Shown here: positions 1 through 32,099 of the stretch, in pieces | How the letters are laid out: each line of letters opens with the position of its first letter | Numbering within the stretch: position 1 is the stretch's first letter | NCBI GenBank assembly: GCA_017743475.1 | Contig: JAGHYV010000054.1 | Coordinates: 1-32,099, forward strand | DNA length: 32,099 nt | Reading direction: 5' to 3' | Origin: Roseiflexus sp. | GTDB taxonomy: Bacteria > Chloroflexota > Chloroflexia > Chloroflexales > Roseiflexaceae | The notes under the pieces: generated by a model | Databases searched by the model: none | What the model saw: only the letters and a program-made list of their open reading frames with translations | Told to the model about the DNA's origin: nothing | Position numbers and translations under genes: made by a program

Positions 1-781
1 CCAGCATGGTGGCGGCCATAGTCTCTCCCAGCGCACGCCCCAGACCGAGCATCACTGCACCGATGATACCGGCGCGTGCATAGGGCACGACCGATAGCCA
101 GATAACCTCCCATCTGGTTGCGCCTAGTGCCAGCATCACCTCGCGTTGCGTATTCGGCACCAGGGTCAGCACATCACGGGTAATAGCCGCAATCGTCGGC
201 AGGATCATGATCGACAGAATAATCCCGGCAATAAGCAAACCGCGACCAGACGCAACGTTTCCACCGAGCCACGGGACGATCTGTCCTATGGTTTCAGACA
301 TCGGTCGTGCGACGTTCTGAGTAAAGAACGGTGCAAAGACCATCACGCCCCAAACGCCATAAATAACGCTCGGAATGGCGGCCAGCAATTCGACCATGAA
401 TGAAAGTGGGGTACGAATGGCGGGCGGACACAATTCTGCCAGAAAAATCCCAATGCCAATCGCTACTGGTGCTGCCAGTATCAGCGCAATCGCCGAAGAG
501 ATCAACGTACCGACGATGGCCGGCATCGCTCCGAAACTGACCGGGTTGACCTCCGTTTCAACCGGATTCCATTCTCCCGATGTAAAAAACGCAAGTCCAA
601 ACCGCTCACGCGCCTGTTGAGAGTCGCTCCACGTGACCCACAGAATAGCAAACACCAGTACAATAACGAGCAGCGCAAAAAAGAGTGTCAATCCCCAGAA
701 AATACCATCCCCGTGCTGTGTGCGTTTCGCAATGCGTTCTCGAAACGTTTCACGTGCTGCCTGTGCCTGTGCCATACTCAT
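1..781 (-). CDS. pstC: Phosphate ABC transporter permease PstC (copy 1), partial at window edge
   Basis: One membrane channel subunit of the PstSCAB phosphate importer. About 260 residues are visible from the ATG at 781; the C-terminus lies beyond position 1. A cytoplasmic N-terminus rich in Arg and Gln leads into a first membrane helix near residues 28-48. Further helices follow, and the permease coupling (EAA-type) loop is visible near the left edge (ALGATRWEVIW, then GRALGET). This is the usual PstC layout. A second ATG two codons in (775) is an alternative start. The gene follows pstS1 on the same strand with a strong hairpin between them, so the two are probably one transcription unit continuing to pstA and pstB outside the window. 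It is a different lineage from the second pstC at 5579-6538 rather than a recent copy. Confidence 0.93.
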   Translation of the reverse strand, partial: MSMAQAQAARETFRERIAKRTQHGDGIFWGLTLFFALLVIVLVFAILWVTWSDSQQARERFGLAFFTSGEWNPVETEVNPVSFGAMPAIVGTLISSAIALILAAPVAIGIGIFLAELCPPAIRTPLSFMVELLAAIPSVIYGVWGVMVFAPFFTQNVARPMSETIGQIVPWLGGNVASGRGLLIAGIILSIMILPTIAAITRDVLTLVPNTQREVMLALGATRWEVIWLSVVPYARAGIIGAVMLGLGRALGETMAATML

Positions 782-807
782 TTCTCCATATTATTTCGTG
801 CCACACA

Positions 808-846
808 CAATGCTGTAGCAGGGCGATCATCCCTGCCACAGCATTG
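808..846 (-). terminator. Strong hairpin between pstS1 and pstC1
   Basis: The inverted repeat CAATGCTGT...ACAGCATTG (808-816 with 838-846) extends inward through one mismatch to GCAGGG/CCCTGC around a 7-base loop. It lies 25 bases past the pstS1 stop and 27 bases before the pstC1 start. No T-tract follows on the minus strand, so it is more likely an mRNA-stabilising or attenuating hairpin than a full terminator. It would let pstS1 be expressed above pstC1. Confidence 0.65.
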
Positions 847-870
847 TTCTCTGAAACTGGCGGATCAGGA

Positions 871-2112
871 TTAGCGCGGTGGCGTTGTAAACACCTGCTC
901 GCCACGGACGCGCACTTTGTTCAGTTGCGCCATTGCCTTCAGGCGCACTTCCGTAGGCAGCTGGACATAACCGAGACGGACAGCAGCCCCCTGACCTTCG
1001 GTGAGACACCAATAGAGAAAATCAGTGAGCGCCTGCGCCTTTGGAACGTCCGTGTAGGTCTGTGAGCGAATCAGGATCCAGGTCAACCCGGCAATCGGGT
1101 ACGAGTTCGCACCCTGCGGGTTAGTGATTGAGAACCGCAGGTCTTCGGGAATAGTCACACCGGCCGCTGCCGCAGAGACGGTTTCTGGTGTAGGCAGGAC
1201 ATAGTTGCCCGCTGCGTTTTTCACGGTCGGCACCGGCAAACGGTTGCCGATTGCAAACGCCTGTTCAACATACCCGATGGCGCCCTCTGTGCGAACCACC
1301 GTGCCGGCGACGCCTGCGTTGCCCGGCGCTCCAATACCGGCGGGCCAGCGGACTGTTGTGCCAGCGCCGACGCGAGTGCGCCAGGCTTCGCTCACCTTCG
1401 CCAGATAATCGGTCCAGATCGCCGTTGTACCGGAGCTGTCCGAGCGGTAGACCGGCGTGATGGACAGATCGGGCAGTGGAACACCAGGATTGTCGGCAAC
1501 GATCTTCGGGTCGTTCCAGCGTGTAATTTCACCCAGATAGATGCCGCTCAGCGTTTCTGGCGAGAAGCGCAGCACCGTACCGGCGGGCAAGCCAGGCAGG
1601 TTGTAGGTCGGCACGACTGCGCCGATAACCATCGGCACGTGCAGCGTGTCTGGCGCTTCGGCAGCGATGCGATCCGCCGGCAGCGCCGAGTCGGTGCCGC
1701 CAAAATCGGTCAGATAGCGGATGAAGTCGCGCTGACCCTGACCAGACCCCACTGCCTGATAACTGATGGTCACCCCAGGAACAACATTCTTGTACACGCT
1801 GATCCATGCCTGATAGAGCGGGTTCGGGAAAGTCGCTCCTGATCCCTGCAACGCGACGCCGCTAATCTGACGTGGCGCCCACGCCGCAGGAGCAGTCGGT
1901 TGAGCGGTTGGAGTAGCCGCCTGTGGTCGTGGAGTCGGTGTCCGTCGGGGGCGCGGGGTTGGCGTTGCGCGGGGGCGTGTAGGAGTAACCTCTGGACGCG
2001 GCGTTGGCGTTGGTTGCGTCTGTGCCTGAGACGGCGCCGTGATCACGAACGTCGACATGAACAGGACGAATGCTATCATCAACAGAACCGGGCGGACAAG
2101 ATGCCGTTGCAT
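871..2112 (-). CDS. pstS: Phosphate ABC transporter substrate-binding protein PstS (copy 1)
   Basis: Extracellular phosphate-binding protein of a Pst importer, 413 residues. The start chosen is the ATG at 2112, preceded by an AGGAAGGA ribosome site; in-frame codons further upstream would spoil the signal peptide. Residues 1-31 form an export signal (basic MQRHLVR, hydrophobic core, then APSQAQ) without a lipobox Cys. A long Thr/Pro/Arg-rich linker (about 32-80) follows. The binding domain opens with LQGSGATFPNPLYQAW, the phosphate-binding loop typical of PstS. YRSDSSGTT, another conserved phosphate-contacting segment, comes later. It belongs to a different branch of the family from the two-domain PstS at 6746-8746. 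The lack of a lipid anchor means retention must come from the linker or from the permease. Confidence 0.93.
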   Translation of the reverse strand: MQRHLVRPVLLMIAFVLFMSTFVITAPSQAQTQPTPTPRPEVTPTRPRATPTPRPRRTPTPRPQAATPTAQPTAPAAWAPRQISGVALQGSGATFPNPLYQAWISVYKNVVPGVTISYQAVGSGQGQRDFIRYLTDFGGTDSALPADRIAAEAPDTLHVPMVIGAVVPTYNLPGLPAGTVLRFSPETLSGIYLGEITRWNDPKIVADNPGVPLPDLSITPVYRSDSSGTTAIWTDYLAKVSEAWRTRVGAGTTVRWPAGIGAPGNAGVAGTVVRTEGAIGYVEQAFAIGNRLPVPTVKNAAGNYVLPTPETVSAAAAGVTIPEDLRFSITNPQGANSYPIAGLTWILIRSQTYTDVPKAQALTDFLYWCLTEGQGAAVRLGYVQLPTEVRLKAMAQLNKVRVRGEQVFTTPPR

Positions 2113-2802
2113 ACAGTGATTCCTTCCTCTCCTCTTCTGTCTGCCCCTTCCACTTGACGCATATTGACCCATCAGCCGTATCTTTGTCAGAGACAATGCT
2201 GGCCATGCTCCAGATATGCTGCGCATGTGTCAGCGCATCACGTCTGGCAACCGGGGTCGGCTTGCGCCAATATGGTTTAGGCAAATCTGCGTCCCGTGAT
2301 GCTGAGTCTATCAAACGAGCATTGAAGGATCAACTCATGCCGCCTTAAGGGGATTTTGTCCATAAATATAGACTTCTTAATAAATCTTAAATCGCGTATT
2401 ATCTGGACAGGTGATCGTTCAGCGCGATGAGTCGCCCCACAGCGCAGTTGGAAAACCGCAATAACCCCGGTTTGATTGCAATTCTCACCGAGGTTGAACC
2501 CAATTGACGAGGTTGAATACTCCCGGAATCGCTCCCCACGCAGCGACCGAAATGATGGAGATTGAGAAATAAATCCGGTATGCGCCTGGCGCCGTCGGGG
2601 CAACCTCCCGGCTATGCGAGGCGAAGTCCGCTTGCGCGGGCTAGAGCGGAATAATTACTCAAAGACCATAATTTTGGTCTACACTTCGCCAGCAGCGGGC
2701 GCTTCGCACGACACGGCGGATAGGAACAATGGTCAATGTATCCGGGCAATGCTATAAGAGGCGCACGGCAATCGAGGATAGTTGGGGAAAGGAACGCTCA
2801 CA
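2113..2802. other. 690-bp gap between phoU and pstS1, no convincing gene
   Basis: No reading frame here looks coding. On the minus strand a possible promoter for pstS1 is TTGATC (2333-2328), 17 bases, then TAGACT (2310-2305). An AT-rich stretch with two TTAAG words 10 bases apart and a TATATT lies at about 2367-2393. A small perfect hairpin, AGACCA/TGGTCT, lies at 2663-2680, about 120 bases past the phoU stop, and could end the upstream pst operon. Confidence 0.4.
2663..2680 (-). terminator. Possible weak terminator downstream of phoU
   Basis: AGACCA and TGGTCT form a perfect 6-bp stem around an AT-rich 6-base loop. On the minus strand the stem is followed by TTGAGTAATTATT, which is only partly T-rich. 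Its place after the last gene of the pst operon is the main argument for a terminator. The stem is short. Confidence 0.3.
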
Positions 2803-3459
2803 TTACGCGTTGAGCGACTCGTGCGCTGCGGTAGCCAGGTAGACGGTGCGTTCGGCGATATTTGTCGCTCGATCAGCAACACGCTCGAGCGCACGGGTTA
2901 TTTCGAGCGATGCAAGCGCTGCATCAAAGAGGGCGGCGTCATTGAGCGCCATCTGGCGCACCGCCTCGAGAATAGCACGGCGACGTGCATCGACCTGATC
3001 ATCGAGGGTGGCGATTGCGCGCGCTGTTGTGGCATCTTCCGAGAGGAATGCCGCAATACTGGCAGTCAGGATATGTTCGGTCAGCGCCCCCAACTCCTGG
3101 AGATCGGTCGTGAGCAGCGGGGTGTACCCGGCTTCCCTGGCGCGACGCACCTGGAGGGCGATCTGTTTGGCGTAATCGCCGATGCGTTCAAGTTCGCCAG
3201 CAACCATCAGCAGGGTAAGCACACGACGTAGATCGCGCAAAAGTGGCTGCCAGCGACTGATGAAACGGGCTGTAAGGTCTTCGATATCCTGCTGAAGTGC
3301 GTTGATATCGGGATCGTCATGAATGATCTGTGACGCACCGATGGCATCGAAGCGACGCAACGCCTGAAGCGCCTCGTGCATCGCCTCCTTGACGCGCTGC
3401 GCCATACCGTCGAGTGCGTGGCGCAGACGATCATAATCGTGCTTCATACCGTGCAGCAC
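2803..3459 (-). CDS. phoU: Phosphate transport regulator PhoU
   Basis: Cytoplasmic PhoU protein, which links the Pst transporter to the phosphate-sensing kinase and damps uptake when phosphate is plentiful. About 218 residues, almost entirely helical, with the two tandem three-helix PhoU repeats. Each carries the acidic/basic pattern seen in the family: ERIGDYAKQIA in repeat 1 and ALERVADRATNIAERTVYL in repeat 2. These E-x-x-x-D-type motifs bind metal clusters in known PhoU structures. I chose the GTG at 3459 because GGAG sits 7 bases before it. A TTG at 3480 and an ATG at 3447 are alternatives. It lies about 40 bases after pstB and is the last gene of the operon. Confidence 0.92.
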   Translation of the reverse strand: MLHGMKHDYDRLRHALDGMAQRVKEAMHEALQALRRFDAIGASQIIHDDPDINALQQDIEDLTARFISRWQPLLRDLRRVLTLLMVAGELERIGDYAKQIALQVRRAREAGYTPLLTTDLQELGALTEHILTASIAAFLSEDATTARAIATLDDQVDARRRAILEAVRQMALNDAALFDAALASLEITRALERVADRATNIAERTVYLATAAHESLNA

Positions 3460-3498
3460 GCGCCTGCTCCCTTCCACCAACGCCTGGCAGCCGAACGA

Positions 3499-4317
3499 CT
3501 AGCCGAACCGACCGGAGATATAATTCTCGGTGCGTTCGTCTTGAGGGTTCTGAAAGATCTGCGTGGTCGGTCCGTACTCGATCAACTCGCCAGCACGTGA
3601 TTCGTTCATGAGAAAGAAGGCGGTATAATCCGAAACGCGCGCCGCCTGTTGCATATTGTGAGTCACGATCACAATTGTGTAGTTCTGGCGCAGTTCGAAC
3701 ATCAACTCTTCAATCTTGAGGGTCGAAATCGGGTCGAGCGACGAGCATGGCTCGTCCATCAGAATGACTTCGGGTTGCACGGCGAGCGCGCGAGCGATGC
3801 AGAGCCGTTGCTGCTGACCGCCGGAGAGTGCGGTACCGGGTTGGTGCAGTTTATCCTTGACCTCGTCCCAGATCGCGGCGCCGCGCAGCGCGCGCTCCAC
3901 CAGTTCGTCAGCCTGCTGCTTCGTGCCGCGCCAGCCATTGATGCGCGGACCGAACATGATGTTTTCGTAGATACTCTTGGGGAAAGGATTCGGCTTCTGG
4001 AACACCATGCCAATCCGCCGCCGCACCTCGACCGGATCGACGTCCGGGTCATAGATGTTCTTGCCGTGAAACAGGATCTGTCCCTCGAGACGCGAACCGG
4101 GGATCAGGTCGTTCATACGGTTGATTGCGCGCAACACCGTACTCTTCCCACACCCCGACGGTCCGATGAAGGCGGTTATTCGCTGTCGCTCGATCTGGAG
4201 ACTGACGTTGTTGACCGCGCGAAAGGCGCCGTAGTAGATGTGGATATTTTTCAGTTCAACGGCATACTTGCCGTTTGATTGCAGCGTATTGACTGAAGAG
4301 AACTCGGCGGTTGCCAT
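3499..4317 (-). CDS. pstB: Phosphate ABC transporter ATPase PstB
   Basis: ATP-hydrolysing subunit of the Pst importer, 272 residues, on the cytoplasmic face. All ABC motifs are intact: Walker [10 protein letters not shown] (52-60), Q-loop VFQKPNPFP (about 105-113), signature LSGGQQQR (164-171), Walker B VILMDEP (184-190) and the switch histidine in VTHN. The phosphate-specific family is evident from [15 protein letters not shown] and from the [18 protein letters not shown]-terminus. The start ATG shares one base with the pstA stop (TGATG), so translation is probably coupled. The GGAGGA ribosome site lies inside the end of pstA. Confidence 0.97.
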
Positions 4318-5582
4318 CAGTAATTCCTCCTGAGACGATTGCGCAGCAGAATTGCAGTTGCGTTAAGCGCCAGCAGCGTGACGAGCAGCACGATAATTGC
4401 CGCTGCCGCGATGCTGCGGAATTGCGCACCGGGTTGCGAGGTCCAGTTATAGATCTGGATCGGGATCACCGTAAATTTATCGAAGACGCTATCGGGAAAG
4501 AACACAACGAACGTTGATGCGCCGATAACAATCAGTGGCGCCGTTTCACCCATCGCGCGCGAGGCGCTGAGGATCGTGCCGGTCAGAATGCCGGGAAGCG
4601 CATTTGGCAGTACGTGATGCCAGACCGTCTGCCACTTTGTCGCTCCCAGACCATACGATGCCTGACGGAGTGACTGCGGCACGGCGCGGATCGCTTCGCG
4701 GGCATTAATGATCATCAGCGGGAGAACCAGCAGCGCCATGGTCAGCCCGGCGGACAGGATGGTTCGTCCGTTCGAGTCGGTGACGCCAAACATCGCGCCG
4801 CTGGTGAATGATTCGAGTGCGCGCACAAAGACTGCCAGCCCCAGAATGCCGTAGATGATCGAAGGCACACCCGCAAGGTTATTGATGTTGGTCTCGATCA
4901 AACGGTAGTACCAGGTATCGCTGGCATACTCTTCCAGATAGACGCCGCCAAGAATGCCGATGGGAATGGCGAGCAGCATCGTGATCGCAATCACCCAGAG
5001 CGATCCCAGGATCGCATTGCCGACACCCGCCAGAATGGGAACACTGCTCATCGGGCGGGTGAGAAATTCGCGGTTGATCCACGAATGGAACTCCAGTTTA
5101 GCGCGCGGGAAGCGCTCGCGAACAGTCGCTTCGATCCGCTCGCGTTCGAGCAACGACTCGGTCAGTTTATACGCAGCGACCACCTCACGACCAACCACGC
5201 GCTCTTCGACCAGTTGCAGAACGCTCTCTTTCGAACGTTCACTGAACGGCTCATCACGGTCGAAGCGTCGGAACAGTCCGGCGGAAACATTCGCGCGCAG
5301 GATTTCGATCAACTCTTCCTTCGACAACTCCTCGAGCGGTCGACCGCCCGTCAATTCCTCCGGGTCAACCTTTGTTTGGACTGCAATATAGCCAAACGTA
5401 TCGTCCACGATGGTATAGATCAACGTAGCCAGCGCCAGCAAGCCGATAATCAACGATGAAACGAAGATTGCCTGCCAGATAGCGCCGCGGAGACGGCGCG
5501 CCGCGATATTGCGATTAATATCCGCACCTTCCGGCAGATAACCGGTTGGCCTATCGCGCTGATCCATCGATTGTGCGCTCAT
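4317..5582 (-). CDS. pstA: Phosphate ABC transporter permease PstA with large inserted domain
   Basis: Second membrane subunit of the Pst channel, 421 residues. PstA is usually about 280-300. The extra length is an inserted, highly charged, probably helical segment of about 110 residues (roughly 70-180) between the first membrane helix (about 35-60) and the core permease domain. That places it outside the membrane if the first helix is inserted normally. The core has the expected helices and coupling loop [19 protein letters not shown] followed by SRAMGETAP. The start overlaps the pstC2 stop by four bases (ATGA) and the stop overlaps the pstB start by one base, so pstC2-A-B are tightly coupled. 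Confidence 0.94.
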
Positions 5583-6538
5583 TCATACACCTCCCGGAAG
5601 CGACTCGCGACCCATCCGCTCAATAGGTTGAGCAGCAGGGTCATGAAGAAGAGCACCAGAGCGATGGCGAAAATGCTGGTGTACTGAATACTGGCGTAAC
5701 TGATATCGCCACCACTGATACGCGCGATATGCCCGGTCATGGTTTCGGCTGCCTGCAACGGATTGAAGGTAAAGCGGGGTCCGGCGCCGGCTGCCAGTGC
5801 AACGATCATCGTTTCACCGACCGCGCGCGACATTGCCACAATCACCGCTGCCAGGATGCCCGACAGCGCCGCCGGAACCACGATACGCAGCGATGTCTCG
5901 AGGCGGGTTGCGCCAAGACCATATGCACCTTCACGCAATGCACGCGGTACGGCGCTCAGCGCGTCCTCGCTCATCGATGCGACCAGCGGCAGGATCATGA
6001 TACCCATCGTCAGCCCTGCCGACAGCATATTGTAGATCTCGACATTCTCCTTGCCCAGCAACCCCTGCAGGATCACCGGCGTCACGAATGTCAGTGCGAA
6101 GTAGCCGTAGACCACGGTTGGCACTCCCGCCAGCACTTCGAGGATCGGCTTGAGGTAGCCACGCGCCTGGGGAGATGCATATTCACTCAAATAAATCGCA
6201 GCGCCCAATCCCAGCGGCACGGCCACCATCAGCGCAATGATACTTGTAATCAGCGTCGATGTCATCAATGGCCAGATACCGAAGCGACCGGTTTCCGGCT
6301 GCCAGGTGGTTGTGCCGAAAAACTCTACCAGATCAACCTCTGGCGAACCAAAGAACATCCAGGCTTCCTGGAACAGAACGATAACGATTGCTGTGGTTGT
6401 AAAAATAGAAATCGCGCCACAAATAAAGACGATGATCTCTATAACGTTTTCGCCGAACCGTGGCTTGCCGCGCAGATTGATCGGACTGATGCTCAATGGT
6501 GTGGAGCGTTCAACGGCAACACGCGCTTCCTGTTCCAT
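5579..6538 (-). CDS. pstC: Phosphate ABC transporter permease PstC (copy 2)
   Basis: Membrane channel subunit pairing with the PstA that follows, 319 residues. The ATG at 6538 is chosen because GAGGAG stands 10-12 bases upstream; a TTG three codons earlier overlaps that ribosome site. It shows an N-terminal cytoplasmic tail, a first helix (about 33-57), and six-helix permease core. The coupling loop EGAYGLGATRLETSLRIVVP precedes MSRAVGET. VPTVVYGYFAL is the typical PstC segment. It is the second gene of the upstream pst operon, separated from pstS2 by 207 bases containing a hairpin and a possible internal promoter, and overlaps pstA by 4 bases. Confidence 0.95.
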   Translation of the reverse strand: MEQEARVAVERSTPLSISPINLRGKPRFGENVIEIIVFICGAISIFTTTAIVIVLFQEAWMFFGSPEVDLVEFFGTTTWQPETGRFGIWPLMTSTLITSIIALMVAVPLGLGAAIYLSEYASPQARGYLKPILEVLAGVPTVVYGYFALTFVTPVILQGLLGKENVEIYNMLSAGLTMGIMILPLVASMSEDALSAVPRALREGAYGLGATRLETSLRIVVPAALSGILAAVIVAMSRAVGETMIVALAAGAGPRFTFNPLQAAETMTGHIARISGGDISYASIQYTSIFAIALVLFFMTLLLNLLSGWVASRFREVYE

Positions 6539-6591
6539 GAGATGCAATCTCCTCGATTATGGCACTGAATAAATGTCGTTTTCGGCAGTGC

Positions 6592-6600
6592 AGTATAGCA
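6592..6600 (-). promoter_or_regulatory. Possible internal promoter (extended -10) ahead of pstC2
   Basis: On the minus strand the sequence reads TGCTATACT: an extended -10 (TGn) joined to TATACT, 54 bases before the pstC2 start. The -35 position is poor, as is common for extended -10 promoters. With the hairpin at 6691-6730 just upstream, it could give pstC2-A-B-phoU a basal supply independent of pstS2. Confidence 0.35.
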
Positions 6601-6690
6601 TAATTCTCCTGTCGATAATGCCAGGGCGTTCGTGACGCCAATCCGCCCGTCGCTTGCGTACAACACCTCGTCATAAGACAATGGAGACCG

Positions 6691-6730
6691 AGCAGACCTG
6701 CCGTCGATCGTGCACGAATGCAGGTCTGCT
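6691..6730 (-). terminator. Strong hairpin between pstS2 and pstC2
   Basis: A perfect 11-bp inverted repeat (AGCAGACCTGC at 6691-6701, GCAGGTCTGCT at 6720-6730) with an 18-base loop starts 15 bases past the pstS2 stop. No T-tract follows on the minus strand. Most likely it stabilises the pstS2 message or attenuates read-through into the permease genes. Confidence 0.6.
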
Positions 6731-6745
6731 CCTGTTACCGAAGCG

Positions 6746-8746
6746 TTATGGCTTCATCGCTGCCAGCCAATTCAGTTTGGCGACGTTGATCGCCTGAGTG
6801 GAGGCAGGGAAGTAGCCGACATCGAGAATTTCGTCGTTGACGAAGGTCAGATAGAAGTTGATGAAGGCGGCGACCTGCGGCTTCTCCTTCATAATCTTGG
6901 CGTCGGAGTAGATGAAGAGCGGTCGCGCCAGCGGATACTCGCCGGTTTCGGCGGTCCTTTCAGTAGGTTCGACGCCTTCGACCTTCACCGCTTTGAGGCG
7001 ATCCTTCTCGGCGATGAAGTAGGCGTAGCCGAAGTAGCCGATGGCGTTGGGGTCGCCTTCCACGCCCTGCACCAGCACGTTGTCGTTCTCGCTCAACTGA
7101 ATGCCGGGAGCGTTCAGGATGGCTTCCTTGCCCTTCTTCTCAAACGCCGGGTCCATCACCACTTCGACGAAGAAGTCGAAGGTGCCGGAGTCGGAGCCGG
7201 GGCTGAAGAGTTTGATCGGATTGGCGGGCCAGGCGGGGTTGACGTCCTTCCAGGTCTTGGCTTTGCCGGAGAAGATGTCGGCGAGTTGCGCCTTGGTCAG
7301 GCTGTCGACGAAGGTGTTGGCCGGGTTGACGACCACCGCCAGGGCGTCGGTGCCGACGCGGAACTCGACCGGCTCGCGTCCGATGGCGCGGCAGTTTTCG
7401 ACTTCGGCAGGGCGGATGGGGCGGCTGGCGTTGGAGATGTCGGTTTCGCCCGCCTTGCAGAAGCGCTCGAACCCGGCGCCGGTGCCGATCGAGTCAATCG
7501 TGATGTTACCAGCGTAACCCTCGTCCTTGAAGCGCTCCGCCATCCGCTGGGTCAGCGGGAAGACCGTCGATGACCCGGCGGTGACGATGTTCCCCGTTAC
7601 TGCTCCCGGATCGACTTCAGGCATCTTGACTTCCATTCCCATCGCTGCCAGCCAGTTTGCCTTGGCAACGTTGAGCGCCTGCTGGGAAGCAGGGAAGTAG
7701 CCGACATCGAGAATTTCGTCGTTGACGAAGGTCAGATAGAAGTTGATGAAGGCGGCGACCTGCGGCTTCTCCTTCATAATCTTGGCGTCGGAGTAGATGA
7801 AGAGCGGTCGCGCCAGCGGATACTCGCCGGTTTCGGCGGTCCTTTCAGTAGGTTCGACGCCTTCGACCTTCACCGCTTTGAGGCGATCCTTCTCGGCGAT
7901 GAAGTAGGCGTAGCCGAAGTAGCCGATGGCGTTGGGGTCGCCTTCCACGCCCTGCACCAGCACGTTGTCGTTCTCGCTCAACTGAATGCCGGGAGCGTTC
8001 AGGATGGCTTCCTTGCCCTTCTTCTCAAACGCCGGGTCCATCACCACTTCGACGAAGAAGTCGAAGGTGCCGGAGTCGGAGCCGGGGCTGAAGAGTTTGA
8101 TCGGATTGGCGGGCCAGGCGGGGTTGACGTCCTTCCAGGTCTTGGCTTTGCCGGAGAAGATGTCGGCGAGTTGCGCCTTGGTCAGGCTGTCGACGAAGGT
8201 GTTGGCCGGGTTGACGACCACCGCCAGGGCGTCGGTGCCGACGCGGAACTCGACCGGCTCGCGTCCGATGGCGCGGCAGTTTTCGACTTCGGCAGGGCGG
8301 ATGGGGCGGCTGGCGTTGGAGATGTCGGTTTCGCCCGCCTTGCAGAAGCGCTCGAACCCGGCGCCGGTGCCGATCGAGTCAATCGTGATGTTACCAGCGT
8401 AACCCTCGTCCTTGAAGCGCTCCGCCATCCGCTGGGTCAGCGGGAAGACCGTCGATGACCCGGCGGTGACGATATTCCCCGTTACTGCTCCCGGATCGAC
8501 GTCGGGAAGACCATCGTAATCGATCTCCGCCGCCGGTTCGGCAGTCGGTTGCGTGGGCGCGGCGGTCGGTTGCGCGGGCGCGGCGGTCGGTTGTCCTGGC
8601 GCCGGGGTTGCTTCCGCGGGCGCGGCGGTCGGTTGCGCGGGCGCGGCGGTCGGTTGCGCGGTCTGACCGCCACAGGCTGCGATGATCGGTGCAATCAGCG
8701 CCAGCATCAACAGCGACGCGAAAAACCGTTTCCTGATGATGTGCAT
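6746..8746 (-). CDS. pstS: Two-domain tandem-fused phosphate-binding lipoprotein PstS (copy 2)
   Basis: Phosphate-binding subunit, 666 residues, about twice the family's usual 300-370. Residues 1-25 are a lipoprotein signal ending in IIAAC, so Cys25 should carry the lipid anchor. Residues 29-70 are a Pro/Thr/Ala linker of QPTAAPA heptamers. Two complete PstS domains follow, about 82-376 and 377-666. Each starts VDPGAVTGN, carries the phosphate-binding loop AGSSTVFPLTQRMAE and SPGSDSGTFDFF, and they differ only in the last 20-25 residues. The DNA is duplicated with an 885-base period. The GGAGGGAG ribosome site is 6 bases before the ATG. A candidate Pho box lies upstream. It is unlike PstS1 at 871-2112. 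Both domains keep the phosphate-contacting residues I can recognise, so both may bind ligand. Confidence 0.95.
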   Translation of the reverse strand: MHIIRKRFFASLLMLALIAPIIAACGGQTAQPTAAPAQPTAAPAEATPAPGQPTAAPAQPTAAPTQPTAEPAAEIDYDGLPDVDPGAVTGNIVTAGSSTVFPLTQRMAERFKDEGYAGNITIDSIGTGAGFERFCKAGETDISNASRPIRPAEVENCRAIGREPVEFRVGTDALAVVVNPANTFVDSLTKAQLADIFSGKAKTWKDVNPAWPANPIKLFSPGSDSGTFDFFVEVVMDPAFEKKGKEAILNAPGIQLSENDNVLVQGVEGDPNAIGYFGYAYFIAEKDRLKAVKVEGVEPTERTAETGEYPLARPLFIYSDAKIMKEKPQVAAFINFYLTFVNDEILDVGYFPASQQALNVAKANWLAAMGMEVKMPEVDPGAVTGNIVTAGSSTVFPLTQRMAERFKDEGYAGNITIDSIGTGAGFERFCKAGETDISNASRPIRPAEVENCRAIGREPVEFRVGTDALAVVVNPANTFVDSLTKAQLADIFSGKAKTWKDVNPAWPANPIKLFSPGSDSGTFDFFVEVVMDPAFEKKGKEAILNAPGIQLSENDNVLVQGVEGDPNAIGYFGYAYFIAEKDRLKAVKVEGVEPTERTAETGEYPLARPLFIYSDAKIMKEKPQVAAFINFYLTFVNDEILDVGYFPASTQAINVAKLNWLAAMKP
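6804..7615. repeat. Near-perfect direct repeat inside pstS2, copy encoding domain 2
   Basis: 812 bases matching 7689-8500 with one difference that I found (7589 versus 8474), which is synonymous (AAC/AAT, Asn). Identity stops sharply at both ends, where the flanking coding sequence diverges. The offset is exactly 885 bases (295 codons), so the frame is kept. Confidence 0.95.
7689..8500. repeat. Near-perfect direct repeat inside pstS2, copy encoding domain 1
   Basis: Partner of 6804-7615, offset 885 bases. Divergent flanks around a near-identical core suggest either recent duplication or continuing gene conversion restricted to the core. Confidence 0.95.
8540..8661. repeat. 21-base coding repeats for the QPTAAPA linker of PstS2
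   Basis: Several copies of a 21-base unit containing GGTTGCGCGGGCGCGGCG occur in tandem, in frame with pstS2, giving the heptapeptide QPTAAPA on the minus strand. Such units expand and contract easily, so linker length probably varies between strains. Confidence 0.8.
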
Positions 8747-8860
8747 ACGTTTCTCCCTCCTGACAATCTACTGCTTCTTTTCCAAAGTTCCCAGGCATGA
8801 ATTGCTCGCAGTCCGGCGAACAAAACATACGCTGAGAACCTCTGTACATGGGCAGGGTAG

Positions 8861-8866
8861 AGTATA
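8861..8866 (-). promoter_or_regulatory. -10 box of the pstS2 promoter
   Basis: TATACT on the minus strand, five of six bases of the TATAAT consensus. It starts about 10 bases after the last TTAAC repeat of the Pho box, the spacing at which Pho boxes replace a -35 element in activated promoters. It would give a leader of about 110 bases. Confidence 0.6.
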
Positions 8867-8873
8867 CCTGCAC

Positions 8874-8928
8874 AAAGTTAAGGGCAAAGGGTCGTTGTGT
8901 TAAGTTCAGGTTAACCGTTACTGAACTG
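8874..8928 (-). promoter_or_regulatory. Candidate Pho box upstream of pstS2
   Basis: On the plus strand GTTAA occurs at 8877, 8899 and 8910, with CTGAA at 8921. Spacings are 22, 11 and 11 bases, so all lie on one 11-base period with one degenerate slot at 8888. On the minus strand the words read GTTAACCT, CTTAACAC and CTTAACTT, separated on the same period. This resembles the cyanobacterial Pho box (8-bp TTAAC-type repeats with 3-bp spacers) and the Bacillus PhoP box (TTAACA every 11 bp). The array ends next to a TATACT -10 box and precedes a phosphate-binding protein gene, so a phosphate-responsive OmpR-family regulator is the likely ligand. Confidence 0.65.
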
Positions 8929-9056
8929 TATCGATCCCGATCCTGAATTGTTGTCTTTAGAGATCAACAGGCGTGGTATAGTGAAGAGTAACGTCATCTT
9001 TGCCAGCGCCATGTTGCGTATCTGGCAGGTCATGCAGCGGAGCATATCACGTGCGT

Positions 9057-9797
9057 ATGAACATCACATCTGCATCCAGGCACTCATCACGCAGCCTCTC
9101 GCTGTTGCTCGCTCTTGCGCCGATCAACCTGAGAGTGTTGTCACTCTCAATCAGCAATGCGTTGCAGATTGCCTCGAATTGGCGGGTGATCAGCGCGCTC
9201 GCCAGCTAGCAGCAGCCGCTCGCTCGCAGGGTTGCCGTCGAAGCGCAAACGTTCCCTAACGATCGCTGGAATATGTTGAACACAGCGATCAGGCTAGCGA
9301 CTGCGCCGGTGGCGCATGGCATTGAGGCGCTTCAACGCCTGCTCGCACTTGATCTGTCATTTGAACAGTTGACAATCCTGGATGATAGACGCTTTATCGT
9401 TGCAGCAGTCATCCAGAATCGCCAGAGGAAGCCCATCTTCCTTGATACAGCGCTGGTCGAGGAGATCGTGCAACAGACAGGATCAGGCACTGGTAATACC
9501 ACTGGTGGGCGCTATCGATACAGAGCGGCTGGCGTATATTCAGGATCGGGCGTTGCGTACATTGCAGCGCTCGCGCGCACACTACTGCTGGTCGATATTA
9601 CCGGCGTGCCGGTTGTCGATAGCCAGGTCGCGCAGGGGCTGCCTGCAATCGGCGCCGTGTGTTCAGTTGCTGGGCACCGAAAGTTAATTGGCATTCGCCC
9701 CGAAGTGGCTCAGACGATTATGGGTCTGGGGATGAACCTGTTGTCGTTTGCACACTGCCGCCGATCTGCAAACGTCTGGGTGAGATCACCCGCTAGG
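9057..9797 (+). pseudogene. Frameshifted RsbR-type STAS-domain protein (anti-sigma factor antagonist-like) remnant
   Basis: Pieces of one protein appear in alternating frames. Frame 9273 gives LDTALVEEIVQQT up to about 9480. The next frame gives QALVIPLVGAIDTERLAYIQ to about 9580. The first frame returns with LLLVDITGVPVVDSQVAQ. A short piece, CVQLLGTE, lies near 9660 in the other frame, then LIGIRPEVAQTIMGLGMNL at about 9685-9740. Joined, these read as a STAS domain of the RsbR type, in which VDITGVPVVD and GIRPEVAQT are hallmarks. At least four shifts are needed, for example one extra G near 9481. An upstream piece from 9057 (MNITSASRHSSRS then hydrophobic) may be its N-terminus but is uncertain. 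I see no intact partner genes nearby. Confidence 0.7.
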
Positions 9798-9798
9798 A

Positions 9799-10056
9799 TC
9801 ATACCAAGATGGCACTGCAAATGGTGGCGTTGTGCATAACCGGGTGTTCTTCGATCTCTTCGGCAAACGCAATTGACAGGCCGCCATCGAGCAGGTACAA
9901 TCGCAGCTGACGACATACGCTGTCTGTGACGATTGCCAGTGAGTTTCCTGCAAAAAGGTCATCTCGCCAAAGCGACGCAAAGGACGCAGCAGACGATTGA
10001 CGAAAACTTCTTCGCTCTTCGTGCGTCTCTGCAGTGCGTTCTTGTGGTGAAGTCAT
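9799..10056 (-). CDS. Small hypothetical protein
   Basis: 85 residues; I do not recognise a family. The ATG at 10056 has AAGGGA 5 bases upstream, a good ribosome site. The C-terminal half (LAIVTDSVCRQLRLYLLDGG, then AFAEEIEEHPV) reads like genuine protein. The N-terminal half is Ser/Arg/Gln-rich, and another frame there gives a more natural amphipathic sequence (EEVFVNRLLRPLRRFGEM). One frameshift around 9960-9980 is therefore possible, and the gene may be a remnant. It faces the STAS pseudogene and ends just past it. Confidence 0.45.
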   Translation of the reverse strand: MTSPQERTAETHEERRSFRQSSAASFASLWRDDLFAGNSLAIVTDSVCRQLRLYLLDGGLSIAFAEEIEEHPVMHNATICSAILV

Positions 10057-10155
10057 TGATTCCCTTCTAACAATTGCCATTGAATGTGTGTGCGTTTGGC
10101 ATCTGGCAGCGGAGCACACTGCCGGGTCGCAACGGCATCTTTTTGGGTAACAATC

Positions 10156-10494
10156 ATGCCAGCAAAAGGTTCACGTCCATCCACTATTCCCCGTGGCACC
10201 ATCGGGCGTATCTGTGGTTCTGCTTGCGTTGCCGAAGAAGCCCTGCGTGGCCACACCGAGCGTATAAAACGTCTGACCCCACCACCTCCTCCACTGTCTC
10301 CAACCTTTGAGCGTATCCTGACAATTGGAGGTCTGCCATTCCTGATCGTTCGCCTTTTCTGGTACAATCTGCGTGAGGTGCGCTTCTGGTGGCCCCTGGT
10401 TTTACCATTGCTGGCGTGGACGGCGTGGCGCACTTATCACCGGGAGCGTGCACAGAGCGTCCAACACGACAGAACTGCGCAGAGTCGTGCTTGA
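10156..10494 (+). CDS. Small putative single-pass membrane protein
   Basis: 112 residues, function not recognised. The start at 10156 has no clear ribosome site; an in-frame ATG at 10084 is an alternative. The N-terminal half is polar and basic, followed by a short run of prolines. The C-terminal part contains a membrane-interacting segment (ILTIGGLPFLIVRLFWYNL, then FWWPLVLPLLAWTAW) ending in a charged tail. Codon choice in this half resembles the neighbouring genes, which is why I prefer it over opposite-strand frames. It ends just before the TTGACA promoter of the kinase gene. Confidence 0.4.
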   Translation: MPAKGSRPSTIPRGTIGRICGSACVAEEALRGHTERIKRLTPPPPPLSPTFERILTIGGLPFLIVRLFWYNLREVRFWWPLVLPLLAWTAWRTYHRERAQSVQHDRTAQSRA

Positions 10495-10518
10495 CAACCC
10501 ATCCTCTCAATGTAAGAA
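10491..10518 (+). promoter_or_regulatory. Promoter of the histidine kinase-response regulator operon
   Basis: A perfect TTGACA -35 (10491-10496), a 16-base spacer, and TAAGAA as -10 (10513-10518). AATACT slightly downstream is an alternative -10. Transcription would begin near 10525, ahead of both candidate kinase starts. Confidence 0.5.
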
Positions 10519-10613
10519 TACTGTGATATACGGCGGGTTACGCCGAAATGTGCGTATGTTTTTTGGCGCCTCCGGTCTGGGTTGTTCGCTCTTCGACGCA
10601 GCGGCAGTCATCT

Positions 10614-12170
10614 ATGGGCGCTTCCGTACAACTACAACTAGCCATCCAAAATAACTTGAACGCAAGCATTCAAGACATTGCACTGAACCTGTGCGCAGCG
10701 ACCGGTGCAACCGCATGCTACCTGACGTTGCGCGAACGACCTGGCGCCTATCCGCGGCTCGTTGGCGCTGCCAGTGTGCAAGGCAACCCTCCCGATTGGA
10801 ACGACATCAGCGGCGCCCAGATCCTGCGGCAGATTGGGCACGGCAGGACGATGATCGTGCCGAATCATACGGCATCGGCAATGGCACTGTCGCTTTCTTC
10901 TGGCGGGCGCGATGTTGGCGTTGCCATTCTACTGTTTGATGGCGAGCCGCCGTCGGTATCCGATACGATGGTTGCCATAGCGCGCCTGGCAGCGCAGGCG
11001 ATCGAGGCTTCCTGGCAACTGACTATGCTGCACGATCAGGCGGAACAGATCGCTGAACGCACCCGCCTGCGTGAGATCCAGCTAAGCCGCAACCTTATTC
11101 GTGGGGTTATCGACAGTGTGCCGATAGGACTGGTGCTGATTGATCCAACCGGGTACGTGCTGGCGGCAAATCGCGCGCTTGCAAGGCGTTTTGGGCTTGA
11201 GCCAGCCATGCTGGTCGGCAGGTTCTACGGCGATGCACTTGGAGAGTGGAGCGAGTCAGCAGCAGCGCGCACATTCGTTGCACGCCAGCCGCAACGCCTA
11301 CGCCGCACCCTTCAGCGCCCTGGCAGCAGTGATGCGTTGATCGAGATTGCGAGTTTCCCGCTCTTCGACGCAGCTGGCGTGGTATACCAGGTTGTTGAAG
11401 TGTGGGAAGACATTACTGAGCGCGTGGCGCTGCAAACACAACTCGTGCGTGCCGAAAAACTGGCAGCGATCGGTCATCTCGCTGCCAGTATCGCGCACGA
11501 AGTCGGCAACCCGCTCCAGGCTATTCAGGGATTTCTGGCACTGTTTCTGGAGCAGTGCACCCCCGAAACACCCAATCAGCATTTCCTGCGCCTCGCGGAA
11601 GAAGAGATCGAACGGATCGTGCGGGTGCTGGAACGGTTGCGCGACCTGTACCGACCACGCGCTGATGTTTTCACAAACGTTGATGTCAATCAGCTGATTG
11701 AGAGTGTTCTGTTGCTGACCGGTAAGCAACTCGAGCGTTCACGCATCCGGGTGATGCGCGAACTGACCCCCGACCTCCCCACGATCCAGGGTGTCGCTGA
11801 TCAATTGAAGCAGGTGCTGCTCAATCTGGTGCTGAACGCCGCAGAAGCCATGCCCAACGGCGGCGTGTTGCATGTGCAGACGTACCGTACCCATCTGGCA
11901 TCGGGTCAGGAGGCAATCGCTATCGCGATCACGGATACCGGCGTTGGCATTCCGCCAGAGCAGTTGACCCGCATTTTTGATGGGTTGCATACCACAAAAG
12001 AGCGTGGTATGGGATTGGGGTTGTATACCAGCAAGGCAATTGTGGAACGTCATCTGGGAAGCATTTGCGCGCAGAGCATTCCTGGCGAGGGAACAACCTT
12101 CGAGATTATGTTACCGATCAGGCACAAGGAGAGCCGCCATGAAGCAACCGGCGAAGATCCTGGTCGTTGA
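10614..12170 (+). CDS. GAF-PAS sensor histidine kinase
   Basis: Cytoplasmic two-component kinase, 518 residues from the ATG at 10614. An in-frame ATG at 10548 would add a hydrophobic 22-residue stretch; neither start has a strong ribosome site. An N-terminal GAF-like domain (about 15-133) is followed by a PAS domain (about 161-270, LIRGVIDSVPIGLVLIDPTG through VWEDITERV). The dimerisation domain has the H-box SIAHEVGNPLQAIQGF with phospho-acceptor His295. The ATPase domain has the N-box LNLVLNAAEAM, G1 DTGVGIP and G2 GMGLGLYTSK. No membrane helix is evident, so the input is probably intracellular. The last 32 bases overlap the response regulator. Its closeness to the pst genes makes a phosphate-sensing role possible, but nothing in its sensor domains shows that. 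Confidence 0.9.
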   Translation: MGASVQLQLAIQNNLNASIQDIALNLCAATGATACYLTLRERPGAYPRLVGAASVQGNPPDWNDISGAQILRQIGHGRTMIVPNHTASAMALSLSSGGRDVGVAILLFDGEPPSVSDTMVAIARLAAQAIEASWQLTMLHDQAEQIAERTRLREIQLSRNLIRGVIDSVPIGLVLIDPTGYVLAANRALARRFGLEPAMLVGRFYGDALGEWSESAAARTFVARQPQRLRRTLQRPGSSDALIEIASFPLFDAAGVVYQVVEVWEDITERVALQTQLVRAEKLAAIGHLAASIAHEVGNPLQAIQGFLALFLEQCTPETPNQHFLRLAEEEIERIVRVLERLRDLYRPRADVFTNVDVNQLIESVLLLTGKQLERSRIRVMRELTPDLPTIQGVADQLKQVLLNLVLNAAEAMPNGGVLHVQTYRTHLASGQEAIAIAITDTGVGIPPEQLTRIFDGLHTTKERGMGLGLYTSKAIVERHLGSICAQSIPGEGTTFEIMLPIRHKESRHEATGEDPGR

Positions 12171-12954
12171 TGACGAACGTTCGGTGCGTATCATGCTCGA
12201 GACGGCGCTCCGCGCCTATGGCTATCGGGTTGAGACGGCAGAGAACGGTGCTGCTGCCCGTATGCGTCTTAGCGGAGAAGAGTTTGATCTGCTGCTGCTT
12301 GATCTGCAACTGGGCGATGTCGATGGCATCGAGATCCTGCGCGAAGTGAAGGAACGGTCGCCTGCAACCGAGGTTATCCTTCTGACAGCGCATGGTTCAA
12401 TCAATAGCGCGATAGCGGCATTACGCTATAGCGCTTTTGATTATCTGCTCAAGCCAGCACAGGTGACCGAGATTCGTGAGCGGGTTGAACGTGCGCTGCA
12501 CCATCGCCGGGTCAATCTCCAGCGCGCGGAACTGCTCCAGCGCATCAGTGAGAGTGCTCGCGCGCTTGGTTTGATCGAGGGTGGTAGCAATCCTGCGCCT
12601 GCAACGACTGCTTCGAACGATTATCTGACGGTAGGTCCGCTCGTGCTCGACTTGCGGCGTCACGCTGCGTATCTTGGCGAGCATACGCTCACGCTCACGC
12701 GCACAGAGTTTGCGTTGCTGACGGCGCTGGCGCAGAATCCTGATACGGCGCTCAGTTACACGACTCTCTCTGAAGCAGTGTATGGACGCGCGCAGGCGGA
12801 AGAAGAGGCACGTTCGCTGCTTCGTCCACACATTGCGCGGCTTCGGCAGAAACTCGATGCAACCAAAACGCCGGGCATTGCGCTGATTAGCATTCGCAGC
12901 ATGGGGTACATGCTGCAAACGAAAGATGCGCCAGCGCCCGGATCGATACCCTGA
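12139..12954 (+). CDS. OmpR-family response regulator
   Basis: Partner of the overlapping kinase, 271 residues, with AAGGAG 6-7 bases before the ATG. The receiver domain (about 5-120) has the acidic pair Asp11-Asp12, the phosphorylation site Asp55 in LLLLDLQLGD, Thr in ILLTAHGS and the conserved Lys in YLLKPAQ. After a linker, a winged-helix DNA-binding domain (about 160-265) carries LTLTRTEFALLTALAQNP, LLRPHIARLRQKL and SIRSMGYML, the standard OmpR/PhoB pattern. It could bind direct repeats such as the candidate Pho box at 8874-8928, since PhoB and PhoP belong to this family. That link is inference from proximity only. Confidence 0.92.
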   Translation: MKQPAKILVVDDERSVRIMLETALRAYGYRVETAENGAAARMRLSGEEFDLLLLDLQLGDVDGIEILREVKERSPATEVILLTAHGSINSAIAALRYSAFDYLLKPAQVTEIRERVERALHHRRVNLQRAELLQRISESARALGLIEGGSNPAPATTASNDYLTVGPLVLDLRRHAAYLGEHTLTLTRTEFALLTALAQNPDTALSYTTLSEAVYGRAQAEEEARSLLRPHIARLRQKLDATKTPGIALISIRSMGYMLQTKDAPAPGSIP

Positions 12955-13000
12955 ATGGGGAAAGGCGAGAGCCGACATACGCGGACACAAGGAGGTGACG

Positions 13001-13942
13001 ATGAACGCTCTTCCTCGCTTTCCCAATCATGTATCCATCCGAGAAGTCGGTCCGCGCGATGGCCTGCAAAATGAGGATGTCATTCTTACCACTGCCCAGA
13101 AAGTTCAGTTGATCGACCGTCTTGCCGACACAGGATTGACCTTGATTGAGGTTGGCGCATTTGTTCGTCCCGCCAATGTACCGCAGATGGCGGATACGGC
13201 GGATGTCTTCGCGGCGATCTCACGTCGCCCCGGTGTTGTTTACAGTGCTATTGTTCCTAATGCCATCGGTGCGCGACGAGCTGTTGCAGCACGGGCAGAT
13301 GCGCTCCAGGTCTTTCTTAGCGCCAGCGAAAGCCATAATCGCAGCAATGTGAATATGTCGATTGAGCAATCGCTGGCGCAGGCTGCCGACATAGCGGCTA
13401 TCGCCCGTGAAGCCGGCGTATGTTTCGAGGCAGTAGTGTCGGTTGCGTTCGGGTGCCCGTTCGAAGGGGATGTGCCGCTGGATCGAGTCATGGATCTGAC
13501 AGCGCGCCTGTTTGATCTGGGTGCCGAACAGGTGACGTTTGGCGATACGACCGGCATGGGGCATCCAGCTCTGGTGCGCGATCTGATTCTGGCATTTTAT
13601 GAACGCTTCCCGCAGGCGCATCCTCGTCTGCATCTCCATAGCGCTCGCGGTGCAGGGCTGGCGAATGTGCTCATGGCGCTATCGCTTGGAGTTGACCGGT
13701 TCGATGCCAGTGTTGGCGGGATCGGTGGGTGCCCGTTCGCACCAGGCGCACCCGGCAATATCTGTACTGAAGACCTGGTGCACATGCTCCACGAGATGGG
13801 CATCTCGACCGGTATTCGCCTGCCAGCGCTGCTCGATGTTGCGCGTACGCTCGAAGGGATGCTGGGGCGCACGGTACCAGGTCAGACGATCAAAGCTGGC
13901 ATCTGCAAGCATTTGCCGCCAGATGGCGCACCGCGTCGGTGA
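13001..13942 (+). CDS. HMG-CoA lyase-family enzyme (hydroxymethylglutaryl-CoA or citramalyl-CoA lyase)
   Basis: TIM-barrel lyase of the HMG-CoA lyase family, 313 residues, which cleaves a branched hydroxyacyl-CoA. An AAGGAGGTGA ribosome site stands directly before the ATG. Active-site elements: Arg19-Asp20 in EVGPRDGLQNE, metal-binding His211 and His213 in LHLHSARGAGLAN, Cys244 in GGIGGCPFAPGAPGN and Asn253. The segment after the histidines is usually H-D-T-x-G but reads H-S-A-R-G here. Chloroflexus has an HMG-CoA-lyase relative acting as (R)-citramalyl-CoA lyase in propionate/acetyl-CoA metabolism, so that activity is a real alternative. The nearby glyoxylate-shunt genes would suit an acetyl-CoA- and pyruvate-producing or -consuming role. 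It starts 46 bases after the response regulator. Confidence 0.85.
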   Translation: MNALPRFPNHVSIREVGPRDGLQNEDVILTTAQKVQLIDRLADTGLTLIEVGAFVRPANVPQMADTADVFAAISRRPGVVYSAIVPNAIGARRAVAARADALQVFLSASESHNRSNVNMSIEQSLAQAADIAAIAREAGVCFEAVVSVAFGCPFEGDVPLDRVMDLTARLFDLGAEQVTFGDTTGMGHPALVRDLILAFYERFPQAHPRLHLHSARGAGLANVLMALSLGVDRFDASVGGIGGCPFAPGAPGNICTEDLVHMLHEMGISTGIRLPALLDVARTLEGMLGRTVPGQTIKAGICKHLPPDGAPRR

Positions 13943-14345
13943 CTGCGTGAGGGGTGTCCCGACGATCGGTTTGCCAGTATCCCCTCTATTCTATTTCCGC
14001 GAACAGGCAGGTCTTCTGCATTCCAGCGCACTTTTGCCCCTCATCCCCCCTGTCCCCTTCTTTCACAAGGGGAGAAGGGGGAGTTTGAGCGTCCTGATGC
14101 CTGACACGGAAGATGGCACGCCGGGGCTTCCAAAAAACCTACCCCTGTGAGTATTCTCCATCCCCCTTCTCCCACAAGCGAGATTTGATATCACGCCGCT
14201 GTTTGCACTGCGAAACATGCCGGTCACGTCGCCCCATAAGAGACGCGCAAAGTGCAGTGCGGGTTGTGATCAATGTGTAAGATCGCGCATTCCATTCTGG
14301 TGCTACGATGGGTGAAAAAAACGAACATTAGGGATGGAGGTAGGC
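13943..14345. other. 403-bp intergenic stretch with a C/G-block inverted repeat
   Basis: No gene is supported. The stretch contains a hairpin-forming CCCC...GGGG element (14045-14081) and, about 80 bases on, a second similar but partial block (CATCCCCCTTCTCCCACAAG near 14160). The last part before the next gene is unremarkable except for the GGAGG ribosome site at 14336-14340. Confidence 0.5.
14045..14081. repeat. C-block/G-block inverted repeat (possibly a dispersed intergenic element)
   Basis: CCCCTT (14054-14059) pairs with AAGGGG (14067-14072) around a 7-base loop. An outer run of C (14045-14050) pairs with a run of G (14077-14081). A partial second copy of the left arm lies near 14160. 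It looks like a mobile-type or dispersed short element rather than a plain terminator because the motif recurs and lacks a T-tract. Confidence 0.5.
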
Positions 14346-15809
14346 ATGTCCGACCAACCACGCACTCAAACGACTAGTATCATCGGTCGGGTTGTCAGAC
14401 TGATCGGAATCCTGGCGATGGTCTCAACTGCCAGTCTCTACCCATTGGCGGGGTATGCTGTACAGAGCGACATCAGCGCAAGTACGACAATCTACCTTCC
14501 GCTGGTGTCTAAAGCGAGTTGTTCAGCGGATCTCCCGCGCATTAATGCACCTCGATTCAGCGGCGCCATTCCTTTCACACAAACGGCTATCGCCTGGTTT
14601 GGCAAGGTTTCACCGACACAGAACTATACCGACATTCGGGTAGGGTACAACGCGAATGAACTCTACGTGTACCTGGCAATTTTTGATCGCCACCTCTGGT
14701 ATGATGAAAATCCCACCCCACAAACCCTGACCCAGTGGGACGCAGTGACGCTACTGCTGGATACCTCTGGCGGCACGACACTTTCCTCTGCTTCCTGGAA
14801 GATTGTGGCACAATTGTATGGCGATCCGAGTCCGCAACGTCGCGCCGTCTATCGTGGCAGCACAACAGGCTGGCAGGCGACCAGAATCCCCTTCAACGCC
14901 GTCCCTGGCTGGCGCGGTAATGCGCTGAACGATAACAGCGACACCGACAGGGGATGGGCAATGGGTTTCACCATTCCGTTCAGCAGTCTGGGACTTTCAT
15001 CTGCTCCGTCTGATGGAACTTCCTGGCGCATGGCAGTGATTGTTCATGACCGCGATACACGCGCCGGTCCGCCGATCGGGGATCAGTTCTGGCCTCCGCA
15101 AGGTTCGCTCGACTCTCCCGGTTGCTGGGGCACGTTGAACTTCGGGTTGCCCTCGTACCAGACCAGTGTAACGCCAACCGGATCGGTGATCATCCGGCGT
15201 CCCAACGAGCGCAGTCCGCTCGTCCCTGATGCCGACGTAGGCGGGGCAATCACCAACCAGTGCCCTGGCGACGAGAACCATATCTGGAATGAGTGGGGCA
15301 ATCGCAATTATGGGCGCGCCCCCGATTTCAACATCCAGAACCAGTCTGATATAGCCGACTGGCCCTGTTTTGCGAAGTATTACGTCACCTTCCCTCTCGA
15401 CAGCATACCGCCCGGCAAGGTGATCGTCTCGGCCACGCTGACGCTCCATCAGTTTGGGAACTCGGGAGGGATGGATGTTGCGAAACCTTCGTGGATTCAA
15501 GTACTGACAGCCGCAGGAGACTGGAGCGAGAATACCATTACCTGGAACAACGCACCGATTGCCTATGAGAACATCGGCGGGCGTTGGGTCGATCCCACCG
15601 TCCTGACAGGATGGCCCGGCGCCCCGCGCACCTGGGATGTGTCGTATGCTGTGGCGCGGGCATATGCGCGGGGCGAGCCGTTACGTCTTATTCTCTACTC
15701 TTCCGACTCGGACTATCACAGCGGAAAGTACTTCGTCTCTTCTGATACTGGCGACTGGAATATCGAAGGGCGACCGCGTCTTGAGGTGCGGTGGGGCGAG
15801 TCGCGGTAG
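14346..15809 (+). CDS. Secreted protein with CBM9-like and DNRLRE/CBM96-like domains
   Basis: Probably an exported cell-surface or extracellular protein, 487 residues. The ATG at 14346 has GGAGG 5 bases upstream. A signal or anchor helix spans about 17-37, followed by TIYLPLVSK, a post-signal motif I associate with Roseiflexus-like exported proteins. Residues about 60-275 resemble the family 9 carbohydrate-binding/DOMON fold (AIAWFGKVSPTQNYTDIRVGYN, then the conserved W-x-M/F-x-I-P elements). Residues about 285-487 match the DNRLRE/CBM96 type: KYYVTFPLDSIPPG, AGDWSENTITWNNAP, then WDVSYAV and GRPRLEVRW. No hydrolase catalytic domain is visible, so binding or structure is more likely than catalysis. 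It ends convergently with aceA at a shared hairpin. Confidence 0.8.
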   Translation: MSDQPRTQTTSIIGRVVRLIGILAMVSTASLYPLAGYAVQSDISASTTIYLPLVSKASCSADLPRINAPRFSGAIPFTQTAIAWFGKVSPTQNYTDIRVGYNANELYVYLAIFDRHLWYDENPTPQTLTQWDAVTLLLDTSGGTTLSSASWKIVAQLYGDPSPQRRAVYRGSTTGWQATRIPFNAVPGWRGNALNDNSDTDRGWAMGFTIPFSSLGLSSAPSDGTSWRMAVIVHDRDTRAGPPIGDQFWPPQGSLDSPGCWGTLNFGLPSYQTSVTPTGSVIIRRPNERSPLVPDADVGGAITNQCPGDENHIWNEWGNRNYGRAPDFNIQNQSDIADWPCFAKYYVTFPLDSIPPGKVIVSATLTLHQFGNSGGMDVAKPSWIQVLTAAGDWSENTITWNNAPIAYENIGGRWVDPTVLTGWPGAPRTWDVSYAVARAYARGEPLRLILYSSDSDYHSGKYFVSSDTGDWNIEGRPRLEVRWGESR

Positions 15810-15874
15810 GGTTGTGGTCGGCAGCGTGCAGGTTCGTAGCGGTAGCGGTGTCGCACTGCAACGCCTCCGTCTCG

Positions 15875-15909
15875 CGGGGCAGGTGAAGGCATCGCCTTCG
15901 CCTGCCCCG
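15875..15909. terminator. Bidirectional hairpin between the convergent secreted-protein and aceA genes
   Basis: CGGGGCAGG (15875-15883) pairs with CCTGCCCCG (15901-15909). One mismatch follows, then GAAGGC pairs with GCCTTC around a 3-base loop. It is a very stable stem in the 123-base gap between two stops facing each other. No T-tract is present on either side, so termination may need Rho or rely on the stem alone. Confidence 0.65.
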
Positions 15910-15932
15910 TTGCTCAACCGAAAGACAGCGCA

Positions 15933-17219
15933 TCAGTGAAACTGCTCTTCTTCGGTCGAACCAGCAAGCGCTGTCGTTGAGGAAAGGCCACCAGAAATAA
16001 TGGTGGACACCTCATCGAAATAGCCGGTTCCCACCTCGCGCTGATGGCGCGTTGCAGTATATCCCTGTCGCTCGGCAGCAAACTCCGCCTGCTGCAACCG
16101 CACATACGCGGTCATTCCTTCGGCAGCATACGCTTTTGCAAGTTCGAAGGCATAGTAGTTAATCATATGCCAGCCAGCCAGCGTGATGAACTGGAACTTG
16201 TACCCCATTGCCGCGAGTTCGCGCTGGAACTTTGCGATGGTCGCTTCATCCAGGTAGCGTTTCCAGTTAAACGACGGCGAGCAGTTGTATGCCAGCATCT
16301 TGCCAGGGAATTTTGCATGGATGCCCTCAGCAAATCGCCGTGCTTCGTCCAAATCAGGATACGCCGTCTCACACCAGATCAGGTCGGCATAGGGCGCATA
16401 CGCCAGACCACGGGCGATTGCCGCATCCAGTCCGCTCTTCACCCGGTAGAAGCCCTCCGGTGTACGTTCACCGGTAATAAAGGGGCGGTCATACTCATCG
16501 GCATCAGACAGAAGCAGCGTCGCTGCCTGTGCATCGGTGCGGGCAATCAGCACTGTCGGCACATCCAGCACATCAGCTGCCAGGCGCGCCGCTGTCAGCG
16601 TGCGGATAAACTGCGATGTCGGCACCAGCACCTTCCCGCCCAGATGCCCACACTTCTTCTCCGACGCCAGCTGATCCTCAAAGTGAATTCCCGACGCGCC
16701 AGCCTCGATCATTGCCTTCGTCAACTCGAACGCATGCAGCGGACCGCCAAACCCCGCCTCGGCATCGGCAATAATTGGCGCGTACCAGTAAATATCGTTA
16801 CGCCCTTCTAGTGCGTGGATCTGGTCGGCGCGCATGAGCGCATTATTGATCCGACGCACTAGCGCCGGGACGCTGTTTGACGGATAGAGGCTCTGGTCGG
16901 GATAGGTCTGTCCTGCCAGGTTAGCGTCGGCAGCCACCTGCCAGCCGCTCATATAGATCGCCTTGATTCCGGCGCGCACCATTTGCGTTGCCTGTGCGCC
17001 AGTCAATGCGCCGAATGTCGCCACATACGGTTCGGTCTGCAGCAGATCCCATAATCGCCGGGCGCCCACATTCGCCAACGTGTATTCAATCTTGAGGGTG
17101 CCACGCAACCGCACCACATCGGCGGCGCTGTAGTCGCGTCGGATGCCCTGCCAGCGCGGGTCGGTCGCCCAGCGCCGTTCCAGTTCTGCGATCTCCTGGT
17201 CACGATTGAAGGTGGACAT
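15933..17219 (-). CDS. aceA: Isocitrate lyase
   Basis: Cleaves isocitrate to glyoxylate and succinate, the first step of the glyoxylate shunt; cytoplasmic, usually tetrameric. 428 residues, the typical bacterial length. The catalytic loop KKCGHLGGK is intact (188-196, Cys190), as are the metal/substrate segments DAEAGFGG (152-159), GIHFEDQ and [16 protein letters not shown] and [14 protein letters not shown] near residues 285-335 complete the active site. AAGGGAG stands 6-9 bases before the ATG. It lies 19 bases downstream of aceB on the same strand, so the two form one operon and supply the entire shunt. Confidence 0.97.
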
Positions 17220-17238
17220 AACACACTCCCTTGTGGTT

Positions 17239-18810
17239 TCAATCCAGACGACGGTAGCCGGGGATGGTCAGGAACTCGACAAAGTCGTGCGACAATGTCA
17301 GTTCATCGAGGAGTTCGGCAGCCTGCGCGAAGTGGTGATCGCCGGTGCGGGTAGTGACAAGTGCGTGCAATTCTTCGTCGCGGATTGTCTTGTACATGGT
17401 CTCGTCAACCGTGCGACCATCGTTCAGTTTCGCGTTGTAGCGCACCCACTGCCAGATCTGCGAACGCGCAATCTCGGCAGTCGCCACATCTTCCATCAGA
17501 TTGAAGATCGCAACCGCGCCGCGACCGCCAAGCCAAGCCTCGATATATTGCAGCGCCACATTGATATTGTTGCGCAACCCGGCTTCGGTGATCGTTCCCT
17601 GCGGGATTGTCAGCAGATCGGCGGCGGTGACGTGCACTTCGGGCACATAGTGGATCTGATGATCGCCTGGAAACGCTGTATTGAAGACTTCGAGCACCGT
17701 CGGCACCAGGTCGGGATGCGCCACCCAGGCGCCATCGAACCCTTGCTTCGCCTCGCGCTCTTTATCGGCGCGCACCTGCGCCAGGGCGCGTTCGGTAATC
17801 TCCGGTTCGCGGCGGTTTGGTATGAACGCCGACATGCCGCCGAGCGCGTGGGCGCCGTGCTTGTGGCATGCATAGACCACGAGTTCCGCTGCTGAACGCA
17901 GGAAGTGTGTCGTCATCGTCACCTGTGCGCGATCTGGGAAGATCCAGTCGTCGCGGTGGCTGAACGTCTTGATGAAACTGAAGATATAATCCCAGCGACC
18001 CAGGTTCAAACCGCTGCTGTGTTCGCGCAACTCATACAAAATCTCCTCCATCTCGAATGCAGCCAGAATGTGCTCAATCAGCACAGTGGCGCGGATTGTG
18101 CCGTGTGGGATGCCAAGACGATCTTGCGCAAAGTTGAACACGTCGTTCCAGAGCCGCGCTTCCAGGTGGCTTTGCATCTTCGGCAGGTAGAAATACGGAC
18201 CGCTCCCGCGTCGGATTAACTCGTGCGCATTGTGGAAAAAGTACAACCCGAAATCGAAGAAAGCGCCAGCCACTGGCTCATTATCAACGTGCATATGCTT
18301 CTCGACGAGGTGCCAGCCGCGCGGTCGCACCGCCAGGGTGGCAATCGTGTCATTCAGGCGATATTCACGCCCCTCCGGGCTGACGAAGGTGATCGTCCGG
18401 CGAACGGCATCACGCAGGTTGAGTTGCCCCTGAACGATATTTTCCCAGGTTGGGGCGTTGGCATCCTCAAAATCTGCCATAAAGACCTGTGCACCAGAGT
18501 TGAGCGCATTGATCACCATGCGCCGATCAGTGGGACCGGTAATCTCCACTCGCCGATTGGAAAAGTCAGCGGGAATGGAAGCCACTTTCCAATCACCGCT
18601 GCGAATATCAACCGTCTCAGGCAGGAAATCGGGCAGCGCACCAGATTTAATGTCTGCCCAACGCTGATCACGTGCAGCAAGCAGCGCGCGTCGGCGATGC
18701 TCAAACTGACGCGCTAGGGAGGCAACAAAATCAAGCGCTTCAACTGTGAGGATTTCTGACCATTCCGGCCTGATCGGACCAAGAATTTCGACACGATACG
18801 GTGTGTCCAC
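17239..18810 (-). CDS. aceB: Malate synthase A
   Basis: Condenses glyoxylate with acetyl-CoA to malate, completing the glyoxylate shunt. 523 residues, the length of the A isoform. The GTG at 18810 is chosen because AAGGAGG lies 7 bases upstream; the reading frame extends upstream without a better start. Family segments include [54 protein letters not shown], then [16 protein letters not shown] and the [13 protein letters not shown] region, followed by [11 protein letters not shown]. The C-terminal helical domain with [17 protein letters not shown] is complete. It is the first gene of aceBA. The upstream 110 bases contain TATAAG-like elements but no promoter I would assert. Confidence 0.97.
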
Positions 18811-19269
18811 TACTTTTCCTCCTTGAAATGAGCAGGCAGTCCTTCTTATATTAGTGACGCCAGTTACAATCTTGCCGTGCGTGTCTGGGATGCCGCTGTA
18901 ACGATAGCGCTCTTCCACGCATGGGTTCCTTCAGTATACCCGATGTTTCTTTGCACTACATGAGCAGGCAGGGAAGAAGTTTCCAGAATCTGAAAGGGAA
19001 CAGTCTTCCACACCCTTCAACGCGCAACACGCAACGTTCACGTTCAACGTTCAACACGCAACCTTCAACGTTCAATCTTCAACGCGCAACCTTCAACCTT
19101 GCAACCTCAACGTTCAACCTTCTTCAACCTTCGACGTTCACCCCACGCTCCGAAATCCGCCATGCGGCGTATCACAGCATAGCCGACAGGCAGACGCGCA
19201 CGGCTGCGCGCAGCGCTACACTCGCAGCAGCAGCGTCCAAAAGCGCCGCCAATAAGTGAGGAGCATGGT
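18811..19269. other. 459-bp divergent intergenic region with a heptamer repeat array
   Basis: The region separates aceB (minus) from the sugar aminotransferase operon (plus) and must hold both promoters. It contains the TTCAACG-type array at 19015-19143. No coding sequence is supported. Short frames through the array are low-complexity (Thr/Phe/Asn) and not gene-like. Confidence 0.5.
19015..19143. repeat. Degenerate heptamer tandem array (TTCAACG/CGCAACC type)
   Basis: About 18 units of seven bases follow one another, with consensus [T/C][T/G]CAA[C/T][G/C/A]. Examples are TTCAACG, CGCAACA, TTCAACC and TTCAATC; a few units are 6 or 8 bases long. The array has strong strand bias: C-rich and almost free of G except before C. 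It lies 127 bases before the aminotransferase start. Confidence 0.8.
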
Positions 19270-20493
19270 ATGGCAATGCGTATCCCAATGTCTTCCCCCG
19301 ATATCAGCGATGCAGAAGTGCAGGCTGTCGTTGAGACGCTGCATACCCCGACGTTGAGTATCGGTCCGCGCCTCGAGGCGTTTGAACGTGCCGCTGCTGC
19401 TGTTGCTGGCGTTGAGTGGGGCATCGGTGTCAATTCTGGCACAAGCGGGCTACATCTGTGCATTATCGCTGCCGAGATCAGTGATGGCGATATGGTTGTT
19501 ACCACGCCGTTCTCGTTCATTGCCTCAGCGAACTGCATCCTGTATGAGCGCGGCGTGCCGGTGTTCGTGGATGTTGACCCGGCGACAGGGAATATCGACC
19601 CGCATCTGGTTGCATCTGCCGCTGCCGATCTGATGCGCGGCGGCGTGAGCGCTGATCGCTGGTTGCCGCCTGCCCTGCGCGGCATCCGCCGACCCGAAGG
19701 ACGATTACGCGCATTGCTGCCAGTGCACGCCTTTGGTCAGCCCGCCGATATGGACCCATTGCTCGACACTGCTCGCAATGCCGATCTGGTAGTGATTGAA
19801 GATGCGTGTGAGGCGATTGGCGCCGCATACAAAGGGCGACCCGCGGGATCGCTTGGCGATGCAGCCGTCTTTGCCTTTTATCCGAACAAACAGGTCACCA
19901 CCGGCGAGGGGGGCATGATTGTGACCAACCGCGAATCATGGGCGCATCTGTTGCGCAGTCTGCGCAATCAGGGGCGTGATGTCTTCGATGGCTGGCTCAA
20001 CCACACACGCCTGGGGTACAACTATCGCCTGGATGAACTGAGTGCCGCCCTTGGTCTGGTGCAGGTGAGTCGTCTGGAACAATTACTGGCGAAACGTGCT
20101 CGCGTCGCCGCCTGGTACAACGAACGACTGGCGGATCTAGAGCTGGTCGAGACACCGCGTATTGCGCCGACAACCACCTATATGTCGTGGTTTGTCTACG
20201 TGGTGCGCATTGTGCCGCCTGCCCGACGTGATACGGTGGTGCATCTGCTTGCAGAGCGCGGCATTCCTAGCCGCCCGTATTTCACTCCCATTCACCTGCA
20301 ACCGTTCTACCGTGAGCGGTTTGGTTACCGCGGCGGTGAGTTTCCGGTCACCGAGCATTTGGGTGCAGTGTCGCTTGCGCTGCCATTCTCAGGAGTAATG
20401 ACCGAAACACAGGTTGATGTGGTGTGTGAGGCGCTGCGCGATGCTGTCGAGCGCAGCATCGCACTGCCGGTGACCAGAGGAGCATCACGATGA
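19270..20493 (+). CDS. DegT/DnrJ/EryC1/StrS-family sugar aminotransferase
   Basis: PLP-dependent enzyme that adds an amino group to a nucleotide-linked keto sugar, 407 residues. The cofactor Lys is K207 in FAFYPNKQVTTGEGG, with the ring-binding Asp in VVIEDACEAIGA (about 178). NSGTSGLHL (55-63) binds the phosphate, and RLGYNYRLDELSAALGL marks the second-subunit segment. GAGGAG stands about 9 bases before the ATG; an in-frame ATG at 19276 is possible. It is first of five genes and overlaps the following dehydratase gene by four bases. The pair (4,6-dehydratase plus aminotransferase) is what is needed to make a 4-amino-4,6-dideoxy sugar such as a bacillosamine precursor. Confidence 0.93.
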   Translation: MAMRIPMSSPDISDAEVQAVVETLHTPTLSIGPRLEAFERAAAAVAGVEWGIGVNSGTSGLHLCIIAAEISDGDMVVTTPFSFIASANCILYERGVPVFVDVDPATGNIDPHLVASAAADLMRGGVSADRWLPPALRGIRRPEGRLRALLPVHAFGQPADMDPLLDTARNADLVVIEDACEAIGAAYKGRPAGSLGDAAVFAFYPNKQVTTGEGGMIVTNRESWAHLLRSLRNQGRDVFDGWLNHTRLGYNYRLDELSAALGLVQVSRLEQLLAKRARVAAWYNERLADLELVETPRIAPTTTYMSWFVYVVRIVPPARRDTVVHLLAERGIPSRPYFTPIHLQPFYRERFGYRGGEFPVTEHLGAVSLALPFSGVMTETQVDVVCEALRDAVERSIALPVTRGASR

Positions 20494-22439
20494 TGCAGCG
20501 ACTTCAAAACCGGCATTTTCTCCTTTTCGATATCCTGCTGGTGCCGCTTGCAATCTATCTGAGTTTCGTCCTACGGCTGGAAATGTTCGATCTCCGCAGT
20601 TACTGGCAAGCATGCGTACAGTTCTGCCTGACAGCGGTCGTGATCACCCCACTGGCGTTTCGTGCACTGGGGATCTACCGTCGCTACTGGCGCTACGCTT
20701 CGTTTGAAGAACTGCTGCTGCTCTGTAGTGCAACATCGATTGCGCTGGCGCTTGCCACGCTTGTGTTTACCCTGATCGACGCGCTCTTGCCAATGGTGGC
20801 AACGATGCCGCGCTCCATTCCTTTCATCGTGCCGCCTATTGCAGCCACGCTCGTCAGTGTGCCGCGGTTGCTGGTGCGCATCGGTGCAGCGCGCGAGCGT
20901 CGGCGTCGTGCAACCGACCGACCGGCACCGGTATTGATCATGGGCGCTGGCGATGCTGCGTCGATTATTGTACGCGAGATTCAGCGCAATCCAAAACTCG
21001 GTATGGAAGTCGTCGGGCTGCTAGACGACGATCCGGCGAAGCATGGGCTGCGGTTGCATGGCGTCGAAGTGATGGGTGACCGCCACGCTATTCCAGCGCT
21101 CGTAGCTCGCCACAAGGTGCGTCAGGTGATCATTGCGATGCCAGGCGCACCCGGTAAGGCGGTGCGCGAGATTATGCATATTTGCGAATCCGTTGGTGTG
21201 GCGGTGCGCATCATGCCTGGCGTTCACGAACTGATCGATGGGACGATCAGCGTCAGCAAACTGCGCAACATCCAGATCGAGGACCTGCTACGCCGTGCGC
21301 CAGTGCAAACCGATACCGCTGCAGTGCGTGCACTGGTCGCCAACCGACGGGTCCTGGTAACCGGCGGCGGCGGCTCTATCGGTAGCGAACTATGCCGTCA
21401 GTTGATCCGCTTCGGTCCATCGCACCTGATCGTGCTCGGTCATGGCGAAAACAGTGTGTTCGAGATCTGCAACGAACTTCAGCGCCCGGCAGAAGCGCAC
21501 GCCGATCAATCGCCGCGCATTGTGCCGGTGATCGCCGATATTCGCGATCTGGATCGCCTGCGCGCAGTGTTCGAAGCGCATGCGCCCGAACTCGTTTTTC
21601 ACGCAGCCGCGCACAAACATGTTCCGCTGATGGAGGAACATCCGGTTGAAGCCATCAGCAACAATGTCATCGGTACGCGCAACCTGCTTGACGTATCACT
21701 GGAAACCGGCATTGAACGGTTTGTGATGATCTCATCGGATAAGGCAGTCAACCCGACGAGCGTTATGGGCGCAACCAAGCGCATCGCCGAGATGCTGGTG
21801 CTCCACACTGCGCGGATCAGCGGACGACCCTACGTGGCGGTGCGTTTTGGAAACGTGCTAGGCAGTCGTGGCAGTGTCGTGCTGACCTTCAAACGGCAGA
21901 TTGCCGCTGGTGGACCGGTAACGGTCACACATCCGGAGATGCGTCGCTACTTCATGACCATTCCCGAAGCAGTGCAACTGGTACTCCAGGCGTCGGTACT
22001 GGGTCACGCTGGCGAGATTTTCATGCTCGACATGGGGGAACCTGTGAAGGTGGTCGATCTGGCGCGTGACATGATCCGTCTGTCGGGGTTGGAGGTCGGG
22101 CGTGATATTGATATCTGCTTTACCGGCATACGTCCGGGTGAGAAATTATTTGAAGAATTGTTCGCCCACGGCGAAGAATATCAGCCAACAGCGCACAGCA
22201 AAATCTTTGTTGCCGCTGGTGCCAGCAACAATATTCCGCCTGACTTGCGTGCGGATGTGGCACTGCTCGAACAGATTGCACGCACGAACGACGATGCTGC
22301 TGCACGACGCATGCTGCGCCACATCGTCCCGGAGTACTGTCCGCCATTGCCTGCCCCGCCGATACCCGTCGCCGAAAACGCGTCCTATGCTGTGCTGGTG
22401 CGTCCGTTGCAACCCCTGATCGAGGGTGGACGAAGATGA
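20490..22439 (+). CDS. Membrane-bound nucleotide-sugar 4,6-dehydratase/epimerase (CapD/FlaA1/PglF type)
   Basis: Large polysaccharide or glycan biosynthesis enzyme, 649 residues. Four N-terminal membrane helices (about 11-30, 43-62, 75-98, 108-127) include the family segment GIYRRYWRYAS. A CoA-binding-like Rossmann domain (VLIMGAGDAASIIVREI, from 148) follows. The catalytic extended-SDR domain starts VLVTGGGGSIGSE (288-300). The catalytic region ISSDKAVNPTSVMGATKR (414-431) has the family pattern with Lys418 and Met426, in place of the classic YxxxK. PglF, WbpM and CapD are relatives that act on UDP-GlcNAc, but the exact sugar cannot be read here. Its start and stop both sit in ATGA overlaps with the flanking genes. 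Confidence 0.93.
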   Translation: MMQRLQNRHFLLFDILLVPLAIYLSFVLRLEMFDLRSYWQACVQFCLTAVVITPLAFRALGIYRRYWRYASFEELLLLCSATSIALALATLVFTLIDALLPMVATMPRSIPFIVPPIAATLVSVPRLLVRIGAARERRRRATDRPAPVLIMGAGDAASIIVREIQRNPKLGMEVVGLLDDDPAKHGLRLHGVEVMGDRHAIPALVARHKVRQVIIAMPGAPGKAVREIMHICESVGVAVRIMPGVHELIDGTISVSKLRNIQIEDLLRRAPVQTDTAAVRALVANRRVLVTGGGGSIGSELCRQLIRFGPSHLIVLGHGENSVFEICNELQRPAEAHADQSPRIVPVIADIRDLDRLRAVFEAHAPELVFHAAAHKHVPLMEEHPVEAISNNVIGTRNLLDVSLETGIERFVMISSDKAVNPTSVMGATKRIAEMLVLHTARISGRPYVAVRFGNVLGSRGSVVLTFKRQIAAGGPVTVTHPEMRRYFMTIPEAVQLVLQASVLGHAGEIFMLDMGEPVKVVDLARDMIRLSGLEVGRDIDICFTGIRPGEKLFEELFAHGEEYQPTAHSKIFVAAGASNNIPPDLRADVALLEQIARTNDDAAARRMLRHIVPEYCPPLPAPPIPVAENASYAVLVRPLQPLIEGGRR

Positions 22440-23413
22440 GCAATATGATGGTCAATACGCCCGTGCTAGACAACACTGACGTCCATCTGATGCACAGCGA
22501 ATGTCTGCCACAGGGTGCATCGCTACCGGTTGAACCGCTGCTGACGCTGGCTGCCACATCGCCGACAGCAGCGGCGGAACTGGCGCAACAGTATGTCACC
22601 GCGGTTGATGCTGTTCGACTGTCGACCGATCTGGAAACTGCCATTGAACTCCTGATGCGCGTAACGGACGTGTGCGTCGGAACGCTAGGCGAAACCCACC
22701 CGGCGATAGGTGCACTGCGCTGCCGGTTAGGCGATCTGTTGCTGGCAGAGCGACGCCTGGAACAGGCGCGGCAGCAGTACGAAATCGTGCTGGCAGCGCA
22801 CCGTCCCAGTGTGTTCGGCGATAGCGACGCTATTGCCCGCGCTCTCAGCGGTCTGGGAGATGTGCTGCGCACCGAACGCAAATATGTTGCAGCGCTAATA
22901 TGTCTGCAACGAGCGCTGCGGCGCCAGTCTGAAGCGCACGGCGTCCACCCTGCGACCGCGCAGACGCACACCCGTCTCGGCGCGCTCTGGTTCGAGCAGC
23001 AACGCTACGCTACGGCACGGCTTCACTTCCAGGAAGCGCTGGCAATCCGCGAAGCGACCCTGGGACCGCGCGATCCGGCAACTGCCCAGAGTCTGCATAA
23101 CCTCGGCATCACGCTGGTGGCGCTTGGTGATCTGTGGAGTGCGCGGGTATGCCTAGCGCAGGCGCTGGCGATCCGCGAGGATCGGTTGGGGCGTACCCAT
23201 CTGGCGACGGCGCAAAGCCTGGAGGCGCTCAGTCGTGTGCTGGCGGATCTTGGTGATGACGAGAGCGCACAGTACTGTCTCGAGCGCGCCGCCGCGCTCT
23301 ATCGTCAACATTCAGGGGACGATCGTCCAGCCAGTGCTGCGTTTGCAGTGCAGGTGAATCATCGGCGGCGCGGCGGCGCGCGCTGGATGAGTCTGTTGCG
23401 GAGGGGATCATGA
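22436..23413 (+). CDS. Tetratricopeptide-repeat protein
   Basis: 325 residues, no signal peptide or membrane helix seen. From about residue 75 to 285 it is built of roughly five 42-residue kinesin-light-chain-type TPRs. Examples are LGALWFEQQRYATARLHFQEALAIREATLGPRDPATAQSL (split here only by repeat boundaries) and LGITLVALGDLWSARVCLAQALAIRE. Such repeats are protein-protein docking surfaces. The C-terminus is basic (NHRRRGGARW, ending LLRRGS). It sits between the dehydratase and the small secreted protein in the five-gene operon, with ATGA overlaps on both sides. A scaffold that connects the glycan and sortase branches is plausible but unproven. Confidence 0.85.
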   Translation: MSNMMVNTPVLDNTDVHLMHSECLPQGASLPVEPLLTLAATSPTAAAELAQQYVTAVDAVRLSTDLETAIELLMRVTDVCVGTLGETHPAIGALRCRLGDLLLAERRLEQARQQYEIVLAAHRPSVFGDSDAIARALSGLGDVLRTERKYVAALICLQRALRRQSEAHGVHPATAQTHTRLGALWFEQQRYATARLHFQEALAIREATLGPRDPATAQSLHNLGITLVALGDLWSARVCLAQALAIREDRLGRTHLATAQSLEALSRVLADLGDDESAQYCLERAAALYRQHSGDDRPASAAFAVQVNHRRRGGARWMSLLRRGS

Positions 23414-23958
23414 AACGTATCTCAGCAGTGCGCATTGGGCTGTTTCTGGCGCTCTGCCTGCTTTTCAGCAGCGCAGTGGCGGAAGAACGCCCGACAACTG
23501 TGTCGCTGTCAACTGAACTATTAACCGTACTGGCAGATGTCGAAGGGCTGGGTCATCGTATGACCGGGGTCTACATCATTCGCCGCGCAACCGATGGCAG
23601 CGGCAGGGTATTCTGGAGATTCCGCGGCATGCTCGACGGTGAGTTCGAGGAGGTCGATGGCGAAGCGTTCGAGCGCTGGTCGCTCGATGGTGACGTGACG
23701 GTTGAGTTGACGAAGTTCAATTATCCAAATTTCACGCTTGATAAGTTGCCTGCACGTCGTATGACCCTGATGCCGGGTTGGGATGGGTTGATTGTGATCG
23801 CTGGCGTGCCGCTGGCAGTCAAGGGTGAATTCAAAGCACCGACAGCAGGCAGTTCGCCGGTGCTGGTGGTGACCAATGCCGGTCGTGGTGCGCGCGTTAT
23901 TACTGAACTGCCGAATACAGCGGGATCGCCTAATCTGGAAGGAGTACAGCAGCCATGA
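23410..23958 (+). CDS. Small secreted protein with C-terminal LPNTAG motif, putative sortase substrate
   Basis: 182 residues; I do not recognise the domain. Residues 1-24 are a clear signal peptide (MKRIS, hydrophobic core, then SSAVA before EE), giving a mature protein of about 158 residues. The mature part is rich in alternating hydrophobic/charged stretches that suggest beta strands (RVFWRFRGMLDGEFEEVDGE, later GLIVIAGVPLAVKGEF). Residues 167-172 are LPNTAG, matching the LPNTA recognition sequence described for class D-type sortases, and a sortase gene overlaps its stop codon. The usual hydrophobic helix and basic tail after the motif are missing; only ten residues follow. It has no cysteines in the mature region that I can see. 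Chance occurrence of the motif cannot be excluded. Confidence 0.75.
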   Translation: MKRISAVRIGLFLALCLLFSSAVAEERPTTVSLSTELLTVLADVEGLGHRMTGVYIIRRATDGSGRVFWRFRGMLDGEFEEVDGEAFERWSLDGDVTVELTKFNYPNFTLDKLPARRMTLMPGWDGLIVIAGVPLAVKGEFKAPTAGSSPVLVVTNAGRGARVITELPNTAGSPNLEGVQQP

Positions 23959-24671
23959 AGGGCCGGAACATTTCGATATTTTGGCATCACTCGTTCGTTA
24001 TGGTTGGCCTTGCAATCGCGCTGATTCTGCTCGGGATCGGTGCAGCGTATATGGTATGGTTGAATATGCTGCGCGACCAGGAACGACTCAACCCCTCCAC
24101 CGAACGCCTGCTGGAGGTCAGTGACGGTCAACGCATTCCTCTGGCGCAACCAGACCCGACACCGGTTCCAACTGCGGAAGCCGTTCCTGTTGCGGCGCCC
24201 GATCCGGGGAATACGCCAGAACCGTCCGCCACACTAGAAATGTTACCGCCAGAGCGCCTGATCATTCCGAGTATTAATGTCGACTGGCCCATCACACTGG
24301 CGGATGTTGATCACCTGCCGAAGTTCCGCGGCGTTGGATGGATATTCGGCAGCGCTTTTCCGGGTATGCCTGGCAACATGGTGCTGACCGGGCATGTTGG
24401 CGGACCATATGCAACACTGACGCACCTTCACCGGGTGCAACCGGGCGATGACATCCTGGTGCAAACTGAGGCGGCCATGCATCGCTACCGGGTCCAGACG
24501 ATCTACGAAACGACCCCCAACGACGTTCTGGCAATGGCGCCCAGCGATAAGACGATTGCCACGCTTATCACTTGTAGCGGCGACTGGATTCCAGAACGCC
24601 AGACGAACGAGCGTCGGTTGATTGTTGTGGCGGCATATGAGGGGATAGTACAGGAAGGCGGCAAGGGCTGA
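23955..24671 (+). CDS. Sortase (class D/E-like transpeptidase)
   Basis: Membrane-anchored cysteine transpeptidase, 238 residues, which would cut a secreted protein at a sorting motif and attach it to an amino acceptor. One N-terminal membrane helix (about 13-36) is followed by a Pro-rich linker (61-95) and the sortase barrel. The catalytic triad is complete: His147 in LTGHVGG, Cys207 in TLITCSGD and Arg220 in NERRLIVVA. LIIPSINVDWPI is the usual first strand of the barrel. The linker resembles those of class D/E enzymes, but I cannot fix the class by eye. Its start lies in an ATGA overlap with the LPNTAG protein, so enzyme and probable substrate are translated together. It is the last gene of the operon. 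Confidence 0.93.
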   Translation: MKGRNISIFWHHSFVMVGLAIALILLGIGAAYMVWLNMLRDQERLNPSTERLLEVSDGQRIPLAQPDPTPVPTAEAVPVAAPDPGNTPEPSATLEMLPPERLIIPSINVDWPITLADVDHLPKFRGVGWIFGSAFPGMPGNMVLTGHVGGPYATLTHLHRVQPGDDILVQTEAAMHRYRVQTIYETTPNDVLAMAPSDKTIATLITCSGDWIPERQTNERRLIVVAAYEGIVQEGGKG

Positions 24672-24791
24672 AACATGCGAAGTGCGCTGGTTCCTTGCCT
24701 CCGATTGTGAACAGTCATTGGATATTGGCATTCCGGACAGCATCCAGGGGCGCAATGTTGGCGAAACGAACTGGCGTTCGAGGTCTCATCG

Positions 24792-24797
24792 TATAAT
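24792..24797 (+). promoter_or_regulatory. -10 box upstream of the radical SAM gene
   Basis: Perfect TATAAT, 41 bases before the ATG at 24839. No good -35 is visible 16-18 bases upstream, so the promoter is only partly supported. Confidence 0.4.
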
Positions 24798-24838
24798 GGG
24801 TTTACTCTCTGGCGAGCATCAGCATAGGTGAGAAGTGC

Positions 24839-26020
24839 ATGGATCTTGACGACAAACTGGCCATTCTGGCGTCAGCGGCGCGTTTTGATGCGTGTGATCG
24901 CTTCCAGGGGAATCGGCGCGCCACGCTGCGCACGGCGCTGTGGGCCGATCACGCAATTGCTGCCGACGCCGACAGCGAAGGGCAGGCGCTTCCGATCTTC
25001 CGGTTATTGCTGAGCAATCGTTGCGAATGGAATTGCACCTACTGTCCGCTGCGCTCCGGAAACGACATGCCACGTGCGACACTGACGCCTGATGAACTGG
25101 AGCGCGTCTTTCTTCCCCGCGTCGGACGTGGTGCAGTGCAGGGGTTGCTCCTCTCCACCGGCGTCGATGGCAATCCAGCAGTTGCGACTGGTCGGATGCT
25201 TGATGCTGTCGAAATGCTCCGCACGCGCTACGGCTACAAGGGGTATGTTCATCTGAAACTGTTGCCTGGTGTGTCGGCTGCTGAAATCGAGCGTGCTGCA
25301 CGCCTCGCCAATCGCATCAGTCTCAACCTAGAAGCGCCAACTGCGGCGCATCTGGCGCGTATTTCGCCCGAACGCGACTGGCAGCGCGACCTGATCGCAC
25401 CGCTGACGCTGGCGCGTGACTGGAGTCGAACGGGTGCGATCAGTGCAGGGCTTGCCACGCAGTTCGTTGTGGGTGCAGCCGGAGAGAGCGACCGTGATCT
25501 GCTGGTGACGACCACCTGGCTCTACCGCGACCTGGCGCTGCGTCGGGTCTATTTTAGCGCGTTCCGACCGGTGATCGGCACACCACTGGAGAGTCGTTCG
25601 CCAACGCCTTTTGTGCGTGAGCAGCGTCTCCGTGAAGCAGACTGGTTGCTGCGACACTACGGCTTCGAGCAACAGGAACTCCCGTATGATCCTGACGGCA
25701 ACCTGCCGTTACACCTCGACCCGAAACTGGCGTGGGCGCTGGCGCACCCGGAACGTTTCCCAGTCGAACTGAACCGCGCCGACCGGGACGAACTCCTGCG
25801 CGTACCAGGATTGGGTCCGGTAAGCGTGGCGCGTATTCTTCGCCTGCGCCGCGAAGGGCGTTTCCGGGATCCGGATCATCTTGCTGCGCTGGGTAGGGCG
25901 CTCGCGCGCGCGCGTGACTTCATTACGCTCGATGGACGCTTTTTCGGGCGCACTGAACGTGATCGCCTGCGACACTATGCGCGCCAGTCGCCAATTGCCG
26001 AGCAGTTAACGCTATGGTAA
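24839..26020 (+). CDS. Radical SAM protein with C-terminal helix-hairpin-helix (putative DNA modification/repair family)
   Basis: 393 residues. The iron-sulfur cluster motif CEWNCTYC (Cys62, Cys66, Cys69) is the CxxxCxxC of radical SAM enzymes, which cleave S-adenosylmethionine to start radical chemistry. The barrel continues through LLLSTGVDGNPAVATGRMLD, ISLNLEAPT and FVVGAAGESDRDLL. The C-terminal part (about 305-345) is a helix-hairpin-helix, LNRADRDELLRVPGLGPVSV followed by ARILRLRREG, of the kind that contacts DNA backbone. This layout matches the family named putative DNA modification/repair radical SAM protein, often beside a uracil-DNA-glycosylase-like gene, which I do not see here. 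The true substrate is unknown. AGGTGAG precedes the ATG. It ends 24 bases from the convergent gamma-glutamyltransferase. Confidence 0.88.
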   Translation: MDLDDKLAILASAARFDACDRFQGNRRATLRTALWADHAIAADADSEGQALPIFRLLLSNRCEWNCTYCPLRSGNDMPRATLTPDELERVFLPRVGRGAVQGLLLSTGVDGNPAVATGRMLDAVEMLRTRYGYKGYVHLKLLPGVSAAEIERAARLANRISLNLEAPTAAHLARISPERDWQRDLIAPLTLARDWSRTGAISAGLATQFVVGAAGESDRDLLVTTTWLYRDLALRRVYFSAFRPVIGTPLESRSPTPFVREQRLREADWLLRHYGFEQQELPYDPDGNLPLHLDPKLAWALAHPERFPVELNRADRDELLRVPGLGPVSVARILRLRREGRFRDPDHLAALGRALARARDFITLDGRFFGRTERDRLRHYARQSPIAEQLTLW

Positions 26021-26044
26021 TATGTTACGATTGGCAGGCGATTC

Positions 26045-27673
26045 TCAGTAAGCAACTGCGCATCCGTCTTTGCGCGGATCAGAACCGGCATGGCGCACTC
26101 CTGCTTCATCAACAACAATAATCTGCCCGCCGCCAAAGCCGAACATGCCCTGCCGATTCACAATGGAGTGCCCGCGCTCCCGGAGCGCTTCCGCCACTGC
26201 CTGGTCGTGCTCCAGCGCGACAGCATCCTGGTTGAGATAGGGGTCGATCAACTCGAAGCGCGGCGCATCGAGCGCCTCCTGCGGATTCATCCCGAAGTCG
26301 ATCATATTCACCAGCATCTGCACGTGCCCCTGGGGTTGCATAAAACCGCCCATTACGCCAAAACTCGCCCATAGCCGATCACCGCGCGTCACCAAGCACG
26401 GAATGATCGTATGGTATGGTCGTTTGCCGGGAGCGACACAGTTGGGATGCTTCGGATCGAGCACAAACCCGGCGCCGCGATTCTGCAAGCAGACACCAGT
26501 GTCTCCCGCTACCACCCCTGAGCCAAAGCTCATGTAGAGGCTATTAATGAACGAGACTGCATTGCCATCAGCATCAACCGCCGTAACATAGACGGTATCA
26601 TGCCCGCCAGGGAGCGTGCTGGCACAAACGTGAGGCAGAGCGCGCTGCGGATCGATCTGTACGCGGCGTTCGGCGGCATAGGCGCCAGAAAGCAACCACG
26701 CGGTCGGCACATGCACATGCGCCGGATCGGCGACATATGCCGCTGCATCAGCGAATGCCAGGCGTAACGCTTCGATCTGGAGATGCAACGCTTCTGGCGA
26801 AGCCGGTGTATATGCTGACAGGTCGAACCCTTCGAGGATATTCAGCGCCATCAGCGCAGTGATGCCCTGACCATTCGGCGGGCACTCATAGACGGTGTAA
26901 CCGCGATATGTCACGCTGATTGGCGTGTCCCATGTCGAGTGATGCGCCGCCAGGTCCTCCAGGGTCAACACGCCGCCGTCGCGGGCACTGGTTGCAGCGA
27001 TTGCTGCGGCAATGGCGCCACGGTAAAAGGCGTCGCGCCCACCTTCAGCAATCAACCGCAACGAGCGCGCCAGTCCTGGCTGGCGGAACAGTTCACCGGC
27101 ACGCGGTGCGCGACCCTGCGGCAGATAGGTGCGCGCCGTGTCGGGGTGAGCAGCCAGTTTTGGTTCTGCCAGTTTCCAGCTGCGCGCAATAATCTCGCTC
27201 ACAGGGAATCCATGGTCGGCGTACTCGATAGCTGGCGCGAGAACCTGCGCCAGCGGCAACCGTCCATATGCCGATAACAGTTCAACCCACGCATCCACCG
27301 CACCGGGAACGGTCACAGGCAGCATACCGGTCAACGGAATGCTGGTCAATCCACGCGCAACAAAGAGTTCACGCGATAACGCCGCAGGCGCTCGCCCGCT
27401 GCCGTTCAGCGCCCGCACGGTGCGGGTCTGTGCATCGTACACCAGGGCGAACGCATCGCCGCCAATGCCGGTGCTCATTGGCTCGACAACGTTAAGCACC
27501 GCAGCAGCGGCAATGACCGCGTCAGCTGCGCTTCCACCCGCAAGCAGCATCCTCAACCCCGCCTGCGCTGCCAGCGGTTGGCTGGTCGCTACCACGCCCC
27601 GGCTGGTCATCACGACTGAACGACGTGAGCGAAAGCGTTCGCCAGTGATGGGAGGGAGATCGAGATGAGACAC
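26045..27673 (-). CDS. ggt: Gamma-glutamyltransferase
   Basis: N-terminal nucleophile hydrolase that transfers or hydrolyses gamma-glutamyl groups (glutathione and relatives), made as one chain that cuts itself in two. 542 residues from the GTG at 27673, which has AAAGGGG 5 bases upstream; a TTG at 27697 is an alternative. The self-cleavage and nucleophile residue is Thr360 in GGHDTVYVTAVDADGNAVSF. VVATSQPLAAQAG, GGSAADAVIAAA and GIGGDAF mark the large subunit. GGFMQPQGHVQMLVNM and the C-terminal GSDPRKDGCA mark the small subunit. No signal peptide is visible, unlike the periplasmic enzyme of E. coli, so it may act in the cytoplasm or belong to the GGT-like branch of uncertain substrate. Confidence 0.92.
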   Translation of the reverse strand: MSHLDLPPITGERFRSRRSVVMTSRGVVATSQPLAAQAGLRMLLAGGSAADAVIAAAAVLNVVEPMSTGIGGDAFALVYDAQTRTVRALNGSGRAPAALSRELFVARGLTSIPLTGMLPVTVPGAVDAWVELLSAYGRLPLAQVLAPAIEYADHGFPVSEIIARSWKLAEPKLAAHPDTARTYLPQGRAPRAGELFRQPGLARSLRLIAEGGRDAFYRGAIAAAIAATSARDGGVLTLEDLAAHHSTWDTPISVTYRGYTVYECPPNGQGITALMALNILEGFDLSAYTPASPEALHLQIEALRLAFADAAAYVADPAHVHVPTAWLLSGAYAAERRVQIDPQRALPHVCASTLPGGHDTVYVTAVDADGNAVSFINSLYMSFGSGVVAGDTGVCLQNRGAGFVLDPKHPNCVAPGKRPYHTIIPCLVTRGDRLWASFGVMGGFMQPQGHVQMLVNMIDFGMNPQEALDAPRFELIDPYLNQDAVALEHDQAVAEALRERGHSIVNRQGMFGFGGGQIIVVDEAGVRHAGSDPRKDGCAVAY

Positions 27674-27706
27674 GGATACCCCTTTAGAAGATGACAAGAC
27701 GTAAAC

Positions 27707-27737
27707 TTGACAACCATTCTCTAACTCTTGCTATAAT
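27707..27737 (+). promoter_or_regulatory. Strong promoter for the small membrane protein gene
   Basis: Perfect TTGACA (27707-27712) and perfect TATAAT (27732-27737), with a 19-base spacer that is two bases longer than ideal. It lies in the 151-base gap between the divergent ggt and the membrane protein gene. Confidence 0.7.
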
Positions 27738-27824
27738 AGTTCGTAAGTTCCCAAACGGCAAGTTGTGTCTCCGTCTCAATGCACCTGTTCTGCCCCGCTA
27801 GCATCTCTGGAGGAAGGATGTCAT

Positions 27825-28328
27825 ATGAGTCGCTCCAGTGTTCGTGTTGCTAGATCCCCGATGCATCTGCGACGTCCAATCGGGTTGGCGCTGCTGTCTG
27901 GTACAGGTGTGGTGTATGGTCTGGCGCTAACAGTACTGGCGATGGCGTTGATTGCCTACAAGGTGTCGCTTGGGATCCCGCTTGCAGTGCAGATCGTCGA
28001 AATAACGCTCGCAATTCTTGTGACGTTCACTATTGTCTGGTTCTATTGGGGATTGTGGGACGTCATGCAGAGTGCGTGGTGGTCGCATGTCATTGGCGGT
28101 CCGCTAGTAATTGTCGGACTGGGGGCGGCATTTGTATGGCGCAATAGTATTATCGGTGTACTGGCGCAAGGTCTTCCTGTTGCAGTGCATCCCCTCATGG
28201 CAAACAGTTTTGCCTGGTTTACACTGGGGCTTCTGATTCTCGAGGTTGCTACTGTGGCATACCTCCTCACTGTGTGGAAAGCGTTCGGTATTGGCGCACC
28301 GAAGCCGCTGTGGGAACGTCGCAGATAA
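27825..28328 (+). CDS. Four-helix integral membrane protein, unknown function
   Basis: 167 residues, function not recognised. The ATG at 27825 has GGAGGAAGG upstream. A short basic N-terminus (MSRSSVRVARSP...RRP) is followed by about four hydrophobic helices: residues 20-43, 52-75, 84-103 and 120-147. The positive charges at both ends suggest that N- and C-termini are cytoplasmic. The second helix region (IVWFYWGLWDVMQSAWW) is rich in tryptophan and tyrosine. The gene has its own strong promoter and no clear operon partner; the next gene begins 80 bases on. Confidence 0.75.
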   Translation: MSRSSVRVARSPMHLRRPIGLALLSGTGVVYGLALTVLAMALIAYKVSLGIPLAVQIVEITLAILVTFTIVWFYWGLWDVMQSAWWSHVIGGPLVIVGLGAAFVWRNSIIGVLAQGLPVAVHPLMANSFAWFTLGLLILEVATVAYLLTVWKAFGIGAPKPLWERRR

Positions 28329-28407
28329 TTCGGGTCGAGAACACCCGCTGCATTTACCGTCTGTTCCTGCAGTTGCGCGCTGATGAACTCCGTGGTATCT
28401 TGCGCCT

Positions 28408-29403
28408 ATGTGGGCGCATTTGAATCTCTACCTCGATCCGGAAGATCCGGCATATTCCAACCCCTTGCGCCATGTTATGGCGCATTTGGGTGATTATACC
28501 GCCTTGATCGTGGAACCGCTCAAGATGCGCCTGACGGATGCAACCCTCGTGCGTGTGACGAACCAGCGCATTGAGGTGCGCCTGACAACTGCGACTCACC
28601 ATCTGCTGCTAGTCATTGCCCCTGAAGCAGATCTAGCGCACGAGGTCTTTTTCCTGCGCTCACTGGCAGCGTGCGACCTGCCAGCGCCGCGCCTGATTGC
28701 GTATGATCTGAGTTGCGCGAACGTTCCTTTCACCTATGCTATCGAAACCTATCCGGGCAGTCTGACGCTTGATTGTATCAACGATGCAACGCTTATGCGC
28801 ATCGCTGGGCGACAGACCGGACGAATACTTCGGCGGGTGCATCGTGTTGAAGCACCCGGTTATGGCGCGCCAACACCGACCGGTCGCTGGTCAGCGCGAA
28901 CGTGGCGCGAAGCGCTGGCAGGCTGGCTTGAGCAACGCAGTTTCAATAACCGGGCAGAAGCGGTGCTAGGCGCCGATATCACCTCTGCGCTCCGGGCTGC
29001 CACGCTCGATCATCCCACTCTGGCCTGCACCCAACCACGTGTTCTGCATGGCGCCGTCAAGCCTGCACACATCGTTGTCAGTATAGGCGAATCAGTGCAA
29101 CTCGAAGGTCTGGTTCAACCCGCTCGACCGGTAGGCGGCGATCCCTTGTTCGATCTGGCATACGTCCTCTCTTCACGCCAGTCGTCCGCGTTTCGGCGGG
29201 GAGTCCTGGAAGGGTATGAAATGGCGGGAATGCTGACCGCAGAGCAGCATGCGCGCATTGATCGTTTGCGCCTGCTGATCGATGTAACGCAGGCGCTCGA
29301 AGAAGGTGATCCGGCAGTGCTTGCCAGTCTTCCCGCTGCGATTATGGCGCGTCTGGATGCGTTAGGTGAAGGCATCGTGAACAGAGCGACGGTTGGTCAA
29401 TGA
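28408..29403 (+). CDS. APH-fold protein lacking kinase catalytic residues (pseudokinase)
   Basis: 331 residues with the aminoglycoside-phosphotransferase fold: an N-lobe with LAHEVFFLRSLAACDLPAPRL (79-97), then a helical C-lobe. The catalytic loop, normally HGDxxxxN, reads HGAVKPAH (214-221), so both the catalytic Asp and the metal-binding Asn are replaced. The Asp of the next metal-binding strand (usually IDW) is also missing (LEGLVQ), although GGDPLFDLAYVL (243-254) is normal. The nucleotide-binding Lys of the N-lobe is not obvious. It therefore probably binds rather than phosphorylates. The gene overlaps the GH57-like gene by an ATGA. Maltokinases share this fold, which would suit a glycogen context, but catalysis is doubtful. 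Confidence 0.75.
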   Translation: MWAHLNLYLDPEDPAYSNPLRHVMAHLGDYTALIVEPLKMRLTDATLVRVTNQRIEVRLTTATHHLLLVIAPEADLAHEVFFLRSLAACDLPAPRLIAYDLSCANVPFTYAIETYPGSLTLDCINDATLMRIAGRQTGRILRRVHRVEAPGYGAPTPTGRWSARTWREALAGWLEQRSFNNRAEAVLGADITSALRAATLDHPTLACTQPRVLHGAVKPAHIVVSIGESVQLEGLVQPARPVGGDPLFDLAYVLSSRQSSAFRRGVLEGYEMAGMLTAEQHARIDRLRLLIDVTQALEEGDPAVLASLPAAIMARLDALGEGIVNRATVGQ

Positions 29404-30935
29404 CGACATCGTTTACAGGCGGTCTGGCACTTATTCTCGTTGGGCACATGCCGTACCTGCGTGCAGCCGGTCGTTGTCCCGACGGCGAAGACCCGCTGCA
29501 CGAGATGATTGCGTTCTCAATCGTGCCCGTGATGAATGCGCTACACGATCTGCGTGAAAGCGGTGTATGCCCTGCTGTCTCACTGGCATACTCGCCAATC
29601 CTGCTTGAACAACTGGCGGATATCGTTGTCCAGAAGCATTTTGTAGTTTGGATGGAGCGCTGGCTGGCACGGTGCGAAGCAGCGCTGCGACGCTGGCAGC
29701 GTCAGCGACAGGGGCATTACGCGTATCTGGCGCGCTTCTACCTCGATTGGGGACAGGGCATCCTCCGCAGTTTTACCGAGCGCTACAGGCGCAACCTGGT
29801 TGCAGCGCTGCGCGAACTGTGTGCAGATGGGACCGTTGAGCCGCTGGGAGGTGCCGCAACGCATGCCTATCTACCACTGCTTGCACACGAAGAGTCGGTA
29901 CGGGCGCAACTCGGCGCGGGAACGCTCACGATCACACGATTGATTGGTCGTCGTCCACGCGGCATCTGGCTACCAGAATGCGGATTCCGGGTTGGACTGG
30001 AACATACGCTGCGTTTCAACGGTGCGCGCTACTTTATCATTGATCCAGTGAGTGTGGCATCCAGTGCATCCGTCACACACTTGCGCCCGCGATGGGTTGC
30101 TTCCCGCCGACTTGTCGTCTTCCTGCGCGCCATCGATGCATCCCTCCAGATTGTTTCACCTGGGATCGGATACGTCGGCGATCCACTCTACCTGGCAACT
30201 CGACGTGAGCGCTCCACACATCTGCCGATCTGGCGCAACGGCATGGGGGATGCCATCGTCGAGCCTTATGATCCGTACCATGCCTTTCGGCGCGCACAGG
30301 AGCATGCCGTCCACTTCGCCGAATGGGTGGCAGCGGAACTGCGCGAGTTTGCGTCCCGTCACGATCGACCTGGCATTGTTGTTGTGCCGCTCGACGCCGA
30401 TGTGCTTGGGCGACGGTGGTTCGAGGGACCCGCCTGGTTGCGCGCATTGTTCGAGACGGTTCTTGAACGGCAACCATTTGCATTGACAACCCCTTCGCTA
30501 TACCTGCGCGCTTTTCGACCGCGTCAGACTGTCGTGTTGCGGGATGGATCGTGGGGACCTGAAGGCGATCATTCAGCCTGGAGTACTCCAGAGAGTGACC
30601 ACCTTCGCGCCGCTGTCGCTGAGGCAGAGAGCCTGGTAGTTGAAGTTGCACGACGTTTTCCCGATGCGCATGGTGATCGGGAACGCGCGCTCAACCAGGC
30701 TGTGCGTGAATTGATGCTGGCGCAGTCGAGCGACTGGTTGCTGTTAACTGGACGAAACGATCCCGGCGAAGCACAGCGTGCATGGACACACCTAACGCGA
30801 TGCTGGCATATGTGCGAACTGGCAGCGCGCGATATGCTCGATGACGCCGATCAGGCAACACTTGCTACAATTGAAGAGATAGATAACCCGTTTGCGTATC
30901 TGAACTACCGTGTGTTGACGACGGAAACCGCCTGA
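29400..30935 (+). CDS. GH57 family protein (alpha-glucan branching enzyme-like)
   Basis: 511 residues resembling glycoside hydrolase family 57, whose members act on alpha-glucans. Conserved pieces seen: GHMPYLR near the N-terminus (15-21), the nucleophile region GIWLPECGF with Glu193, and PLDADVLGRRWFEGP (330-344) where Asp332 matches the catalytic acid/base. In branching enzymes this last motif is usually DAELFGHWWFEGP; here Glu334 is replaced by Asp and His338-Trp339 by Arg-Arg, so activity or substrate may have changed. A C-terminal helical domain follows (SWGPEGDHSAW, then WLLLTGRNDPGEAQRAW). No signal peptide is evident, so it is probably cytoplasmic. Its start overlaps the APH-fold gene, suggesting the two products work together. 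Confidence 0.85.
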   Translation: MTTSFTGGLALILVGHMPYLRAAGRCPDGEDPLHEMIAFSIVPVMNALHDLRESGVCPAVSLAYSPILLEQLADIVVQKHFVVWMERWLARCEAALRRWQRQRQGHYAYLARFYLDWGQGILRSFTERYRRNLVAALRELCADGTVEPLGGAATHAYLPLLAHEESVRAQLGAGTLTITRLIGRRPRGIWLPECGFRVGLEHTLRFNGARYFIIDPVSVASSASVTHLRPRWVASRRLVVFLRAIDASLQIVSPGIGYVGDPLYLATRRERSTHLPIWRNGMGDAIVEPYDPYHAFRRAQEHAVHFAEWVAAELREFASRHDRPGIVVVPLDADVLGRRWFEGPAWLRALFETVLERQPFALTTPSLYLRAFRPRQTVVLRDGSWGPEGDHSAWSTPESDHLRAAVAEAESLVVEVARRFPDAHGDRERALNQAVRELMLAQSSDWLLLTGRNDPGEAQRAWTHLTRCWHMCELAARDMLDDADQATLATIEEIDNPFAYLNYRVLTTETA

Positions 30936-31251
30936 TACCAGGTCTTGATCGAGAGGACACACTTCTGCCGCGATCTGCCCGGTGGTCGTTCCGAAAAGTT
31001 CCTGGTGCACAGGAACAGTGCGCGTCCTAGCATGGCCTGAGTACGCGGATGTCTTGCCTGCATGCAGCGGTGTGACCCATCACGGGAGCGAGGGTGCCTT
31101 GCCCCTGGCTGACGACTCGTCTCATCATGGGAGCGGGGGTATTGTGCCCTCGGTCGCTCCACGAGAGCGGGACGCCTTCGCTCTGTGGCAAACAGCGCAC
31201 AGTGGAAACGAACATCGGCGGACCGCACATAGGGTTCTACCAGATGGGATA
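30936..31251. other. 316-bp gap with an imperfect 45-bp direct repeat
   Basis: No gene is supported. Reading frames here are Arg/Pro/His-rich and repetitive. The unit CATCACGGGAGCGAGGGTGC (31078-) recurs 45 bases on as CATCATGGGAGCGGGGGTAT (31123-). Each copy is followed by a TTG(T)GCCC(T/C)(C/T)GG-like end, about 31 bases per copy. Confidence 0.45.
31078..31153. repeat. Two imperfect copies of a ~31-bp element, period 45 bp
   Basis: Copies at about 31078-31108 and 31123-31153 share CATCA[C/T]GGGAGCG[A/G]GGGT and a loosely similar CCC-rich end. The GGGT/GCCC ends of each copy could form short hairpins. It lies between a GH57-type gene and the convergent rhodanese gene. Confidence 0.5.
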
Positions 31252-31599
31252 TCACATAACCAGCGGCAGTCCCGCCCGCGCCCATGCAATAATCCCGCCG
31301 CGCAGGTTGAGCACCTTGCTATATCTGGCGCGGCGCAGCAGATCGGCGGCGACGCCACTGCGGTTGCCGGAGCGACAGATAGCGATGATGGTCGCATCTT
31401 TAGGAATGCTGCTCAGTTTGCGCGATAGTTGCCCCAACGGAATAAGCACACTGTCGGGGATGTGCGATTCAGCGTACTCTTCCCGTTCACGCACATCGAG
31501 CAGGTAGAGTCGTTCCCCCCGCGCGAGACGCCGCTGCATCTCGACCGGGGTGATTTCGTCGTGTTTGGGCTGCGCTCGAAAAAAGTTGAATTTGCACAT
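31252..31599 (-). CDS. Single-domain rhodanese-like sulfurtransferase
   Basis: 115 residues, one rhodanese domain. Such proteins move sulfane sulfur, using a persulfide on the active-site Cys. Here that is Cys75 in CRSGNRSG, the standard six-residue active-site loop. ITPVEMQRRL, LLDVREREEYAESHIPDSVLIPL (split by strands) and LRGGIIAWARAGLP are family landmarks. There is a short N-terminal extension (MCKFNFFRAQPKHDE) with a second Cys. AAAGGAG precedes the ATG by 5 bases. No signal peptide, so cytoplasmic. It lies 28 bases after the end of a broken histidine kinase on the same strand and may once have been in its transcript. Confidence 0.9.
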   Translation of the reverse strand: MCKFNFFRAQPKHDEITPVEMQRRLARGERLYLLDVREREEYAESHIPDSVLIPLGQLSRKLSSIPKDATIIAICRSGNRSGVAADLLRRARYSKVLNLRGGIIAWARAGLPLVM

Positions 31600-31626
31600 G
31601 GTTCTCCTTTTTCTTTGTTCTAATCT

Positions 31627-32099
31627 TCACCAGGAATATGATGCATCAAGCGATGTTGAGGTTACAGGCGCCTGTGCCACTGGGAGGGTGAACTGGAAGC
31701 AAGCCCCTCTGCCCGATTCACTTTTGACACCCATTGTACCTCCGTGCGCCAGCGCAAGTTGCCGCGCGATTGCCAGCCCCAGTCCCGCGCTACACTGCAT
31801 CCATGTGCGTCTGCGGTCAGCGCGCTAGAACCGGCCGAACACACGCAGCAGGTCATCCAAGGGAATGCTGGGACCGTTATCGATCACGCGAATACAGATC
31901 ACATGGCTCGCAGCCATCTGTTGAACGCCTCAGTGACACTGGCAACCTTTGCCGGTCCTGGGACCAGAGCGTGTTGGGTCAGATCTCCTTCAGCAAGACG
32001 TTGTGCAGCATATTCCGGTATTCGCCTCTTGCCGTTGGGATGGACTTTGAAGAAATATTCCGTTCTACTGATATCCGTCCGTGTCACGCCTCGCTCAGG
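31627..32099 (-). pseudogene. Broken sensor histidine kinase (HAMP and ATPase pieces), runs off the edge
   Basis: On the minus strand the segment 32087-31899 encodes a HAMP-like piece: AEGDLTQHALVPG and VTEAFNRWL. Directly after it, in another frame, comes the C-terminal ATPase part: VIDNGPSIPLDDLLRVFGRF, a TAG stop, RADRRRTW, then AGLGLAIARQLALAHGGTMG and SGRGACFQFTLPVA, ending at 31627. The stop replaces the Tyr expected in the conserved RFYRAD motif. The phospho-acceptor domain and N-box that should lie between HAMP and ATPase are missing. So there is a deletion with a frameshift plus a nonsense codon. The ATPase piece is still well preserved, which suggests fairly recent loss. Confidence 0.75.

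Follow-up and report, generated by a model that had tools for sequence, protein, structure and literature searches.

Operons that pair a sortase with a dedicated LPXTG protein are known, among them those of C. perfringens SrtD with an LPQTGS protein and of B. anthracis SrtD with LPNTA (PMC4498605). Protein sorting has also been tied genetically to exopolysaccharide, in the PEP-CTERM/EpsH (exosortase) system, where a transpeptidase accompanies an exopolysaccharide locus and the TPR protein PrsT (PMC1569441). The bacillosamine pathway of Campylobacter, with its enzymes PglF, PglE, PglD and PglC, is the closest counterpart on the sugar side. Our searches of the open literature found nothing pertinent on sortases in Roseiflexus, or on LPXTG proteins or bacillosamine in Chloroflexi, and the sortase biology of the Chloroflexota, whose envelope architecture is debated, is almost undescribed.

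The locus considered here, a cassette of five genes in a Roseiflexus genome, has something of each of these systems. It lies at 19270–24671 on the forward strand (as do all features below) of a stretch of 32,099 nt, the whole of which we call the window, and encodes an aminotransferase (AT), a dehydratase (DH), a TPR protein, a small secreted protein (P4) and a sortase (SRT). As in the LPXTG/sortase pairs, the sortase gene lies beside the gene of a single secreted protein whose C-terminus bears LPxT, and the Ala or Ser that follows the Thr in P4 recalls the LPNTA preference of class D sortases (PMC4498605); unlike in those pairs, P4 has no hydrophobic or basic tail, SRT scores below all class cut-offs, and sugar genes share the operon. 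The combination of a sorting transpeptidase, exopolysaccharide genes and a TPR protein is that of PEP-CTERM/EpsH, but EpsH is a polytopic, non-homologous enzyme whose substrates carry PEP-TM-basic tails, whereas the cassette has a true PF04203 sortase, a cytosolic TPR protein and a tail-less P4, and neither an EpsH-type polytopic enzyme nor PEP-CTERM tails. The Campylobacter Pgl pathway has the same four enzyme types, and DH is nearest to PglF in the PDB; here, in contrast, the pathway appears to feed a Wzx/Wzy polymer locus, is split over two separate loci in most genomes, and is accompanied by no PglB oligosaccharyltransferase in the scanned loci (the cassette, and those of genomes G004 and G009). 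A related sortase of Chloroflexales found in this work (C171 type, ~28–38% identity) likewise has an adjacent dedicated substrate with LPxT followed by S, A or D, but that substrate, an LPxTSxG surface protein of 440–820 aa, has a full sorting tail and is encoded downstream of its sortase, with no sugar-gene linkage in the stretches seen. Overall, the cassette looks like a variant of the dedicated pairing of sortase and substrate, joined here to a pathway for exopolysaccharide and unusual in that the presumed substrate is without a membrane tail.

A Conserved Operon of Two Separable Halves

The five codirectional ORFs are joined by ATGA overlaps at 20490–20493 (AT–DH), 22436–22439 (DH–TPR), 23410–23413 (TPR–P4) and 23955–23958 (P4–SRT). 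These genes and overlaps had been described in the original prediction, and all are in the sequence; its enzyme assignments (aminotransferase, CapD-type dehydratase and sortase) and its placing of a sortase beside a secreted LPxT protein were likewise borne out. In most groups of prokaryotes about 15% of codirectional gene pairs show an overlap (PMC6728339), and two further four-base overlaps occur in the window (5579–5582 and 29400–29403), so single ATGA overlaps are common and only the run of four is noteworthy. The strict translational coupling that had been proposed does not extend to the relatives, since the AT–DH overlap is present in five of six genomes and the P4–SRT overlap in only three of five, its place being taken by a gap of 107–131 bp in G004 and of 12 bp in G009; the DH–TPR (6/6) and TPR–P4 (5/5) overlaps are invariant. 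No RNA elements were found, and a promoter and terminator scan gave signals no more than in shuffles.

The gene order AT-DH-TPR-P4-sortase, which the original prediction had suggested seeking in other Chloroflexota, was found in four further genomes, making five (G000, G002, G003, G004 and G009) in two genera, Roseiflexus and one sister genus, all hot-spring bacteria of the Roseiflexus type. In a further genome, G005, AT, DH and TPR are present, and the contig ends inside the TPR gene, with P4 and the sortase not seen. The TPR protein (22436–23413), a putatively cytosolic protein of TPR_12 repeats with no predicted signal peptide or transmembrane segment, has orthologues only in the cassette genomes and G005. 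The cassette looks like a lineage-specific surface-building operon.

Its two halves also occur apart. A distant genome, G105, has a P4-like protein paired with a sortase and no sugar genes alongside; a reciprocal search from that sortase ranked the five cassette sortases first, and a tree groups it with them (support 95/81, on long branches). AT and DH are found without a sortase in a paralogous AT-DUF218-DH locus of the cassette genomes and as PglD-AT-DH in Chloroflexales. The halves are therefore separable modules, and the idea that they must function jointly is unsupported; separation of the genes in relatives had been named as evidence against it, and the five-gene unit is intact in five genomes while its halves do separate in G105 and at the paralogous loci. 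Such a pattern, with the overlaps relaxed at two junctions, might be expected if the operon were a co-expression unit only, in which enzymes for an envelope precursor and a sortase pair share regulation with no biochemical link. The constancy of the DH–TPR and TPR–P4 overlaps in every genome examined argues the other way, as does the fact that the five genes stay together although their flanks, where compared, differ, and we consider co-expression alone less likely than not.

P4 and the Adjacent Sortase

P4 (23410–23958) is a lineage-specific protein of 182 aa, without family assignment. Its one hydrophobic segment, N-terminal at residues 1–25, forms a predicted Sec signal peptide (MKRISAVRIGLFLALCLLFSSAVA; 23410–23481) ending AVA-EE, the putative cleavage site. 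The C-terminus is conserved as NAGRG...ITxLPxT and includes LPNTAG (23908–23925) about 12 residues before the end; the five homologues read LPNTA, LPNTA, LPDTS, LPNTS and LPNTA, i.e., LP[ND]T[AS], with L, P and T invariant and the residues after the motif divergent. Some 12 polar residues follow the motif in P4, and none of the five has a hydrophobic segment, transmembrane helix or basic tail after it. Because this sorting tail is missing, P4 is no LPXTG protein by the usual definition and LPNTAG is no cell-wall sorting signal, so that of the LPNTAG protein originally described the secretion and the conserved LPxT stand and the status of a classical substrate does not. Programmed frameshifting or read-through joining P4 to the sortase transmembrane segment was considered and rejected, as it would give the wrong topology and neither G004 nor G009 has the overlap. 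AlphaFold, given the five sequences, returned a beta-rich model whose confidence (mean pLDDT 50) was too low to support a fold search; P4 has no significant match in the PDB, and a widened P4 profile found only two matches in the phylum, both weak and unrelated.

SRT (23955–24671; PF04203, E 1.9e-22) has an N-terminal membrane anchor and an intact triad of His147 (LTGHVGG; 24393–24395), Cys207 (TLITCSG; 24573–24575) and Arg221 (24615–24617), the first two placed by alignment and the last invariant in it, which together mark it as a member of the sortase superfamily. It is unclassified, falling below every curated NCBIfam cut-off for classes A–F, the nearest models being those of classes E and C (best, class E, 59 bits against a cut-off of 160). 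AlphaFold on five sortase sequences gave a mean pLDDT of 48, a model of insufficient quality for use.

P4 may thus be the substrate of its neighbor. It could instead be a secreted protein that works with or regulates either the sortase or the assembly of polysaccharide, its LPxT coincidental or structural, with the sortase anchoring the tailed LPxTG proteins of the genome. That alternative draws on the missing tail, on the several tailed LPxTG-type proteins (LPRTGG, LPATS) that do occur in the cassette genomes, and on the background frequency of the motif, an LPxT lying within the last 25 residues of ~0.7% of unrelated proteins, and in AT of this very operon. It has to contend with the adjacency of P4 and sortase wherever they occur, distant G105 included, with the invariance of L, P and T beside divergent residues, and with the four other sortases of the source genome, which are available for tailed proteins. 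In G105, moreover, the P4-like protein has LPGA and no LPxT, the T having been lost where the sortase, without its catalytic His and Cys, is predicted to be dead. On balance we regard a non-substrate P4 as rather unlikely. A genome-wide codon scan for LPNT[AG] gave counts close to those of a reversed-pattern control, with no LPNT enrichment.

The Sugar Half and the Exopolysaccharide Operon

AT (19270–20493; PF01041, E 6.6e-102) is a DegT/DnrJ/EryC1 sugar aminotransferase of the PglE/perosamine-synthase type, in which alignment to PDB 3bn1 shows the PLP lysine conserved (FYPNKQVTTGEGG), and it is 70% identical to a Chloroflexales aminotransferase whose gene adjoins PglD. It ends ...ALPVTRGASR, itself an LPxT near a C-terminus. 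DH (20490–22439; PF02719, E 1.4e-115) is a CapD-type Polysacc_synt_2 dehydratase with a CoA_binding_3 region at its N-terminus, where there are four hydrophobic segments. Its best PDB match is PglF/WlaL (5bjw, 298 bits, against 136 bits for the UDP-GlcNAc C6 dehydratase 2gn4), and the active-site motif SSDKAV..T..MG.TKR, including the SDK...M...K of PglF, is conserved; similarity, motif and membrane region together predict a membrane-bound UDP-GlcNAc 4,6-dehydratase of the PglF (retaining) type. The pair is thus PglE/PglF-like and probably produces a building block for surface polysaccharide.

The partners expected of a bacillosamine (diNAcBac) pathway, PglE, PglD and PglC, appear to be encoded in the source genome, where the genes for a PglD acetyltransferase and a PglC-like sugar transferase close a Wzx/Wzy exopolysaccharide operon elsewhere. 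PglD scored above cut-off in all five cassette genomes, a PglC-like Bac_transf gene adjoining it where checked, and in G000, G002 and G003 the two are distant from the cassette. In G009 they are not: a single-strand run of Wzz/tyrosine kinase, Wzx, GT, Wzy, GT, GT, PglC-like, PglD and DUF218 continues directly into AT, DH, TPR, P4 and the sortase, and the cassette DH is the sole close PglF-type enzyme found in that genome. Because PglD and the PglC-like enzyme end the Wzx/Wzy operon, and because in G009 that operon is continuous with the cassette, a bacillosamine-type polysaccharide is the likeliest destination of the sugar, a use that we infer for the other genomes.

The original prediction had offered the sugar as the sortase acceptor, a model in which the free 4-amino group of a surface-glycan aminosugar would be the nucleophile that couples P4 to a polysaccharide or glycoprotein fibre. 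Sortases do require a primary amine (PMC4498605), the sugar and sortase genes share one operon in five genomes, and in G009 they share a run with a full Wzx/Wzy locus. The idea is weakened, however, because PglD, present in every cassette genome and in the same gene run in G009, would acetylate just that amino group; the G105 pair has no sugar genes, no precedent was found in the open literature, and we now consider it very improbable. A glycosylated surface fibre may exist, but the stretches that we examined showed no pilin and no oligosaccharyltransferase (for the latter, the cassette and the polysaccharide loci scanned in G004 and G009). That a sortase acting on soluble, tail-less P4 might be a protein-to-polysaccharide ligase, with P4 a terminal or bridging capsule protein, earns very little credence from us, a covalent protein-polysaccharide link being unlikely.

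A Proposed Role

The reading that we prefer, with modest confidence, is of a two-module operon, one module supplying a Pgl-type sugar for polysaccharide and the other a sortase that anchors P4 through LP[ND]T[AS]. AT and DH would make a 4-amino-4,6-dideoxy-GlcNAc nucleotide (the PglE and PglF steps), PglD would acetylate it, and the PglC-like phosphoglycosyltransferase, encoded with PglD at the end of the Wzx/Wzy/Wzc operon, would transfer it to a lipid carrier, the first step of a surface polysaccharide. P4, exported by Sec, would be recognized at its C-terminal LP[ND]T[AS] by the membrane-anchored sortase, cut after Thr and attached to an envelope amino group, for which the peptidoglycan stem is the likeliest site. 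It would become a small wall-bound protein whose production keeps pace with that of the polysaccharide layer. A role as cytosolic scaffold or regulator may fall to the TPR protein.

Several observations count against this two-module scheme. P4, being tail-less, might be released before it meets the sortase, and its LPxT, besides the background frequency, adjoins a conserved block and is possibly structural. The joint loss of LPxT and catalytic residues was seen once only, in G105, a MAG that is incomplete. In G000, G002 and G003 the paralogous AT-DUF218-DH could instead feed the distant PglC/PglD, and G005 has AT-DH-TPR with neither a PglD above cut-off nor P4 and sortase on its truncated contig.

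With this cassette one can ask whether sortases are able, in vivo, to capture exported substrates that are soluble, and what such a substrate would be joined to. Should the tail prove dispensable, substrates would have been overlooked by motif searches that insist on a transmembrane tail. The arrangement parallels the Gram-negative link between exosortase and exopolysaccharide, by way of an unrelated enzyme.

The conserved five-gene cassette

The five ORFs of the cassette encode an aminotransferase (AT), a PglF-like dehydratase (DH), a TPR protein, the secreted protein P4 and a sortase, and are present in the window (contig C60 of the Roseiflexus-type genome G000) with four ATGA junctions as claimed (19270-20493, 20490-22439, 22436-23413, 23410-23958 and 23955-24671, forward strand). 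The original prediction had read strict translational coupling from these junctions, and a run of four is notable, yet it is not proof, as overlaps are common in prokaryotes, involving ~15% of co-directional pairs (PMC6728339); two further 4-base overlaps occur elsewhere in the window. The AT-DH overlap was kept in five of six genomes and the P4-sortase overlap in three of five, and the most conserved junctions were TPR-P4 (5/5) together with DH-TPR (6/6). Degenerate 7-base tandem repeats (CAACGTT/CAACCTT, 19013-19122) lie just upstream of the operon, and downstream of the sortase is a radical SAM gene (TIGR03916 type, 24839-26020), a homologue of which in genome G027 likewise lies shortly downstream of another, unrelated sortase, with a VWA gene in between (L048 5837-9053).

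P4 marks the cassette. A search of 158 genomes of the class recovered it in five, from two genera, and the strong matches in a search of 400 genomes of the phylum were the same five, all of which kept the gene order AT-DH-TPR-P4-sortase, while the flanks differed where compared. In a sixth genome, G005, AT-DH-TPR can be followed as far as the end of a contig, and the sole trace in a seventh, G001, is a shortened sortase reading frame with the catalytic domain only (L040 5091-5485, contig C84), apparently a decayed remnant of a lost cassette.

The sugar half and a polysaccharide operon

DH matched PglF (PDB 5bjw) at 298 bits, versus 136 bits for the UDP-GlcNAc C6 dehydratase 2gn4, and has an intact SSDKAV..T..MG.TKR motif; AT has its PLP lysine, and an AT 70% identical to it adjoins PglD and a PglF-like DH in Chloroflexales. 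PglD scored above its curated cut-off in all five cassette genomes, was not found at that level in G005, and is not unique to cassette genomes, being also in G038. The PglD gene sits in a Wzx/Wzy polysaccharide operon that also encodes a Wzz with a tyrosine-kinase domain, a flippase, Wzy, several glycosyltransferases and a PglC-like Bac_transf protein (from domain scans of G004 and G009; the PglC/PglD pair was seen in G000, the window's genome, as well). In G009, where the search for PglF-type dehydratases gave no close match besides the cassette DH, this operon runs on one strand via PglC-like, PglD and DUF218 genes into the cassette, with a ~560 bp gap ahead of AT that may hold a separate promoter; in G004 it lies ~6 kb from the cassette on the same contig, and it maps elsewhere in G000, G002 and G003. 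PglD is also followed by a DUF218 (ElyC-like) gene in G002, G004 and G009, and a paralogous AT-DUF218-DH set occurs in the same genomes (L124 3-4154, G000 contig C148; L125, L127, L130).

Given the PglF/PglE-like pair, PglD with its Wzx/Wzy operon and the contiguity in G009, the likeliest role of the sugar half is to provide this polysaccharide with a bacillosamine-type precursor. The proposal that the aminosugar's amine is the sortase acceptor fares poorly, since PglD, present in 5/5 cassette genomes, would acetylate the 4-amino group, which is thus probably blocked in the finished sugar.

P4 as a candidate sortase substrate

The cassette sortase aligns with His147, Cys207 and Arg221 in place, has one N-terminal TM segment and a Pro-rich linker, and reached no sortase class cut-off, the best being class E (59 vs 160 bits). 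Besides this enzyme, G000 encodes four further sortases, along with a number of tailed LPxTG proteins (e.g., LPRTGGESS...LVLRRRLA, LPATSTG...RLHRARSRI). In P4, which the original prediction named a secreted LPNTAG protein, the end is different: every homologue closes with LP[ND]T[AS] and only ~12 polar residues, and P4 therefore has no cell-wall sorting signal in the strict sense. As ~0.7% of unrelated proteins have LPxT within their last 25 residues, the motif alone is weak evidence.

Despite having no sorting tail, P4 may be the substrate of the cassette sortase, because LPxT is invariant among its homologues while the residues after it vary, and because related sortases of the Chloroflexales-wide C171 family are directly followed by substrate genes with the motif LPxT[S/A/D]xG (LPNTSAG, LPATSTG, LPETSAG), in which, as in P4, the residue after Thr is mostly not Gly. 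A third line comes from G105, of a distant family of the class, which encodes a P4-like secreted protein and then a sortase homologue (L198/L221, contig C77, 170-1622). The former matches P4 over AGVPL...ITxLP (hhalign E 1.9e-5) with LPGA in place of LPNT, and in the latter the catalytic His and Cys are both replaced (GARAG, TLITDAG). The best matches of this dead sortase in the 400 phylum genomes were the five cassette sortases, with which it groups in a tree (95/81, with a long-branch warning). Joint loss of Thr and catalysis is the pattern expected of an enzyme-substrate pair, though it was seen in a single case. In G105 the P4-sortase module also occurs without the sugar genes, and so does not require them.

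The C171-type system consists of two genes, the surface protein having 440-820 aa and mostly a sorting tail ending RxHRARxRI or similar (L055 5602-8520; L201, L204, L206, L210-L214 and others). Sister-group sortases from another family of the class (L203, L200, L205, L220) have VLAGHRDI or VLVGHRDI around the His versus GHAGL, and one has a neighbour with an LPKTGG tail, which suggests a different substrate preference. In G501 (L240 1-1923, contig C7), repeat domains, an LPGTGFAPG motif and, after it, a sortase domain appear to share one polypeptide lacking a sorting tail, a fusion of substrate motif and sortase, and a 771-aa frame in G199 (L243) may be similar.

Relation to known systems and a proposed scheme

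The cassette would work like a dedicated sortase/substrate pair, although strict membership fails as P4 has no sorting tail. PEP-CTERM/EpsH systems group exopolysaccharide genes with a sorting enzyme and with a TPR protein (PMC1569441); the cassette is alike in gene neighbourhood, but has no EpsH homology. Searches of the open literature turned up no account of an operon joining a sortase to bacillosamine genes, nor of sortases from Roseiflexus.

The observation behind the original prediction is thus borne out and its interpretation holds in part, with the sugar acceptor unlikely. In the most likely scheme, AT and DH would produce a UDP-4-amino-sugar that PglD and the PglC-like enzyme would take to start the polysaccharide, the TPR protein would be a scaffold or regulator, and P4, once exported, would be caught by the membrane-bound sortase at LPNT|A for transfer to an amino group of the envelope, probably one in peptidoglycan.
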